From Olivibacter jilunii (lineage in GTDB: Bacteria; Bacteroidota; Bacteroidia; Sphingobacteriales; Sphingobacteriaceae): DNA of 64,000 bases. Numbering within the stretch: position 1 is the stretch's first letter; each line of letters opens with the position of its first letter. The notes beneath the pieces were generated by a model, which made no database searches, was not told the origin of the DNA, and was given only the letters and a program-made list of their open reading frames with translations. The stretch is from the NCBI RefSeq assembly GCF_900607235.1, contig NZ_LR027852.1, forward strand, positions 434,001 to 498,000, read 5' to 3'. Position numbers and translations under genes: made by a program. Positions 1 to 64,000 of this stretch are shown here, piece by piece.

Positions 1-2738
1 TAGTGGTAGGCTATGGTACGCAACGAAAAGAGTCAGTGACAGGTTCCGTGGCATCAATTAGCGGAAGCGATCTAAACCAGGTACCTACGCCGAATATTTC
101 ACAAGCCTTGCAAGGCCGTTTGCCAGGCGTCCAATTAGCACAAACATCCACCCGGCCAGGGGCAACAATGCAGATCCGTATCCGCGGTACCCGTTCTTTG
201 ACAGCAGATAATAATCCACTGGTTGTTTTGGATGGTATCCCGTTTCCGGGCTCACTTGGAGATATTAATCCAAATGATATTAAAAGTATAGACGTGTTAA
301 AAGATGCCTCTGCGACGGCTATATATGGTTCGCGAGGTGCAAATGGGGTGATTTTGGTTACCACCAATAAAGGGCAGCAAGGTGAGCAGGCAAAGTTTAG
401 CTATAACGCTTACTATGGCGCGCAAACCTTATTTGCCAGATACCCCATGATGAATGGGGAAGAATTTGTAGCCTTACGTAAAGCTGCCGGTATCTTTTCA
501 AATGGTGTAGATGAGGCCGATAACGTGAACACCGATTGGCAGGATCTGAATTACCGGACCGGAGCAGTAAATAGCCACGATATCGGAATTTCCGGTGGTA
601 CGGAAAAGGGGAGCTATAATGTTGGGGCTGCATTTTATCAGAACCAAGGCTTGATTCCTACGCAACAATATAAAAGATATTCGTTACGTAGCTCAATTGA
701 CCAAGGGATTGGTAAACATTTTCGCGTGGGATTCACAACGAATAGCAATTATAACATCAGCGCTGGTAATCAACTTGGCTTATTTGGTGTATTGGCTGCC
801 TCGCCGATCCTCAACCCTTATAATGAAGATGGCACGCTAAAAAGAACCGTGAACGCCTCTTTAGGTGATAATTATGTGTTGACCAGAAAGGTGGTAGAGG
901 GGCTACATGACGACGGAATGTGGATCAACGAAACCAGAGGCTTTGCAACCTATAATTCGATGTATGGTGAGGTGAATATCCCTTGGGTGGAGGGATTGAA
1001 ATACCGTGTTAACCTTGGTCTGGATTTTATTCAAAGTAATAATGGTAATTACACGGGGGAAGGAGTCAATAACGTAAATCCGCAAACAATATCTACTGCG
1101 GGAATCAGTAACGCGCATACTTATCATTGGACCGTGGAAAACCTGATTACTTACGATAAAACAATAGCAGAAAAACATCATTTGAATTTCACCGGACTTT
1201 ATTCTGCGGAACGGCAAAAGTATAATTCTTCGGCAATGTCCGCGAGGGATATTCCTTCTGAAGCTTTCCAGTTTTATAATTTGGGGCACGCCACCGGAGA
1301 AATTACCATCAATCCGGATCAACAGAATTATACCTTATGGGGCTTGATGTCCTGGATGGGAAGAGTCATGTATGACTATGATAATCGCTATATGCTATCA
1401 GCTACCCTGCGCTCGGATGCTTCTTCAAGGTTAGCCCCCGAACATCGCTGGCATACATATCCGGCGGTATCTGCTGGATGGAATGTTGCCAATGAATCGT
1501 TTATGAAAGGGATTGATTGGATAAATATGTTGAAGTTACGGGTGGGCTATGGACAAACATCCAACCAAGCCATTGCTCCTTATGCTACATTGGGGCGTCT
1601 AAGTACGCGGCCTTACAATTTCGGTGAGGAAAATTATGCCGTTGGATATTATGTGACTCAATTGCCGAATAGCAACTTGGGCTGGGAATTTTCGGAAACG
1701 TGGAACTACGGACTTGATTTTTCGCTGCTGAGTAACCGTTTATCAGGAACAATTGAATATTATACAACGCATACGAAAGACTTACTGCTTGGTGTCGGTT
1801 TACCGCCAACATCCGGCGTGCAGAGTTATACGGCTAACATCGGACAGACACAGAATAAAGGGATCGAGTTGACATTGAATGGGACTATCTTAGCCGGCGG
1901 ACGAGATGGTTTAACTTGGGATCTTGGGGTCAACCTTTATGCGAACCGAAATAAATTGACCGCGCTTGCATCAGGTGCCACACAGGATGTGGGCAACTCC
2001 TGGTTTGTTGGCTATAACATCAATGCAATCTATGATTATGAAAAAATAGGTCTGTGGCAAGAGGGCGATCCTCACTTGGATATTTTGGAACCGGGTGGTA
2101 AGGTCGGGATGATTAAGGTGAAGTATACCGGCGGCTACAATGATGATGGTACGCCTGTCAGGCCTATTAATGCGGACGATCGACAAGTGATGAATGTTGA
2201 TCCGGATTTTGAAGGGGGTTTTAATACACGATTGGCGTACAAAGGATTCGATTTAAGTGTGGTGGGCTTTTTCAAAAGCGGCGGACTACTGGTGAGTACT
2301 TTATATGGGTCAGGAGGGTATTTGAATACACTTACTACGCGTAATAATAATGTGAAAGTCGACTATTGGACTCCGGAGAATACGGATGCGAAATATCCTA
2401 ATCCAGCTGGACCGCTTAGCGGCGATAATCCGAAGTATGGTAGCACATTGGGTTATTTTGACGCTTCATTTTTGAAGCTACGTACTATTTCTTTGGGGTA
2501 CGACTTTAATCGAAGTTTAATTAAAAGCCCGAACATGCGCTTACGTGGATACTTTACCGTTCAAAATCCCTTTGTTATGTTTTCACCTTATCATCGTGAA
2601 TCAGGCATGGATCCGGAAACGAACTCATTCGGTGACGAAAATTCAGCTGTATCGTCTTATCCGAACCGGATTTTGACAATTGGAACGAATGCACCTGCAA
2701 CCCGCAATTATGTGGTAGGGCTCAATCTTGTTTTTTAA
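1..2738 (+). CDS. SusC-like TonB-dependent outer membrane receptor (5' end missing)
   Basis: Outer-membrane porin-like receptor that, with its SusD partner, imports oligosaccharides using TonB energy. The reading frame is already open at the first base, so the signal peptide, carboxypeptidase-like domain and true start lie outside the window. The visible part begins with the SusC hallmark VVGYGTQ. It is followed by the plug domain (about the first 125 residues, with IRIRGTRSL and the DIKSIDVLKDASATAIYG block) and a long beta-barrel ending in the aromatic C-terminus NLVF typical of outer-membrane insertion. SusD begins 33 bases after the stop, then GH43, GH115, GH43 and esterase genes, so the substrate is most likely glucuronoarabinoxylan fragments (inference from neighbours). 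Family assignment is secure; substrate is not proven. Confidence 0.95.
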   Translation, partial: VVGYGTQRKESVTGSVASISGSDLNQVPTPNISQALQGRLPGVQLAQTSTRPGATMQIRIRGTRSLTADNNPLVVLDGIPFPGSLGDINPNDIKSIDVLKDASATAIYGSRGANGVILVTTNKGQQGEQAKFSYNAYYGAQTLFARYPMMNGEEFVALRKAAGIFSNGVDEADNVNTDWQDLNYRTGAVNSHDIGISGGTEKGSYNVGAAFYQNQGLIPTQQYKRYSLRSSIDQGIGKHFRVGFTTNSNYNISAGNQLGLFGVLAASPILNPYNEDGTLKRTVNASLGDNYVLTRKVVEGLHDDGMWINETRGFATYNSMYGEVNIPWVEGLKYRVNLGLDFIQSNNGNYTGEGVNNVNPQTISTAGISNAHTYHWTVENLITYDKTIAEKHHLNFTGLYSAERQKYNSSAMSARDIPSEAFQFYNLGHATGEITINPDQQNYTLWGLMSWMGRVMYDYDNRYMLSATLRSDASSRLAPEHRWHTYPAVSAGWNVANESFMKGIDWINMLKLRVGYGQTSNQAIAPYATLGRLSTRPYNFGEENYAVGYYVTQLPNSNLGWEFSETWNYGLDFSLLSNRLSGTIEYYTTHTKDLLLGVGLPPTSGVQSYTANIGQTQNKGIELTLNGTILAGGRDGLTWDLGVNLYANRNKLTALASGATQDVGNSWFVGYNINAIYDYEKIGLWQEGDPHLDILEPGGKVGMIKVKYTGGYNDDGTPVRPINADDRQVMNVDPDFEGGFNTRLAYKGFDLSVVGFFKSGGLLVSTLYGSGGYLNTLTTRNNNVKVDYWTPENTDAKYPNPAGPLSGDNPKYGSTLGYFDASFLKLRTISLGYDFNRSLIKSPNMRLRGYFTVQNPFVMFSPYHRESGMDPETNSFGDENSAVSSYPNRILTIGTNAPATRNYVVGLNLVF

Positions 2739-2771
2739 TGCCTTGACGGTTAACCATTAAAGAAATAAAAA

Positions 2772-4724
2772 ATGAAAGCGATTATAAATATAAAAAGTTT
2801 TCTCGGTACTGCCTTGGCGGTATTATTAATGACTGGTTGCTCAAAAATTTTAGACGAGCAGCCGCGCAGTATTTTTACTCCCGATTACTTTTCTACCGAA
2901 AAAGGTGTTTTGGGTGGCATAACGTCTATGTATGCACATTTACGCTATTTATATGGCGAGGCCTACTATTATAACTCTTGTATTACCGGTACGGATGAAG
3001 CGACCTATGCGCAGAGTGCAGATGGGAACTTTAGAGATATGGACCTGTCGGGTGTCGGTCAGATTAGTGCCACAAGCCATCCTACGAGTTTTGTTTGGAA
3101 TGTAAGCTTTCCAAATATAAACACGGCAAGTGGAATTATTGAAAATGCAGCTAATGTAGGGGTGGCTGAATCAATTGTGGCAGAGGCTCGGTTCTTTCGT
3201 GCATTTGATTATTTCTTGCTGGTGCAAACCTATGGGGGAGTGCCGTTAGACTTAGGAGCCGGTGAATTGAAATTTAATACCAATCCCGTTCGTTTTTCGG
3301 TTCGTAATACCGTGCCGGAAGTGTATACGAAAGCGATTTTTCCCGATTTACTCTTAGCGGTGGAAAATCTACCGAATGCCGGACGGGTAACGGGTGGTGT
3401 AACGAAAACGCTTGCTCGACTTTATTTAGCGAAAGCCTACCTTACCTATGCGTGGTGGCTCGAAAACCCAAATAATATCCCTACATATCCCGAAGTTGGT
3501 AGGACAGACCCCGATGGACACGACGCTCAATGGTATTTTCAGCAGGCTTATAATATAGCCGTAGAAGCAATTGACAACCCGGGACCCTTTAGTTTACAAC
3601 CAAGCTATTATGACATACATATCGGATCAAACGATCGCAATAGTGAAATTTTATTGTATGCGGATCATACGGAGAAGAGTGCATTTTACAATGGAGGAAG
3701 CTTAGAATATGGAAGCGGCGGTGCACCTGATAATTTCGCTGTTTGGATGTTTACCTGGAATTATACCCTCCTTAGAAGTGGTAGCGATGCTTCGTGGTCG
3801 AATGCCGTGAGCTCCGTGCAACGCGAGGCCGTGCAGTCGTTGGGCCGCCCATGGACGCGGATGGCGCCAACCATTGACGTCATAAAAAATACCTTTGCGG
3901 ATAAAACCAATGATTCGCGGTATGATGGTACTTTCGTGACCGTTTATCGTGGGAACTGGCCAAAGGCCGGTGTTTCCCAAGCGGTGTTATACAATGCAAA
4001 TAACTTGCCTGTTAATCCGGGGGATCCGATATTGACTTTTTTGACGGAAGAACCTGAAACGCCAATTGATTATGCTAACTGGGCCTCAAAAAGTAATGTA
4101 GGAGCCGGTGCATTACCGGGACGGGCAGATTTCGTTATTTCTCCCGAAGGGGTCAGTAGGCTAAGGTATCCGGGCCTTTGGAAGTTAGGAACCTACCGCA
4201 CAGATAACGGCGACGGTTTAGGTCAACCTAATGCGGGAAGTACTCGGCCTTTTAATATCGCTAAATTTTCTGAACTTTACTTTATTGCTGCTGAGGCAGC
4301 TGTTAAGGGGGCTGCCGTACAGGGTGGTAAATCGGCCAGAGAACTGATTAACGTAATACGGGCGCGTGCAGGAAAATGGACATTCGATAATGCGGGAAAT
4401 ATGGAAAAGATAGCCGATTACAGTGCGCAGATGACTGCAGCTACGCCTACTACGATTGATATTAACTATATTTTGGCCGAACGTTCCCGGGAGTACTATG
4501 GAGAAGGTTACCGTTGGTACGATTTGGTGCGGACTCAGAAATGGGCTGAATTGTCGGCTAACTATCGTATAGGAGGCAATGGTATTGGCGATCATACGCC
4601 GATGACCGTGACACGGAGCATCCAGCCTTTCCATTATTTGCGTCCTATACCGCAAGGTCAATTAGATGGTATGCAAATGACGGAAGCGGAAAAAGCTGCG
4701 TATCAAAATCCGGGATATAACTAG
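2772..4724 (+). CDS. SusD/RagB-like glycan-binding lipoprotein
   Basis: Surface lipoprotein that captures oligosaccharides and forms the lid of the SusC channel. A lipoprotein signal peptide ends at LMTGC with the lipidated Cys at residue 23. The RagB/SusD features follow: an early DEQPRS stretch, an AEARFFRAFDYFLLVQTYGG helix (TPR-like part), and the C-terminal region with ERSREYYGEGYRWYDLVR followed by the family-typical ending YQNPGYN. Length of 650 residues is at the long end for the family. It lies 33 bases after SusC and is surely co-transcribed. A short hairpin follows before the GH43 gene. The carbohydrate bound is inferred (xylan fragments) from the operon's enzymes. Confidence 0.95.
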   Translation: MKAIINIKSFLGTALAVLLMTGCSKILDEQPRSIFTPDYFSTEKGVLGGITSMYAHLRYLYGEAYYYNSCITGTDEATYAQSADGNFRDMDLSGVGQISATSHPTSFVWNVSFPNINTASGIIENAANVGVAESIVAEARFFRAFDYFLLVQTYGGVPLDLGAGELKFNTNPVRFSVRNTVPEVYTKAIFPDLLLAVENLPNAGRVTGGVTKTLARLYLAKAYLTYAWWLENPNNIPTYPEVGRTDPDGHDAQWYFQQAYNIAVEAIDNPGPFSLQPSYYDIHIGSNDRNSEILLYADHTEKSAFYNGGSLEYGSGGAPDNFAVWMFTWNYTLLRSGSDASWSNAVSSVQREAVQSLGRPWTRMAPTIDVIKNTFADKTNDSRYDGTFVTVYRGNWPKAGVSQAVLYNANNLPVNPGDPILTFLTEEPETPIDYANWASKSNVGAGALPGRADFVISPEGVSRLRYPGLWKLGTYRTDNGDGLGQPNAGSTRPFNIAKFSELYFIAAEAAVKGAAVQGGKSARELINVIRARAGKWTFDNAGNMEKIADYSAQMTAATPTTIDINYILAERSREYYGEGYRWYDLVRTQKWAELSANYRIGGNGIGDHTPMTVTRSIQPFHYLRPIPQGQLDGMQMTEAEKAAYQNPGYN

Positions 4725-4740
4725 GAGTAGAATAATGAGA

Positions 4741-4761
4741 GACAGCTCATGGTGGGCTGTC
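4741..4761 (+). other. Small hairpin between susD and GH43 genes
   Basis: GACAGC and GCTGTC pair as six bases, extended by two G-T pairs, around a five-base loop, in the 51-base spacer after susD. There is no T-run, so it is more likely an mRNA-stabilising or processing hairpin that sets different levels of SusCD and the enzymes than a full terminator. Confidence 0.3.
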
Positions 4762-4775
4762 AATTAAAATAGACC

Positions 4776-6341
4776 ATGAAAAGATTGTTCCTTTTAAGTG
4801 GGGCGGTATTGATGATATTGATGCCTTTAAGTAGCATAGCCCAAAATGCAAAAGCTCGAAATCCTGTTATTTTTTCGGATGTGCCGGATATGTCAATGAT
4901 TCGTGTTGAAGATACTTATTATATGAGTAGTACTACCATGCACATGAATCCCGGGCTACCTTTGATGAAATCCAAAGACCTCATCAATTGGGAGCTGATT
5001 GGCTATGCTCATAAGGCTTTGGCCGATATGGATGAACTCAATCTGAATCATGGTAAAAATACTTATGGTAGAGGTTCTTGGGCCAGTAGTCTTCGATACC
5101 ACAAGGGGGTTTATTATGTAAGTACATTCGCGCAGACTACCGGTAAAACCTATATCTATATGACTAAAGATATAGAAAAAGGTCCTTGGGAGGTAAAAGA
5201 GTTCAAGCCGATGATGCACGATCATACCCTCTTTTTTGAAGATGATAAGGCTTATATGATTTGGGGCAGTGGCCAACTGCATATTGTTGAGTTATTGCCG
5301 GATTTTTCCGGCATAAAGCCTGAAACCCAACATGTGTTGATCGACAATGCAACGTTGCCAAGTACACCGAATGGAACGCGGGGCGGATTGCCGGCAGAAG
5401 GTTCTCAGCTATTTAAGGTAAACGGGAAATACTATCTTTTTAATATATCCTGGCCTCCGGGAGGCATGCGTACGGTCATTGTTCATCGCGCTGATCAGTT
5501 GATGGGACCTTATGAAGGGCGGGTGATGTTGCAAGATAAAGGCGTAGCACAAGGGGGCTTGATTGAGAGCACTCATGGCGAATGGTACGCTTATCTGTTT
5601 CAAGATCATGGTGCGGTTGGTCGTATTCCGTTTTTAGTACCCGTTCAATGGAAAGATGATTGGCCAATATTGGGCATTGATGGTAAGGTACCCCAAGAGC
5701 TAAATTTACCTGCAAGTAAAGGCTTGGTTCCAGGCATCGTTAATTCGGACAATTTCAGTCGCAAAAAAGGAGAAATAAAATTACCTCTAGTATGGCAGTG
5801 GAATCATAACCCGGTGGATACGCTTTGGTCCGTGACCGAGCGTGAGGGATACCTCCGGTTGAAAACCGGTCGCATTGATACCAACTTCTTACAAGCAAGA
5901 AATACATTAACACAGCGGACAATAGGTCCTGCTTGTAGTGCGAGCATTGCCATAGAAGTGGCCAAAATGAAAGATGGCGATTTTGCCGGCTTATCTCTTT
6001 TACAAAAAAATTATGGAATAGTTGGCGTCCAATCAGTGGGTAATCAAAAATATTTGGTCATGGTTAATGCTTCGACCGGTAGTCTTAAGGAGTTTGCAAA
6101 AATTCCCTTGGATCAACAACGCGTATATCTGAAAGCTGCATGCGATTTCAGGGATAAGAGGGACGTTGCCAATTTCTTTTTTAGTCTAGACGGGGAAAAA
6201 TGGATATCGATTGGAACACCTTTGAAAATGTCTTATACCTTGCCCCACTTTATGGGTTATCGGTTTGGATTGTTCAATTACGCAACTAAAAATACCGGAG
6301 GATATGTAGACATTGATTTTTTTGACTATAAGGATAAATGA
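4776..6341 (+). CDS. Glycoside hydrolase family 43 (arabinofuranosidase/xylosidase type)
   Basis: Secreted or periplasmic enzyme expected to remove alpha-L-arabinofuranose or beta-xylose from xylan fragments. A signal peptide ends near SSIAQ (residue 23). The GH43 five-bladed propeller covers about residues 28-315. Catalytic candidates are Asp38 in SDVPDMSMIR, the Asp in HDHTLFFEDD, and the Glu in GLPAEGSQLFKVNGKYY. Residues 330-521 resemble the C-terminal beta-sandwich (concanavalin-like) found in many GH43 proteins. The N-terminal pattern (YYMSSTTMHMNPG, KSKDLINWELIGY) looks like subfamily 12, which contains arabinofuranosidases acting on arabinoxylan; this is from memory of the family and unproven. 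The stop codon overlaps the next gene as ATGA, indicating translational coupling with the GH115 gene. Confidence 0.9.
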   Translation: MKRLFLLSGAVLMILMPLSSIAQNAKARNPVIFSDVPDMSMIRVEDTYYMSSTTMHMNPGLPLMKSKDLINWELIGYAHKALADMDELNLNHGKNTYGRGSWASSLRYHKGVYYVSTFAQTTGKTYIYMTKDIEKGPWEVKEFKPMMHDHTLFFEDDKAYMIWGSGQLHIVELLPDFSGIKPETQHVLIDNATLPSTPNGTRGGLPAEGSQLFKVNGKYYLFNISWPPGGMRTVIVHRADQLMGPYEGRVMLQDKGVAQGGLIESTHGEWYAYLFQDHGAVGRIPFLVPVQWKDDWPILGIDGKVPQELNLPASKGLVPGIVNSDNFSRKKGEIKLPLVWQWNHNPVDTLWSVTEREGYLRLKTGRIDTNFLQARNTLTQRTIGPACSASIAIEVAKMKDGDFAGLSLLQKNYGIVGVQSVGNQKYLVMVNASTGSLKEFAKIPLDQQRVYLKAACDFRDKRDVANFFFSLDGEKWISIGTPLKMSYTLPHFMGYRFGLFNYATKNTGGYVDIDFFDYKDK

Positions 6342-8887
6342 TAAAGACAAATAACATGATAGCGATTCGGTCTATTTTTAGAGCTTTGTTACTTACGATT
6401 TTAGCACTGCAGATAAGTTTTTCGTTGATTGCTGCAAGCGTTGATATACCTGCATATATTGACTTCACTGAACAACCGGGCTACTTGCCTCTGGTAAAAG
6501 GCGGCAACGCAATTCCCATTATAGGGGGAGGAAACGAAGACGACGCGGTTGTCCGGGCAATAGATCAGTTGCGGCAAGATTTTGAAAAGGTAACCGGTGT
6601 TGAACCCATAGTTACACCCGATCACGTGTCGGCAGGGAGTAAAACGCTGCTTTTAATAGGTACCTTGGGCCGGAATCCATTGATCGATCAATTAGTAAAA
6701 CAGAAGAAGCTTGATGTATCTGCAATCCGTGGGCAGTGGGAAGCATCGCTGACACAAACGATAGACAATCCATTACCTGGTGTAGAAAAAGCATTACTTA
6801 TTGTGGGAAGTGATCGGCGTGGAACGATCTATGGCATTTATGAGTTATCTAAACAGATGGGCGTATCGCCTTGGTATTGGTGGGCGGATGTTCCTATTCA
6901 GCGGCATTCCGCGGTGTATGCCCGCTCGATAAAGACAATCAGCCAACCGAAGGTTAAGTACCGTGGTATTTTTTTAAATGACGAAGCTCCTGCATTATCC
7001 GGTTGGGCTAAAGAAAAGTTTGGTGGCTTTAACCATGAATTTTATGAGCATGTTTTTGAGCTTATTCTGCGTCTAAAAGGCAATTACCTCTGGCCGGCTA
7101 TGTGGGGAAGCGCTTTCTATGATGATGACCCCGAAAATGCAATTTGGGCCGACAGAATGGGAATAGTTATGGGAACATCGCATCATGAACCACTGACCCG
7201 AGCTCATGATGAATGGCGCCGTTATGGTAAAGGACCTTGGGATTATCAGCAGAATGCCGAGAACCTTCGGGATTTCTGGCGAAGTGGCATTCGTAGGATG
7301 GGAGCTAGAGAAAGTGTTGTCACCATCGGTATGCGTGGCGACGGTGATGAGCCGATGAGCGAGGAGAGTAACATCCAGCTGCTGGAGCAAATTGTGAACG
7401 ACCAGCGCAAAATTATTGCCGATGAGACCGGCAAAGCTGCGAAAGAAACACCTCAACTTTGGGCCTTATATAAGGAGGTGCAGGATTATTATGATAAAGG
7501 AATGCGCGTACCCGATGATGTAACCCTATTGCTTTGCGACGACAACTGGGGAAATATACGGAAGCTACCGGATCCGGCTGCAAAAAAAAGGAGCGGCGGT
7601 TATGGGATTTACTATCATTTCGATTACGTGGGCGGTCCCCGCAATTCCAAGTGGATTAATGTCAGTCAGGTGCAACGCGTTTGGGAACAGATGAACCTGG
7701 CTTATCAATATGGAGTGGACCAGATATGGATTGTGAATGTAGGTGATTTAAAACCGATGGAATACCCGATTTCATTTTTCCTGGACATGGCATGGAACCC
7801 AAATCAGTTTAACGCATCCAATTTGCTACAGCATACTGAAAGCTGGTGTGCACAACAATTCGGTGAAAAGTATGCAAAAGAATCGGCCCGTTTGATCAAT
7901 ACTTATACAAAATATAATCATCGGATTACACCTGAATTGTTGGACGAAAACACCTACAGTTTGGAAAACTATGGTGAGTTTGAACGCGTGGTTGAAGACT
8001 ATCGTAATTTATTGATCGATGCCATGCGACTTTACTACATATTGCCTCAACAGTATCGGTACGCTTTTGACGAATTGGTCCTGTTTCCTATCAATGCATG
8101 TTCTAATTTATACGAAATGTATTATGCAGTAGCCAAAAACCGATTTTTCGCGAACAAAAATAATGAGCGAGCTAATTATTGGGCCGATCAGGTTAAGCGC
8201 TGTTTCGAACGCGATTCAATATTAACCGTACATTATAATAAAGATATAGCGAATGGCAAGTGGTCGCATATGATGGATCAGATTCGGATTGGCTATAAGA
8301 TTTGGCAAGAGCCTCACAAAAGCACGATGCCTGATGTAAGTTATTTGCCTATGACGAAGCCGAAACATAAAATTTTTATAGAGGCCGACGGTTATGTATC
8401 GATGGAGGCTGAAAATTACCATATCGCTAGTGGGAGCGACAAGGTTGCATGGACGATCATACCGGATCTAGGAAAAACGCTTTCCGGTGTAACAACCGCT
8501 CCGGTGACCAATACCCCCAATGAACAGGTATACCTTGAGTATAAGATAGATCTCCGGGCGACAGGAAAAGCAAAATTGATTGTTTTAACTTCGCCAACTT
8601 TAAATTTCAATGCGAATAAAGGTTTACGTTATGCCGTGTCTATGGACGGAGGGGCTGAGCAGGAGGTGAATATCAATGGGCATTATCGGGGAGAGCTCGG
8701 TGAATGGCAGGCGAAACGGATCATAGAAACCGCTACTACACACCTTATCGAAAAGGCGGGGCTTCATACGATTCGCATCCGTCCGTTGGAACCAGGTATT
8801 GTGTTTCAGAAGATTATTTTGGATGTAGGGGGATTAAAACCATCATATTTAGGTCCCCCACAAAGTGAGTACAAAAGAGATGATTAA
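6338..8887 (+). CDS. Glycoside hydrolase family 115 alpha-glucuronidase
   Basis: Removes alpha-1,2-linked (4-O-methyl) glucuronic acid side chains from glucuronoxylan and its oligosaccharides. The protein has an N-terminal hydrophobic export signal (about residues 8-32) and the usual GH115 length (849 residues). Family-diagnostic blocks are visible: LGRNPLIDQLV, RRGTIYGIYELSKQMGVSPWYWW, KYRGIFLNDEAPALSGW, GMRGDGDEPMSEESN near residue 331, LLCDDNWGNIRKLP near 398, and YHFDYVGGPRNSKWIN. The C-terminal about 160 residues form a beta-sandwich module. The start overlaps the preceding stop (ATGA); a second ATG (MIAIRS) seven codons on is also possible. The presence of GH115 is the strongest sign that this locus targets glucuronoxylan rather than plain arabinan. 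Confidence 0.95.
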   Translation: MIKTNNMIAIRSIFRALLLTILALQISFSLIAASVDIPAYIDFTEQPGYLPLVKGGNAIPIIGGGNEDDAVVRAIDQLRQDFEKVTGVEPIVTPDHVSAGSKTLLLIGTLGRNPLIDQLVKQKKLDVSAIRGQWEASLTQTIDNPLPGVEKALLIVGSDRRGTIYGIYELSKQMGVSPWYWWADVPIQRHSAVYARSIKTISQPKVKYRGIFLNDEAPALSGWAKEKFGGFNHEFYEHVFELILRLKGNYLWPAMWGSAFYDDDPENAIWADRMGIVMGTSHHEPLTRAHDEWRRYGKGPWDYQQNAENLRDFWRSGIRRMGARESVVTIGMRGDGDEPMSEESNIQLLEQIVNDQRKIIADETGKAAKETPQLWALYKEVQDYYDKGMRVPDDVTLLLCDDNWGNIRKLPDPAAKKRSGGYGIYYHFDYVGGPRNSKWINVSQVQRVWEQMNLAYQYGVDQIWIVNVGDLKPMEYPISFFLDMAWNPNQFNASNLLQHTESWCAQQFGEKYAKESARLINTYTKYNHRITPELLDENTYSLENYGEFERVVEDYRNLLIDAMRLYYILPQQYRYAFDELVLFPINACSNLYEMYYAVAKNRFFANKNNERANYWADQVKRCFERDSILTVHYNKDIANGKWSHMMDQIRIGYKIWQEPHKSTMPDVSYLPMTKPKHKIFIEADGYVSMEAENYHIASGSDKVAWTIIPDLGKTLSGVTTAPVTNTPNEQVYLEYKIDLRATGKAKLIVLTSPTLNFNANKGLRYAVSMDGGAEQEVNINGHYRGELGEWQAKRIIETATTHLIEKAGLHTIRIRPLEPGIVFQKIILDVGGLKPSYLGPPQSEYKRDD

Positions 8888-8953
8888 CGCTTAGCACCTG
8901 AAGATGAGAACAAACGATCATACAGACAGAAGACGAAACAATAATAGAATTAT

Positions 8954-10720
8954 ATGATGAAGAAAATTAAAGGCACACCGTTACGCTTTCCGATCAGTCC
9001 TATTTTTTTAATAGTATTTTTTGCGCTTTTACCTTGGCCTTCACAAGCACAGGTAACCGATAGTTCAGCGGATCCGTTCGATTCCGCTCCGCTTTTCACC
9101 TATTTTAAGTATGAGGGAAAGGATGAAGTTTATCAAAAAAATCCGCTGAAGGCAAATGAATTCTATACACCAATATTACAGGGGTGTTATCCAGATCCGA
9201 GCATTACGCGTAAAGGTGATGATTATTACTTAGTGAATTCGTCTTTCGCATTTTTTCCGGGTGTTCCTATTTTTCATTCCAAGGATTTGGTTAACTGGAA
9301 ACAAATTGGGTACGTTCTTGATCGGCCTTCGCAGCTGAAGGTAACAAATGCGGGTATGAGCGAGGGAATATATGCGCCGGATATTAGCTACAATCCTCAT
9401 AACGAGACCTTTTATATGATAACAACTCAGTTTGCGGGAGGGATAGGAAACATGGTGGTAAAAACGAAAGATCCTCTGAAAGGGTGGAGCGATCCTATTA
9501 AACTCAACTTTGATGGTATTGATCCGGCACTTTTTTTTGACGACAACGGAAAAGCTTATGTTGTGCATAACGATGCACCCGAGAAGGGTAAGGAGCAATA
9601 TAATGGTCATCGGGTTATAAAAATATGGGATTATGATCTGGAACGTGATCAGATCATACCGGGTTCAGATAAGGTGATTGTTGACGGAGGTGTAGATATC
9701 AGTAAGAAGCCGATCTGGATAGAAGGCCCGCATCTCTATAAAAGAAATGGGCGGTATTATTTGATGTGTGCAGAAGGTGGTACCGGTGATCAACACAGTG
9801 AAGTTGTTTTTGTTAGCGATAACCCTAAAGGACCTTTCGAACCAGCACCTAAAAATCCGATTCTGAGTCAACGGCATCTGCCAAAGGATAGGAAAAATAA
9901 GGTCGACTGGGCTGGACATGCCGATTTGGTGGAGGGTCCTGATGGGAAATATTACGGCGTTTTTTTGGGTGTTAGGCCTAATGAGGCAAACCGTGTGAAT
10001 ACGGGACGTGAGACTTTTATATTGCCGGTAGATTGGTCAGGTGTGTTCCCGGTGTTTGAAGGGGGGCTCGAACCGATGCCTGTGAAATTGAAAATGCCAT
10101 CAGGTGTGGTCAACAAGACCGGAAAAAATGGCTTTCTACCTAATGGGAATTTCGCGTTCATTGATGATTTTAAGGGAAAGACCTTGGATATGCGATGGAT
10201 CGGCGTAAGAGGCCCTCGGGAAAACTTCGTCCAAACGGGTAAGGAAGGACTACGAATAACGCCTTTGGAAACCAACATTAATGAAATAAAGCCCACATCG
10301 GCCTTGTTTTATAGACAACAACATAAGGATTTTTCGGCAACAGTTCGTATGACCTATCAACCGATGTCCGAAAAGCATTTGGCAGGGATTACTTGTTTAC
10401 AAAAGGAAACGTTTCATTATGTTTTTGGTATTACGAAAAAAGGACAACAACATTACCTGGTTTTACAGCGTACAAGGAATGGCCAGTCCGAGCTTATCGC
10501 GCAAGAACGAATTGACATAAGTAAACCAATTGAACTGCAAGTTTCGGCGCAAGGAGATCGCTACCAATTCAGCTATGCTTTTGATGGAAAGAATTTTAAA
10601 AATTTGGGTGGAGCTGTTTCGGGGGATATCCTGTCAACAGATGTAGCCGGTGGTTTTACCGGTGCACTCATCGGACTATATGCGACGAAGGCAAATGATA
10701 TAAGCCCTAAGAGCGATTGA
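8954..10720 (+). CDS. Glycoside hydrolase family 43 with C-terminal beta-sandwich (beta-xylosidase/arabinofuranosidase)
   Basis: Second GH43 enzyme of the operon. A signal peptide ends around SQAQ (residue 33). The catalytic propeller spans about residues 75-390, with Asp in GCYPDPSITRKGDDYYL, Asp in DGIDPALFFDDNG and Glu in WIEGPHLYKRNGRYYL. After about residue 395 (FIDDFKGKTLDMRW onward) a concanavalin-like domain of the beta-xylosidase C-terminal type follows. That layout is typical of xylosidases, where the sandwich helps shape the active site. It probably complements the first GH43 by acting on a different linkage. It lies 66 bases after GH115 and is likely co-transcribed. The exact specificity cannot be read from the sequence. 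Confidence 0.92.
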   Translation: MMKKIKGTPLRFPISPIFLIVFFALLPWPSQAQVTDSSADPFDSAPLFTYFKYEGKDEVYQKNPLKANEFYTPILQGCYPDPSITRKGDDYYLVNSSFAFFPGVPIFHSKDLVNWKQIGYVLDRPSQLKVTNAGMSEGIYAPDISYNPHNETFYMITTQFAGGIGNMVVKTKDPLKGWSDPIKLNFDGIDPALFFDDNGKAYVVHNDAPEKGKEQYNGHRVIKIWDYDLERDQIIPGSDKVIVDGGVDISKKPIWIEGPHLYKRNGRYYLMCAEGGTGDQHSEVVFVSDNPKGPFEPAPKNPILSQRHLPKDRKNKVDWAGHADLVEGPDGKYYGVFLGVRPNEANRVNTGRETFILPVDWSGVFPVFEGGLEPMPVKLKMPSGVVNKTGKNGFLPNGNFAFIDDFKGKTLDMRWIGVRGPRENFVQTGKEGLRITPLETNINEIKPTSALFYRQQHKDFSATVRMTYQPMSEKHLAGITCLQKETFHYVFGITKKGQQHYLVLQRTRNGQSELIAQERIDISKPIELQVSAQGDRYQFSYAFDGKNFKNLGGAVSGDILSTDVAGGFTGALIGLYATKANDISPKSD

Positions 10721-10764
10721 CCGCTGAAGGCGGCATGATGCTTATAAAAGCAAGCAAAAAATGA

Positions 10765-11619
<855 letters not shown>

Positions 11620-11669
11620 CCATTGTGTCTCGCAGAAAGTTGTTGAGTTTAAATAAAAATGATTATCGG

Positions 11670-11692
11670 AAAGCTATCGGGGATATAGCTTT
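11670..11692 (+). terminator. Possible terminator after the rightward xylan operon
   Basis: AAAGCTAT and ATAGCTTT form a perfect 8-bp stem with a 7-base loop 50 bases after the esterase stop. The run of T after it is only three bases, so termination strength is uncertain. Confidence 0.4.
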
Positions 11693-11713
11693 TAAAAAGA
11701 AACATTTTCTTTA

Positions 11714-12078
11714 GTCACTTTTTTCCGCAAAAAGTGACGCAAAAACTCGTCGCTTTAAAATTTACAGGAACGACAGTGCCTCCCAGTACTACTTGTAAAT
11801 TTTAGAGGCGACATATTGCAGAACGGTGGGTTTTTACTTTTAACCGAACGTATTATCTTTAGTCTTAAATACAGTCCCGCGCTAGGAAAAACGGCCTTGG
11901 AGGATATCGACGCAACGAGCAGTAAAGCATTTGCACCCTCGCTCATATTGCAATCCCCAAGCGGATTGAGGAAGTGAAACGGCTCCAATACGCGCCAGTG
12001 ATGCTTTGCCATCGGTTGCAAGGTAGCCTACACATGCCTTGACTTTTTTGGTTCTTTTTGTGTTAAGACAAAAAGAAC
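11714..12078. repeat. Candidate dispersed repeat with terminal hairpins in the 761-base gap before the HTCS gene
   Basis: The gap 11620-12380 has no convincing gene. Within it, a block of about 365 bases is bounded by two hairpins of similar style: GTCACTTTTT/AAAAAGTGAC (11714-11738) and GTTCTTTTTG/CAAAAAGAAC (12051-12078). A third inverted repeat inside has 11-bp arms at 11756-11766 and 11794-11804. The layout resembles the non-coding, MITE-like dispersed repeats that I recall from Sphingobacteriaceae genomes, but only one copy lies in this window, so repetition is not shown. A leftward 88-codon open frame inside (11755-12021) is considered spurious. Confidence 0.4.
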
Positions 12079-12234
12079 ACGATAGATTTGATTAAGAAAA
12101 CCTTCTTTTAATATAAACACCTTCTTCTGTATATTGAAGCGAAACCCTTGTTTAAGTGCAAAAAGCCGATGGTCACATATATAAATTATAATACTTATCT
12201 CTTGTGAATACCTGTTAAAATTGCCAACGTTGGT

Positions 12235-12242
12235 TATTTTTG
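12235..12242 (+). promoter_or_regulatory. Possible -7 box (TATTTTTG) before the HTCS gene
   Basis: Matches the Bacteroidota consensus TAnnTTTG. It would give a leader of about 130 bases. No clear -33 element was found. A ribosome-binding site AAAGGAG (12368-12374) sits 6 bases before the ATG. Confidence 0.3.
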
Positions 12243-12380
12243 TAATCTATTAGTAATGAAACAGTTATTTTTAGTGTCGCTAAAACGTTTATCGCATATT
12301 TTTATGTGAAAATCCAATTCTATTTGCTTACTTTAGCATCAACTAACTAATTAATTCAGTTTTTCTGAAAGGAGCCTGTT

Positions 12381-15300
12381 ATGATGCGAAGTATTACTGG
12401 TCATTACGTTATACTGGTCTTTTTTTGCCTATGTTGTTTTTGTGTTGTAGGCGGTCATGAACTACCTACAGGGTTTAAAAGCTACTCCACCAAAGACGGT
12501 CTTTCATCTAATACGGTATATGGTATTTGGAAGGATAGTTTTGGTTTGTTATGGCTGGCTACCGAAGATGGTCTCAATCGCTTTGATGGAACAAATTTCA
12601 AAGTATATCGACATAACCCACAGGAAGAAGAAAGCCTTCGAGCAAACCACATTACGGCTTTATACGAAGCTTCGAATGGATGTCTTTGGATTGGAACCAA
12701 TGGCGGGGCATTAAGCTTTTACGATCGTAGCAAAGACGCCATCATTAACTATAGGGGACAACCGCTCCGTAAAAAATTCAGTACAGCTATTACGAGTATC
12801 GGAGACGATAGTCGAGGGAATATTTGGGTTGCTTCGTATGGGGCTTTATATATCTTTAATCCCCATACGAAACACCTCGTTGATCATGACGACTATGCTA
12901 AATTGATGGACACTTTTTCGGGAAAGAATACATTGGTGATTTTTAGAGATAAAAAGCAACAAATGTGGATTGGCACCGATAGTGGTCTGTACGTTTATAA
13001 CCATAAACTCGAATTATTAGCGACTTTTAAACATCGGGAATCCGACAAGGGAAGCCTGGCAGACGATTATGTAACTGCCATAACAGAGGATGGGATGGGA
13101 CAACTCTGGGTTGGAACAATGGGAGGGCTCGGTATGCTAGAGAAAGGAAAATGGACGTTCAGAAATTATTATTCAACCTCGGCTCCATTGAAAATCAGTA
13201 GCGATAAAGTATACGCTTTAGCGCCTGACGGCGTAAATGGTCTTTGGGTAGGTACGGATGAAGGTTTAGATGTATTAGATGTGGCGTCTTTAAAAATCCG
13301 GAGCTTTAGACCGGATAAACGGAATATGCAGAGTTTAAGCAGCCGATCAATCCGTTCCATCCTTATTGATAAAGCAGGAATATATTGGGTGGGCACTTAT
13401 CAAGGCGGACTCAATAAATATGACAAAAACCTGAGTCAATTTAATTTAAAGGAGTGCAATATCTTCGACCCTTATGGATTACGTTCGCCGATTGTAACGG
13501 CTTTTGCTGAATATGGCCAAAATGTATTTGTAGGCACCGATGGAGGTGGTCTGCATCTATATGACCGTTCCTCGAATTTGTTGCAACATATAGAAATACC
13601 CAAGCCAAAACGTGATTGTGCGCACGATCTGAGTGTCCTGGCCATGGAAATGGGACATAACAATCGTTTGTGGTTGGGAACCTATATGGATGGCTTATTT
13701 TCATACGACCCCGAGAGTAAACGCAGCAAGCAATACATAAAGGGCAAGGGAGCGAAGCATTTAAACCATGCCGATATTTTTTGTTTAAAGGAAGACAGAA
13801 AAGGCAATCTCTGGATTGGAACAAATGGAGGAGGGCTTAATTTGCTACATGTCGACGAGGAGCGTATTGAGAAATTCGTCCACACAGCTATACGCGAAGA
13901 TGACCCGACACAGCCTGCCAGTAATTACATTCGATCCATTGAAGAGGATCGAGGTGGTCGCATTTGGATCGGTACCTTTGGCTCCGGCATCTCCATCTTT
14001 AATCCTGAAAATAAGAGGTTTTCATTTTATAATAAAGCCAATAGTGGGTTGCCGAGTAATTACGTGTTAACCATTAAGGAGGATCGAGAAGGAAATATTT
14101 GGGTTGGTACAGCGGGCAACGGGATCGGATATCTAAAGAAAGGAACCGGGAAATTTATCACCTTGTCAGAAAATGATGGCTTGATCAATGGCGTGGTTCA
14201 GAAAATTCTTGAGGACCACTCGGGTAAATTGTGGTTCAGTACCAACAAAGGATTAAGTTCATACGATATAAAAGAAAATAGTTTCAAAAATTATTCTTAT
14301 CATGCTGGTTTACAGACGGGATCTTTTGTATTGGGCTCCGGTTTGTGTCTTAGTGATGGTGAAATTTTCTTTGGCGGACAAAAAGGATTCAACCACTTTA
14401 ATCCTTCCCAACTAAAGATAAATAAGAATGTGCCACCGGTAATTTTAACAGACTTAAAGATCGATAACCAGCGCATTTCACCTTCAAAGGAGGGCCCCAT
14501 TCGCAGTTCCTTATTAATGGCGAAAGAAATTCAATTAAAATACAAACAGAACTTTTTGATCTCCTTTGAAGCATTGAATTTTACAGTAGCAGAAGAGAAT
14601 CGATATCGATACAAACTGGAAGGATTTGACAAAAATTGGATTATTGCGGGTAGGGAACATAGTGCTTACTATACAAATTTGGATCCGGGAGCGTATACAT
14701 TTCATGTGCAAGCAAGTAATAACGATGGGGTTTGGAATAAAGAAGGTAGGTCCATACGCGTGACTGTCGCACCACCTTTCTGGCGTACTATATATGCTTA
14801 TATGGTGTATATGATAGTGATTGGAGGTGTTTTATTGTATATACGTCATCGGGGCATTAAAAAACTGGAGGCAAAATTTGCCTTGGAGCAGGAGCGTCTG
14901 CAGGCTAAACAGCTATTAGAACAAGAGCGTAAGGAAGCTGAGCATCTACATCAATTGGATCGGATGAAGATTAAATTTTTGACCAATCTGAGCCACGAAT
15001 TTCGCACGCCAATTTCGCTCATCATGGGGCCCGTTGATAATTTGATAGCACAGACACAGGAACCAGGGCAATCTAGCCAGTTGAATTTGATTAAGCGAAA
15101 TGCTCGTCGATTACTGAATCTGGTGAATCAACTGCTTGATTTCAGAAAAATGGAAGAGAAGGAATTACGGCTGCAATGTACACCGGGCAATTTCGTTTCT
15201 TTTATAGAGGAGATTAGTGATTCTTTTAACGATCTGGCCAGTCGAAAAAAAATCGATTACGCATTTTATACCTCCTTATCGTCGGTTTCCGCTTGGTTCG

Positions 15301-16544
15301 ACCATGATAAGATTGAGCGGATCTTATTCAATTTACTATCCAATGCTTTCAAGTTTACACCAGAGGGAGGGGCCATATCTTTAAATTTAGAAAAAATTGA
15401 AAGTGGTGCGAACAATGAATTCGTATCATTACATGTTGCCGTGAAAGATTCCGGCATTGGTATTCCCAAAGAAGCTCAGCAACGGATATTTGATAGTTTT
15501 TTTCAATATGATTCAGGTGCAATGATACTGAATCAAGGTACCGGTATTGGCTTATCTATCGCGCGGACTTTTGTAGATATGCATGGTGGTAAATTGCAAG
15601 TAATAAGCGAGCCTGGTAAGGGAAGCATTTTTTCTTTTGATGTAAACCTTAAACGCGTAACGTCAGATTTAGACGAAACAGTGTCGGCAGCATATGAAAC
15701 AAAGCCAACCACACCTTATGACAAGACGCCCATGGAAAGTGAGCTGCTTACGTCGCATGCTTCCGTTTTGATTATAGAGGATGACGATGATTTCCGCTTT
15801 TATATTAAAGATAACTTAAAATCCTACTATAGAGTGTTTGAAGCCGCAGATGGAAAGGAAGGATGGCAACGGGCTCTTTTTCACCACCCGGATATTATCG
15901 TTTGTGACATTCAAATGCCGGTGATGAATGGGCTGGATTTAGTTCGGAAATTGAAGTCAGATAAGCGAACGAAACATATTCCGGTTGTTTTGCTAACGGC
16001 ATCAAATGAAGAAAAAGGATTGTTGCTTGGTTTGGAATCCGGAGCGACCGATTACATGACTAAACCTTTTGACTTTGCTGTCTTGCAGACTAAGATAGCT
16101 AATTTGTTGTCTTTAAACCAGGCATTTAAAGATGCCTATTCTAAACAAATCAGTATAACGGTTCCTGAAGACGAAGTGGTATCCGAAAGAGAAAAATTCT
16201 TGCAGAAAGTGGTTGCCTATATCCACGAAAATATGGGCAATAGCCAATTATCAGTCGAAAGTGTGAGCGCACACCTTTTTATTAGCCGAGCATCTCTATA
16301 CAATCGATTATTGGAGTTTACCGGTATGACCCCTGTAGAATTTATACGTGCCGCAAAACTAGAAAGAGCAGCCTATTTACTGGAGAAAAGCGATATGAAC
16401 GTTGCTGAAGTTGCTTATGAAACGGGCTTTGCCAATCCCAATTATTTTACCAAAGTTTTTAAAGCAAAGTATCAGTTGACACCTTCAGAATTTATTCAGG
16501 CAGTTTCAAAGGGCAGGAATGTGATGATGCAGGAGGAGAAATAA
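12381..16544 (+). CDS. Hybrid two-component system regulator (HTCS) controlling xylan genes
   Basis: One-protein signalling system: a periplasmic sensor binds an oligosaccharide, and a cytoplasmic kinase, receiver and AraC domain activate the locus. Order: signal/anchor helix (about residues 5-27); two seven-bladed propellers built from repeats such as WIGTNGG and WVGTDEG (about 30-690); a Y_Y_Y immunoglobulin-like domain (about 700-795); a membrane helix (about 798-822); a coiled coil; HisKA with phospho-acceptor His872 in LSHEFRTP; HATPase with DSGIGIPKE and GTGIGLSIA; a receiver with phospho-Asp1176 in VCDIQMPVMNG; and an AraC DNA-binding domain (about 1270-1380). All key residues are present. 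It is the only regulator for the two flanking xylan loci and lies beside the GH10 gene. The inducer is inferred to be a xylo-oligosaccharide. Confidence 0.96.
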   Translation: MMRSITGHYVILVFFCLCCFCVVGGHELPTGFKSYSTKDGLSSNTVYGIWKDSFGLLWLATEDGLNRFDGTNFKVYRHNPQEEESLRANHITALYEASNGCLWIGTNGGALSFYDRSKDAIINYRGQPLRKKFSTAITSIGDDSRGNIWVASYGALYIFNPHTKHLVDHDDYAKLMDTFSGKNTLVIFRDKKQQMWIGTDSGLYVYNHKLELLATFKHRESDKGSLADDYVTAITEDGMGQLWVGTMGGLGMLEKGKWTFRNYYSTSAPLKISSDKVYALAPDGVNGLWVGTDEGLDVLDVASLKIRSFRPDKRNMQSLSSRSIRSILIDKAGIYWVGTYQGGLNKYDKNLSQFNLKECNIFDPYGLRSPIVTAFAEYGQNVFVGTDGGGLHLYDRSSNLLQHIEIPKPKRDCAHDLSVLAMEMGHNNRLWLGTYMDGLFSYDPESKRSKQYIKGKGAKHLNHADIFCLKEDRKGNLWIGTNGGGLNLLHVDEERIEKFVHTAIREDDPTQPASNYIRSIEEDRGGRIWIGTFGSGISIFNPENKRFSFYNKANSGLPSNYVLTIKEDREGNIWVGTAGNGIGYLKKGTGKFITLSENDGLINGVVQKILEDHSGKLWFSTNKGLSSYDIKENSFKNYSYHAGLQTGSFVLGSGLCLSDGEIFFGGQKGFNHFNPSQLKINKNVPPVILTDLKIDNQRISPSKEGPIRSSLLMAKEIQLKYKQNFLISFEALNFTVAEENRYRYKLEGFDKNWIIAGREHSAYYTNLDPGAYTFHVQASNNDGVWNKEGRSIRVTVAPPFWRTIYAYMVYMIVIGGVLLYIRHRGIKKLEAKFALEQERLQAKQLLEQERKEAEHLHQLDRMKIKFLTNLSHEFRTPISLIMGPVDNLIAQTQEPGQSSQLNLIKRNARRLLNLVNQLLDFRKMEEKELRLQCTPGNFVSFIEEISDSFNDLASRKKIDYAFYTSLSSVSAWFDHDKIERILFNLLSNAFKFTPEGGAISLNLEKIESGANNEFVSLHVAVKDSGIGIPKEAQQRIFDSFFQYDSGAMILNQGTGIGLSIARTFVDMHGGKLQVISEPGKGSIFSFDVNLKRVTSDLDETVSAAYETKPTTPYDKTPMESELLTSHASVLIIEDDDDFRFYIKDNLKSYYRVFEAADGKEGWQRALFHHPDIIVCDIQMPVMNGLDLVRKLKSDKRTKHIPVVLLTASNEEKGLLLGLESGATDYMTKPFDFAVLQTKIANLLSLNQAFKDAYSKQISITVPEDEVVSEREKFLQKVVAYIHENMGNSQLSVESVSAHLFISRASLYNRLLEFTGMTPVEFIRAAKLERAAYLLEKSDMNVAEVAYETGFANPNYFTKVFKAKYQLTPSEFIQAVSKGRNVMMQEEK

Positions 16545-16664
16545 AGGAAGGGGACGCTCCCTATTTTCGTCTTTTCAAGGAGGGACGACGAAGCGATCGC
16601 TGGATTTAAACATTTTTATCCCTTTTTTCTCGATTAGCATCGGCGTAATCATTCGGTTAACGGA

Positions 16665-16672
16665 TATTTTTG
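16665..16672 (+). promoter_or_regulatory. Possible -7 box (TATTTTTG) for the GH10 gene
   Basis: TAnnTTTG match 47 bases before the GH10 start codon, suggesting that the xylanase has its own promoter rather than depending on HTCS read-through. No clear -33 element. Confidence 0.4.
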
Positions 16673-16719
16673 ATAAATACTTCTTGTCAATAGATCCATA
16701 ACTGAAATATTATAGCCAT

Positions 16720-17838
16720 ATGTTATATCGGAAAAAAAAAACAAACGCAATCAATTCATCTCCTACAAACGCCATTTGTTTATTCTTATTCGTGCTTTTA
16801 TGTGTGCAGTCGCTGATGGCACAAGATAATACAAAAGGATTGAAAGACTATTATCAAGAATTTTTTCCTATAGGCGTAGCGGTCAATGGGCGGTCGCTTG
16901 CAGGACAAGAGGCCCATTTATTACTACAGGAGTTTAATAGTATTACGCCGGAGAATGCCATGAAAATGGAAGTGATACACCCCCGAAAACTGGAATATAA
17001 TTGGGCTCTTGCTGATAGTATCGTTGCCTTTGCGCAGAAAAATCGATTGCGTGTTAGAGGACATACACTGCTTTGGCATGAGCAGGTCCCTGATTGGTTT
17101 TTCCTTGATGATCAAGGAGCTCCTGTGACAAAAGATACTTTATTAAAAAGGCTGAAAGATCATATTACTACGGTGGTTGGGCGTTACAAAGGGAAAGTTT
17201 ATGCTTGGGATGTGCTGAATGAAGTTATCGATGACAATCCGAAGCAGTTTCTGCGTCAGTCTAAGTGGTTGGAGATTGCCGGTGAAGAGATACTGGCGAA
17301 GGCGTTTGAGTATGCGCATGAAGTTGATCCGGATGCGCTCTTATTTTATAACGATTATAACAGCGAACGTCCGGAGAAGAGAGAGCGGATATATCGTTTG
17401 GTGAAAAAACTAGTGGATGACGGTGTCCCTATTCATGGGATCGGGTTACAGGGGCATTGGTCAATTTTCGAGCCTTCTACTTCTGATCTGGAACAAGCCA
17501 TTGAACGTTACGCTTCACTTGGTTTGCAGCTGCATTTTACCGAACTGGATGTGTCCGTGTATCCTTGGGAAAAAGAAAGAAGAAGGAAGCGCCCGGGTGA
17601 GATCGATGCTTTAACCCCAGCGCTTGAAGAAAAGCAAATAGCACAGTATGAAATGATCTTTTCCGTTTTCAGAAAATATAAAAGTCATATTACCAGTGTG
17701 ACCTTCTGGAATTTATCGGACCGTTATTCGTGGTTAGATCATTATCCTGTACAGGGTAGGAAGAATTATCCCTTGCTATTTGATCGCAATCTTGAACGTA
17801 AAAAAGCTTACTATAAAGTAGTTGATTTCAAAAACTAG
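16720..17838 (+). CDS. Glycoside hydrolase family 10 endo-1,4-beta-xylanase
   Basis: Cuts the xylan backbone internally, producing xylo-oligosaccharides. An export signal covers residues 1-35 (hydrophobic CLFLFVLLCVQSLMAQ). The GH10 TIM barrel fills the rest at the usual single-domain length (372 residues). Diagnostic blocks are NSITPENAMKMEVIHP, VRGHTLLWHEQVPDWF, the acid/base Glu168 in WDVLNEV, and the nucleophile Glu275 in HFTELDVSV, plus TFWNLSDRYSWL near the end. No carbohydrate-binding module is present. It lies 175 bases after HTCS and converges with the leftward esterase gene. It supplies the backbone-cutting activity that both SusCD loci otherwise lack. Confidence 0.96.
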   Translation: MLYRKKKTNAINSSPTNAICLFLFVLLCVQSLMAQDNTKGLKDYYQEFFPIGVAVNGRSLAGQEAHLLLQEFNSITPENAMKMEVIHPRKLEYNWALADSIVAFAQKNRLRVRGHTLLWHEQVPDWFFLDDQGAPVTKDTLLKRLKDHITTVVGRYKGKVYAWDVLNEVIDDNPKQFLRQSKWLEIAGEEILAKAFEYAHEVDPDALLFYNDYNSERPEKRERIYRLVKKLVDDGVPIHGIGLQGHWSIFEPSTSDLEQAIERYASLGLQLHFTELDVSVYPWEKERRRKRPGEIDALTPALEEKQIAQYEMIFSVFRKYKSHITSVTFWNLSDRYSWLDHYPVQGRKNYPLLFDRNLERKKAYYKVVDFKN

Positions 17839-17947
17839 TTTGTAAATCGATATTTATCATACGCATTTAAACCATATGCGAAGCTATCGTCAAGGATCAA
17901 TTGTATTCATTGTATACCTTCATTGTGATAGAAATGGCTAAACCCTG

Positions 17948-19924
17948 TCAAGGAGCTTGTTTACTTAAATCGATCTCAAATGGCGAAGCAGGTAAACCAG
18001 CAGTATTGTAAAGTCCCGCGATGGGATTGTCTGCCCAAGCATATCGAACTTTTGCTGGTTGTTGTATCGCTGGAGCGGAAAGAATGATTGTGTTGCCACG
18101 AACTTCCGTTTTAGCCCAAACAAATTTGCCATCCGTACCGGCTAATGTAAAACCTAATAGATTGTTTTCAGGTCGCAAATCCAAGGCAGCTCCTTGGTCA
18201 TCAAAGTTAAGTTCGACTCGATTGCCCTTTACTTTCCATGATTTTAGTATAGGGCCTGAAGCCACCATTCCTTTCTGATGATATACATTTTTCAAGGCTA
18301 ATAAGGCCAGCCGCTTCCCTATATTTTTCTTGTCCAGAGGATGTATGTCATTCCATTCTCCCAAATCAATGGCCACAGCCATGTTGGTATGAGCAGTTTT
18401 TAAGCCAAGTCGTTGCGCTTCGCGTAAATTTGCCCAAGCGCTCTCGGTAGGTTGTTGCTGTTTGGGATTATAGTTTGGTAGTTGCACATATAGAAAAGGC
18501 AAGTTCTGATCGTTCCATTTTTTTCTCCACTCATTGATTAAATCCCTAAGCAAAGCAGTATAACTTTGATAAGTTGCGATATTCGATTCACCCTGGTACC
18601 ATAATATGCCTTTGATGCTATACGGAAAAAGAGGGGCTGCCATTGCATTAGATAGCCCGGTTGGTTGGTATTGAAAGGTGACAAGATCTGTTGGGAAGGC
18701 TTGTGTAAGGGCACCGACTTGAAAGCTCCAATCTCCTTTTAGGCTGATGGTGTCAGAATAGGTTGTTAGCGCATAATCTTTATCCGGTATAAATTCACCA
18801 TGCTTGCTTTGAGTTACTACACGAACCACCAAGGTGTTTTTTCCCGGCTTTAAAAGCCCGGGCGGGATCTTATAGCGCCGTGGTGGGTATTGATATCCGG
18901 TAGAGCCAACTAAAACACCATTGATATAAGCTTGGTCGCTATCTACAATTCTTCCTAAGTGGAGCATTGCTTCTTTCGTAAGAAGAGAAGATGGCACGCT
19001 AAAATCTTTTTTCAACCAAACGCTTCCACACTCATCCCATTTCCCTGGTATTTGAATAACCTGATCTGTTTGAAACGTATAGGAACTTTCATACCATTTT
19101 GGAACTCCCGTTAATCCTTTATCTTTTGCATCCAAAGTCGCATGCCAAATTTCGGTTTTTCGTTTATCGATTTTTTTTATACTATCGACTAATAAGCTGT
19201 CTTGATATCGTTGTGTTTTGGCCAATAAATCAGGATATTTCTGTATAGCCTCTTCCGATAACCAAGCCTCAATCGGAGAGCCTCCCACAGCACAGTGAAT
19301 GATGCCAATGGGAACTCGTAGTTTTTCTTGCAAATGTTTAGCAAAGAAGTAGCCAACAGCTGAGAAGTTGAGTACTTCATCCGGCGTAACTGATTTCCAG
19401 TTCCCTGACGCAACGTCAGTTGCGGTAATATTAAAATCATAACGTAAAGGCACTTTGAACTGGCGAATAGTAAATGACTCGGCCGTATCGATTTCCCGCT
19501 GATATTTTGGCGCTACCCTTGAAATCGGTAGTTCCATATTCGACTGGCCAGAGCAGAACCATACGTCGCCCAATAAGATGTTTTTCAATCGGATGGTATT
19601 CTTGCCCTGAATAACCATGTCATAAGGTCCACCTGCCGGCATTGCGGGTAGGTAGACCTGCCAATCACCCATTGAGTTGGCTTTTGTTGTGCGTTGATGA
19701 CCTCGGAAGTTTATTTCTATCAATTCTCCAGGATCCGCCCATCCCCAAAGATGAATGGGATGATCGCGCTGAAGCACCATGCTATTACCAATGAGCCTCG
19801 GTAGTTTAATTGCCGCCTCTGATGTTAAGGATATGAACGTCAAGAAGCTAAATAAGCTAAAAAGGAGCTGGTATTTGCCTGATATACGGCGGTTGTGCGC
19901 TTCATGTACTAAGATGTGATTCAC
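17948..19924 (-). CDS. Sialate O-acetylesterase-like SGNH esterase (probable acetylxylan esterase)
   Basis: Exported SGNH-family esterase expected to deacetylate xylan oligosaccharides; the name sialate O-acetylesterase is historical and sialic acid is unlikely here. A signal sequence covers about residues 15-37. The catalytic Ser128 lies in FCSGQSNMELP and the Asp/His motif in WNDIHPLDKKN near the C-terminus; WYQGESN is the SGNH block III region. A beta-sandwich insertion (about residues 270-390, with YINGVLVGSTGYQ and GKNTLVVRVV) splits the hydrolase domain, as in two-domain SGNH esterases of xylan loci (CE20-like, my recollection). It is the last gene of the leftward locus, 9 bases after the GH43 stop. 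The start used gives a long positively charged N-terminus; a later start is possible. Confidence 0.88.
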   Translation of the reverse strand: MNHILVHEAHNRRISGKYQLLFSLFSFLTFISLTSEAAIKLPRLIGNSMVLQRDHPIHLWGWADPGELIEINFRGHQRTTKANSMGDWQVYLPAMPAGGPYDMVIQGKNTIRLKNILLGDVWFCSGQSNMELPISRVAPKYQREIDTAESFTIRQFKVPLRYDFNITATDVASGNWKSVTPDEVLNFSAVGYFFAKHLQEKLRVPIGIIHCAVGGSPIEAWLSEEAIQKYPDLLAKTQRYQDSLLVDSIKKIDKRKTEIWHATLDAKDKGLTGVPKWYESSYTFQTDQVIQIPGKWDECGSVWLKKDFSVPSSLLTKEAMLHLGRIVDSDQAYINGVLVGSTGYQYPPRRYKIPPGLLKPGKNTLVVRVVTQSKHGEFIPDKDYALTTYSDTISLKGDWSFQVGALTQAFPTDLVTFQYQPTGLSNAMAAPLFPYSIKGILWYQGESNIATYQSYTALLRDLINEWRKKWNDQNLPFLYVQLPNYNPKQQQPTESAWANLREAQRLGLKTAHTNMAVAIDLGEWNDIHPLDKKNIGKRLALLALKNVYHQKGMVASGPILKSWKVKGNRVELNFDDQGAALDLRPENNLLGFTLAGTDGKFVWAKTEVRGNTIILSAPAIQQPAKVRYAWADNPIAGLYNTAGLPASPFEIDLSKQAP

Positions 19925-19933
19925 GATATGTTT

Positions 19934-21043
19934 TTATTGATTCAGGGCTGTATTGGCTTTAAATGGATCGATCATTCCCAATGTTCCGTCTGGATTGTGC
20001 TTAAGCTCCGTTACTTTTATATTCCGTAAATGTGTTTTTCCCGACAACTCCGTGTCATGATAAAATATATACCATTTTCCTTTGAATTCTATAATGGAGT
20101 GGTGCGTCGTCCAACCTTGAACAGGCTTCATAAAATGACCGGCATAAGTAAAAGGGCCCATAGGAGAATCGCCTATCGCATAGGCTAAAAAATGGGTGTC
20201 GCCGGTAGAATAAGTGAAGTAATATCGACCTTTATATTTATGCATCCAGGCACCTTCGAAGAAACGTCGATCATGATCGCCTCCTAAAATAGGCTTCCCG
20301 GCACTGTCGATAAGCATTGCTTTCCCAACGGGGCCGTCAAATTCTGTCATATTTGATTTCAGTTTTGCTACGCGGCAGCTAATAGCGGGTGCATCATCCT
20401 GCTTTAAGTCGGTCAATGAGCCGTTTGCTTGGTAGGTGCCGGTTTCCCAACGCTGCAGTTGTCCTCCCCAAATACCGCCAAAGTACATATAGGCGGTGCC
20501 GTCATCGTCTACAAATACGGCTGGATCGATACTACAACTTCCTGCTATCGGTTCTTTGAAAGCTTTGAAAGGGCCCGTCGGCTTGATGGCTGTTGCTACA
20601 CCGATCCGGAAAATATCTTCTTTATCCTTTGCGGGGAAATATAGGTAATAGGTGCCGTCTTTATAAGCGGCATCCGGAGCCCACAGCTGTCGCTTTGCCC
20701 AGGGAATATCTTCAACCGATAGGGCAACACCATGATCGGTTACCGATCCATTGATACTATCCATCGATAAGATATGATAATCACGCATGGCAAAGTGGTC
20801 TCCATTATCATTTTCAGTCGTTCCCGCATCAATATCATGTGAAGGATAAATATAAATTTTACCATCAAAAACATGGGCAGATGGATCGGCCGTGTAAATA
20901 GAATGAATCAACGGTGGGGATAAGAAGCTTTGCTTCTTCTGTTCTGCTTCGTCGCTTTGTTGTGATTGCTGTTGTTGATGATTTCCGGAGCAAGCATAGA
21001 TAAATGGAACGGCTAGTAGCCAAACGGACATCTTTTTTCTCAT
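19934..21043 (-). CDS. Glycoside hydrolase family 43 lipoprotein (beta-xylosidase-like)
   Basis: Probably releases xylose or arabinose from short xylo-oligosaccharides. The start was set at MRKKMSVW because an upstream in-frame start would run far into the susD gene. A lipoprotein signal ends with Cys18 in FIYACSG and is followed by a Gln-rich linker (residues 22-29), a common spacer in surface lipoproteins. The compact propeller has Asp53 in TADPSAHVFDG, Asp173 in SIDPAVFVDDDG and Glu263 in FFEGAWMHKYKG. There is no C-terminal sandwich, and the sequence resembles the small subfamily 1 type that contains beta-xylosidases. It lies between susD (34 bases) and the SGNH esterase (9 bases), in one leftward operon. 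Confidence 0.92.
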   Translation of the reverse strand: MRKKMSVWLLAVPFIYACSGNHQQQQSQQSDEAEQKKQSFLSPPLIHSIYTADPSAHVFDGKIYIYPSHDIDAGTTENDNGDHFAMRDYHILSMDSINGSVTDHGVALSVEDIPWAKRQLWAPDAAYKDGTYYLYFPAKDKEDIFRIGVATAIKPTGPFKAFKEPIAGSCSIDPAVFVDDDGTAYMYFGGIWGGQLQRWETGTYQANGSLTDLKQDDAPAISCRVAKLKSNMTEFDGPVGKAMLIDSAGKPILGGDHDRRFFEGAWMHKYKGRYYFTYSTGDTHFLAYAIGDSPMGPFTYAGHFMKPVQGWTTHHSIIEFKGKWYIFYHDTELSGKTHLRNIKVTELKHNPDGTLGMIDPFKANTALNQ

Positions 21044-21077
21044 ATTTATTGATTTCTTATTTTTGTTTAAACGGATA

Positions 21078-22634
21078 TTAGTAACCTGGGTTTTGATTTC
21101 CACTGATTTGTGGGTTGTTGTCAAGCTCGGCTTGAGGGATGGGCAATAACTCATCTCTGCCTGGACGGAAATAAGTGATGGGCTCGACACTAAAGTATCC
21201 CTTTGGCCGCCAACGTAAGATATCGATATTGCGTAACGATTCGTTTGATACTTCAACGGACTTTTCGTGTATAATGGCTTTGATTACATCCTCCTTGGTA
21301 GCGACCGGGAATTGAGCGGTAGGGTAGGGAGGCATTGCAACACTTGCTCTGGCGCGCACTTGATTTAAATAGCTCACTGCTGCAGTCAAGTTGCCCAGTT
21401 CTGCTTCGCATTCTGCTAAATTGATCAATACTTCGGCGTAGCGAATAATTCGCTGGTTATTGCCGCCCGGATGATAACTAGCTCTGCTTTTACTTTCCTT
21501 GTAGATAATCATGAACTTTCGAAAGCTAACCTTTTTCCGGACGCCGTTTACAATGGACGAATTGTTGTTTTGATCGGCATCGGTAAGTATATCGGCTCCG
21601 TTATTATATCGATCACCTGTTTGATAGAAGCTGTAAGAGAATCGCGGATCCGTTTTTTCGGCACCAGTTTCCGCATTTTCAAATTCATTTAACAGCTTGT
21701 TCGAAGGAATTAAGTTGCGCCACGCAACGGGGTTATACTCTTGATTCCGTATGGTTGATTGAGCCGCATTTGGTGTGTCATCAGTACTCCAATTAAAATC
21801 ATTGTCGCCTTTATCGACATAAACAATTTCGAAAATCGATTCACTGTTAAATTCCGTTTCCTCTTCAAAATTATCTAGATAACGATCGGTTAAACGATAA
21901 CCATCTGCACCGGCAGTTGGAATTTTGAGAAGAGCTTCTTTAGCACCGGTATAGTCGCCCTGTTGCATCAGCACGCGTCCGAGTAAGGCATTGGCTGCTG
22001 CATGGGTTATTCTGCCGTTTTCTGTACCGGATTTACCTGGTAATATATTCGCAGCCTCTTGTAGGTCCTGCACGATAAATTGATACACGGCGCCAACTTC
22101 CGCTCGTGGTTGATAATCCGAAGGCAACTTAACGGTTTCGGTGTACATAGGCACAGCCCCCCACTTCGATACTAGTTCAAAATAGGCCCAGGCGCGTAAA
22201 AATTTAGCTTCTGCTAAACAGCGATCGCGCATTGCCGGATCATCGCTTACATTAGGTCCGTTTTCAATAACGGTATTGGCTCGATGAATAACGGTATAAA
22301 GTCCATTCCAAACAGCATTCATCACACTATTGGTGGGGTCGACGTTTCCGTTTAGTATCTGCGCTCTGGGAACTTCAAGTTGACTGCCGCCGGCAGCAAC
22401 GTCATCACTACGTAGATCATGAAGAAAATACCATTCGCGGGCAACCAAATTGATACCTCTTACGGTGGCATAGATCGCATTGGTGCCTGCTTGCAACTCG
22501 CCGGCTGTTTTAAAGTATTGATCGGTTGATACCACATTTTCATTGTTAGTGTTCAATGCGTCTTTTTTACACGCATATAAACTGAACCCTATTGAAATTG
22601 CAAGGAATTGTATGATTCGTTTTTTCGTCTTCAT
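21078..22634 (-). CDS. SusD/RagB-like glycan-binding lipoprotein (second pair)
   Basis: Glycan-capturing lipoprotein partner of the SusC encoded just upstream. Lipobox: FSLYACKK with Cys22. RagB/SusD features: AEAKFLRAWAYFELVSKWG, TPR-like helices, VIKAIIHEKSVEVSNESLRNIDILRW in the C-terminal half and the ending ISGNQNPGY. Length of 518 residues is normal. It starts 10 bases after the SusC stop, so the pair is tightly coupled. Sequence and length differ clearly from the SusD at 2772, so this is a distinct transporter rather than a recent duplicate, probably for a differently decorated or shorter xylan fragment. Confidence 0.95.
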   Translation of the reverse strand: MKTKKRIIQFLAISIGFSLYACKKDALNTNNENVVSTDQYFKTAGELQAGTNAIYATVRGINLVAREWYFLHDLRSDDVAAGGSQLEVPRAQILNGNVDPTNSVMNAVWNGLYTVIHRANTVIENGPNVSDDPAMRDRCLAEAKFLRAWAYFELVSKWGAVPMYTETVKLPSDYQPRAEVGAVYQFIVQDLQEAANILPGKSGTENGRITHAAANALLGRVLMQQGDYTGAKEALLKIPTAGADGYRLTDRYLDNFEEETEFNSESIFEIVYVDKGDNDFNWSTDDTPNAAQSTIRNQEYNPVAWRNLIPSNKLLNEFENAETGAEKTDPRFSYSFYQTGDRYNNGADILTDADQNNNSSIVNGVRKKVSFRKFMIIYKESKSRASYHPGGNNQRIIRYAEVLINLAECEAELGNLTAAVSYLNQVRARASVAMPPYPTAQFPVATKEDVIKAIIHEKSVEVSNESLRNIDILRWRPKGYFSVEPITYFRPGRDELLPIPQAELDNNPQISGNQNPGY

Positions 22635-22644
22635 CGGATTATAA

Positions 22645-25600
22645 TTAAAATGATGCCTGAATGCCTAATTGAAATGAGCGCGGACTTGGATATTGTCCAT
22701 AGTCGACACCGTTGGTCAGCGTGCCGTTTTTGGAACCGATTTCCGGATCCAAGCCGGTATAGTCTGTTATCGTGAACAGGTTTTGGGCGGATACGTAAAA
22801 ACGAAGTTGGCTGATGCTTGTCCAACCGAGTCCTTTTATCCATTGTTCAGGTGCAGTGTAACCAAGCATAATATTCTTTAATCGCAAATAAGATCCATCT
22901 TCAATCCAGCGGGTAGAAGGCCGTACGTTTTGATTAGGATCTCCGTTTACGGCACGCGGAATGGAAGTGTTGGTGTTTTGCGGAGTCCAAGCGTTCAAGA
23001 CCGATTGATCTGCGTTGAAAAGTCGCGGCATACCTTCACGAATAATGCGGGCGGCATTAAAAATGTCGTTGCCTTGTACACCTTGAAAAAATAAGGCAAG
23101 ATCAAATTGTTTATAGTTGGCCGAAAAATTCAATGAATAACTGAATTTAGGCATAAAGCTGCCAATAAAGGTTCGGTCTCCATCATTGATAACGCCATTG
23201 CCGTCTAAATCTCTGAACTTCAGGTCGCCAGGTGCCGCCCCATTCTGCCTGGCATGTGCTTCAATTTCTGCTTCGTTTTGAAAGATACCGTCTACAATAT
23301 ATCCGTAAAATGATTGGACAGGCTGGCCAACAACGGTATTGGTAAGCGGACCACCCCCTCCAAAGTCGGCATCCCCACCTGCTGTGATCGACGCATTTTC
23401 GCTATTTAGCCGTAGAACTTTATTACGGATGATGCTCATTAAGCCGGTTATATTCCAGGTGAAATCACCGCTGGTTTTATGGTATCCCAATTGAAATTCA
23501 AATCCTTGATTTTGCATGGCCGCTACATTTGCTAAGGTGCCTGTACCGTTAAAACCAAAGCTAGTGGGGGTGGGCACGGTCAGAATCAGGTTGTCCGTTT
23601 TCCGTTTAAAATACTCGGCTACTAAGGTGATTTTGTTGTCTAAGAAACCTAAATCTAAGCCAATATTGGTTTGTTTTGTTTTTTCCCAAGCTAAATCCGG
23701 ATTACTCAAACCGTTATAGAATGATCCATTGCCATTTACAATGGTTCCATTGAACGGATAAGTAGCCTGATTGCGTTGAATAGGTTGTAAGTAAGGGTAA
23801 TTGCCGAGTAAGACGCCGTTGATGCCGGTGATACCATAACCTCCGCGCACTTTAAATTCGGAAATCCAAGGTGTGTTCTCCATGAAGGATTCGCGATCTA
23901 CCTTCCAGCCGGCGGAAACGGCCGGGAAGTTTTCATATTTGTTGCCGGGAGCGAAAACAGATAGTCCATCCCGTCGGATGGAAGCGGTGAATAGGTATCT
24001 TCCATCATAGTCGTAAGTTACGCGGGCCAACATAGAGCGGATCAAATTGGTTTCGTATAAACTATTTGCCGTAACATTGGTAGCTCCGTTAAGTGTTTTG
24101 ACGAGATTGGTGCTTTGGTTGCCGCTGGCCGTTTCGTTGCGATAACGTTGTCCTTGGCTTTCGTAAACAAGAGTAGCACCTAGGTTATGGTTATTGAAAG
24201 ATTTGTCGAAACTCAGCTGTTGAGTGAAGAGATGCGTAGTATATAATTGTCGTTGATTTTCAATCGTAGCGATATTGACAATGGAGGTACCTCCGTCGTT
24301 ATGTATAGGGGTGTAATTTTGTATAGCAATGTTAGAATGATCCACGCCATAAGTAGACGTAAATTTCAACCAAGGTGTGAGCGTCAATCTTATATAAGCC
24401 GTTCCCAGGATACGAGTGGTATTGTTGATGTTTTCAACCAGATTGGCTATTTCTACGGGATTGATCGGATCGGATGCATCGAAGCTGTTTTGGGGGCCCA
24501 TGAAACCGCCGAGATTGTGGGGATTATACACCGGTAGGTACGGTTGCATACGGATCATATTCACGATGGGTGTACGATTGCCGGCAGGTACATCAAAACG
24601 TTGCTTGGATTGACTCACATAGAAGTTCTCACCAAAAGAGAAAAACTTGCTGATCACATGTTCGGAATTAAGCCGATAATTAAGCCGTTTATAATAGAGG
24701 CCTTCCGCAATACCCTGTTGATCGAAATAACCCGCACCTGTGTAGAAATGCGACTGCTCATTCCCACCATTCAGTGAAAGGTTATACTGCTGAAGCGGTT
24801 GATTGTTGCGGAAATAAGCATCCTGCCAATCCGTATTTGTTTGCGCAAAAGTTTGTGTAGCGCCATCATAGATTGGTTGATTAAAATTTTCGGGTTCCAA
24901 ACGGGGGGGAAGTGGTGCATCGGCTCCGTTCAACGCCCGTTCATATTGTAAATACTGTGCGGTATTTAATAAGTTGAATTTTTTATTGGGACTTTGTATA
25001 CCGAAATACGAGTCGAAGTTTACCTGTAATCGATCGCGTGCTGCGCCTTTTTTGGTTGTAATCATCACCACACCATTGGTTGCACGAGAACCATATATTG
25101 CAGCGGAACTAGCGTCCTTAAGGACGTCAACTGATTCGATATCCCGGGCGTCGATGTTGGAGATAGCAGTGGGAAAACCATCCACTACGTAAAGTGGATC
25201 GGAAGCAAAACTAATTGAACTAATACCTCTTATCGCAACAATAGGAGAGGTTCCGGGCGAACCATTATTGGTGACCGTTAAACCGGCAACCCGTCCTTGT
25301 AAAGCCTGGTCTGTGCTGGCTACCGGTAACTCGGTGAGTGTTTTGGCACTTACAGAAGATACCGCACCGGTAATGCTTGATCGCCGTTGGGTACCGTAAC
25401 CAACCACGACAACTTCACTTAAGGCCTGTGAGTCACTCGTTAGTACAACCTCTAGACTTGTTTTTCCTGCTATCTGCACCTCCTGAGTTAAAAAACCTAC
25501 ATAGCTAAATATCAAAACGGCCTGATCATTGGATGCGCTGATACTGAAAGATCCATTTTGATCGGTGCTTGTACTGTTGTTAGTTCCTTTCAGTGTAACA

Positions 25601-25824
25601 CTAACACCGGCAAGCGCTTGTCCGTTTTCATCACTTACCTTTCCTGTGATTGTTTTTTGGACGGATTGCGCTACGGTCGCAGCTGAGGATAAAAATTGAC
25701 TCGACGTCGAGCTAACGGTCATTGCTTCCCCTGTTATCGAGGCAATTGTTTTTACCGGCAACCCAATACCAAGCGCATAAACTGCGACGGTATAATGCAC
25801 TATTTGTACAATGTGTTTCTTCAT
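22645..25824 (-). CDS. SusC-like TonB-dependent outer membrane receptor (second pair)
   Basis: Imports oligosaccharides with the following SusD. The start was chosen at MKKHIVQIVHY, which begins a normal signal peptide; an in-frame ATG 33 codons earlier gives an unlikely basic extension. Order: signal (about 1-30), a carboxypeptidase-D-like domain (about 60-140, ITGKVSDENGQALAGVSV), TonB box/plug start VVVVGYGTQRRSSITGAV, plug with SISSIS and DARDIESVDVLKDASSAAIYG, then the barrel ending GIQASF. There is no N-terminal STN signalling domain, so regulation by an ECF sigma/anti-sigma pair is not expected; that fits control by the HTCS. A -7 box is proposed at 25930-25937. Confidence 0.95.
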   Translation of the reverse strand: MKKHIVQIVHYTVAVYALGIGLPVKTIASITGEAMTVSSTSSQFLSSAATVAQSVQKTITGKVSDENGQALAGVSVTLKGTNNSTSTDQNGSFSISASNDQAVLIFSYVGFLTQEVQIAGKTSLEVVLTSDSQALSEVVVVGYGTQRRSSITGAVSSVSAKTLTELPVASTDQALQGRVAGLTVTNNGSPGTSPIVAIRGISSISFASDPLYVVDGFPTAISNIDARDIESVDVLKDASSAAIYGSRATNGVVMITTKKGAARDRLQVNFDSYFGIQSPNKKFNLLNTAQYLQYERALNGADAPLPPRLEPENFNQPIYDGATQTFAQTNTDWQDAYFRNNQPLQQYNLSLNGGNEQSHFYTGAGYFDQQGIAEGLYYKRLNYRLNSEHVISKFFSFGENFYVSQSKQRFDVPAGNRTPIVNMIRMQPYLPVYNPHNLGGFMGPQNSFDASDPINPVEIANLVENINNTTRILGTAYIRLTLTPWLKFTSTYGVDHSNIAIQNYTPIHNDGGTSIVNIATIENQRQLYTTHLFTQQLSFDKSFNNHNLGATLVYESQGQRYRNETASGNQSTNLVKTLNGATNVTANSLYETNLIRSMLARVTYDYDGRYLFTASIRRDGLSVFAPGNKYENFPAVSAGWKVDRESFMENTPWISEFKVRGGYGITGINGVLLGNYPYLQPIQRNQATYPFNGTIVNGNGSFYNGLSNPDLAWEKTKQTNIGLDLGFLDNKITLVAEYFKRKTDNLILTVPTPTSFGFNGTGTLANVAAMQNQGFEFQLGYHKTSGDFTWNITGLMSIIRNKVLRLNSENASITAGGDADFGGGGPLTNTVVGQPVQSFYGYIVDGIFQNEAEIEAHARQNGAAPGDLKFRDLDGNGVINDGDRTFIGSFMPKFSYSLNFSANYKQFDLALFFQGVQGNDIFNAARIIREGMPRLFNADQSVLNAWTPQNTNTSIPRAVNGDPNQNVRPSTRWIEDGSYLRLKNIMLGYTAPEQWIKGLGWTSISQLRFYVSAQNLFTITDYTGLDPEIGSKNGTLTNGVDYGQYPSPRSFQLGIQASF

Positions 25825-25929
25825 CTGCGTGAATTTTAGTTTATTATATGGTTTTTGTGGTTTTGATTTGCTTAAGGACGGTTGGGATCGTTTCGATAAA
25901 TCATTCACCCGATATAAAGTCACTTATGT

Positions 25930-25937
25930 CAAAGCTA
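25930..25937 (-). promoter_or_regulatory. Possible -7 box (TAGCTTTG) for the leftward xylan operon
   Basis: Read leftward this is TAGCTTTG, matching TAnnTTTG, about 105 bases before the SusC start. It falls inside the in-frame extension of SusC, supporting the shorter protein start. No clear -33 box. Confidence 0.35.
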
Positions 25938-26086
25938 AGTCTGGAATGATTTATAGGGGTAGTAAGAATGTTGAAAATGTTAGCAATAATGTCTATAGGC
26001 AACACGACTTATGATGTGGCGGTCGGTTTAAACATATTTGTTGTTTTTTTTGCGATTATGACATCATAACGTTTGATGTACTACGG

Positions 26087-26094
26087 TAAATTTG
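26087..26094 (+). promoter_or_regulatory. Possible -7 box (TAAATTTG) for a short rightward transcript
   Basis: Exact TAnnTTTG match 24 bases before the ATG of a 42-codon open frame, in the 496-base gap between SusC and the methyltransferase gene. The transcript would end at the terminator at 26282-26311. Confidence 0.4.
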
Positions 26095-26118
26095 TGCTCA
26101 TTCACTTGAAGGAAATTG

Positions 26119-26247
26119 ATGAAAGCGCATAATATGGCATTCCGTCTAGAGAGTTTAGATCGATATTGTTATTCTTGGATTGTTGCTGATTCTGATAAAG
26201 GTTACTTCCATATCGTAGTACATGTGAGTTGTCCTAGCTTCATTTAG
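26119..26247 (+). CDS. Candidate 42-residue small protein or small RNA
   Basis: Short open frame coding for a peptide beginning MKAHNMAFRL and ending CPSFI. I do not recognise it. What makes it worth listing is the arrangement: a -7 box at 26087-26094, a GAAGGA ribosome-binding-like site 6 bases before the ATG, the frame itself, and a strong rightward terminator 35 bases after the stop. No other rightward gene is near that could use that terminator. The alternative is a non-coding RNA of about 210 bases. The rest of the gap 25825-26320 holds only the leftward SusC promoter region. Confidence 0.33.
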   Translation: MKAHNMAFRLESLDRYCYSWIVADSDKGYFHIVVHVSCPSFI

Positions 26248-26281
26248 TACGCGAGGTTGGTTGTTGGTTTATATTGGTTAT

Positions 26282-26311
26282 ACTCCCGGTTTGGTCTCCG
26301 GGAGTTTTTTT
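26282..26311 (+). terminator. Intrinsic terminator, rightward
   Basis: ACTCCCGG and CCGGGAGT form a perfect 8-bp stem with an 8-base loop, followed by a run of seven T. Polarity is rightward: on the opposite strand the hairpin is followed by TATAACC, so it is a poor terminator for the leftward genes around it. Confidence 0.75.
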
Positions 26312-26320
26312 ATGGACTGT

Positions 26321-26968
26321 TTATTGTTTTTTGCGACTGACAGCAATACCCGAGCTGCTCGTTTTGTCGATAGTTGTTTCATAACCGGGTTGCTTTTCGA
26401 GAAAATCTAAGTATTCACTGATACCGGACATATCTTGAAGTACATTATGGGCCGTAAAGGTTCCTCCTTTTTTAAGTTTAGGATCTATATCCTTAAAATA
26501 CTGAATGTACCAATCTTTGTCGGCATCGGAGAAAACAAAGTCAAAGGGGCCTTTCAACTCCTTGACAAGTTGATGGGCATTACCAAGTTTAAAATCAACG
26601 ATATGAGATAGGCCTACTGTCTTTAGGTTTTCGATGGCTTCCTTTTGGCGTTCCTTATTTAGCTCGATCGTTGTCAGTTTACCGCCGGTTTTGCTAAGCG
26701 CCCATGCAATCCAAATAGTAGAATGCCCTGTGGACGTACCGATTTCCAAGGCAGACTGATAATTGTTTTTTATAATGAGATCATGCAATATTTGGCCGTC
26801 TTCATACGGTACGTTTAGATTATGCCATTGCTGCTGTTTCTTTTTTAGAAATTGCTGTACTTGCTTATCTAGTTCTTCTTGCTTTGTGGTTTGTGCATTC
26901 GCTTTCGTGAACAAACTGAATAACAAGATATAAAGCAGCATCGTTTTAAATAGGACGATCGTTTTCAT
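26321..26968 (-). CDS. Exported O-methyltransferase-like protein (class I SAM fold)
   Basis: Resembles the caffeoyl-CoA/catechol O-methyltransferase family. SAM-binding features: ALEIGTSTGHSTIWIAWAL (motif I), TIELNKERQKEAIENL (acidic residue for ribose), and FDFVFSDADKDWYIQYF with the metal-binding Asp. Unusually, residues 1-26 form a clear signal peptide ending KANAQ, so the enzyme would act outside the cytoplasm, where SAM is not normally available. This could be a misjudged topology, or the fold could serve another role. It is the last gene of a leftward operon with redox/stress genes, 62 bases after the PPC-domain gene. Confidence 0.8.
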   Translation of the reverse strand: MKTIVLFKTMLLYILLFSLFTKANAQTTKQEELDKQVQQFLKKKQQQWHNLNVPYEDGQILHDLIIKNNYQSALEIGTSTGHSTIWIAWALSKTGGKLTTIELNKERQKEAIENLKTVGLSHIVDFKLGNAHQLVKELKGPFDFVFSDADKDWYIQYFKDIDPKLKKGGTFTAHNVLQDMSGISEYLDFLEKQPGYETTIDKTSSSGIAVSRKKQ

Positions 26969-27030
26969 AATATGGGTATTAGTCCTATGATAAACAGCTG
27001 AAAGTACTATTTGTTATAATATAAGTCTGT

Positions 27031-27546
27031 TCAGCGTTTTAAATGAAGCACATTTGCTCCTAAATCTTTCTCAAATACCCGTTCCAATACTTTATCGTGT
27101 GGAATGATCATGATTTCTAAGGACCCTGTACCCACGGTACCATCAAGGATGTGTCCGCCATAAGCCACAAAATCTTTCCCGGCTACTACACCATGTAAGT
27201 GTATGCTAGGTTTATCATCTTGCCAAGCTATGCTTCCATGCATGCTGGCCAATTCGACATCTTTAAAGTGCTTCGGATTAAACTTCTTTTTGGCTGAATC
27301 GAAAAAACCAAAAGTCACATTGACGAAGCCCATACCGGTAAAATTGGCGGAAGGAATTTGTTCAGCAAGCGCAAAATGCTCAAGCTGGGGGATGATCTCG
27401 TCTCCTTGGCGTAATACCATTAAATAACCATTGGATACCCTGGTGTACCTTATAGTGGAATCTTTTTCTTGTGCCGGTAATCGATTGCTGATAATGGTTA
27501 AGCAGCCAATCAGCGGAAGTATGATGAGTAATTTAATGGTATTCAT
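27031..27546 (-). CDS. Exported PPC-domain (DUF296) protein
   Basis: The C-terminal about 130 residues match the plant/prokaryote conserved (PPC, DUF296) domain: YLMVLRQGDEIIPQLEHFA, TGMGFVNVTFGFFD, SIHLHGVVAGKDFVAYGGH and LDGTVGTGSLEIMI. The HxH plus GGH residues are those that hold zinc or line the trimer interface in this family. In plants the domain accompanies AT-hooks; bacterial single-domain forms have no settled function. Here an N-terminal hydrophobic stretch (residues 4-22, ending either at a possible lipobox LIGC or at LPAQ) predicts export, which does not fit a DNA-binding role. It lies between an aldo/keto reductase and a methyltransferase gene in a leftward operon. Confidence 0.78.
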   Translation of the reverse strand: MNTIKLLIILPLIGCLTIISNRLPAQEKDSTIRYTRVSNGYLMVLRQGDEIIPQLEHFALAEQIPSANFTGMGFVNVTFGFFDSAKKKFNPKHFKDVELASMHGSIAWQDDKPSIHLHGVVAGKDFVAYGGHILDGTVGTGSLEIMIIPHDKVLERVFEKDLGANVLHLKR

Positions 27547-27597
27547 AGCTAAAAATTTTAATCAGCTGTCTGACTTTGGAGCAGCTGATTATTATTG

Positions 27598-28581
27598 CTA
27601 CAATTTTTCCAGCGCTTTGTTTATCGTTTCTAAATCTTCTGCAGATAAACTGACTTGTGCAGATTGCGCATTTTCCTTTGCTTGTTGTGCATTGCGAGCA
27701 CCGGCCAATACTGCGGTAATACCTGGTTGCAAACTAGTCCACCGTAAAACCAGCTGAGATAGGGTCACTTGTTTATCAATTGCAATAGGCTCAAGTGTTT
27801 GAATTAAATCCTGAACCTTGTCTAAATTGAATTGCGTAAAGTAACCCTGTCGATGATCATTTTCTTTTAGCTTACCACCACGAAAATACTTGCCACTTAG
27901 TAATCCTCGTTCCATCGGACTGTAAGCGATGATGCCGATGTTGTTTGCAAGCGTATAGGGAACTAATTCTTCTTCAATTTCGCGATTCAGCATACTATAC
28001 GAAACCTGGTTACTGGCAGGTAATAAGGTTTCTGACGCTTCCTTTAATTGCGCAGTGTTGTAGTTACTTACGCCAGCTGCACGGATTTTGCCTTGTTTTA
28101 TCAATATTTCCAAGGTTTCCATTGTTTCTTCGATGGGCGTCGTTTGATCTGGCCAATGTAGCTGGAGAAGGTCAATGTAATCGGTAGCCAACCTTTTTAA
28201 ACTTTCTTCAACTTCTTTAATAATATTCTCTTTTCCAGCGTATCTGTAAACCGGAATTTTTTTCCCGCTTTCCTCTGCATCGAAAAAGAAGACACCTTTT
28301 CCCTTATTGCTACCATCCCATACCAAACCAAATTTGCTTAACAGTTGAATGCTTGTACGGTCTCGTCCCTTGATCGCTTCTCCTACTAATTCTTCGCTCA
28401 AACCAAAGCCGTAAAAAGGGGCGGTATCAATAGCGCTTACACCATGATCAAGTGATGCTAAAATCGAACTGATTGAGTCTTGCTTATCATTCCCACCCCA
28501 CATATTTCCACCAATAGCGAAGGCACCATGTGTTATAACGGGTAATTTTAAATCGGTATTTCCTAATTTACGATATTCCAT
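27598..28581 (-). CDS. Aldo/keto reductase
   Basis: NADPH-dependent oxidoreductase of the AKR superfamily, cytoplasmic, reducing aldehydes or ketones; substrate unknown. The catalytic set is intact: Asp52 (AIDTAPFYG), Tyr57, Lys83 (LLSKFG) and His142 (LLQLHWPD). Cofactor-binding C-terminal residues lie in VLAGARNAQQAKENAQ. At 327 residues with no extra domain it looks like the YajO/general stress AKR group. It starts 2 bases after the ABM gene stop, so the two are translationally linked. With the MdaB-like quinone reductase the operon suggests detoxification of reactive carbonyls or quinones. Confidence 0.93.
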   Translation of the reverse strand: MEYRKLGNTDLKLPVITHGAFAIGGNMWGGNDKQDSISSILASLDHGVSAIDTAPFYGFGLSEELVGEAIKGRDRTSIQLLSKFGLVWDGSNKGKGVFFFDAEESGKKIPVYRYAGKENIIKEVEESLKRLATDYIDLLQLHWPDQTTPIEETMETLEILIKQGKIRAAGVSNYNTAQLKEASETLLPASNQVSYSMLNREIEEELVPYTLANNIGIIAYSPMERGLLSGKYFRGGKLKENDHRQGYFTQFNLDKVQDLIQTLEPIAIDKQVTLSQLVLRWTSLQPGITAVLAGARNAQQAKENAQSAQVSLSAEDLETINKALEKL

Positions 28582-28583
28582 TC

Positions 28584-28871
28584 TTATATTAATTTTGTTT
28601 TATAAATGAGTGGTGTCTCTTGAAGCGCTTTTTCTGCCAGCAGTTGAAAGTCCTGAATATAAGGCTGCTCGTTGTGCAAATCCAAGCCGCTTTCATCTTG
28701 CCAGATTTCATAAAAAATAAACTGCGATGGATCTTCAAGATCTTGATGTAAATCATATTGAAGGCAAGCTTTTTCCTCACGTGTACGGACAACCATGGTT
28801 TGCAATTGTTTTTTTACCTCATCTATATGTGCAGGCTTGCTTCTGATAATAGCTATTAAATGAATTTTCAT
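28584..28871 (-). CDS. Antibiotic biosynthesis monooxygenase (ABM) domain protein
   Basis: A 95-residue ferredoxin-like fold of the ABM family, which includes quinol monooxygenase YgiN and many small dimeric enzymes of unknown substrate. Family pattern: IAIIRSKPAHIDEVKKQL, then TREEKACLQYDLHQDLEDP, then FIFYEIWQDESGLDLHNEQPY. In E. coli, ygiN lies beside mdaB and the two may form a quinone redox cycle; the same pair occurs here in one operon, supporting a quinone-related role (inference). It lies between the aldo/keto reductase (2 bases) and the MdaB-like gene (41 bases). Confidence 0.88.
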   Translation of the reverse strand: MKIHLIAIIRSKPAHIDEVKKQLQTMVVRTREEKACLQYDLHQDLEDPSQFIFYEIWQDESGLDLHNEQPYIQDFQLLAEKALQETPLIYKTKLI

Positions 28872-28912
28872 TGGGATAAATAGTTTTTTAATGATCTGTC
28901 AAATTAATAAAA

Positions 28913-29527
28913 TTAGGAAGCCTTTAACTCGCACGTAGCTGATCCAAACACGTCCTGAAGATGAGAGCGATAGCGCGCCATGTCGCGATCAATTTGTGCA
29001 TTCTTTTCCACGTCATGAAAATGAAAACTTTTTAGAGGCTCCATACCGGTGAAAGCATTCATACGATGAAAACCAAAGAGTGGGCCATCGTCGACACTAT
29101 GTTGTTTAAAGAATTCGTTAGGAAGTGTAAACGCCGTTTCCGGTGCATTCCAGCTGGTAGTTAGCATGTACTTTCTGCCATGAAGCGTTCCACCTGTACC
29201 ATAATTGATTTGGGGATTGTCTGCCTTACGACCATCACTGCGGTAGATTCCACGCTGATGCCCTTGAGTGAAGACTTCATCTATATATCTCTTAAATCCG
29301 AAAGGTACCTGGAACCACCAAATCGGCGTGTGATAAACAACAAGATCTGCCCATACATATTTATCCACTTCTTCTTGAAGATTATAGCCATCTGCGATGT
29401 TGGTAAGTTGTACCTCTGCGCCACGATTACGGAAAAATTCGACGGTTTCTGACGCAAGGGTGTTATTAAAACGTCCACCGGAGTGGCCAAAATGTTGTGC
29501 TGCATTAATGATGAATATTTTTTTCAT
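28913..29527 (-). CDS. mdaB: MdaB-like NAD(P)H:quinone oxidoreductase (flavodoxin fold)
   Basis: Cytoplasmic FAD-dependent reductase that reduces quinones by two electrons, protecting from redox stress. Visible features: IINAAQHFGHSGGRFNNTL (phosphate-binding loop of the flavodoxin fold), VVYHTPIWWFQVPFGFKRYID (FAD-binding loop) and YMLTTSWNAPETAF. The start MKKIFII at 29527 was chosen because it begins the first beta-strand and because a -7 box at 29551-29558 lies between it and the more upstream in-frame ATG at 29566. First gene of the five-gene leftward redox operon. The neighbouring ABM gene repeats the mdaB-ygiN pairing of enterobacteria. Confidence 0.9.
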   Translation of the reverse strand: MKKIFIINAAQHFGHSGGRFNNTLASETVEFFRNRGAEVQLTNIADGYNLQEEVDKYVWADLVVYHTPIWWFQVPFGFKRYIDEVFTQGHQRGIYRSDGRKADNPQINYGTGGTLHGRKYMLTTSWNAPETAFTLPNEFFKQHSVDDGPLFGFHRMNAFTGMEPLKSFHFHDVEKNAQIDRDMARYRSHLQDVFGSATCELKAS

Positions 29528-29550
29528 GTTCGCTTTCTTTATTAACAGCA

Positions 29551-29558
29551 CAAAAGTA
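29551..29558 (-). promoter_or_regulatory. -7 box (TACTTTTG) of the leftward redox operon
   Basis: Read leftward this is TACTTTTG, an exact TAnnTTTG match, 23 bases before the chosen MdaB start. It decides the start codon, since the longer protein would begin upstream of the transcript. Confidence 0.45.
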
Positions 29559-29683
29559 GGGTTCAATTATTCATTATAAAAATAATATAAGTTTTGTTTA
29601 CCTATAATAAAAATGATGATATTCGATGGTTTTATTGTAAGCGATCTTTATTAGCGATCACGTTTAAGTAGTAACGAATAAAC

Positions 29684-31126
29684 TTAATTGGCTAAAAGCC
29701 TCGCACCTGCTTTATAATACAATTCAGCCAATGCCTTATTATAGGTTGTAATCAGATCCTCTTTTTTTATTTTCATGTCAATCAGTTTACTCTCCCGACT
29801 ATTAATAATGAACAGCGTGCTTTCGCCCAGATCGAATTTTTGTAATTCCCCGGATAAGAGCACTTCCTGATTGTCAATACTCGCTACTTGTAACTTAAGT
29901 TGAGCGCTATAGGCAGTAAGATCGTTGTACTTAGTAGTAATGTCGTTTTTAATATTACGACCGGTTATGAGCAAATCATATTGTAGCTGTTCTTGTTTCA
30001 ACTTCACTTCCTTCAGTCTCCCTCGTTCCGCGCGAAGGAAGAGGGGAAAGGCAAATTCAAGTCCGAACTTGTAGTTGCTCCAATTGAAGTCATAATAGTG
30101 CGGGATATATTCATTGAAGTTTCTGCGACTGGATATCAACGTACCTGAAATGTTTAATTTCGGTTTCAACATTTCTTTTCGATAGCGTTCCTCGATGCGT
30201 AGTTGCTGCTCTTTGCTCCAAAGTTTCGATAGTTCAGGATGTATATCACTCGCTTGCTCTAATAGATTTCCGAGCATCGTTGGGGATGGTGACAGCTTTA
30301 CGCTGTCTATAGTCGTAGGTACTGCATTATCGGGTAATTCCATTGGCTGCTCATATTCATTCCATAAGTGGTTAGACAAAATCAACCGACTGTTTTTTAA
30401 GGCGATTTCATATTTGGCCAATTGCATTTTTCTTTCCTGGACAGTAATGGCCGCTTCCACAGAATCAATGGGCGGCTTGTCGCCCAGACGCGTTTGCATA
30501 CTAATCGCTTTAAATCGCTCTTCAGCAAGTTGGACACCCTCTTTCAGTAGTGTATACTGCCGAAAGGCATAATACCAATCCCAATAATCTTTTACGGCCG
30601 TGAACCAGATAGCATTTATTTGTTTCAACTGTTCAGCTTCCGCGTAGGCAACCATTACCTTGGCTTGTTGTAGTGTACTGCGTCTGTTATCAATGATGAG
30701 GCCTTGACCAAGGGGAATGCTGATGCCTAGCCCCGACAAACCCGCTGTAGACGTGGTAGTTTCCGGATTCGTATAGGTTCCGACGTTCCGATCATAAGCT
30801 AGTTTTAAATCAGCTCCTGCTAACCATAAGGGTATTTTCAGCTCGCTGTTCCAGTGATTATAATAATCGGTATTACCGAAATATTTGTTATTGAAAGCCG
30901 CTTTCAAGGCCGGGTCAAATTTTCCGCGCGCCTGTGCAACCTGGGCTTTTGCTGTTTCACTTAAGAGTTTGGCTTGTTTCACTACCGGATGATGAGCCAT
31001 TAAAAGGTCTTCTAAGTCCTCCAATGTAAATTCCTTCAGTTCAGAACCACTCCTGTTCTCCTGTGCTCGGCTTATTGACAATCCGAAGCAGATGGCCAGT
31101 AAAACGAATATCTTTTTACTTGTCAT
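29684..31126 (-). CDS. TolC-family outer membrane efflux protein
   Basis: Outer-membrane channel of a tripartite exporter. A signal peptide ends near ISRAQ (residue 21). Two repeated long helical halves typical of TolC: LEDLLMAHHPVVKQAKLLSETAKAQ near the N-terminus and the matching region around QASDIHPELSKLWSKEQ. Length of 480 residues is normal. It follows the HlyD gene by 6 bases and is the last gene of the leftward exporter operon. With HlyD and an ABC-type membrane protein it forms a type I secretion-like set; no cargo gene with recognisable RTX repeats or a double-glycine leader is adjacent. Confidence 0.9.
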   Translation of the reverse strand: MTSKKIFVLLAICFGLSISRAQENRSGSELKEFTLEDLEDLLMAHHPVVKQAKLLSETAKAQVAQARGKFDPALKAAFNNKYFGNTDYYNHWNSELKIPLWLAGADLKLAYDRNVGTYTNPETTTSTAGLSGLGISIPLGQGLIIDNRRSTLQQAKVMVAYAEAEQLKQINAIWFTAVKDYWDWYYAFRQYTLLKEGVQLAEERFKAISMQTRLGDKPPIDSVEAAITVQERKMQLAKYEIALKNSRLILSNHLWNEYEQPMELPDNAVPTTIDSVKLSPSPTMLGNLLEQASDIHPELSKLWSKEQQLRIEERYRKEMLKPKLNISGTLISSRRNFNEYIPHYYDFNWSNYKFGLEFAFPLFLRAERGRLKEVKLKQEQLQYDLLITGRNIKNDITTKYNDLTAYSAQLKLQVASIDNQEVLLSGELQKFDLGESTLFIINSRESKLIDMKIKKEDLITTYNKALAELYYKAGARLLAN

Positions 31127-31132
31127 AAATCA

Positions 31133-32488
31133 CTACTTTCCTTCGGTTTTTGGTTCTTTTTCTAAACTCGGCGGGAAACCGTTAAGTTGGCGCCATATTT
31201 CATACCAGAGTGGTACCGCATTTAAAATAACACGTCCGAATGCTCCTGAGCCTAAACGCAATTGTTCCGGCCATGGTTCGTCCTTATCAGGAACGGGTGT
31301 AGTGGGTTTTATGAGTAAGCGGTATTTGCCATCGGCACTGCTAACCTTGTCGATGACCGCTACCTTACCGGCAAAGGTACCAACAGCTACCGAAGGCCAT
31401 CCCGAGAACTGTACAGACGGCCAGCCTTCAAATTGCAGACGTGTATCGCTTTCACTAAGAATCAAAGGTACATCCATGGCATCTACATACAATTCAACAG
31501 CCATCACCGTTACCTTGGGCTGTAACGTAGCGATCGATTCGCCCTCTTTAATATTCTCACCTATGCCGGCCTTCAGTGTCTTTACGATATATCCACTTTG
31601 GGGAGCCCTGACAACGTAGTGATCTCGACGTACCTCAATATTGGCAATTTCATTTCTTAACTTGGCGATGTCCCCCTGTGCCGAGGCTTTGCTGGAAAGC
31701 GCTGAACCTAGATCGGACTGTGCTTTGGCTAACGATTCATTGTACTTAGCTTGGATATTGTCGAGATCAATAGTTGCATTGATCAATGTTTGCCGTGCGT
31801 TAGTCAATTTATTTTGAGCACTTACTACCTTTGCCTCGTCATTTTGCAGATTTAAGCGGCGAGTTTCAATATCAGTAAGCGAAAAAAGTCCGTTTTTGTA
31901 TCCCTGCTCGTAACGCAGCAATCGTGCCTTGCTGGTTTCGTAGAAGCTTTGCATCGCAACCAGATCGGCACTGTCTATTTTTACTACGTTTCTAGCTTGT
32001 ACAACCTTATTGCGTGCGGCCTCCAGCTGATAACGTAAACCGGCAGTCAGCGCGTCAATTTGGGCTTTTGTTGCAAGCATTTTCTGATCGGCAGCCTGCT
32101 CGCTACTCTTTTTTGCAGTTAATTGCTCGTTTAACCGTTGGGGCAATTCGGGATCAAAGTAGGAGGGGGCTGTTTCGGAAATCACCAAAATAGTGTCGCC
32201 TGCCTGAACTTCATCGCCATCTTGTACTGCCCAGTGTTCAATACGGCCACCTATTTGATTTTGAATGGTTTGTGGGCGTTCTTCCGGTTTTAAGGCAGTG
32301 ACGGTTCCGCGGCCGGGGATAGTTTGCCGCCAAGGTAAAAATAAAATTACAATAAATAGGATGGCAGCAAAAAGCAATATCCTACCTAGGGCCATCACAC
32401 CTCGCTTTTTTAACAATTGATCACGACCTGCGACGGAAAGGTCTTCCCATTTGATCGTTGACAACAAACTATGTGCTTTATTTCCCAT
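31133..32488 (-). CDS. HlyD-family membrane fusion protein
   Basis: Periplasmic adaptor linking the inner-membrane exporter part to TolC. Start MGNKAHSLL at 32488 was preferred: GGAGG sits about 10 bases upstream, and the ATG overlaps the end of the ABC gene by 11 bases. Order: cytoplasmic tail, one membrane helix (about residues 42-62, LLFAAILFIVILFLPW), lipoyl half (IGGRIEHWAVQDGDEVQAGD), a long coiled coil (about 125-290, rich in AKAQ and LxxA heptads), second lipoyl half (VRAPQSGYIVKTLKAGIGENIKEG), and a beta-barrel domain. The long hairpin is typical of type I secretion adaptors rather than RND pumps. Confidence 0.9.
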   Translation of the reverse strand: MGNKAHSLLSTIKWEDLSVAGRDQLLKKRGVMALGRILLFAAILFIVILFLPWRQTIPGRGTVTALKPEERPQTIQNQIGGRIEHWAVQDGDEVQAGDTILVISETAPSYFDPELPQRLNEQLTAKKSSEQAADQKMLATKAQIDALTAGLRYQLEAARNKVVQARNVVKIDSADLVAMQSFYETSKARLLRYEQGYKNGLFSLTDIETRRLNLQNDEAKVVSAQNKLTNARQTLINATIDLDNIQAKYNESLAKAQSDLGSALSSKASAQGDIAKLRNEIANIEVRRDHYVVRAPQSGYIVKTLKAGIGENIKEGESIATLQPKVTVMAVELYVDAMDVPLILSESDTRLQFEGWPSVQFSGWPSVAVGTFAGKVAVIDKVSSADGKYRLLIKPTTPVPDKDEPWPEQLRLGSGAFGRVILNAVPLWYEIWRQLNGFPPSLEKEPKTEGK

Positions 32489-33485
32489 AATCAATGGCCT
32501 CCTCCTCCAATTCAAGGTCTGTTACACTGGCTAACTTAACACTACCCGTTAACATATCGAAAATGGTATCCAGATTTGTCAGTAACTTTTCTACAGCATA
32601 GCCAATCTGGACAATTACAACCTCTGCTGCTACGAACTGACCGAAAGTCATCTCCCGTTCAACTACAAAATAAGAGCCGAGTAATAGCATGGCACCGAAA
32701 AGAATTGTTCGGATTAATACAGAGCCTGCAAAAAAGCGTTTTAACACTTTGAAATGCTCATTCCGGGAAGCAAGGTATTTGCTTGTAATGTAATCTGTGT
32801 CAGCAATTACTTTTTTCATCATTTCCCGATTGCCTCGGTATTCATCGATATGATTCGCCACATCTTCCAAATAGGCGACGGTTTCATATTTGTGAGCAGA
32901 TTCTTCAATACTCGTGTTAAGTCCACGTTTGTAGTAGATAGCGAGAACAACCGCTACCGCCACTATTACCACGAGACCGAAACTTAAGAAGACCGGATGG
33001 TAGAACGATAAAAGTATAACACTAAAGAAAATGGTAACAACAGCTGCCATAATATCGATCAGTAATTTTATAATACCTTTTTGAATAATGATGACATCAA
33101 AAAAGCGATTTACAAGTTCAGGCAGATTCTCGCCATCCAGTTCCGAGCGCTTGATTCGTGGAAGACGGTATGCAAACTCGAGTGACGACTTTAGAAAGAT
33201 TTTCTGTTCAAGGTATTCTACCAAGCTCAATTGGCCTATGAGTAAAGTGCCTCCAAGTACAACGCCTGCAATAACTGCGGTAATAAGAATATAGGTAGAG
33301 CTGTACATGGCTCCATTACTGAGCAAATTGAAAATGGCTGTAATGCCTATCGGAATACTAAGACTAAAGATTCCGATGATAATAGCGTATAAAAATATGT
33401 AGTTTATGGTTTTACGTTCCGGATGCAGCATGCCGACAAGCCGCTGCAAGGGCGTTGGCGCCGAACCTGCGTGTTTTTTTTTCAT
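32478..33485 (-). CDS. ABC-transporter-like membrane domain without ATPase domain
   Basis: The 335 residues match the six-helix membrane domain of type I ABC exporters: membrane segments at about 29-50, 64-88, 137-160, 163-186, 250-272 and 280-300, with the coupling regions LEYLEQKIFLKSSLEFAYRLPRI and LEDVANHIDEYRGNREMM. The protein stops at VTDLELEEEAIDYGK, just where the linker to a nucleotide-binding domain should begin. No Walker A, signature or Walker B motif exists here or in the operon. The stop overlaps the HlyD start, so this is not a simple frameshift. It may work with an ATPase encoded elsewhere, or be a family of ATPase-free scaffolds. Confidence 0.8.
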   Translation of the reverse strand: MKKKHAGSAPTPLQRLVGMLHPERKTINYIFLYAIIIGIFSLSIPIGITAIFNLLSNGAMYSSTYILITAVIAGVVLGGTLLIGQLSLVEYLEQKIFLKSSLEFAYRLPRIKRSELDGENLPELVNRFFDVIIIQKGIIKLLIDIMAAVVTIFFSVILLSFYHPVFLSFGLVVIVAVAVVLAIYYKRGLNTSIEESAHKYETVAYLEDVANHIDEYRGNREMMKKVIADTDYITSKYLASRNEHFKVLKRFFAGSVLIRTILFGAMLLLGSYFVVEREMTFGQFVAAEVVIVQIGYAVEKLLTNLDTIFDMLTGSVKLASVTDLELEEEAIDYGK

Positions 33486-33535
33486 AAGAAGTAATTAAAA
33501 TAAAATGTTAGGGTGATTTTCTCTGTGAAATGGCA

Positions 33536-33877
33536 TTAATAGATGCGGTCCGGAGGGGGGGATGGAACCGTACCGAAATGCGGAATACAGTAAGCAAAGC
33601 GGTGAGCACCTTCTGCATTTCCGTCTCTCTTTTTTAAGATTCGGGAATCGCACTCATCGTTCTTCGCAAAGAATTCAACGTTTTTTTTCTGCTGTTTTTC
33701 AGGATCTTTCTTTTCTTCTTTTTCCGACTTCTCTGAATCGTTGCAAATCTTAAAGTTTGAAAGATGTTTATCTTTTACAATCGCAGTGACGGTCCCAGCC
33801 ATTTTTAGCGTAAATAAGCTAATTAAGAAGAATCCGATAGTATAACGTAAAAAGGCACTTCTAAGGTGTTGCAACAT
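33536..33877 (-). CDS. Small hypothetical protein with N-terminal membrane segment and Lys/Glu-rich middle
   Basis: 113 residues, not recognised. Residues 8-31 (FLRYTIGFFLISLFTLKMAG) form a hydrophobic anchor or signal. Residues 45-66 are a highly charged Lys/Glu stretch (SEKSEKEEKKDPEKQQKK), and the C-terminus holds Cys and Pro (AYCIPHFGTVPSPPPDRIY). A possible leftward -7 box (TAATTTTG read leftward, 33882-33889) lies so near the ATG that the transcript would be almost leaderless, so the start is uncertain. The gene precedes the exporter operon by 51 bases in the same direction and might be its first gene or even its cargo; that is speculation. Confidence 0.55.
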   Translation of the reverse strand: MLQHLRSAFLRYTIGFFLISLFTLKMAGTVTAIVKDKHLSNFKICNDSEKSEKEEKKDPEKQQKKNVEFFAKNDECDSRILKKRDGNAEGAHRFAYCIPHFGTVPSPPPDRIY

Positions 33878-34026
33878 GTTACAAAATTAGCGGCACTATT
33901 ATACGAAGATGTCAGCAAATTGTTAACCTTTCGCAACTAACGTGATGTAATTTTAATGGTATTCTAATGAATAAAGCGATTTTCTTTAGGTTTTGTGTGT
34001 AATCTATAAAAATGGTAGATTTTATA

Positions 34027-34034
34027 TATATTTG
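34027..34034 (+). promoter_or_regulatory. -7 box (TATATTTG) before the TlpA-like gene
   Basis: Exact TAnnTTTG match, 33 bases before the ATG at 34068. Its position rules out the in-frame ATG at 33993 and makes the one at 34038 unlikely, because transcription would start around 34041. Confidence 0.5.
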
Positions 34035-34067
34035 CCTATGATTGATTTAGTAAAAGAAAATAACTGG

Positions 34068-34628
34068 ATGAAAACAATACGATTGACGTTAATTGGGTTT
34101 TTAATAGGCTTCACATTTAACGTGGCTGCCAGGAGCGAACAAGATACATCTCAAACTAAAGATGCTGATCGCGGCTATATTGTTCAGGTAGGAGATCAGG
34201 CACCGGATAATTTTGAGTTGGTGTTGCATGACGGCAGTAAGACTTCTTTAAAAGAATTACGGGGAAAAATTGTTCTTTTGCAATTTACGGCCTCCTGGTG
34301 TGTTGTTTGCCGAAAAGAAATGCCTTATCTCGAACGCGATATTTGGCAAGCTTATAAGGATAAAGATGTGGTATTGATTGGCGTGGATCGCGACGAGCCC
34401 TTAGAAACGGTGCTAAAGTTTCATCGGGATATGAACATTACCTATCCTTTAGCACTAGATCCTGGAGCTGGTATTTTTCAACAATTTGCTGATAAAAAGG
34501 CAGGCGTGACCCGTAACGTTCTTATTGATCGTACCGGAAAAATACGGTTTTTAACACGTTTATACGATGAGGCCGAGTTTGCTCAACTGGTTCAGGCAGT
34601 GGATAATTTAACAAAAGAACAACATTAA
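34068..34628 (+). CDS. TlpA/ResA-like periplasmic thiol-disulfide protein
   Basis: Exported thioredoxin-fold protein of the AhpC-TSA/Redoxin group, probably reducing disulfides in the periplasm. The start was chosen from the promoter position and because MKTIRLTLIGFLIGFTFN is a clean signal peptide ending near VAARS. Fold features: VGDQAPDNFELVLHDG, LRGKIVLLQFTASWCVVCRKEMP with the active-site motif CVVC, and the cis-Pro region VTRNVLIDRTGKI. At 186 residues it is a single-domain protein. The M28 peptidase gene follows by 24 bases in the same operon, but a functional link is not evident. Confidence 0.88.
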   Translation: MKTIRLTLIGFLIGFTFNVAARSEQDTSQTKDADRGYIVQVGDQAPDNFELVLHDGSKTSLKELRGKIVLLQFTASWCVVCRKEMPYLERDIWQAYKDKDVVLIGVDRDEPLETVLKFHRDMNITYPLALDPGAGIFQQFADKKAGVTRNVLIDRTGKIRFLTRLYDEAEFAQLVQAVDNLTKEQH

Positions 34629-34652
34629 TCAGAAACCGTTACCGAGTCAGCT

Positions 34653-36854
34653 ATGCAAGTACACTTCAACAAAGTATTGCCTATTCTCATCCTTTCTCTT
34701 ACTTTCGGATTTACCATACTTAAAGCGCAACAGGAAGAACTACTGGAAAATCGCTTTGACGCTCTTTTGCAGAAAGAGAGTATTGGACGGAATATCAAGA
34801 ATTTGTCGGCGTATCCCCATCATCTTGGTTCCCCAAGAGGGAAAGAGGTTGCCAACGAAATTTTAAATTGGTTTAAACAATATGGATGGGATGCTCAACT
34901 GGAAGTTTATCACGTATTATTTCCTACGCCGATTGAGCGACAGCTTGAACTATTGGCGCCAAGCCATTATCAAGCCATATTAAAAGAAATGCCGGTAGAA
35001 GGTGATCCAGTAGCGCATCAAGAGGGGCAGCTGCCAACCTATAATGCGTGGGGTGCGGATGGAGATGTGACCGCACCGCTGGTTTTTGTCAACTATGGCT
35101 TACCAGCCGATTATGAACAACTGGAACGATTAGGGGTGGATGTAAAAGGAAAAATCGTGATAGCAAAATATGGTAATAGCTGGCGTGGAATAAAACCCAA
35201 GATTGCTTATGAGCACGGTGCTGTTGGTTGCATTATTTACTCCGACCCGAAAGAGGACGGCTATTTTCAAGGCGCGGTTTATCCTGAAGGGCCTTTCAAG
35301 AACGAGTATATGGTGCAACGGGGTTCGGTAATGGATATGGTGGTTTATCCAGGGGATCCTTTAACTCCCTGGATTGGTGCAACGAAGGATGCAAAGCGCT
35401 TGACGAAAGAAGAAGCTGCTACCATTTTAAAGATACCGGTGTTACCGATCAGTTATCACGATGCGAAGCCTTTATTGGAAGTCCTCGACGGTCCGGTAGC
35501 TCCAAACGCTTGGCGAGGTGCACTTCCTATAACTTATCGGATCGGCGGTGGGAATCAGAGCAAAGTGCATTTAAAAATTAAGCAAAACTGGGATATTGTG
35601 CCTGCTTATAATGTAATCGCCAAGATCAAAGGCAATGAATTTCCTGACGAGTGGATTATTCGAGGAAATCATCATGATGCTTGGGTCAATGGAGCCGATG
35701 ATCCGGTAGCGGGACTATCCGTTTTATTAGAGGAGGCAAAAGCAATTGGAACCATGGTTAAAAACGGCTTCAAACCGAAACGAACCTTGGTTTACTGTGC
35801 TTGGGATGGAGAAGAACAGTCGCTGCTCGGCTCAACCGAATGGGTAGAACATCATGCAAAAGAATTGAAACAAAAGGCGGTAACCTATATTAATACGGAT
35901 GGAAACGGGCGGGGTTTTTTGAGTGCCGGCGGATCACACGCATTAAAGGATTTGGTAACCGACATAGCAGGTGATGTACAGGATCCATTAACAGGTAAGT
36001 CGATACTCGATCGAAAATTGGCCAACACCGTTATATCGGCGACCTCTCCGCAGCAGAAGCAAAAGTTGCTCGCAAAAAAAGAGTTTGCTTTACAAGCGTT
36101 GGGAACAGGTTCTGATTATTCGGCCTTCTTACAGCATTTAGGAATACCTAGTCTTAATTTTTCTTTTGGAGGAGAAAGTGAAGGGGGGGATTATCATAGT
36201 ATTTATGATTCGTATAATCATTATGTCCGATTCAAAGACCCCGATTTCAGTTATGGGCTTGCGCTGGCACAAGTTGCCGGTAGAGCTGTTTTACGATTAT
36301 CCGAGGCTGAGATTTTACCTTTTAGCTTTGATGGCCTGCAAGAAGCAATCAATACGTACGCAAATGAGGTGCAAAAGCTTGGTGAGGATCTTCGTCTGTT
36401 CCATGCTGTTGAAAACCAACTGATAAAAGATTCTTTATATGCCTTGGCAGCCGATCCGAAAGAGCCCTATGTACAACCGATACCAAAAAAATCAGTACCC
36501 AATTTTTCATTTGCGGGATTGCAAGAAGGTGTTGATAGCTTAAGCAAATCCATTCAAGCGCTTAAAGAGCGGCGGCAAACATTTAAGGGAAACAAAAAAG
36601 CTTTAGCATTGGTAAACAAGCAGCTTTTTCAAGCGGAGAAATCGTTGTTACTGGAAAAGGGATTACCTAGGCGTCCATGGTATAAGCATAGTATTTATGC
36701 ACCGGGATTTTATACCGGTTATGGAGTCAAAACATTGCCCGGCATCCGAGAAGCCCTGGAAGAAGGGCATTATCAAGAGTTTGAAGAGCAGCTACAATTA
36801 CTGATCGGTACGATCCGAAAACTTAAAACCGCGCTTGATCGTATTTTCATATAA
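34653..36854 (+). CDS. M28 metallopeptidase, glutamate carboxypeptidase II/transferrin-receptor-like
   Basis: Exported zinc exopeptidase. A signal peptide ends near ILKAQ (residue 25). A protease-associated insertion (about 130-290, VNYGLPADYEQLERLGVDVKGKIVIAKYG) lies in the M28 catalytic domain. Zinc ligands: His341 in GNHHDAW, the bridging Asp in NGADDP, Glu pair in AWDGEEQSLLG, Asp in GTGSDYSAFLQH, and His in GGDYHSIYDSY, so the site is complete. The C-terminal about 150 residues match the helical transferrin-receptor dimerisation domain. The layout is that of glutamate carboxypeptidase II, which cleaves C-terminal Glu from short peptides or folate polyglutamate; the bacterial substrate is unknown. 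Second gene after the TlpA-like gene. Confidence 0.9.
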   Translation: MQVHFNKVLPILILSLTFGFTILKAQQEELLENRFDALLQKESIGRNIKNLSAYPHHLGSPRGKEVANEILNWFKQYGWDAQLEVYHVLFPTPIERQLELLAPSHYQAILKEMPVEGDPVAHQEGQLPTYNAWGADGDVTAPLVFVNYGLPADYEQLERLGVDVKGKIVIAKYGNSWRGIKPKIAYEHGAVGCIIYSDPKEDGYFQGAVYPEGPFKNEYMVQRGSVMDMVVYPGDPLTPWIGATKDAKRLTKEEAATILKIPVLPISYHDAKPLLEVLDGPVAPNAWRGALPITYRIGGGNQSKVHLKIKQNWDIVPAYNVIAKIKGNEFPDEWIIRGNHHDAWVNGADDPVAGLSVLLEEAKAIGTMVKNGFKPKRTLVYCAWDGEEQSLLGSTEWVEHHAKELKQKAVTYINTDGNGRGFLSAGGSHALKDLVTDIAGDVQDPLTGKSILDRKLANTVISATSPQQKQKLLAKKEFALQALGTGSDYSAFLQHLGIPSLNFSFGGESEGGDYHSIYDSYNHYVRFKDPDFSYGLALAQVAGRAVLRLSEAEILPFSFDGLQEAINTYANEVQKLGEDLRLFHAVENQLIKDSLYALAADPKEPYVQPIPKKSVPNFSFAGLQEGVDSLSKSIQALKERRQTFKGNKKALALVNKQLFQAEKSLLLEKGLPRRPWYKHSIYAPGFYTGYGVKTLPGIREALEEGHYQEFEEQLQLLIGTIRKLKTALDRIFI

Positions 36855-37197
36855 TGAAACTATTGATATTAAAGAGGGATGTCTAGTCAATTTTTATTAC
36901 ACTTGTAAACTACTTTTGTAAGACTTCATTGTTTTTTAATTTTACCATTACCCGCATAACATCATCTTTGGACCAGATTCGTAGCATCTTTGCTGTGTAA
37001 GCATTCAACAAGTAGGTTGTCTCCAGGGTGAGTCCAGGTTTTTCCTTAAAAACCTGGACTCACCCTGGACTCACCTCGAAGAAAGACCCTGTCAAAACGC
37101 TACTTTGTCTTATCCACCTATCCAGTCGTACCTTCCTTTTTCGAATACGTTTGTTCCATTGTCGAGCAAAATGATTAAATCGAAATTCATAATTTTG
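36855..37197. other. Intergenic region with a perfect 22-bp hairpin (arms 37022-37043 and 37048-37069)
   Basis: No gene is supported in this gap. Its main feature is a perfect inverted repeat with 22-base arms around a 4-base loop CCTT. The arms are built of an 11-base unit: CCTGGACTCAC occurs twice in tandem at 37053-37074 and its complement in the left arm. No T-run follows on either strand. It may be a REP-like unit, an mRNA 3'-end stabiliser for the peptidase gene, or a cruciform. Confidence 0.55.
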
Positions 37198-37205
37198 TAT
37201 CTTTG
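37198..37205 (+). promoter_or_regulatory. -7 box (TATCTTTG) before the AraC regulator gene
   Basis: Exact TAnnTTTG match, 20 bases before the ATG at 37226, giving a very short leader. No clear -33 element. Confidence 0.5.
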
Positions 37206-37225
37206 AATTAATTAACTTATATGCA

Positions 37226-38143
37226 ATGGAGAAAGCGGAGACTTTACAGGAATACTATAGAAGAACGTGTAGAAAAATGCCGCCGGATTTGATAGAAGGT
37301 GGTGGTAATAATGCCCACTTCAATGTCTTAAAACGAAACAATTGTTATGCAAGCTTACATTTTTCCCGCAAGGATTATTACAAAATCTGTTTAACGCTGG
37401 GAAGCGCCATATTGCATACTGATAAAGGCACAATTTCCATTGATAAACCGGCGATTTTCTTTTCTAATACCAATGTGAGATTTGGTTGGGAAAACACATC
37501 CCCGGCTCAGAAAGGCTATGTTTGCTTGTTTAACGATTTGTTTATTGGTAATGAATTGCGGAAGGCCCTGTCTAATCTATTTAACCTGTTTCGAAATGAC
37601 GTATACTCCTTTATCTTTCTGAGTGAAGAGCAATACGATTTACTATCTCAATATTTTGAATGGATGCTTAAGGAGTATAATAGTGAATTTGTTTACAAAA
37701 AGCAGATCATTGAAGACTTTTTACGATTGATTACTTATACGACAGTTAAATTACGGATGGAACGGGGTGCGTCAGAGAAGCGAATTCCGGATAGCGACCT
37801 AGTAAATCGATTTTGTGATCTACTGGAAAAGCAATTCCCTATCGAGTCTCCCGATAATGCGCTGGTTCTTAAAAGCCCGGCTGATTATGCACTACAGCTG
37901 CAGGTTCACGTGAATCACTTAAACTACAGTTTGCGTTCCTATTTTGGTAAAACTACCAGCGATCTTATTCAAGAACGAATCTTACAAGAAGCGCTCGATT
38001 TGTTACAATACAGTCATTGGCGTATTACCGAAATCGCATTCAGCCTAGGTTTTGAGTATCCTCAGCATTTTAATAATTTCTTTAAACGGAAAACCGGTAA
38101 AAGTCCAAGAGAATATCGGAGTCTGCTGTTAAGTGATATTTGA
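37226..38143 (+). CDS. AraC-family transcriptional regulator
   Basis: DNA-binding regulator of 305 residues with an N-terminal cupin-like ligand/sensor region (about 40-160; GTISIDKPAIFFSNTNVRFGWE) and a C-terminal double helix-turn-helix (about 205-302; LNYSLRSYFGKTTSDLIQERIL, then ITEIAFSLGFEYPQHFNNFFKRKTGKSPREYR). It stands directly before an MFS drug-exporter gene in the same direction (82 bases, with that gene's own -7 box), so it probably activates that exporter in response to a small molecule (inference from position). Confidence 0.92.
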   Translation: MEKAETLQEYYRRTCRKMPPDLIEGGGNNAHFNVLKRNNCYASLHFSRKDYYKICLTLGSAILHTDKGTISIDKPAIFFSNTNVRFGWENTSPAQKGYVCLFNDLFIGNELRKALSNLFNLFRNDVYSFIFLSEEQYDLLSQYFEWMLKEYNSEFVYKKQIIEDFLRLITYTTVKLRMERGASEKRIPDSDLVNRFCDLLEKQFPIESPDNALVLKSPADYALQLQVHVNHLNYSLRSYFGKTTSDLIQERILQEALDLLQYSHWRITEIAFSLGFEYPQHFNNFFKRKTGKSPREYRSLLLSDI

Positions 38144-38194
38144 TTTCATTAACTAATATTTGATTTGCTTATTTTTCGATAGCGAATAGTCCGC

Positions 38195-38202
38195 TAGTTT
38201 TG
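38195..38202 (+). promoter_or_regulatory. -7 box (TAGTTTTG) before the MFS exporter gene
   Basis: Exact TAnnTTTG match, 22 bases before the ATG at 38225. It suggests separate, regulator-dependent transcription of the exporter. Confidence 0.45.
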
Positions 38203-38224
38203 TAATGCTAAAAAACAGGGTATT

Positions 38225-39421
38225 ATGAAGCTATACAATAGCAAATTTGAGAAGATCAGTACGATTTCTACCTTTATTTTAATTCCTCTATCAGGACTTG
38301 TAACCGATGTTTATATTCCATCTTTCCCAGAGATGCAATCGGTTTTTCAAACAAGCGCGGCAGGTATTCAGTTGACGCTTTCTTGCTTTTTGATCAGTTA
38401 CGGGATTACCATGTTTGTGGCCGGGAGTGTAGTTGATAGTTTTGGAAGATATCGAATTATATTAGGCGCCTTATTGTTATTTGCATTGAGTAATTTTTCG
38501 ATTGCTTATGTGCATAATCTTTACTTCCTTTATGCTATACGCGTTTTACAGGGAATATTGACCGCGCTGATCGTGGTGGCCAAGCGTGCCTTTTTAGTTG
38601 ATATCTATACCGGCGAAAAGCTCAAACATTATATGGGGTTGCTGTCGGTGGTCTGGTCGCTCGGCCCCATTACAGCTCCCTTCTTGGGTGGGTACCTGCA
38701 ATCTTATTGGGGTTGGACATCTAATTTTATTTTCCTAGGTGTTTATGCTTTGTTTTCTTTTACCTTGGAATATATATTCTGTGGGGAAGCAATGCGTCAG
38801 GCCCAGGCCTTCCGTATGCCTACTATTATTGCAAGTTATCGCAAGGTGTTGGGAACGAAGGAGTTTTCACTAGGGCTCTTCGTGTTGGCAGCAAGTTATT
38901 CGATGGTCCTGATTTTTGGTATGACGGCTCCTTTTATTATCGAAGAACAATTCCATTTATCATCGGTGGTAACCGGTTATTGTGCGCTCATTTCCGGTTT
39001 AGGCCTTTTTGTAGGAGGTATGTTGGCTAAGCAATTAACCAGTCGTCCGCTGCTAATGAAGTTACGAATCGCTAATTTTTCTGAATGCATGATTGCGCTA
39101 TTGATGTTTTTCGTTGGTACGTTGTTTACGAACCTATACGTATTAATGTTATTTGTATTCAGTATGCATGTTTGTGCGGGCTTTATGTACAACGTCTATT
39201 TCACTTTTTGTTTAACACGTTTTCCGCAAAACGCGGGTATATCCAGTGGTATTACCAGCGGAGGTTCTTATCTCATAACCTCGGTGCTAAGCTATAGCAC
39301 GATTAGTCTGGTAAAAGTGAGTAGCCAAAGTACGCTTGCCATCTGTTATTTTGCAATGGCCGTTGTGACATTTTCACTATTGCAAGTATTGAAAAAGATT
39401 CGGATGAGTGGGGTAGACTAA
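38225..39421 (+). CDS. MFS multidrug exporter, Bcr/CflA type (DHA1)
   Basis: Inner-membrane proton-driven exporter with 12 predicted helices in 398 residues. Family signs: LSGLVTDVYIPSFPEM at the first helix (the Bcr/CflA TD-x-Y-xP motif), motif A-like GSVVDSFGRYRIILGAL in the loop between helices 2 and 3, and motif C-like VWSLGPITAPFLGGYL in helix 5. Substrates of the family include bicyclomycin, chloramphenicol and other small toxic compounds; this one's is unknown. It is probably controlled by the AraC regulator directly upstream. Confidence 0.9.
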   Translation: MKLYNSKFEKISTISTFILIPLSGLVTDVYIPSFPEMQSVFQTSAAGIQLTLSCFLISYGITMFVAGSVVDSFGRYRIILGALLLFALSNFSIAYVHNLYFLYAIRVLQGILTALIVVAKRAFLVDIYTGEKLKHYMGLLSVVWSLGPITAPFLGGYLQSYWGWTSNFIFLGVYALFSFTLEYIFCGEAMRQAQAFRMPTIIASYRKVLGTKEFSLGLFVLAASYSMVLIFGMTAPFIIEEQFHLSSVVTGYCALISGLGLFVGGMLAKQLTSRPLLMKLRIANFSECMIALLMFFVGTLFTNLYVLMLFVFSMHVCAGFMYNVYFTFCLTRFPQNAGISSGITSGGSYLITSVLSYSTISLVKVSSQSTLAICYFAMAVVTFSLLQVLKKIRMSGVD

Positions 39422-39532
39422 GCATTCAAAGAGATTAATTGCTATCTTGCCATGCTTTTTATCCGCCCATCTAGATGAAGTAGTGTCGGAAAAATGCAGC
39501 GTACTCTCCGGTTGCAAGTAGAAAATCATGCA

Positions 39533-40663
39533 ATGAAGAAGCTATTAAGGATATTAAAATATATGATGGTCGTTATTCTCAGTGTAGCCGTTTTGTTAGC
39601 GATTACGGTTTTTTTTTATATTCGACAAGATAAATTTGGTCAAGCACCTTCGGGTAAGCGACTAGAGCGGATAAAGCAATCACCCAACTACCGAGATGGA
39701 CAGTTTCAGAATCTACATTTTACACCAACGATCACCGAAGGATACTCTTTTATCGGTGTACTTTATAAGTTCTTTTTCGGTAAGGATCCGAGAAACCGAC
39801 CGACTGATCCACTTCCTACTGTTAAAACAAACTTACAGCAACTGGACCCGAATGCTAATCTTCTGGTTTGGTTTGGGCATTCTTCCTATTTATTACAGCT
39901 AGACGGCGTACGCTATTTGGTGGATCCGGTATTTTGTGGGAATGCATCACCCGTTCCGGGATCGAATAGAAGTTTTAAAGGAACCGATATCTATACCGCA
40001 GCGGATATGCCATCGGTTGACTATCTCTTGATTACACACGATCACTATGATCATCTTGACTATGAAACGATTGTGGCGTTGAAGGATAAGGTGACTCGGA
40101 TAATTTGTGGTTTAGGGGTAGGTGCCCATTTTGAACATTGGGGATATGAAGCCGATAACATTATTGAAAAAGATTGGAATGAAAAGGTTGTCGTTAATAC
40201 CCAAACAACCTTGCATACCTTGCCTACCCGCCATTTCGCAGGTAGAAGTTTCAGCAGAAACAATACACTTTGGCTCTCATTTTTGTTGGAAACCCCAACC
40301 AAAAAAATCTATTTGGGCGGTGATAGCGGTTATGATACCCATTTTGCGACGATAGGCAAGCAATTTGGTCCGATTGATTTGGCGATTCTTGACAATGGAC
40401 AATACAACCCCGCCTGGCAAGCGATTCATATGCTTCCGGAAGAAGTTATAAACGCTTCGAAAGACTTAGGAACCAAACGTCTTTTTCCGGTACACTCATC
40501 AAAATTTGCGCTTTCTCTGCATGCCTGGGACGAACCCTTAAAAAGAATAAGCATACTCGCTGCATCGGAGAAGTTGCCTTTTATTACGCCCATGATAGGG
40601 GAGGTAGTCCGCCTCGATGATCCTGCCCAGACCTTTACAGCATGGTGGAAAGGTGTAAAATAA
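39533..40663 (+). CDS. Membrane-anchored metallo-beta-lactamase-fold hydrolase (NAPE-PLD/UlaG-like)
   Basis: Residues 1-30 from MKKLLRIL form an N-terminal membrane anchor; an ATG 13 codons upstream (39494) is a possible alternative start. The metal-dependent hydrolase domain follows: LLVWFGHSSYLLQLDG, the metal motif THDHYDHLD, His in PTRHFAGRSFS, Asp in LGGDSGYDTHF, and His in FPVHSSKFALS. This matches bacterial proteins similar to N-acylphosphatidylethanolamine phospholipase D, so a role on membrane lipids is possible, but the same fold covers other phosphodiesterases and lactonases. It stands alone between the MFS gene and a small YtxH-like gene. Confidence 0.85.
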   Translation: MKKLLRILKYMMVVILSVAVLLAITVFFYIRQDKFGQAPSGKRLERIKQSPNYRDGQFQNLHFTPTITEGYSFIGVLYKFFFGKDPRNRPTDPLPTVKTNLQQLDPNANLLVWFGHSSYLLQLDGVRYLVDPVFCGNASPVPGSNRSFKGTDIYTAADMPSVDYLLITHDHYDHLDYETIVALKDKVTRIICGLGVGAHFEHWGYEADNIIEKDWNEKVVVNTQTTLHTLPTRHFAGRSFSRNNTLWLSFLLETPTKKIYLGGDSGYDTHFATIGKQFGPIDLAILDNGQYNPAWQAIHMLPEEVINASKDLGTKRLFPVHSSKFALSLHAWDEPLKRISILAASEKLPFITPMIGEVVRLDDPAQTFTAWWKGVK

Positions 40664-40739
40664 CCATATTTTATTTTCGCTGAAACATTTCAGTAGGCGG
40701 TTTGTTAAAAGGTAGTTACATTAGTAAAATCACTGAAAA

Positions 40740-40937
40740 ATGGGATTATTTAGAACAATACTACTAGGCGCAGCCGCTTATGGTGCCTATAAATATGCGA
40801 CGAAGAAAGATGCAAATGGCCGATCGATGGTGGATGATATTAAAGAGAAGGCACCGGCATGGAAAGAGAAAATAATGCGTTTCAAAGACGATATGGAACG
40901 GGAACTTAAACATCGAACATCCGGTGAGTATAAGTAA
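40740..40937 (+). CDS. Small YtxH-like protein
   Basis: 65 residues. Residues 1-20 (GLFRTILLGAAAYGAYKYA) form a glycine-rich membrane-inserting helix, followed by a charged amphipathic helix (DDIKEKAPAWKEKIMRFKDDMERELK). This organisation recalls YtxH-domain or general stress small proteins of Bacteroidota; no specific function can be given. The stop codon lies inside the left arm of a hairpin shared with the convergent TonB receptor gene. Confidence 0.7.
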   Translation: MGLFRTILLGAAAYGAYKYATKKDANGRSMVDDIKEKAPAWKEKIMRFKDDMERELKHRTSGEYK

Positions 40938-40969
40938 CCTTCGTTTAAAAACCGAAGATTACTTATACT
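40927..40969. terminator. Hairpin between convergent genes, probable two-way terminator
   Basis: Arms 40927-40943 and 40953-40969 pair at 16 of 17 positions with a 9-base loop. The left arm contains the TAA stop of the 65-codon gene, and the leftward receptor gene ends 16 bases beyond. T-runs are weak on both sides. Confidence 0.55.
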
Positions 40970-40985
40970 GAAAGACAAGCTGCTT

Positions 40986-43331
40986 TTAAAAGTTGTAAGA
41001 GAGATTCATCGTTAGGGTGGCCCCGTTTCCACGAACGTATTCGGCATCAATTGCGCGATATTGGCTAACCACTGGATAGTAGGAGCTGTTTAACAGATTC
41101 TCTACGCCCATCCCTAGGGAAAACTTGTTGTTGATTCGGTATAAAGCAGAGAGATTAAGCAAGCTGACAGCGTCTACCGGTCCTTCACTGTTAGCATATA
41201 ACCCGTTTGAGCGTGGCTCAAAGCGATTTCTATCGCCCGTATATACCCAATTTAGCTTAAGATCGAACTCAGAGGAAGGACAGAAAGCAATATAAGCCGT
41301 CGCTTTAGGCGGGGCGATGCGAATACCATTCATATATACTTTTGTACCGTCTTCCTGCTCTGATTTGCCTTCTACAAAGGAGTAACTTGCTCCAACCGTC
41401 CATTGCGGACTAAGAAAAGCGTCAGCTGTTACTTCATAACCATATACGCGTTCCGGCTCACGCTGCGGTACCAGGTATCCGCCAACATCAACTAAGTTCG
41501 CGCCAAACTTGGAAGTGCTAATATAGTAAGCAGCCGTAAGGTGAAAAATATCGAAACGACTGCTGATACCCAGCTCATAATTGTTCGTAATAATCGGATC
41601 CGTCTCGATACTTTCAAGCGTACTTTGCGTAGCCCTACGTAGAATACGTCCCAACTCATTGATGGCGAAGCCCTGCGAAAAGCTAATGAATGGATTTAAG
41701 AAATCGTATTTGTTATAGCGCAAACCAACATTGAACATGGTGGCGTGATACGGGATTTTACCCCCCGATACGGCTATGCTTCCCTCACCATTAGGACCTG
41801 TCGCGATGGTATTGAAATCCTTTACTTTTACATTGGCATTCTCGTAACGCACACCTCCTTTCAGCACCAAATGATTCCATAGGTCTAACTTAAGCTGTGC
41901 ATAAGGTGCCAGATTAACCATGTCCATATCCGGGATGTAAACACGGCCATCGGTTAGAATTTGATTTGTTCGGTCGTTTAGCAGATCGAGCCCATAGGTA
42001 AGCTCTGCTTGGAGGTCGTCATGTATAGCCCAAGGTGTATTGAGGTTTAAACGCAAACCCTTTTTAAAAGATTGAATTTTTGTTTGTCCGGGCCCGTACC
42101 ACGCGGTTCCTTGTTCAACATAACGATTCATGGAAACGAAGCGATTATAATAAGCCGTTATATCGAGTGATGTACGGTATGGCAATGCATCGTGGTGATA
42201 AGAAAGGAAAACGTTATGGTTATAAGGTGTACCCGCCGGTTCACCTGGATCATCTCCTTTGACCCCAATGGAAGGCCTCTCACGGTATTTTCCAACAACA
42301 TTGACATAATCACTGTGCTGAACACTTCTAAACAGATTGTAGGATGCTGTAAGGGCGCTATGCTCATTCGGCTTATAAGCAAGCTTAATAAAGGTGTTGT
42401 AGAGATTATTTTCCCCAAGACCGTCAGCCTGTGCGTTCACTTCGCCTTTAGCATCTTTTAATACACCGGTGTAATTGTATGTTCCACTTACAACATAAGA
42501 GAATTTATCAATCGAGCCTTCGAAGAGCTGTGAAATCCGATAGCCAATCGTATTGGATGGGTGCACTAGATTTCCGCTCGTTCCGATACTGGTCGTTCCT
42601 CCAAAACGTTTTCCCACTGCCGGTGTTTTGGTAATGAAGTTAATGATACCTCCCCCGGAGCCATTGCCGTAAATTGAAGTTGCTCCCTTGATCACTTCCA
42701 CACGTTCGATGACAGCTGGGTCAAGCGTACGTATATCCCGGGCCCCATTCATCAAGGGTGTCGATTGTGGAATCCCATCGATAAGCACCAATACCTGCCG
42801 ACCACGTAGGGTTTGTCCGCTATTGGTGGCCTTGTTTGTTCCTGTACCTAGTCCCGGAATCGTATTTCCTAAAATAGTAGCTATAGAGGGGTTGACGTTG
42901 GTTTGTTCTTTAACCTCTTGAGCATTGAGAATACTAATAGATGAGGGTACTTCGTCGATACTCTCCGGCTTGCGGCCAGCGGTAATAACCACCTCATTAA
43001 GGGCGATATCCTGACTGAGTATAAACTCAATCTGTGTCGCGGTGTTCGTTGTGAGCTGGACTTCTTTGGTTGTTTCTTTATAGCCTATGTAGCTGGCTAT
43101 CAGCTTGTAATTTCCTTCTGGTAGCGTATTTGTAACAAACTGGCCCCGTTGATCCGTTTTTAAGATGGTTTTTCGAACACCAATGCTGTCAAGGACCTTA
43201 ATGGTTACATCTTGTAGCGGCGCACCTTTATCATCAATAATTAATCCTTTTAATATGACCTTTTGCGATTGTGCAAAAGAGAGGGATAGAGTAAGTAGGC
43301 ATAAGCTTGCGAAAAGTAGAAGTTGCTTCAT
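40986..43331 (-). CDS. TonB-dependent siderophore-type receptor
   Basis: Outer-membrane receptor for a ferric chelate or similar ligand. The start MKQLLLFASL at 43331 begins the signal peptide (ending LSFAQ); the more upstream in-frame ATG lies inside the proposed promoter. Order: carboxypeptidase-D-like domain (about 25-110, LKGLIIDDKGAPLQDVTIKV), plug (TAGRKPESIDEVPSSISIL, GRQVLVLIDGIPQSTPL, ERVEVIKGATSIYGNGSGGGIINFITK), then a 22-strand barrel ending LTMNLSYNF. FhuE/FecA/catecholate-type plug motifs are present, but the ligand cannot be named. Part of a region with three TonB receptors. Confidence 0.9.
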   Translation of the reverse strand: MKQLLLFASLCLLTLSLSFAQSQKVILKGLIIDDKGAPLQDVTIKVLDSIGVRKTILKTDQRGQFVTNTLPEGNYKLIASYIGYKETTKEVQLTTNTATQIEFILSQDIALNEVVITAGRKPESIDEVPSSISILNAQEVKEQTNVNPSIATILGNTIPGLGTGTNKATNSGQTLRGRQVLVLIDGIPQSTPLMNGARDIRTLDPAVIERVEVIKGATSIYGNGSGGGIINFITKTPAVGKRFGGTTSIGTSGNLVHPSNTIGYRISQLFEGSIDKFSYVVSGTYNYTGVLKDAKGEVNAQADGLGENNLYNTFIKLAYKPNEHSALTASYNLFRSVQHSDYVNVVGKYRERPSIGVKGDDPGEPAGTPYNHNVFLSYHHDALPYRTSLDITAYYNRFVSMNRYVEQGTAWYGPGQTKIQSFKKGLRLNLNTPWAIHDDLQAELTYGLDLLNDRTNQILTDGRVYIPDMDMVNLAPYAQLKLDLWNHLVLKGGVRYENANVKVKDFNTIATGPNGEGSIAVSGGKIPYHATMFNVGLRYNKYDFLNPFISFSQGFAINELGRILRRATQSTLESIETDPIITNNYELGISSRFDIFHLTAAYYISTSKFGANLVDVGGYLVPQREPERVYGYEVTADAFLSPQWTVGASYSFVEGKSEQEDGTKVYMNGIRIAPPKATAYIAFCPSSEFDLKLNWVYTGDRNRFEPRSNGLYANSEGPVDAVSLLNLSALYRINNKFSLGMGVENLLNSSYYPVVSQYRAIDAEYVRGNGATLTMNLSYNF

Positions 43332-43367
43332 TGACGTCTTTTGTAAGATGGCTGAATTTAATCGGCA

Positions 43368-43375
43368 CAAATGTA
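43368..43375 (-). promoter_or_regulatory. -7 box (TACATTTG) of the siderophore-type receptor
   Basis: Read leftward this is TACATTTG, an exact TAnnTTTG match, 36 bases before the chosen start. It overlaps the alternative upstream ATG at 43370 and so excludes it. Confidence 0.5.
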
Positions 43376-43438
43376 TAGTTATTTAGACCTATTAAAAATA
43401 GCAAATTACGGGATGACAATAATATGACAGAATCGGGG

Positions 43439-45886
43439 CTAAAATTCTTTGTTCCCAAATTCGCTCTCCGGAAGTTTGAGTTTATTCTTCAATTTATTTA
43501 GCTGAAAACTGAGGTTTAAGAGTAGGATATCTTTTTCGTAAATATAGTTTGTAGTGGTATAGAAATCGGAACCAAAGGTTGTAATCCGTTGCTCATTAGC
43601 CTGGATGAATCCCAGATCGATATTTTGCCACTGTAGTTGCGCACTGAACCGGCCGTTCATGAAAGTTTTTTTCAGTGCGAGGTTAGGTGATATAAAACGA
43701 GAATCTCTTCCTTGAGCTGTTGGACGAGCCGACAAATAGTTAAGATTTCCTTGAACGTTAAGTGTGGAATTTATTTTATAGTCTGTGTTAAAATTTATGG
43801 CATAGACCCAATCGCTATTGGCTACATCGATCTGTTCATCGAATAACGTCCCTTTTATATGGTACTTATATAGATTGGCGCCTAAATAAATTTGCCATTG
43901 CTTGGTTATCTGTGTATTGATACCCGTTTCCAGACCATAGCTATAGGCCTTGCCCGCATTCGTATAGATACGATTTAAAATCGTATCCGTATATACGCTA
44001 TTTACCCGTTGAATGGGGTTTTTAATATCTTGATAGTATAAGGTGGAGAAAAATGACCCCTTTTTGAAAGTTTTGATAAGCCCTAGCTCTGCCAGGTATA
44101 TAAACTCGGGTAATAAATCAGCATCTCCCTGCTCCAAGGTTTCTGAATGTTCACGCTCAGGTATAGGGTTCAATTCAAAATTATTGGTTCGCTGCACTCT
44201 TCTACTGACGCCGGCTTTTGTTTGCCACCCGCTGCTAAGTGTATAAAGTATATTGGCTGAAGGGAATAAATTGTCCAAAGTAAGTACATGAGGTGCCTCT
44301 TCCCCTCGCAAGTTTACATTACGATTTGCATGTTCGTAGCGTAAGCCTCCCGTATATTCGAACTTTTTATGCTTACCGGCGTATTGGCTATAAAGCGAAT
44401 GAATGGAATTCCGAGCGTCTATTAGACCAGAAAATTCCGGATCAACGACGAAAGTATCTCCCTGTTTTGTTGAGTAAATAAAATCTCCGTTTTGCTTGTC
44501 TTCCCTGAATTGATAGCCACTTTCCCAGCTTCCTTCGCCAATTTTTACCGAATAATCCAATTTAGCTCGTAATCCTTTGAGCGGGTTTTTATAAGTGTTA
44601 AGAGTATGTTGAACGGTCGTATTCCCTTCTATATTTTTATTATCTGTAGAACCGTATAAGTCGGCATATTCGTAGAGTAGCGAAAGAGACAGGTTGGATC
44701 GATCATTAAATTGATGGGTATAACCAAAATTTCCGAGTACAAAGTTACCTTGTTTTGTTTGGAGATTAGCATTAAAATAGGAAGTCCTTCCTATAACTTG
44801 CTGATTTTCCAAATCTATTTTGGTATTGTTATAGTAAATATCAGCCACACGATCCTGAAATTTGTGTCCTGCAAAAAATCCGATTGAGAACGTGTTCTTC
44901 TCATCTGCTTTAAATTCGATATTAAAGCGTCCGCCGTAATTGTACTTATCAAAGCTGCGCTCACCATTCGACGGAAAGGTAGTTTTAATTTGATTGATAA
45001 TCGTATAAACGTCGCCCTCTCTGAACCCGGCGTTATCATTGCGAAGGTAGTTAGCACTTGCCGTTAAATCCCATCGGTTATTTTTATAGTTGAAGGAAAT
45101 ATCAGTGCCATAACGTTTTTGACTTTCTTTATTATTGTAATCGTTAAAACTGGGAAAGCCAGTTTGTAGGTTTATCGCAAGAAAAGAACCGTTATCCACT
45201 CCTGTTTTTGTAGTGATATTGATAATACCACCTTTACCATCCGGATCGTATTTTGCTGATGGGGCGGTAATCAGTTCAATATTTTCCACGACATTAGCGG
45301 GAAGTTGACTTAATATCGTCTGCACATCCGTTTGTACTGCTTTACCGTTTATCAATACCAAAAAGCCACTAGACCCTCGTAATGTAATTTCTCCCTGCCC
45401 ATTGATCGCTATTGATGGCATATTTTTGATAATATCGATAGCAGTTCCACCCTTTGCCGTCTCAAACTGGTTTGCTTTGTACACTTGCTTATCTATCTTA
45501 TGATAATTTAGATTGGGTTGAGCTGAAACAACCACCTCGTTTAAAAAGGTAGCGGATGGTTTCAATTCTATTGCTTTTATAGCTAAATGTTCGCCTGCAT
45601 GGAGCGGTGTCAGTTTGATTACCTGCGTTTCATAACCTAAAAATCGTATTTTAAGCAGGTATTGTCCTGCTTTTAATTTTGCGAGTGAGAAAGCGCCGCT
45701 TTCATTTGTCATAACGCCATCTACAAAAGCTGAATCATGATTGTTTTGATGTATGCTTACACTTGCGTAGCTTATTGGGCTATGGCTTAACGAATCATAT
45801 ACTTGGCCGGAAACTTGAGCTTCTTGAGCCAAAGCGGAAGATGAAAGAAAAAATAATAAAAAAGAAAGTACGTACAGATTTTTCAT
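43439..45886 (-). CDS. TonB-dependent receptor, outer membrane beta-barrel (OMP_b-brl_3) type
   Basis: 815-residue outer-membrane protein. A signal peptide ends at SALAQ (residue 20). A carboxypeptidase-D-like domain follows (about 25-105, VSGQVYDSLSHSPISYASVSI), then the plug (EVVVSAQPNLNYHKIDKQVY, GGTAIDIIKNMPSIAINGQGE, SAKYDPDGKGGIINITTK) and a barrel of the kind annotated as outer membrane beta-barrel family. It ends in NLSFQLNKLKNKLKLPESEFGNKEF, a charged tail after the last strand. These proteins differ from SusC and from classic siderophore receptors; ligands are mostly unknown, and some take up peptides or metals. The AraC gene at 45951 is just upstream in the same direction (64 bases) and may regulate or be co-transcribed with it. 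Confidence 0.88.
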   Translation of the reverse strand: MKNLYVLSFLLFFLSSSALAQEAQVSGQVYDSLSHSPISYASVSIHQNNHDSAFVDGVMTNESGAFSLAKLKAGQYLLKIRFLGYETQVIKLTPLHAGEHLAIKAIELKPSATFLNEVVVSAQPNLNYHKIDKQVYKANQFETAKGGTAIDIIKNMPSIAINGQGEITLRGSSGFLVLINGKAVQTDVQTILSQLPANVVENIELITAPSAKYDPDGKGGIINITTKTGVDNGSFLAINLQTGFPSFNDYNNKESQKRYGTDISFNYKNNRWDLTASANYLRNDNAGFREGDVYTIINQIKTTFPSNGERSFDKYNYGGRFNIEFKADEKNTFSIGFFAGHKFQDRVADIYYNNTKIDLENQQVIGRTSYFNANLQTKQGNFVLGNFGYTHQFNDRSNLSLSLLYEYADLYGSTDNKNIEGNTTVQHTLNTYKNPLKGLRAKLDYSVKIGEGSWESGYQFREDKQNGDFIYSTKQGDTFVVDPEFSGLIDARNSIHSLYSQYAGKHKKFEYTGGLRYEHANRNVNLRGEEAPHVLTLDNLFPSANILYTLSSGWQTKAGVSRRVQRTNNFELNPIPEREHSETLEQGDADLLPEFIYLAELGLIKTFKKGSFFSTLYYQDIKNPIQRVNSVYTDTILNRIYTNAGKAYSYGLETGINTQITKQWQIYLGANLYKYHIKGTLFDEQIDVANSDWVYAINFNTDYKINSTLNVQGNLNYLSARPTAQGRDSRFISPNLALKKTFMNGRFSAQLQWQNIDLGFIQANEQRITTFGSDFYTTTNYIYEKDILLLNLSFQLNKLKNKLKLPESEFGNKEF

Positions 45887-45950
45887 ACTTGCGCTAAGCT
45901 AGGATAGTTATCGCGATAAAAATGGTGAAAATCGATCTATCTTTGGTAAT

Positions 45951-46769
45951 TTATGATAAAGCACGAAACTGATGCGGTGTTATGTTCGTGTGCTTTTTGA
46001 AAAACTTTACAAAATAGGACGGATCGTTGAATTGCAGTCGGAAAGCAATTTCGCTAATGGTAAGGTTGCTGAACTGTAAATAACGTTTGGCTTCAGAAAG
46101 GGTAAAGGCTTCGACAATCTTCTTTGCTGATGTTCCAGCCACCTTATAACAAATGTCATTAAGCACTTTCGACGGAATGTTTAGCTTTTCAGCATAAAAG
46201 CTTAGATTTCTATTGGTTCCCTCGGTTGTCGAAATCAGATCAATAAATAATGCATATAGGTCTAGGTATCTATTGTCAATATCCTGCTTGAGCCCCTCTT
46301 GTAGTAGGGTGCCTAAAATACTCTTCAATAATCCCTCGATAATTAAATCCTGAAAATGCTGCTCTTGCGAATATACATGGTAGAGGCTTTCGAAAAGGTT
46401 TCGAATCGGTTGAATATCGTGCTGGAGGGGCAGATGTTCAATTCTCCAGAACAAATGAAACAGGGCTTTTAGTTCGGTGTCTTTACTATGGTTTATAAAT
46501 TCATCCTTTATAATCAGAACAAAGCCTTCGGGTTCGCTGACGATATCCCAAGCGTGGATTTGGTTCTTTTTTAGGATGAAGATAGCGGGTGCAGCGATAG
46601 GATAGGCGGTACTATCTATCAGATGCACACCGTCACCCTTCCATAGAAAGATGACTTCGAAATAGTTTTTATGCTTGTGGGGTTCGGTATTCCGTATATG
46701 CTTTCGAAAAGGTGCTATTTTAAATGTTTTGTCTAAACCTATTTTCTCTTTTATCTTAAATGCCTGCAT
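45951..46769 (-). CDS. AraC-family transcriptional regulator
   Basis: 272 residues: an N-terminal cupin sensor domain (about 1-140; HIRNTEPHKHKNYFEVIFLW, with His residues in the barrel) and a C-terminal AraC helix-turn-helix pair (about 175-270; NIPSKVLNDICYKVAGTSAKK, then ISEIAFRLQFNDPSYFVKFFKKHTNITPHQFR). It lies immediately before the OMP_b-brl receptor gene in the same direction, so that gene is the most likely target. The family usually acts as an activator that responds to a small molecule; the ligand is unknown. Confidence 0.92.
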   Translation of the reverse strand: MQAFKIKEKIGLDKTFKIAPFRKHIRNTEPHKHKNYFEVIFLWKGDGVHLIDSTAYPIAAPAIFILKKNQIHAWDIVSEPEGFVLIIKDEFINHSKDTELKALFHLFWRIEHLPLQHDIQPIRNLFESLYHVYSQEQHFQDLIIEGLLKSILGTLLQEGLKQDIDNRYLDLYALFIDLISTTEGTNRNLSFYAEKLNIPSKVLNDICYKVAGTSAKKIVEAFTLSEAKRYLQFSNLTISEIAFRLQFNDPSYFVKFFKKHTNITPHQFRALS

Positions 46770-47197
46770 TCTTCATCGCTATATGATTCGTCTATAAAAA
46801 TAAGAAGGGTCCACTTAATTTCTGCAATTATTCTCTATAAAAATAGTAGATTATTTAGTGCCAATTTTAAGTGACAGACGAGAAATGATGAGATATAGTT
46901 TTGCACGACAGATAAAAGATAGATAAAGCACCTATGTTCGTACAAGCTTCGTACGTTGTTCGCGTAGATAAGGATCTATTGGGAATCAACAGCGAATCAC
47001 CTAGGAGTTTAAAGGGTTCGCGGTCGGATAGAAGTCCCATCTGATTCGCTGTTGATACGGTTTGAGCCCCAGATGGATGGGGCTAAACACCTACAAATTA
47101 AAATACGATTGCGAGGCAGAAAGGCTTAGTAATGACAGGGCCTGAAATTTATGTTCTAAATTCCAGGCCCTGCGAATTGTTGTTGTGTGACGAAATG
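46770..47197. other. 428-base gap with several inverted repeats and a possible rightward promoter
   Basis: No protein gene is supported. Seen in it: a TAGTTTTG box (46896-46903, rightward), a perfect 15-bp inverted repeat with arms 46985-46999 and 47042-47056 around a 42-base spacer, a small AGCCCC/GGGGCT hairpin (47065-47084), and the strong hairpin 47136-47172. The promoter, folded segment and hairpin could form a structured RNA of about 260 bases. Equally, the first repeats could be a decayed mobile-element footprint. Confidence 0.35.
47136..47172 (-). terminator. Hairpin after the FKBP gene
   Basis: CAGGGCCTG and CAGGCCCTG pair perfectly over 9 bases, then six further A-T pairs after one mismatch, with loop TGTTC. 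It lies 26 bases after the leftward FKBP stop. No T-run, so its role as terminator is inferred from position and stability. Confidence 0.5.
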
Positions 47198-47839
47198 CTA
47201 TAGATTGTCGTTAATGTCAACAACTTCTATTTCAAATACTAGTGGAGAGTTGGCGGGTATTTTTTCATTAGCTTTATCATCGTAGCCCCAAGGTGATGGG
47301 GTTACAAAACGGATCTTAGATCCTTTTTTCAATCCTGAGCTTGTCAATCCAAAGGTCGGCATGTTCTGACCATTATAAGTAAATGAGCTTGGTATGAAAG
47401 CATATACCCAGGCAGGGATAATGTTAGAACCTAAATTGGTTTTAAACGTTTTTTTGTTGGCTAAAGAATCACTTGTTTGATCAAATACAGTTCCATTCAG
47501 TAACTGCCCTTTGTACTTTACTTCAATAGTAGGCGCTACAATTTGACCTATTGAATTCAATTTGTAGGTATAAGAATCAGATTGACCTGGCTCCAATACC
47601 TCGTACCAAATACCCGTACTATCACTACGCCTTGGATTGGTCCATCCATTGTCAGGGTCTTGAACATAGGCTCTCAAGATCGGTTCTTGTTCGGCAAGTA
47701 CTTTCCGTATGCGTGCTTGTCGGATGGAATCCTGTCTTTCCTGTTCCCTTCTTATTTCATCGAAATCAGTTTTATTACAGGCTGAAAAAGCAATTAGCAC
47801 CCCAAAAAGTAGAAATAGAATTTTGTTTGTGTGTTTCAT
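47198..47839 (-). CDS. FKBP-type peptidyl-prolyl isomerase lipoprotein
   Basis: Periplasm-facing folding helper that speeds cis-trans isomerisation at proline. A lipoprotein signal ends at Cys21 in IAFSACNK. A short charged helix (DEIRREQERQDSIRQARIRK, about 25-45) follows, then the FKBP domain (about 95-210): VEVKYKGQLLNGTVFDQT, IIPAWVYAFIP, the GLKKGSKIRFVTPSPWGYDDKA block, and PLVFEIEVVDI at the end. The usual active-site Trp/Phe/Tyr pattern is largely kept. Bacteroidota carry several such lipoproteins. It stands alone, leftward, and diverges from the small exported protein gene at 48083. Confidence 0.9.
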   Translation of the reverse strand: MKHTNKILFLLFGVLIAFSACNKTDFDEIRREQERQDSIRQARIRKVLAEQEPILRAYVQDPDNGWTNPRRSDSTGIWYEVLEPGQSDSYTYKLNSIGQIVAPTIEVKYKGQLLNGTVFDQTSDSLANKKTFKTNLGSNIIPAWVYAFIPSSFTYNGQNMPTFGLTSSGLKKGSKIRFVTPSPWGYDDKANEKIPANSPLVFEIEVVDINDNL

Positions 47840-48082
47840 TTGTATATACGTTAATTTTTTCCTTGGTATTGTTCAGGTTGATTGATAACATCTGAATAAT
47901 CCTTGTCGACCTTTTAACGTTTATATACTGACTTTCGCTACAATAAATTGTTTTAGCGGAAAATTGATATTGATAGCGTCGGATAAATCTAACCTGCCTG
48001 ATTAAAAATTAATGGTTTTCTGCGATTGAAAAACAACGGATAAGATTTTAGCTTAGCGAAAACTCTATCAATAATAAAACAT

Positions 48083-48514
48083 ATGAAATTAATATTAAGC
48101 AGTTTGTGTTTTCTGCTCATTGCGGGATTCTTATTTGCACAAGGAAATGAAGTGCAGGAACAAAAAGAAAACATGTTCATTGAAGTAAATTCCAAAAATG
48201 AGCAAGTTCTAAAAACAGCCGACGAATTGTCGGAGCGATTGAAAGAATGGAATTACTGGCATCTGGTCTCTGCACCGGAACAGTCGGATTTGCAGATGCG
48301 CGTTCATATAGAAGCTTCTAAGGGAATCACAGCAACTTCATGGGGAGGTACATCATACGCATTGAGTGCAAAAATAATTGACCAAAAAGGAGAGGTACTT
48401 TGGGAATCCACTACCTATAAAGCCAGTCCTAATGGAATGAATGGCTTCAATGCAGGAAAGGCTGTGGTGAAGAAACTGATGCGTGATTTGAAAAAGAAAT
48501 ATCCGCAAAAATGA
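48083..48514 (+). CDS. Small exported hypothetical protein
   Basis: 143 residues, family not recognised. The signal peptide KLILSSLCFLLIAGFLFAQ (residues 2-20) is clear. The mature part has a helical start (KNEQVLKTADELSERLKEW) and a predicted beta-rich core (ATSWGGTSYALSAKIIDQKGEVLWESTTYK), ending in a Lys-rich helix (AVVKKLMRDLKKKYPQK). The core resembles small periplasmic proteins in which a beta-sheet packs on a helix, but no function follows. A siderophore receptor gene with its own promoter starts 114 bases later. Confidence 0.65.
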   Translation: MKLILSSLCFLLIAGFLFAQGNEVQEQKENMFIEVNSKNEQVLKTADELSERLKEWNYWHLVSAPEQSDLQMRVHIEASKGITATSWGGTSYALSAKIIDQKGEVLWESTTYKASPNGMNGFNAGKAVVKKLMRDLKKKYPQK

Positions 48515-48588
48515 CCCGACTGTTCTGACCTTCGGCGGAAATCCCAAAGATTTATTTTTATTGATTCTAAATAAGAGGAAGATATTTT

Positions 48589-48596
48589 TATATTTG
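48589..48596 (+). promoter_or_regulatory. -7 box (TATATTTG) before a siderophore receptor gene
   Basis: Exact TAnnTTTG match, 32 bases before the ATG at 48629. The context TATATTTGCCT is the same as at the TlpA-like gene promoter (34027). Confidence 0.5.
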
Positions 48597-48628
48597 CCTC
48601 TCTTTAGAATTAGTTTAAATAATATCAA

Positions 48629-51082
48629 ATGAAATATCAACTTTTCCTTTTATTCAGTTTCCTTTCTTTGTCCCTTAGCACTAGGGCCCAATCCAATCAT
48701 ACGCAAAACAAACTTCAAGGTGTTGTAAAAGATCCCAATGGTAATTCATTGGCGGGTGTGACCGTTTGGCTAAACGATAAGATGACGTTAACTAAAACGG
48801 ATAGTGAAGGATACTTTCAATTCATGGCAAGACCTGGCGAATATATATTGCACCTAAGTTTTGTTGGCTACAAACATTATCAAGCAAAAGTGTCTGTTAA
48901 AGAGGGGGAAGGCCTTTCATTGGATATAGTACTTGAATCAAGTCAAGAAGCATTGCAATCGGTAGAGGTGATAGGGCGCAAAGAAAGCGGGTACAAAAAC
49001 ACCAATAGTTTTAGCGGAACGAAAACAGCGACTCCCATTAAGGAGACTCCGCAATCCATCAGTTATGTAACCAAAGAAACCTTGGACGATCAGCTGGCCT
49101 TTAAAACCAGTGATGCTATCAAGAATGTGAGCGGTGTGAACCAGTATTCGTATAATAATAATGATTTTGTATTGAGGGGCTTCCGTGCAAGTAACACCCT
49201 AATAAACGGCCTGCGTATTTCAACCCGTGGTTGGGCCCAGAACCTGCTACCTTATGTCGAGCGCATTGAAGTAATTAAAGGACCTGCTTCTGCACTTTTT
49301 GCCAATACCGATCCGGGAGGTACTATTAACACGGTCACTAAAAAACCCTTAGATGAGGCGCGTAAATCAATCAATTTTACAACCGGGAGTTATAACACTT
49401 ATCGAACCACGATGGATTTTACAGGTCCGATGAACGATAGTAAAACGCTATTGTATCGGCTTAACTTGGCTTATCAGAATGCGGAATCCTTTCGTATACT
49501 GCAAGATGGTTCAGCACTGGTATTGGCCCCTTCTTTTTCGTTTATACCAAACGATCGAACACGTGTTAACTTCGATTTGGTATATCAATATAATAAAGGT
49601 CGACTCGATCGAGGGCAACCGATTTTTGGGGCCTCTTCCGGTACGGATCTGTATTCGACACCGATATCCTTTGCCATTGGACGGAAAAATGATTACCAAA
49701 ATGAGTTGAATCTATTTTCAACCATTTCGTTACAACATCGGTTTTCTGACCATATCACTTTTAACGCATCTTATCTTAAATCTTTTTATGATGAAGACTT
49801 ATTGGAACATCGTACATCGAATCAATATGCAGTAGATTCATTGGGAAATCAAATCCCTACATTAATGGGCATGCAAACGATACGACGTCTGCGGAAAAAT
49901 TATATTGATAATCTGAGCACTTATTTTAATTTTGATTTCAACACCGGGCCTTTTGAACATAAACTCCTGATCGGTTATGATCATATCGAGGAAACCTTTC
50001 CAAAAGGTAACTCTACCTATAATGCCAGTGGCTTTTTAAGCAGCGATGGAACGCGAACCTATAGTACTTATGATCCGCAGCATCCGGAACGATATCAGTT
50101 TGCAAATGGGATTCCGGTGCCTAATGTGCCTTATTTCGATTTAGCAGATCCGGATTATTCTATTTCAGAGATTTCGCAATATATGAATGTACCGCGAGAG
50201 GAAACGCCGACTAAGTATTTCGTAAACGGGGTATATGTACAAGAACAATTGAAATGGAATAGGTTGCAAATTTTATTGGGCTTTAGACAGGAATTCTATA
50301 CAGATATACTCAATTATACAAAGGCTGATGAAAGGCATGTGCAACAGAAGGCCTTCATTCCAAGGCTTGGCATCGTGTATACACCAATCGAACCTGTGAG
50401 CTTTTATGCAACCTATACGGAGGGTTATCAACCCCAAACAGCCAGTACTATAGGCGATCCGGAGACTTACGGTGGTCCGTTTGACCCACTGATCAGTAAT
50501 ATGGTAGAAGCTGGTGCAAAAATGGAATTCTTTCATAAAGGTCTATCAGTTACTACGGCGGTCTATCGCATTGAACAAAACAATATCTTAGTTAATGCAG
50601 GAGCGGAGGGAAATCCGGACCTACTTCGGCAAATAGGGCAACAGCAAGCCAAGGGGGTGGAGGTGGAAGCGTATGGAAGCATAACGTCTAACTTTAGTAT
50701 AACCGGTAATTTCTCCTATAACATAGCAAAGATAACCGAGAGTGATGATGTGAGTGAGATTGGTGAAATGATGCCGAATGCGCCGAAGAGCCAGGGAAAT
50801 ATTTGGATGAAGTATAATTTTATGAGGGGTGCGCTCAATGGAATCGGTGTAGCTCTTGGCGCAAATTATGCGACGCGTAGAAATACAAACAGTGATATCT
50901 TGCAGTTACCCTCTTACTGGGTTGTTAACGCTGCGTTGTACTACCGTATTGATAAATTCAAAATACAAGCGAATTTTAATAATCTTCTCGATAAAACGTA
51001 TTGGGTGGGTGGTTTCGACTTCAATCGACTTTTTCCTGGAGCACCTCGGAATCATTTGGTGTCAATTGGTTATACCTTCTGA
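48629..51082 (+). CDS. TonB-dependent siderophore receptor (FhuA/ferrichrome type)
   Basis: Outer-membrane receptor for an iron-siderophore complex, 817 residues. A signal peptide ends near STRAQ (residue 21). A carboxypeptidase-D-like domain follows (about 28-110, LQGVVKDPNGNSLAGVTVWL), then a plug with the siderophore-receptor hallmarks TPIKETPQSISYVTKETLDD, VLRGFRASNTLINGLR and YVERIEVIKGPASALFANTDPGG, and a barrel ending HLVSIGYTF. The KETPQS motif is characteristic of FhuA/FpvA/ferrichrome-type receptors. It stands alone with its own promoter and a hairpin after it. Iron control by Fur is expected for the family, but I could not identify a Fur box. Confidence 0.93.
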   Translation: MKYQLFLLFSFLSLSLSTRAQSNHTQNKLQGVVKDPNGNSLAGVTVWLNDKMTLTKTDSEGYFQFMARPGEYILHLSFVGYKHYQAKVSVKEGEGLSLDIVLESSQEALQSVEVIGRKESGYKNTNSFSGTKTATPIKETPQSISYVTKETLDDQLAFKTSDAIKNVSGVNQYSYNNNDFVLRGFRASNTLINGLRISTRGWAQNLLPYVERIEVIKGPASALFANTDPGGTINTVTKKPLDEARKSINFTTGSYNTYRTTMDFTGPMNDSKTLLYRLNLAYQNAESFRILQDGSALVLAPSFSFIPNDRTRVNFDLVYQYNKGRLDRGQPIFGASSGTDLYSTPISFAIGRKNDYQNELNLFSTISLQHRFSDHITFNASYLKSFYDEDLLEHRTSNQYAVDSLGNQIPTLMGMQTIRRLRKNYIDNLSTYFNFDFNTGPFEHKLLIGYDHIEETFPKGNSTYNASGFLSSDGTRTYSTYDPQHPERYQFANGIPVPNVPYFDLADPDYSISEISQYMNVPREETPTKYFVNGVYVQEQLKWNRLQILLGFRQEFYTDILNYTKADERHVQQKAFIPRLGIVYTPIEPVSFYATYTEGYQPQTASTIGDPETYGGPFDPLISNMVEAGAKMEFFHKGLSVTTAVYRIEQNNILVNAGAEGNPDLLRQIGQQQAKGVEVEAYGSITSNFSITGNFSYNIAKITESDDVSEIGEMMPNAPKSQGNIWMKYNFMRGALNGIGVALGANYATRRNTNSDILQLPSYWVVNAALYYRIDKFKIQANFNNLLDKTYWVGGFDFNRLFPGAPRNHLVSIGYTF

Positions 51083-51115
51083 TTGTAAAAGCAATTAGTG
51101 CAATAAATGGTTTTA

Positions 51116-51139
51116 GAAGAGCGGGTCAACTCGCTCTTC
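51116..51139 (+). terminator. Hairpin after the siderophore receptor gene
   Basis: GAAGAGCG and CGCTCTTC form a perfect 8-bp stem with an 8-base loop, 33 bases after the receptor stop. No T-run follows; position supports a terminator or 3'-end stabiliser. Confidence 0.5.
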
Positions 51140-51245
51140 ATTGTGTAATAGTGAGCAAATGCGACAAAAGCGTATCATTCGCGTTCCAATGGATTTTTCA
51201 GTCCAATAATTTGGTAATTTAGTTTGTCAGATTAAAAAACCTATT

Positions 51246-51446
51246 ATGCACAGTAGAAGGATAAACCATAATCAACGAAACAGTAAACGAAGACCTAGGC
51301 ATGGAATTACATTCATTGAAAAACAAAGTACACTTGATTTTTCAAGCATTTTACTGTTTTCTTTCATTATTGTACTATTGGTCGCAATTTTTTCAGTTGA
51401 TGATACGGATATTGTAACCTGGCTGAACGCCTTTACCAAACGATGA
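51246..51446 (+). CDS. Small single-pass membrane protein, hypothetical
   Basis: 66 residues, not recognised. The N-terminal third is strongly basic (HSRRINHNQRNSKRRPRHG), and residues 34-50 form a hydrophobic helix (ILLFSFIIVLLVAIFSV), followed by an acidic then amphipathic end (DDTDIVTWLNAFTKR). The positive-inside rule predicts a cytoplasmic N-terminus. It has no convincing promoter box but a plausible start, and its stop lies in the hairpin that also contains the stop of the convergent permease gene, which supports a real gene. Confidence 0.55.
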   Translation: MHSRRINHNQRNSKRRPRHGITFIEKQSTLDFSSILLFSFIIVLLVAIFSVDDTDIVTWLNAFTKR

Positions 51447-51472
51447 GCATCAGTGTTTACCGGTGTTCATCG
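51441..51472. terminator. Hairpin containing both stop codons of convergent genes
   Basis: An 11-bp stem (two G-T pairs) with a loop of about 10 bases. The rightward stop TGA is at 51444-51446 in one arm and the leftward stop at 51467-51469 in the other, so the gene ends are separated by only 20 bases. Confidence 0.55.
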
Positions 51473-52693
51473 CTTGTCTTTAATCTTTTGATCTTTAAAA
51501 AGGAAAAGAAATAAAACGAATACGAGCGAAGCAATGATTGCGGGAGAAATCCATAATTGCTTCCAAAAATTAACCACTTGTTGTTCTTTCAAATATTCGG
51601 TAATATATCCTGCAACCCAAAAACCGATTAGCATACCCACACCGTACATAGCGATGGTAACCAGCCCTTGGGCAGATGATTTAAAGCGATCACCGGCAAT
51701 GGTATCGGTATAAATTTGTCCAACAACAAATAAAAAATCATAACAGACTCCATGCAATAAAATAGCCGTTATCAACATGAAGGATAAATTATCAGCGTTT
51801 CCATAAGCGAAGAGGAGGTAGCGTATAATCCATGCCGCAATACCTATAAGGATTGTTTTTTTATAACCTAATCTGGAAAAAAAGAAAGGGATAAATAATA
51901 AGCAAATAGCTTCTGAAAATTGTCCTAAAGCCATTTTGGCGGTTGGATTCGGTAGACCGATAGCGGTTAAAAAGGGATTAGCATTCTGGTAGTAAAAAGC
52001 TAGCGGTATACAAATGAGGATGGCTGAAGTAAAGAAAATTAAAAAATCTTTCTGTTTTAGCAACTGTAGCGCATCTAAACCTAAAAGTGATGCCATGCTC
52101 TTGTTTTTTTCAGTCTTAACAGGCGGCGTAGCCGGTAAGGTAAAACTAAATAAGCCCAGGAGTAGGGATGAGAAACAGCCTAAAAGAAAGGTGTATTTAA
52201 GGGCGCCTGAGGCAATAGCCTCACTTTTATCCCAATGGAAAATATAACTGATGGTTATCCCCGCAATAATCCACCCAATAGTTCCCCATACGCGGATTGA
52301 AGGAAATTGTTGGCGTGGATTGGGTAAATGCCTAAAGGAAATGGCATTGCTGAGTGCTAGCGAAGACATATAAGCAATAAAATAAGCCAAAACATAAGGA
52401 TAAAAATCACTTGCTTGAGTGGCTTGGTACATTAAAAATAACAAAAAGGCCCCAAAAAAGTGCAATATACCGAGCAGTCGCTCCGCTCGAAAATACTTAT
52501 CGGCAATCAGTCCGATAAAGAAGGGGGCAATAACGGCACCTAACGAGTGTGTGGAAAATATATTGGCCATTTCAAACCCGGTGGCTTTTAAGTTGCTTGT
52601 TAGGTAAGTGCCTAATGTGACAAACCAAGCGCCTTTGATGAAATACTCTAAAAACATCATAAAGGACAGTTGGATGCGGAGCGAAAAATTCAT
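51467..52693 (-). CDS. Nucleoside:proton symporter-like MFS permease
   Basis: Inner-membrane transporter of the NHS family (NupG/XapB-like), 408 residues, about 12 helices. Family signs: MMFLEYFIKGAWFVTLGTYL in helix 1, IGLIADKYFRAERLLGILHF (motif A-like), and FPSIRVWGTIGWIIAG in helix 5, all typical of nucleoside permeases. Expected role is uptake of nucleosides by proton symport. It diverges from mobA with 112 bases between. No nucleoside-catabolism gene is adjacent. Confidence 0.9.
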   Translation of the reverse strand: MNFSLRIQLSFMMFLEYFIKGAWFVTLGTYLTSNLKATGFEMANIFSTHSLGAVIAPFFIGLIADKYFRAERLLGILHFFGAFLLFLMYQATQASDFYPYVLAYFIAYMSSLALSNAISFRHLPNPRQQFPSIRVWGTIGWIIAGITISYIFHWDKSEAIASGALKYTFLLGCFSSLLLGLFSFTLPATPPVKTEKNKSMASLLGLDALQLLKQKDFLIFFTSAILICIPLAFYYQNANPFLTAIGLPNPTAKMALGQFSEAICLLFIPFFFSRLGYKKTILIGIAAWIIRYLLFAYGNADNLSFMLITAILLHGVCYDFLFVVGQIYTDTIAGDRFKSSAQGLVTIAMYGVGMLIGFWVAGYITEYLKEQQVVNFWKQLWISPAIIASLVFVLFLFLFKDQKIKDKR

Positions 52694-52780
52694 GCAAGTT
52701 TCAGTGGTTTTTTTCCTAAATTAGTGAAAGTTTTAGAATTTGTTGAAGAATTTTTTAAAGAACTACCATATAGATCCTAA

Positions 52781-52788
52781 TATATTTG
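52781..52788 (+). promoter_or_regulatory. -7 box (TATATTTG) before mobA
   Basis: Exact TAnnTTTG match, 17 bases before the ATG at 52806. Another ATG at 52799 is out of the MobA frame. Confidence 0.5.
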
Positions 52789-52805
52789 ACCCTCGAGCAT
52801 GACAA

Positions 52806-53426
52806 ATGACTTCTAATTTACCTAAACATGTTACCATAGATGCTTTCGTATTAGCGGGCGGGCAGAGCTCCAGAATGGGAGAAGATAAGGGGTTGATACC
52901 GCTGAATGGCAAAGCTATGGTGTCCTATATTATCCAAACGCTGCAAAAAGCAAGGCTATCGGTAAAGTTAATCGCTAATCATGCTGCTTATCGAAATTTC
53001 AGCCTTCCTGTATATGGTGACGTGGTCATTAATAAGGGGCCGATGGGTGGTTTGCTAACCGCTTTGGAGAATACCTCGGCAGATTTGGTACTTTTAGTAG
53101 GGTGCGATATGCCGCTTATATCAGTTGAAGCAATAGCATACTTAATCTCATCCATTGATCGTGAGCATTTAATTGTTTCCATGATTAATAATAAACCCAA
53201 TCCCTTATTTTCATTATATCCGAGTAGTTTAAAAACTGCGGTCAGAGAACATGTTATGGCGGATCAATTGAAGATGACCGATTTCATCCTAAATAATAAA
53301 ACAACCCTATGTAAAACTTTTCCTGGACACATGAGTGGGTGTTTTCAAAATATAAACGATAAAGCAGCGCTGCTTGCGTTAGAAACAAATTGGGAGAAAG
53401 CAAAACTTGATATCCTGAAATTTTGA
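52806..53426 (+). CDS. mobA: Molybdenum cofactor guanylyltransferase
   Basis: Attaches GMP to molybdopterin to make the guanine dinucleotide form of the cofactor used by DMSO-reductase-family enzymes such as nitrate reductases. The GTP-binding signature AGGQSSRMGEDKGLIPLNGK is at residues 16-35. LVGCDMPLISVEAI gives the Mg-binding Asp, and the C-terminal FQNINDKAAL resembles the family's FxNINTPED motif with the final residues changed. 206 residues, normal length. It fits with the molybdopterin oxidoreductase gene at 60458, which needs this form of cofactor, although other genes lie between them. A 295-base AT-rich gap without a gene follows (53427-53721). Confidence 0.93.
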   Translation: MTSNLPKHVTIDAFVLAGGQSSRMGEDKGLIPLNGKAMVSYIIQTLQKARLSVKLIANHAAYRNFSLPVYGDVVINKGPMGGLLTALENTSADLVLLVGCDMPLISVEAIAYLISSIDREHLIVSMINNKPNPLFSLYPSSLKTAVREHVMADQLKMTDFILNNKTTLCKTFPGHMSGCFQNINDKAALLALETNWEKAKLDILKF

Positions 53427-53689
53427 TAAGCGTAGGCGCTACAGTTCTTTGTTTTTTTTATGTAAAAAAATAAGGAATTTGACTGCTTGACTTTTATTGT
53501 GAAAAATAAAAAAGAGTCGACATAAACGTAGTTGAGCTGTTATTATTTAGGTGAATGTGTAGTGCTGAATGCTTTGCGGCAAGTTTTGCGATTCGGTTTA
53601 TGGTGATGATCATGTTTTTTGTGCTTAATCGGAAAAATAAATCTTAAAACGGATGCGTGGCTAAGTTTTCAATTAAACGAAAGTTTATC

Positions 53690-53697
53690 TAAGTTTG
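53690..53697 (+). promoter_or_regulatory. -7 box (TAAGTTTG) of the five-gene operon
   Basis: Exact TAnnTTTG match, 24 bases before the ATG of the nucleotidyltransferase gene. No other such box is evident between the five genes, in keeping with one transcript. Confidence 0.5.
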
Positions 53698-53721
53698 TGC
53701 GCTAAAAAATAATAAGAACAT

Positions 53722-54426
53722 ATGGATTTTGCAATAATTGCTGCAGGTGAGGGCTCTCGTTTAGCGAAAAGCGGTTATCCTTATCCAAAGCCTTTGGCTA
53801 GGTTAAATGGCATACCCTTGATAGAGCGCTTGATCACTACTTTTGTAGCTCATGGCGCCGATACAATCCATATCATCGTTAACGAAGAATCAACGGAGCT
53901 GGCTGAATCGTTGCATTCAAATCGCGAGAATACGCAAATACGGGTTGTGCAGAAAAGCACGCCAAGCTCGCTGCACAGCTTTTACGAATTACTAAAGGAA
54001 GTACCGAATATAGAAGAGTTATGCGCAACTACGGTAGATACGATCTTTAAAGAGGAAGAATTTGGCGCTTATTTAGAGGAATTTAGGCGCAATACCTCAT
54101 TGGATGCTTTAATGGCAGTTACCCCATTTGTAGAGGATGAGAGTCCTTTATATGTGAGAACGAATGCAAGTGGTGATGTAATGGCCTTTACTGACAAAAA
54201 CGAGGACAGCACGAAGATACTTGTATCTGGCGGGATTTATGCCTTGCGGCGAAAGGCTTTAGCTTGTGTGCCTAAGGCAATTGACAATAATATTGAACGT
54301 ATGCGCAATTTTCAGCGCCTACTATTAGAAGAGCACTTAAACGTGAAGGCATTTACCTTTGATAAAATAATAGATATTGATCATTTAGCGGATTTACAAT
54401 TGGCTGAAACATGGTTAAATGATTAA
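53722..54426 (+). CDS. Sugar-phosphate-type nucleotidyltransferase
   Basis: 234-residue NTP_transferase (GT-A-like) fold that would join a nucleotide to a phosphorylated alcohol or sugar. The N-terminal signature IIAAGEGSRLAKSGYPYPKP is close to the GxGxRL...PKP motif of nucleotidyltransferases; LCATTVDTIFKEEEF supplies the metal-binding Asp; and VSGGIYALRRKAL is the strand near the sugar site. The protein is short, with no C-terminal hexapeptide repeat. Because a CDP-alcohol phosphotransferase is encoded in the same operon, a cytidylyltransferase producing the CDP-activated headgroup is the simplest proposal, as in inositol-phosphate cytidylyltransferases; this is inference. Confidence 0.85.
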   Translation: MDFAIIAAGEGSRLAKSGYPYPKPLARLNGIPLIERLITTFVAHGADTIHIIVNEESTELAESLHSNRENTQIRVVQKSTPSSLHSFYELLKEVPNIEELCATTVDTIFKEEEFGAYLEEFRRNTSLDALMAVTPFVEDESPLYVRTNASGDVMAFTDKNEDSTKILVSGGIYALRRKALACVPKAIDNNIERMRNFQRLLLEEHLNVKAFTFDKIIDIDHLADLQLAETWLND

Positions 54427-54447
54427 AAATATCTCAATAAATAAGAA

Positions 54448-55344
54448 GTGAAAAATATTAAAATATTAGGCGTTCGACGAGGAAGGACCTTTTCTCCAAA
54501 CCACATAGGAAATGACGAAGCTATTTTTTTGTTAAGTGTAGAGGCATTAAAAAAAGAAGGATACGATGTTCATATCTACACCGAGGAAGAGTTTCTTCAG
54601 GATGAGACGATTGCTGCTGATACATATATCGTTTCGATGGCTCGTGAGAAAGCTGTTGTAAAGAAGCTACAAGATTTAGAAGAGAAAGGAGCTTGTGTAG
54701 TCAATTCAGCTTTTGGAGTGGAGCATTGTTTTCGGACGAATATGACTAACCTACTGTTAGAAAATAAGATTCCCTACCCGAAGAGTATTATTGTGTCGAC
54801 TGATTGTCGCGATGAGCGCTTATTTAACGAGTTCCCACAACCGGGGGTCTGGATCAAACGTGGCGATTTTCATGCCATCCATAAAGAAGATGTTACTTTT
54901 GTTTCCTCAAGGGAAGAAGGTTTGGAAATTTTGAGGGAATATGCATTAAGAGGAATTCCCGATGCTGTTATCTCGAAACATTTGGCCGGTGATTTAGTGA
55001 AATTTTATGGCGTTAGAGGAACCGACTTTTTCTTTTGGTTTTACCCCTATGAACATAATCACCATAAATACGCGCATTACGAACAGATAAATAGTAAACT
55101 GGTATATAACCCCTTTGATGAGAATAAGTTGAAACAAATAGCGCTGGATGCAGCGGCCGTTCTTAATGTACACATCTTTGGTGGAGATGCAATCATTGAT
55201 CCACAGGGAAATATCATAGTCATCGATTTAAATGATTGGCCCAGTTTTGCTCCTTGCCGGGAACAGGCTGCGTCTGCTATAGCCCAACTTTTAACAAATA
55301 TCTTCCAGAAACAGTTAGATGGAATCATTGCAAGTGAAAAATAA
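54448..55344 (+). CDS. ATP-grasp-fold ligase or kinase of unknown substrate
   Basis: 298 residues beginning with GTG. The N-terminal domain (about 1-95) includes VRRGRTFSPNHIGNDEAIFL, and the central/C-terminal ATP-grasp region shows GVWIKRGDFHAIH (ATP-binding Lys), VISKHLAGDLVKFYGVRG (hinge and ribose contacts) and IFGGDAIIDPQGNIIVIDLND (metal-binding Asp/Asn). The fold either ligates an acid to an amine or phosphorylates an alcohol (as in inositol-polyphosphate kinases). A possible role is to modify or phosphorylate the headgroup before activation; not proven. It lies 21 bases after the nucleotidyltransferase gene, and its end overlaps the CDP-alcohol phosphotransferase gene by 26 bases. 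Confidence 0.78.
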   Translation: MKNIKILGVRRGRTFSPNHIGNDEAIFLLSVEALKKEGYDVHIYTEEEFLQDETIAADTYIVSMAREKAVVKKLQDLEEKGACVVNSAFGVEHCFRTNMTNLLLENKIPYPKSIIVSTDCRDERLFNEFPQPGVWIKRGDFHAIHKEDVTFVSSREEGLEILREYALRGIPDAVISKHLAGDLVKFYGVRGTDFFFWFYPYEHNHHKYAHYEQINSKLVYNPFDENKLKQIALDAAAVLNVHIFGGDAIIDPQGNIIVIDLNDWPSFAPCREQAASAIAQLLTNIFQKQLDGIIASEK

Positions 55345-56263
55345 AAAGCAAGAGAATAAAGACATTTTTGAGAGTTCATTAAAATCTAATGATACCGAAG
55401 AAAAAATAGATATCTATTTTTATCGGCCTATAGGACTTCAAATCGCTTTTTTCTGCCAAAAAGTAGGTTTAACACCAAATGCTGTAACTATTATCAGTAT
55501 CTTTTTTGGGGTAGCGGCGGGTATCCTTTTCTATTATCCTTCGCTAACTATTAATGTGGTTGGCATGTTACTTTTAATGTTCGCAAACTCACTGGATAGC
55601 GCCGACGGACAGTTGGCGCGTCTCACGAACAATAAGAGTAGATTTGGCAGGATTCTTGACGGTTTCGCAGGCGATTTCTGGTTTGCTTCTATCCATATCG
55701 CGATATGCCTCCGGGCTATGAATGAAGGTTGGTCTGCTGCTGTTTGGATTTTCGGTATCCTCGCGGGTGTATCTCACTTGGTTCAATCGGCCATGGCAGA
55801 TTATTATAGAAATGTGCATCTTTTTTTTATAAAAGGGACTAACGGAAGTGAATTAGATAACAGCAAAGATTTGCAGGAAGAGTATGATCAGATGAGCTGG
55901 TCTAAACAGGCATGGACTAAGTTTGTTTCCAGAGGGTATTTGAACTATACCAAAATGCAGGAACGTTTCTCTCCCAACTTACAAAAGCTGTTAGGTATTA
56001 TCCGTAGCGACTTTAAAGAGGGCTTACCTGCAAAACTAATTCATGATTTTCGGCAAATGAATAAGCCACTGATGAAGTACACGAACATTGTACAATTCAA
56101 TACCCGTGTTATTTTTCTTTTCTTGTGGCTCTTTATTGATTATGCTTGGATTTACTTCTTTTTCGATTTGTTTGTCCTGAATCCTATTTTGATCTATATG
56201 TGCAACCGGCAGGAAAAAGTAAGTGCACATTTTTATGAGCGCATTAATGAATATAAAGCGTAA
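55319..56263 (+). CDS. CDP-alcohol phosphatidyltransferase-family membrane enzyme
   Basis: Inner-membrane enzyme expected to displace CMP from a CDP-activated lipid or alcohol to form a phosphodiester. Residues about 45-130 hold the family motif: DSADGQLARLTNNKSRFG followed by RILDGFAGDFW. The first three Asp and AR are canonical, but the last Asp is four residues after the third (D-G-F-A-G-D) rather than the usual three, a spacing change at a metal site. A long N-terminal cytoplasmic stretch and hydrophobic helices flank it. The start overlaps the preceding gene by 26 bases; the next gene begins on the next base after the stop. Its substrate is unknown. Confidence 0.88.
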   Translation: MESLQVKNKKQENKDIFESSLKSNDTEEKIDIYFYRPIGLQIAFFCQKVGLTPNAVTIISIFFGVAAGILFYYPSLTINVVGMLLLMFANSLDSADGQLARLTNNKSRFGRILDGFAGDFWFASIHIAICLRAMNEGWSAAVWIFGILAGVSHLVQSAMADYYRNVHLFFIKGTNGSELDNSKDLQEEYDQMSWSKQAWTKFVSRGYLNYTKMQERFSPNLQKLLGIIRSDFKEGLPAKLIHDFRQMNKPLMKYTNIVQFNTRVIFLFLWLFIDYAWIYFFFDLFVLNPILIYMCNRQEKVSAHFYERINEYKA

Positions 56264-57304
56264 ATGGCTAGCAAAGTTTACAAGATACTTTTCTTTGTTA
56301 TAGGTATTGCAACCCTATGCTACATGGTATACGCACTGGGGGTGGATGTCATTTGGGATAATATAAAAAAGACAGGCTGGTGGTTTTTACCCGTCATCGG
56401 TAGTTGGCTTCTTATATACATATTGAATGCCATCGCTTTTAAAGCGATTATTCAAGAACCCCGAATCCCGGCAAGTAATCTTTCCTTTGCATCAGTACTA
56501 AAGCTGACAATTAGTGGCTATGCCATTAACTATATTACACCTTTTGTTGCGTTGGGTGGTGAACCTTATCGTATTATGGAATTGAAACCGCGACTGGGAA
56601 TTCAAAAAGCGAGCTCGTCTGTTTTGTTATATAGTTTAATGCACATGTTCTCTCATGTGTTGTTCTGGCTGGCGTCCATTATATTAATCCTGATTTATGT
56701 TCCTATCAATGCCATTATGGTAATCGGATGTTCCGTCATGTTCATCACGGGCGTTGTTTTGTGTTATTGGTTCGGACGGGTTTATAAAAAAGGATTTACC
56801 TTAAGTACTTTTAAGGTATTAGCCAAAGTCCCTGGCTTGAAGCGTAAGGTGGGCGACTTTGTTGCCGAAAAACACGATAGCCTTAAAGAAATTGATAACC
56901 AGATTACAGAATTATACGCACAGAGAAGAGAACGTTTTTTCAAATCATTAGCCTTTGAATTTATCGCCAGAGTAGTCGGTTGTCTCGAGATTTTTTGTAC
57001 AGCGAAAGCGATAGGCTTGAATATGAGTATAGTGCAGTCCCTTATTATTAGTTCAGGTTCATCTTTATTTGCCAACCTTATCTTCTTCTTTCCGATGCAA
57101 TTGGGTACTAGAGAGGGAGGGCTGGCCTTAGCACTGAAAAGTGTGGGGATGCCTGCATCGGCCGGGATTTTCATTGGTATTATTATGCGTATCCGCGAAG
57201 TCGTTTGGATTATTATCGGATTGGCACTCATGCGTATATCTAAAACCAACACCGAAGCGAACGAAACATTGGAAGAGATTAACAATAACATCAATATTCA
57301 GTAA
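56264..57304 (+). CDS. Lysylphosphatidylglycerol synthase/UPF0104-type integral membrane protein
   Basis: 346-residue polytopic protein with about eight hydrophobic helices matching the flippase-like membrane domain of MprF and UPF0104 proteins: YKILFFVIGIATLCYMVYAL, the TISGYAINYITPFVALGGEPYR block, and FFPMQLGTREGGLALALKSV. It has no C-terminal aminoacyl-transferase domain. Such free-standing domains are often beside lipid or polyprenyl-glycan genes and are proposed to flip lipids. Its start directly follows the CDP-alcohol phosphotransferase stop, so it may translocate that enzyme's product across the inner membrane (inference). Confidence 0.87.
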   Translation: MASKVYKILFFVIGIATLCYMVYALGVDVIWDNIKKTGWWFLPVIGSWLLIYILNAIAFKAIIQEPRIPASNLSFASVLKLTISGYAINYITPFVALGGEPYRIMELKPRLGIQKASSSVLLYSLMHMFSHVLFWLASIILILIYVPINAIMVIGCSVMFITGVVLCYWFGRVYKKGFTLSTFKVLAKVPGLKRKVGDFVAEKHDSLKEIDNQITELYAQRRERFFKSLAFEFIARVVGCLEIFCTAKAIGLNMSIVQSLIISSGSSLFANLIFFFPMQLGTREGGLALALKSVGMPASAGIFIGIIMRIREVVWIIIGLALMRISKTNTEANETLEEINNNINIQ

Positions 57305-57306
57305 AT

Positions 57307-58026
57307 ATGATTAAAGGCTTATTATTTGATTACGGTGGAACAATCGATACGAACGGTCGGCATTGGGCAAATGTGATTTGGGGGGCGTATCAGGCCGCGG
57401 GTGTTGAAACAAGCTTTGAACAATTTATGGAGGCTTATACCTTTGGCGAAAAATCGTTGGCTATTCATCCGATTATTAAGCCGCACCATATTTTCAGTGA
57501 GGTGTTACATTTAAAAACTCAGCAACAATTTTCTTACCTTAAATTGGCAGAGGGTGAGTACTCAAAAATAGAAAAAATCGTTAGCCACTGCATGAAGTTA
57601 GTTCTTACGACGGTAACAGAGGCTAAGAGAACACTCGACTTATTAGCTGAAACATATCCGATGGTGTTGGTGTCTAACTTTTATGGAAACATCCAGTCGG
57701 TATTGGCCGATTTTGGGTTAGCTGACTATTTTAGTGACATTGTGGAATCAGCTATAGTTGGGGTACGCAAACCTAATCCGGCGATTTATCAGCTCGGAGT
57801 GGACCGAATCGGTTTAAATTCAGCAGAATGTGTTGTTATAGGCGATTCTTTCAAAAAGGATATTATTCCTGCTAAGGAAGTTGGCTGTAAAACCATTTGG
57901 CTTAATGTCGACGGCATTCAAGAGGACCTCTCGGTTGTTGGAAATGAGTTTGCTGATGTGCAAATTACCGATTTTGCTCAGCTTCCCGAGGCTCTTCAAA
58001 ACATAAATACACAATTTGTTATATAA
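57307..58026 (+). CDS. HAD-superfamily protein with altered first motif
   Basis: 239 residues of the HAD fold. Motif I is LLFDYGGTIDTNG: the nucleophile Asp8 is present, but the usual second Asp (DxD) is Gly. Motif II is VLVSNFYGN, motif III includes Lys in VGVRKPNPAIYQ, and motif IV is VVIGDSFKKDIIPAKE. The DYGGT form occurs in a subset of HAD proteins; without the acid/base Asp, phosphatase activity may be weak or another reaction may be used. It starts 2 bases after the membrane-protein stop and is the last gene of the five-gene operon, where a headgroup-phosphate phosphatase would fit. Confidence 0.87.
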   Translation: MIKGLLFDYGGTIDTNGRHWANVIWGAYQAAGVETSFEQFMEAYTFGEKSLAIHPIIKPHHIFSEVLHLKTQQQFSYLKLAEGEYSKIEKIVSHCMKLVLTTVTEAKRTLDLLAETYPMVLVSNFYGNIQSVLADFGLADYFSDIVESAIVGVRKPNPAIYQLGVDRIGLNSAECVVIGDSFKKDIIPAKEVGCKTIWLNVDGIQEDLSVVGNEFADVQITDFAQLPEALQNINTQFVI

Positions 58027-58114
58027 ATAGCTTAACCTCTGTGTTCTCCCACGGAGAGAGCCGTAACATTGCCTTTATCATATATACGGTAAAGTAACTA
58101 AAACATTTATTTAT

Positions 58115-58140
58115 TAAATTTGATAGCTGGAATAGGTTTG
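58115..58140 (+). promoter_or_regulatory. Two possible -7 boxes before the TDT-family gene
   Basis: TAAATTTG at 58115-58122 and TAGGTTTG at 58133-58140 both match TAnnTTTG, giving leaders of roughly 75-95 bases. Which is used cannot be told. Confidence 0.35.
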
Positions 58141-58223
58141 CCGCATAAAAATGGTAAATTGCTATCTAATTATGAATAAATAGATTGTGATATATAAGTT
58201 ACGATCTAAACCACATACCGATT

Positions 58224-59285
58224 ATGATAGAAAGCTTGATTAAGCAAAAGATTAGAAATTTATTGCCAGGCTATTTTGCAATGGTTATGGCGACGGGTAT
58301 CATTTCAATTGCTTCGCTTTTAGTTGGTTTCGGCGTCTTAGCTTGGTTACTATTCTATTTCAACATTTGTTTTTTTTTCGCTTTATTTTGGTTATTCATT
58401 TATCGGATTCTATATTATCGTGCTGAAGTGTGGCAAGACTTTAAGAGCTATCAAAGAGGCCCCGGCTTTTTTACTATCATAGCAGCCTTGTGTATTATGG
58501 GAAATCAGCTTATCTTGTTTTATCAAGCTTTTACGCTCGCTGGCATAGTACTTTTATTGGCCTTACTCATTTGGCTATTGATAGGTTATGGGTTCTTTTT
58601 CCATATAACAGTAACGGAAGAGAAAAAGCCGCTAAAAGAAGGAATTAATGGTACATGGCTCGTATTCATTGTGGCTATACAAGCCTTATCCGTACTTATT
58701 TCTTTTATTGCCAAGGAATTAGGAGAACTAAGCTATGTTGGTTTGTTTATAGCTTTATGTTTCTTTTTGTTGGGATGTGTCTTTTATCTCTACATCATGT
58801 CTCTCATTATATATCGTCTGTCTTTCTTTTCTTTACATGCCACTGAATTTGGTGCTCCATACTGGATCAACATGGGGGCAACAGCCATTTCGACGCTGGC
58901 AGGATCCATGCTTATTCTGCACGCAGGTGATTTTGCCTTTCTGTCTCAGATTCTTCCCTTTTTAAAAGGCTTTACGTTATTCTATTGGGCTGCAGGTACT
59001 TGGTGGATACCCTTATTATTGTTATTGGGTTTTTGGCGACATGCGATCAAGCGCGTGCCCGTTCCGACCAGTGCAAAGGGTTATGATCCTACCTATTGGG
59101 CTATGGTTTTTCCATTGGGTATGTATACGGTTTGTACGTATCGATTAAGTGAGGCCTTATCTATTACATTTCTTAAATTCATTCCAGCTGCCTTTATATA
59201 TGTAGCATTATTTGCTTGGGTTGCCGTCGCATTAGGATTTATCAGGTATCTATTGTCTCTTGTTCAAAAAGAAACACAAACATAA
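58224..59285 (+). CDS. TDT/SLAC1-family membrane transporter or anion channel
   Basis: 353 residues with ten predicted helices, matching the tellurite-resistance/dicarboxylate transporter family that includes TehA and plant SLAC1. Features: [21 protein letters not shown] at the first helix (the PGxFxxVMxTG motif), a [19 protein letters not shown] helix, and WALVFPLGMY-like [20 protein letters not shown] near the C-terminus. Plant SLAC1 carries nitrate and chloride; fungal and bacterial members carry dicarboxylates or sulfite. Because nitrate-reductase-like genes follow in the same direction, nitrate or nitrite passage is one option (inference). Confidence 0.88.
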
Positions 59286-59385
59286 AGTGGTTTAAATCAG
59301 TCACAAAGCAAACAATTACCGGAAAGGATTGTTAAACGGGAGGTGACGTTTGAGTGAAGCGAATCATTTCATATTTACTTAAATT

Positions 59386-60441
59386 ATGTATAAACTCTTC
59401 CAAACCTTAAATCGTCGTGCTTTTGTTAAAGCGTTATTAATGACGATTTTAGTGATCGTTTTCGTTTGGGTCGGGTCGCGCAAGCTTCAAAATTTTGATC
59501 CGGCACTAATAGCTTATTTAACGGGTACCATCTTTGCTGTTTTTGGAACGACCTATCGGTATGCGGTCTGGACTCAGCGGCCACCTACAAAACTTTATTG
59601 GCGTAGAAGTGTTGGATTTCTCTTCAGCGTACATTTTTTTCCTTACTTATGGAACTCCATCCGATTGTTTTTTCGAAATATTCTTTTTCAACGATTTATA
59701 GCTTATCGGAGTAAAACTAGATGGTTTGGTCATTTTCTACTGTCGAGTGGCTGTTTGATGGCCTTTGCCATTACAATACCACTTACCTTTGGGTGGATAC
59801 ATTTTGAACTAAAGCCAGGCGATGACACGACCTATCATGCGATGCTGTTCGGTTTTGAGGCAGGAACGTTCAGCCTGGGATCTCCTTTAGCTTTTATCGC
59901 CTTTCACTGTTTGGTGTGGTGCTCTGTCTTGGTTACTATTGGTGCAGTGATTATGATGAAGCGCCGATTTACAAATGGTGGATTAATTGCTACGCAAACT
60001 TTTGATGATGATTTATTGCCGTTGATTTTGTTGATCGCCATTTCGGTTACGGGATTAGGAATTTCTTATGATTATACGTTTTTAGAGGGTAAAACATACC
60101 AGTTTATGGCCGTTACACATGCGATAACGGTCATATTATTTTTGCTGTGGCTACCTTTTGGAAAATTCTTTCACATTTATCAGCGTTTCGCGCAATTGGG
60201 CGCTAACTTATATAAAATTGAAGGGAGGCGGCGAGGAATGGCTGTATGCCCACATACTAAAAAAGAATTCGCATCGAAAACACATATCGAAGATTTGAAA
60301 AAGGTAACACAAGAGCTCGGATTTGACTTCAGCAAGCCCGATGGTTCAAGTCATCTTGATTTGAGTCCTGAAGGTAAACGCGCCGCTTTAGCAAGAGCGC
60401 ATTTTCAAGTGAGAAAGGAATCAGGAAGCTTCTTTGGTTAA
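59386..60441 (+). CDS. NarI-like cytochrome b membrane subunit (putative quinol dehydrogenase)
   Basis: 351 residues with about six hydrophobic helices and a cytoplasmic C-terminus of about 80 residues. The helix VTHAITVILFLLWLPFGKFFH has His245 and His263 exactly 18 residues apart, the same spacing as the two heme-b ligands in the last helix of NarI of nitrate reductase. Other membrane His residues (His116, His139, His151, His174) could supply the opposite ligands. A diheme quinol-oxidising subunit is therefore likely. It ends 16 bases before the molybdopterin subunit gene, in one operon. Similarity is by pattern only, and the protein could be labelled simply as a membrane protein by automated methods. 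Confidence 0.7.
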   Translation: MYKLFQTLNRRAFVKALLMTILVIVFVWVGSRKLQNFDPALIAYLTGTIFAVFGTTYRYAVWTQRPPTKLYWRRSVGFLFSVHFFPYLWNSIRLFFRNILFQRFIAYRSKTRWFGHFLLSSGCLMAFAITIPLTFGWIHFELKPGDDTTYHAMLFGFEAGTFSLGSPLAFIAFHCLVWCSVLVTIGAVIMMKRRFTNGGLIATQTFDDDLLPLILLIAISVTGLGISYDYTFLEGKTYQFMAVTHAITVILFLLWLPFGKFFHIYQRFAQLGANLYKIEGRRRGMAVCPHTKKEFASKTHIEDLKKVTQELGFDFSKPDGSSHLDLSPEGKRAALARAHFQVRKESGSFFG

Positions 60442-60457
60442 TTAAGAGATAAGGTAA

Positions 60458-62677
60458 ATGGCAACACTCCCTACAACAATTGATGAGATAATCGCCCAAT
60501 TCGGCCCGCACAAAGCATATGCTCCCCAAGCCGGTTTTTACGGCTCTCACGAGCCTGACAGCCTGGTGAAGACCCATTGCTGTTATTGCGGCATGCAATG
60601 TGGTATTCAATTAAAAGTGAAAGAAAATAAAGTAGTTGGATTTGAACCTTGGATGGAGTTCCCGTTTAACGAAGGACGTTTGTGTCCAAAAGGGGTAGAG
60701 CGTTATCTTCAGAATAACCATCCGGATAGATTACTAGCCCCTTTAAAACGAGTGGAGGGAAAGGGCTTTCAACAGGTGTCTTGGGACTATGCGATGGATA
60801 AAACCGTGGGAGAAATCAAACGCATACAGGAAGCCTATGGTAACAACGCATTCGCTATGTTAAGCGGTGTTTCGCTGACAAACGAAAAAAGCTATATGAT
60901 TGGCAAATTTGCCCGGGTAGCTCTAAAAACTGCTAATTTGGATTATAACGGTAGGCTTTGTATGGTGAGCGCGGGAGCCGGCAATAAGAAAGCGTTCGGA
61001 TTGGATCGAAGCTCCAATAGCTGGGCTGACCTAGCACATGCGGAAGTTATCATTGTGGCGGGGGCCAATATCAGCGAAACCTTTCCTACATTGACCCATT
61101 ATATTTGGCGTGCGCGGGGTAATGGTGCCAAATTGATCGTTGTAGATCCGCGTATTATACCCTTGGCACGTACGGCCGATTTACATTTAAATGTAATACC
61201 AGGAGGAGACTCTGCTCTTTTTGGAGCAATGCTTAAGATATTGGTTGACAATGATTGGCTCGATCACGAATTTATTGCCAATTATACAAGCGGTTTTCAG
61301 GAAGCAATAAATGCCGTAAGGGATTATGACTTGGACTGGGCGGAAAAGTATACGGGCGTAGCTAAAGAGAAAATCTTTGAAGCGGCACGCCTTTGGGGGA
61401 AGGCGAAGACTAGCTTTTTGCTTCATGCTCGCGGAATTGAACATCACACAAAGGGGGTAGATAATGTATTGAGTTGTATTAACCTGGTATTGGCAACGGG
61501 ACGTATAGGTAAGCCTTATTGCGGTTATGGCACGATTACTGGCCAGGGTAACGGTCAAGGTGGACGGGAACACGGACACAAATGTGATCAGCTGCCAGGC
61601 AACCGTGATATTACCAACCCGGAACATCGTCAATACATCGCTGACGTGTGGGGAATCAGCGAACAGGAGTTGCCTGGTAAGGGGTTAACCGCCTATGAGC
61701 AAATAGAAGCTATTCATCGTGGCGAAATTAAGGGACTGATTTCTATTTGTTTTAATCCATTGGTGTCGTTGCCTAATAATAATTACGTGCGAGAAGCTTT
61801 GGAGAAACTGGAGTTCTATATGTGTATCGATAGTTTTCTGAGTGAAACAGCCCGATATGCCGATATTATTATGGCGGGGTCTCTGCATGAAGAAGAAGAA
61901 GGAACCGTTACAACTGCGGAAGGACGGGTGGTAAAGATTAATGCAGCGGTGACTCCTCCAAAAAATGCTAGAAAAGATGGCGAGATTTTAATGGAATTAG
62001 CGGGGAGACTGAATGAAGGAGATAAATTTAGTTTTGACTCCAGTGAGGCAATTTTTAATGAATTAAGATTGGCTTCAAAGGGAGGGACTGCTGACTATTT
62101 TGGCATTACTTACGAGAAAGTAGTGAATAACATGGGGGTATTTTGGCCATGCCCTTCATTAGACCATCCGGGAACACCAAGATTATGGGAAGATAGGAAA
62201 TTTAAAACACCGGACGGAAAGGCCCATTTCAATGCAGTTAGTTTTAAACCGCCATCAGAAGTGATCGATACGGATTACCCGGTGGTGTTGACAACCGGTC
62301 GGGTGGTGTCGCAATACTTAAGCGGTACCTCTACTCGACGGATCGGGAAGTTGGTAGATCAATATCCCGAGCCACTTTTGGAAATACATCCCGAACTGGC
62401 GCGCCGCTATAATATTAGGAGTGGAGATATTATTCGCGTAAAAACACGAAGGGGTGAGGCCGAATTTCCGGCTCAAGTGGTAGAGACGATTCGGAAAGAT
62501 ACTGTATTTATTCCCTACCATTGGGGAGGCAAGCACGCTGCAAATCAGCTAACGATTGGAAATCTTGACCCCATTTCGAAGATACCGGAGTTTAAGGTTT
62601 GTGCCTGTCAGCTTATTCCAACCGGTGAGGTAGCATCTGAAAAAGTAAAAGAAACGGCTTATCAGAGTCATTTATGA
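60458..62677 (+). CDS. Molybdopterin oxidoreductase, assimilatory nitrate-reductase-like catalytic subunit
   Basis: 739-residue DMSO-reductase-family enzyme, closest in pattern to NarB/NasA nitrate reductases. An N-terminal [4Fe-4S] site is formed by Cys41, Cys44, Cys48 and Cys76. [12 protein letters not shown] holds the likely Mo ligand Cys168. The [20 protein letters not shown] block is characteristic of NarB-type enzymes. A dinucleotide-binding C-terminal domain covers about 600-730 ([20 protein letters not shown]). No twin-arginine signal is present, so it should act in the cytoplasm. The partners are unusual for an assimilatory enzyme: a NarI-like cytochrome, a four-cluster ferredoxin and a Rieske protein. 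Reduction of nitrate is likely; other oxyanions are possible. Confidence 0.88.
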
Positions 62678-62710
62678 TGTTAACAATTAAAGGTCAATAA
62701 ACTGAATATT

Positions 62711-63280
62711 ATGCCGGAAACAAATTACAATATGGATATGGCGTTCTTTGTAGATATGCAACGCTGTATTGGCTGCCATGCTTGCGAAATGGCTTGTGCA
62801 GAATGTGAAACCAACGGACAGGAGAGTATGATTCATGTCAATTACGTCGATCGAGCAGTAAGTGTACAGACCACGGTGCAGGTTTGCATGCACTGTGAAA
62901 ATCCAGCCTGCGCTAATGTTTGTCCAGCGGATGCCATTCATCAAGATGACTTTGGCGTTGTTCATTCGGCAAATACCCCAAGGTGTATCGGATGCTCGAA
63001 TTGTGTACTGGCCTGTCCCTTCGGTGTTCCCAAAAAGATGGAGGAGGCTGAGTTAATGATGAAATGTAACATGTGTTATGATCGAACCAGTGCAGGTAAA
63101 AAGCCGATGTGTGCAACAGTTTGTCCTAGTCAAGCACTTTTCTATGGCACACGAGAAGAGATTGAACGGATGAGACCTAATAGTGTACCGGTGAACTCCT
63201 TTAAATTTGGAAATCAAGAAGTAACCACAAAGGTGTTCGTGATGATGCCGAAAGGAACCACTCAATTGGTAGTTAGTTGA
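62711..63280 (+). CDS. Four-[4Fe-4S] ferredoxin electron-transfer subunit
   Basis: 189-residue NrfC/DmsB-type iron-sulfur protein. Four Cys clusters are seen: [11 protein letters not shown] (Cys19, 22, 25, 29), [29 protein letters not shown] and KCNMCYDR...PMCATVCP, giving 16 Cys for four [4Fe-4S] centres. It should carry electrons from the membrane quinol-oxidising part to the molybdopterin subunit. No signal peptide, consistent with a cytoplasmic location together with the catalytic subunit. It lies 33 bases after that gene and 10 bases before the Rieske gene. Confidence 0.92.
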
Positions 63281-63290
63281 TCAAATAACT

Positions 63291-63809
63291 ATGACGCAAA
63301 AAAACACACTTCATGACTCCGGAAATATGCCCAATTGGAAAAGGGATTTTCCAATTCAACAAAAAAAGGCGACACATGTAAGTCGTCGGGAATTCGCGAA
63401 ATTTTTAGCCTTATTTTCGGGCACACTTGCTTTGGCTAATGGCATCATTGTTATACGATCTTTGCTTTTTCCGTCCAAACCCCTGGAAGGTGAGCATTTA
63501 GTTTGCCGGGAAGAAGATGTACCATTGGGGAAAATGTTTCAGTTTGAAATTGAAGGGAGCCGTGTCGTTCCCTATATACTGATTCACTTGGCAGAGGGTG
63601 AGTGGAGAGCTTTTGAGCAGAAATGCACCCATCTTACTTGTGCAGTGCGTTATAGAGACGACTTACAGAAGATCGAATGCCCCTGCCATCATGGCTTTTT
63701 CAGTGGTGATACCGGAGAAGTACTGCAAGGGCCGCCACCAAGGCCACTTCCCCAGTTAGAAGTGTTAGTGCGAGACGGAAAGGTGTATGTGAAACAAGAT
63801 GCTAGTTAA
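63291..63809 (+). CDS. Rieske [2Fe-2S] protein with twin-arginine-type anchor
   Basis: 172 residues. Residues 31-57 hold a twin-arginine motif SRREFAKFLAL and a hydrophobic helix, predicting Tat export and membrane anchoring as in bc1-type Rieske proteins. The cluster ligands are Cys112/His114 (KCTHLTC) and Cys130/His133 (CPCHHG), with Cys117 and Cys132 positioned for the stabilising disulfide of high-potential Rieske centres. The HHG in place of HGS is a small variation. A Rieske protein on the outer face together with a cytoplasmic Mo enzyme is unusual; it may take electrons from quinol or hand them to a cytochrome c encoded beyond the window. Confidence 0.93.
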   Translation: MTQKNTLHDSGNMPNWKRDFPIQQKKATHVSRREFAKFLALFSGTLALANGIIVIRSLLFPSKPLEGEHLVCREEDVPLGKMFQFEIEGSRVVPYILIHLAEGEWRAFEQKCTHLTCAVRYRDDLQKIECPCHHGFFSGDTGEVLQGPPPRPLPQLEVLVRDGKVYVKQDAS

Positions 63810-63819
63810 TTTAATAAAT

Positions 63820-64000
63820 ATGAGTGATTTTAGAACTTCACAGAACGAGGCGCATCCTAATAAAACGAACACCTTAATGCTAGGGATCATCTTACTATTG
63901 GTTCTTTTTGTAAGCATACAGATTTGGTTTCTATTCGGTGCGCTTAATAATGCGCTTCAAGATAATATCTACTTTGCCATTACCACCTTCGTTGGTTCGC
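63820..64000 (+). CDS. Small membrane protein (3' end beyond window)
   Basis: Open frame starting at ATG 63820 (10 bases after the Rieske stop) and running to the window end, 60 codons visible. A hydrophilic start (SDFRTSQNEAHPNKTN) is followed by a hydrophobic helix LMLGIILLLVLFVSIQIWFL and the start of a second segment. Small two-helix proteins of this kind occur in Bacteroidota next to similar Rieske/Mo-enzyme genes (I associate it with a family of unknown function, perhaps DUF6755), but the assignment is from memory. It is probably a structural part of the respiratory complex. Confidence 0.6.
   Translation, partial: MSDFRTSQNEAHPNKTNTLMLGIILLLVLFVSIQIWFLFGALNNALQDNIYFAITTFVGS

Follow-up and report, generated by a model that had tools for sequence, protein, structure and literature searches.

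A five-gene operon of Olivibacter jilunii, probably the soil-bacterial counterpart of an inositol-lipid pathway predicted, but unproven, in gut bacteria

Among the closest described systems is the 'alternative' inositol-lipid cluster that passages of Heaver et al. 2022 (PMC9246714) predict from an NTP transferase, a CDP-alcohol phosphotransferase (CDP-AP) and a HAD protein encoded near the inositol-phosphate synthase MIPS, with listed exceptions to the MIPS vicinity such as P. copri. According to the same passages, Bacteroides vulgatus and Prevotella veroralis carry this cluster and make PI-dihydroceramide. The CDP-inositol route, which is the predicted inositol-sphingolipid route of many Bacteroidota, Prevotella included, is called unconfirmed in passages of both this study and a 2023 review, and the term 'ATP-grasp' has 0 occurrences in the main text of Heaver et al. 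2022 (PMC9246714).

Analysing a 64,000-nucleotide stretch of the genome of Olivibacter jilunii (hereafter the window), we describe a five-gene operon that is probably a soil bacterium's version of this predicted pathway. An earlier note on this DNA had correctly read the class of pathway, a CDP-alcohol headgroup route that probably leads to a lipid and is probably of the inositol type, and had called it undescribed; this novelty does not hold, since a grouping of NTP transferase, CDP-AP and HAD genes close to MIPS had already been predicted (passages of Heaver et al. 2022, PMC9246714) and the CDP-inositol route was repeated in a review. What is new here is the usual ATP-grasp companion, the loss of the fourth signature Asp (D4) of the CDP-AP, the loss of a motif-I Asp in the HAD protein, and the MlaEFD, aminotransferase and IolG-like additions found in distant operons. 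The analysis itself shows which genes these are, how they are ordered and conserved, how they are linked to MIPS and sphingolipid genes, and which motifs have changed; every substrate and reaction given below is what we infer.

Gene order and conservation of the operon

The operon, on the forward strand, opens with a nucleotidyltransferase (NT, 53722-54426, 234 aa; PF12804, NTP_transf_3, 3.4e-13), followed by an ATP-grasp enzyme with an ITPK-like metal motif and a RimK/ArgX-like fold (GRASP, 54448-55344, 298 aa, GTG start), a CDP-alcohol phosphotransferase with Gly at the fourth signature Asp (CDPAP, 55319-56263, 314 aa; PF01066, CDP-OH_P_transf, 1.5e-11), an LPG_synthase_TM/HpnL-like membrane protein that is a predicted lipid flippase (FLIP, 56264-57304; PF03706, 1.3e-29), and a haloacid-dehalogenase-type protein (HAD, 57307-58026; PF00702, Hydrolase, 2.3e-16). 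The successive spacings are 21, -26, 0 and 2 bases, exactly as given in the earlier note, and the folds named there hold as well. A rough hydropathy-based estimate of membrane helices yielded too few segments for use. The possible, weak Bacteroidota -7 promoter box TAAGTTTG (53690-53697, forward strand, read in the sequence), behind which the operon had been placed, is present, but the window holds 3 matches to it against 3.5 expected by chance, so that it is by itself no evidence for a promoter.

Conservation of the five genes in this order, a check that the earlier note had proposed, was found in all 26 long stretches of the order (from 26 of the 36 genomes of the order that carry the ATP-grasp gene). 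Of 80 named loci, 79 keep the order NT, GRASP, CDPAP and 58 keep that of all five genes; they were taken as the 80 top-ranking of at least 558 matches obtained with the ATP-grasp enzyme, which is therefore always present in them. A chance gene cluster is ruled out by the conserved order in genomes of the order and in named loci. Unlike the 80 named loci, the genome samples give unbiased figures: GRASP accompanies a close CDP-AP in 36/36 genomes of the order and in 14/17 of the phylum sample, the 17 being those with CDPAP matches at E 1e-80 or better. The ATP-grasp enzyme had been taken as the oddity that sets this operon apart; it is still the odd piece of the pathway, yet one commonly found in the cluster rather than a mark of this operon. 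The named-locus and genome sets overlap (L161 belongs to genome G169 and L113 to genome G484), and the motif census used below counts both of them as well as tandem copies, while alignments A2, A3 and A4 took in 47, 34 and 31 of the 80 named loci, the L161 row being omitted from A4 for an internal stop.

Motifs, folds and candidate roles of the enzymes

The label of the second gene as an ATP-grasp enzyme is right: its AlphaFold model (pLDDT 88.7) aligns nearly full-length with ATP-grasp enzymes, and it matches NCBIfam rimK_fam below cut-off (2.6e-7, 30.3 bits against a curated cut-off of 143.4), as do 45 of 48 members of its family. GRASP has no Pfam match over cut-off (RimK 0.019), none of the 48 members matched a Pfam family at 0.01, and no NCBIfam ITPK family was matched among them, in a library that may hold no ITPK model. 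As in ITPK inositol kinases, the metal site is D/DxN in 125/125 copies. RimK, LysX and ArgX ligases have as a general rule a Glu in an ExN metal motif, present as ELN in ArgX and as EVN in two RimK-family ATP-grasp proteins of this genome, and this Glu is missing from GRASP in all 125 copies. The best match of the GRASP profile in the PDB is the ITPK 1z2n, at a weak E of 3.7e-4. GRASP is predicted to be an inositol-phosphate kinase, and a kinase is the assignment that we favour, tentatively.

The rival that survives best makes GRASP a carboxylate ligase, which would join an amino acid or another acid to the headgroup, or to an amino-headgroup, and so give an acylated lipid flipped in the manner of MprF. 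The fold ranking places RimK/ArgX-type ligases first, with tied best matches to ArgX (Z 21.8, rmsd 2.8, 257 residues; a three-domain ATP-grasp ligase fold), RimK (Z 21.6) and LysX (Z 21.4), and no ITPK stands among the best 50 matches listed each by Foldseek and VIA for the model, though ITPKs may follow further down. The rimK_fam matches, still below cut-off, and the MprF-type TM domain of FLIP (PF03706) point in the same direction, and an aminotransferase and a dehydrogenase present in 8 distant operons, 4 of which have two tandem GRASP genes, could supply the amine. Against this stand the second metal ligand, Asp in place of Glu, by which GRASP differs from ArgX and from the two RimK-family proteins of this genome, the distance from the rimK_fam cut-off, and the occurrence of GRASP without an aminotransferase in L198, in L204 and in 80/80 named loci (within about 8 kb). 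On balance, we regard a ligase as rather unlikely and keep the kinase as the leading option.

The CDP-AP signature is D1xxD2GxxAR...GxxxD3xxxD4, with D4 as the proposed catalytic base. CDPAP keeps the first seven positions, and D4 is Gly in all 32 aligned sequences. D4 is likewise Gly in 121/121 readable ATP-grasp-linked copies (in L062, whose CDP-AP is broken, the motif of the second piece could not be read) and kept in 24/25 CDP-AP relatives without ATP-grasp; the exception, L205, has Gly at D4 and no ATP-grasp match in its 10-kb stretch or genome. In a tree that took in 56 of 146 rows, the copies with Gly at D4 group in a single clade (support 97/92; long-branch warnings were raised) and thus count as one event, not 121, and p values ignore kinship. 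The proteins closest to CDPAP are archaeal/bacterial inositol-type CDP-APs and AF2299 (6.2e-10 by profile against the PDB), followed by choline/ethanolamine phosphotransferases (CEPT1, 1.1e-5); with PIPSynBT1523, CDPAP reaches 31.9 of 350 bits.

The HAD-phosphatase motif I, DxDx[T/V], is not matched by the operon's HAD, which reads DYGGT and lacks the second Asp, the one that phosphatases use; among 77 sequences, the motif is DYGGT in 68, DYGAT in 4, DFGGT in 1 and another or no pattern match in 4. The dephosphorylation that the earlier note had assigned to this protein is therefore doubtful. FLIP matches HpnL of NCBIfam at 3.1e-27, below cut-off.

NT is predicted to be a CTP:inositol-phosphate cytidylyltransferase. 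Its model (pLDDT 92.9) has VIA Z scores of 25.2 with GlmU, 25.0 with PntC and 24.4 with the inositol-1-P CTP transferase 4jd0, a tie in which sugar, phosphonate and inositol substrates are not told apart, and its NCBIfam match to the bifunctional inositol-1-P cytidylyltransferase (2.6e-7) is below cut-off and ranked behind sugar families. The invariant R13, K23 and D106 are spaced like R16, K26 and D112, the active-site Arg, Lys and Asp named for inositol-1-P cytidylyltransferase in passages of PMC12275187, to which they would be equivalent.

Linkage to inositol and sphingolipid genes

The absence of an inositol-phosphate synthase, also counted as a distinguishing trait in the earlier note, is not borne out. 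MIPS shares the locus with the operon in 45 of the 80 named relatives (upstream in 27, downstream in 18), sits nearby in 28 of the order's 36 genomes that bear the operon, and is present in this genome on another contig (G000:C4), with none adjoining the window's operon. It occurs in 36/36 ATP-grasp genomes against 163/300 overall in the order sample (hypergeometric 4e-11, kinship ignored), and in 13/14 against 54/355 in the phylum sample.

The activated alcohol could be other than inositol (e.g. glycerol, glycerate or another polyol phosphate), the MIPS linkage then reflecting a separate step. Eight of 16 named operon genomes, hand-chosen and including 14 without MIPS in the operon locus, gave no MIPS by PF01658 or by this genome's MIPS protein, the latter search having no positive control; these are three Runella, two Larkinella, one Rhabdobacter and two Dyadobacter, and G484, not independent of the Runella genome of L113, gave none either. 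Such genomes may import inositol for the headgroup, or the headgroup may be something else. The fold tie of NT with PntC and GlmU, and the use of phosphoglycerate by the Caulobacter sphingolipid cytidylyltransferase (top structural match 4jd0; passages of PMC12275187), also fit another alcohol, which the co-location of MIPS in 45/80 loci across several families and its presence in every ATP-grasp genome of the order nevertheless render improbable. We are confident, short of certainty, that this is an inositol-type lipid pathway.

Serine palmitoyltransferase homologues lie in the operon locus in 33/80 cases (30 Spirosomataceae and 3 Parapedobacter), the query protein scoring 746.9 bits, above the NCBIfam cut-off of 640. 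In this genome, a homologue 73% identical sits at C6 beside other sphingolipid-locus genes, and a second CDP-AP, located in this sphingolipid locus, could make the sphingolipid headgroup in place of the window's operon. Distant operons carry extra MlaEFD, aminotransferase and IolG-like dehydrogenase genes; the best match of the dehydrogenase is inositol 2-dehydrogenase, below cut-off, and the presence of MlaEFD within operons of relatives agrees with a lipid as product. A sphingolipid is a reasonably likely acceptor. A soluble acceptor, leading to a di-inositol-phosphate-like solute, would agree with the NT and CDPAP logic, which equals that of the DIPP pathway, and with weak matches of both proteins to the bifunctional DIPP enzyme family and of CDPAP to 4mnd, but FLIP, the 33/80 operons embedded in sphingolipid loci, the MlaEFD neighbours and a CDPAP profile that reaches the lipid-acceptor CEPT1/CHPT1 ahead of 4mnd make it highly improbable. 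An ordinary NDP-sugar operon, against which NT itself does not rule, is rejected on the MIPS and sphingolipid linkage.

Proposed pathway and comparison with described systems

Taken as a whole, the locus is likely an inositol-lipid operon of the Kennedy type and most likely represents the 'alternative' cluster of Heaver in its Sphingobacteriaceae form, with a kinase role of GRASP as the leading option. Its likeliest product would be a phosphoinositol (sphingo)lipid, with CDP-inositol as the activated precursor in the Kennedy manner. MIPS, from its other contig, would provide inositol 3-phosphate; NT would convert inositol phosphate and CTP into CDP-inositol; CDPAP would transfer phosphoinositol to a lipid hydroxyl, probably that of dihydroceramide (or diacylglycerol); and FLIP would carry the product over the inner membrane. 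GRASP would most likely be an ITPK-type kinase whose substrate is inositol, inositol phosphate or CDP-inositol; HAD would most likely work on a phosphorylated intermediate or product.

A more specific relay, speculative and quite improbable, would have GRASP, as an ITPK-type kinase, phosphorylate the inositol 3-phosphate again (perhaps on position 1, to yield inositol 1,3-bisphosphate), NT activate one phosphate, the base-less CDPAP use the other ring phosphate as base in a substrate-assisted catalysis, and HAD remove it, while in distant relatives the ring would become amino-inositol and the lipid would be exported by MlaEFD. If true, the ring phosphate acting as base would explain the D4 loss in the GRASP-carrying clade, and the usual 1D-1 linkage would result, not the mirror-image 3-linkage. 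The ATP-grasp companion, the base loss of the CDP-AP and the frequent sphingolipid-locus setting turn a vague prediction into a few enzyme assays, and suggest that a three-gene reconstitution may be incomplete.

Among known systems, ITPK inositol polyphosphate kinases have in common with GRASP the ATP-grasp fold and the D and DxN-x-x-P-[SG]-[FY] metal motif, whereas the profile match is weak and the fold ranks RimK/ArgX first. The DIPP/archaetidylinositol phosphate pathway (IPCT-DIPPS) has the same cytidylyltransferase plus CDP-AP logic, with weak matches, and the Olivibacter operon differs from it by its extra ATP-grasp, FLIP and HAD genes and its lipid-locus context. B. thetaiotaomicron BT_1521-BT_1527 shares the end-product class (inositol sphingolipid) and, per passages of Heaver (PMC9246714), LPG-synthase-like and carboxypeptidase-regulatory-like neighbours, but differs in its use of CDP-DAG and Ins-P, a PgpA-type phosphatase and an AUR1-like transferase; the latter two and PIP synthase gave no tblastn match in either the window or the 10-kb stretch at C6. 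Other Sphingobacteriaceae genera carry this BT-type cluster or part of it (L096, L098-L104; family labels borne out by family searches on L096, L098 and L099 proteins), and no ATP-grasp match was found in their genomes. The alternative cluster of Bacteroides vulgatus and Prevotella (BVU_RS13095/13105/13115), compared by its description in passages of the source, has MIPS near and an LPG-synthase-like gene in its vicinity, whereas the Olivibacter MIPS is on another contig; like the Olivibacter operon, it has an NTP transferase, a CDP-AP and a HAD protein in that order. Its skipped tag numbers would leave room for one gene per pair, fitting ATP-grasp and FLIP, and loci of Bacteroidales that share the Olivibacter gene order have matches to the window's NT, GRASP, CDPAP and HAD at about 36-55%.

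Gene set and conservation

The genome of Olivibacter jilunii (6.7 Mb, 21 contigs) carries at window positions 53722-58026 five adjacent + strand genes for a nucleotidyltransferase (NT), an ATP-grasp enzyme (GRASP), a CDP-alcohol phosphotransferase (CDPAP), a PF03706 flippase-like membrane protein (FLIP) and a haloacid-dehalogenase-type protein (HAD). Open reading frames and Pfam/NCBIfam matches bore out this gene set and the spacings of 21, -26, 0 and 2 bases proposed in the earlier note. A 295-base gap separates the operon from an upstream MobA-like gene (52806-53426; PF12804, 4.3e-29), and a 197-base gap from a downstream TDT-family-like transporter (NCBIfam match below cut-off), followed by a protein resembling assimilatory nitrate reductase (NasC score 833.8 bits against a cut-off of 1100), both within 58224-62677. 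We consider the operon most likely to belong to a predicted, uncharacterised CDP-inositol lipid cluster, as a variant with its inositol-phosphate synthase (MIPS) encoded elsewhere.

Of 300 genomes of the order, 36 encode GRASP, and exactly these also have a close CDPAP; the five genes kept one order in all 26 long stretches examined there. The CDPAP gene is split in two pieces in one of those stretches (L062, from genome G238 of the family) and holds an internal stop in Olivibacter sitiensis (L161/L057), the adjoining genes still matching over most of their length in both. Across a phylum sample, GRASP occurred in 14 of 355 genomes, all among the 17 with a CDPAP match at 1e-80 or better; it was not found in G639, G328 and G430, which also have such a match. 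At least 558 relatives came from a scan of GTDB species genomes, and loci were taken from the best 80 (two being cut off). NT-GRASP-CDPAP recurs in 79 of these 80, L178 being rearranged, and the complete five-gene order in 58; no FLIP match was obtained in 19, from records labelled as Bacteroidales groups and one MAG labelled Clostridium.

Proposed inositol phosphate supply and lipid context

An inositol-lipid route through an NTP transferase, a CDP-alcohol phosphotransferase (CDP-AP) and a HAD protein was predicted by Heaver 2022 (PMC9246714) and restated in a 2023 review. MIPS, the expected source of inositol phosphate, lies inside 45 of the best 80 loci (of at least 558), 27 times upstream of NT and 18 downstream. 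All 36 GRASP genomes of the order encode a MIPS, within about 5 kb of the operon in 28; in the remaining eight, O. jilunii included, coordinates and E-values indicate a lower-scoring type, also present in operon-less genomes (e.g. G011, G244, G245). No nearby MIPS was detected in seven long stretches of those eight genomes (the window, L040, L045, L047, L049, L057 and L065), and three positions listed among them, that of G283 not included, place MIPS on another contig than the operon. The O. jilunii MIPS, located at C4:132226 (L036, 9088-10287), scored 1.2e-88 against the mycothiol INO1 family, below cut-off, versus 1.6e-6 for the operon-adjacent type. The mycothiol INO1 family is of actinobacterial type; the host of this C4 gene, closest to that family, is a Bacteroidota, and no recognised lipid gene lies nearby.

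The inositol reading is countered by MIPS-less genomes among 16 named operon genomes chosen by hand, 14 of them because their locus had no MIPS: in eight of the 16, MIPS was missing both by family search (positive in 8 of 16 chosen and 6 of 14 control genomes) and by the O. jilunii protein, a search run without positive control. G484, likewise without MIPS, is not an independent case because it is apparently the same genome as L113.

Sphingolipid genes were searched with queries from B. thetaiotaomicron-type inositol-lipid loci of other Sphingobacteriaceae (L096, L098, L099). Their labels were upheld above NCBIfam cut-offs for serine palmitoyltransferase (SPT) and PIPSynBT1523, by Pfam for PgpA, GtrA, PAP2, FA_hydroxylase and GNAT, and by Pfam on L208 for the epimerase, DUF5686/CarboxypepD and DUF4833. 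The arrangement SPT-GNAT-epimerase-CarboxypepD-[NT-GRASP-CDPAP-FLIP-HAD]-DUF4833-hydroxylase was found, whole or in part, in 33 of the best 80 loci (of at least 558), 30 from Spirosomataceae and 3 from Parapedobacter; in the Parapedobacter loci, MIPS belongs to that gene run as well. Heaver 2022 (PMC9246714) reported PI-dihydroceramide in B. vulgatus and P. veroralis and remarked on moderate homology in Sphingobacteria. In O. jilunii, an SPT homologue (C6:195479) adjoins GNAT, CarboxypepD, hydroxylase, GtrA and DUF4833 genes and a second CDP-AP (L039 4424-5179, 251 aa; PF01066, 2.2e-6; no NCBIfam match at 1e-5). The latter differs from CDPAP in keeping D4, the fourth signature Asp, and in lying beside the fatty-acid hydroxylase and GtrA of the sphingolipid locus. 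Since operon, MIPS and sphingolipid locus lie apart, the pathway would span three contigs in this genome.

Among 18 stretches fetched from two other families of the phylum, seven (L194-L197, L199, L202, L203) hold an expanded order, NT-MlaE-MlaF-MlaD-GRASP-aminotransferase-CDPAP-GFO/IDH-FLIP-HAD-MIPS, with two tandem GRASP genes in each of L194-L197; L200 has the operon without Mla genes and L204 without aminotransferase and dehydrogenase. Pfam identified MlaE, ABC_tran, MlaD, Aminotran_3 (class III aminotransferase) and GFO_IDH_MocA in L195. The IolG-like dehydrogenase best matched inositol 2-dehydrogenase in NCBIfam (6.4e-19, below cut-off), and the aminotransferase matched many families, none above cut-off among the 25 matches listed. 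These operons may represent an amino-inositol lipid variant.

Motif changes and affinities of the ATP-grasp enzyme

The CDP-AP signature comprises eight residues, of which D4 is the likely base (PMC4634129, PMC6506517); its change to Asn nearly abolishes activity (PMC4634129). D4 is Gly in all 121 readable CDPAP copies from GRASP loci, and Asp is kept in 24 of 25 relatives with no GRASP in their stretch. The Gly copies form one clade in our tree. The following residue is not a strict substitute, being Asp in 106 copies but Asn in 13, Ser in 1 and Glu in 1. L205 encodes a CDP-AP with Gly at D4, with no GRASP or NT match in its 10-kb stretch. Of 77 HAD copies, 73 have D-[YF]-G-[GA]-T as motif I; HAD enzymes that have lost the second Asp can remain active (PMC7614388).

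"ATP-grasp" has no occurrence in the main text of Heaver 2022 (PMC9246714), and among the papers listed by our search of open-access literature none was seen to name an ATP-grasp member of an NTP transferase/CDP-AP/HAD cluster. The peculiarities of GRASP, CDPAP and HAD are new and testable features of the operon. The AlphaFold model of GRASP (pLDDT 88.7) is nearest to ArgX, RimK and LysX, tied at Z 21-22; next, at Z 20-21, come carbamoyl-phosphate synthetase and D-Ala ligases. Searched against PDB sequences, a 48-row GRASP profile ranked the ITPK 1z2n first (3.7e-4), ahead of ArgX (0.0066), AtITPK4 (0.04) and human ITPK1 (0.07). A K-R-G-D-x-H-A-x-H loop is present in 122 of 125 GRASP copies, and one of its His residues presumably corresponds to the nucleotide-contacting His of ITPKs. 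Such a contact by a His is described for ITPKs (PMC7614388). Of six RimK-family matches in the O. jilunii genome, two carry EVN at the metal motif; our search pattern found no metal motif in the other four, one barely above cut-off and three below. The metal motif of GRASP is DxN in all 125 copies, as in the ITPKs of the profile alignments, whereas ArgX has ExN.
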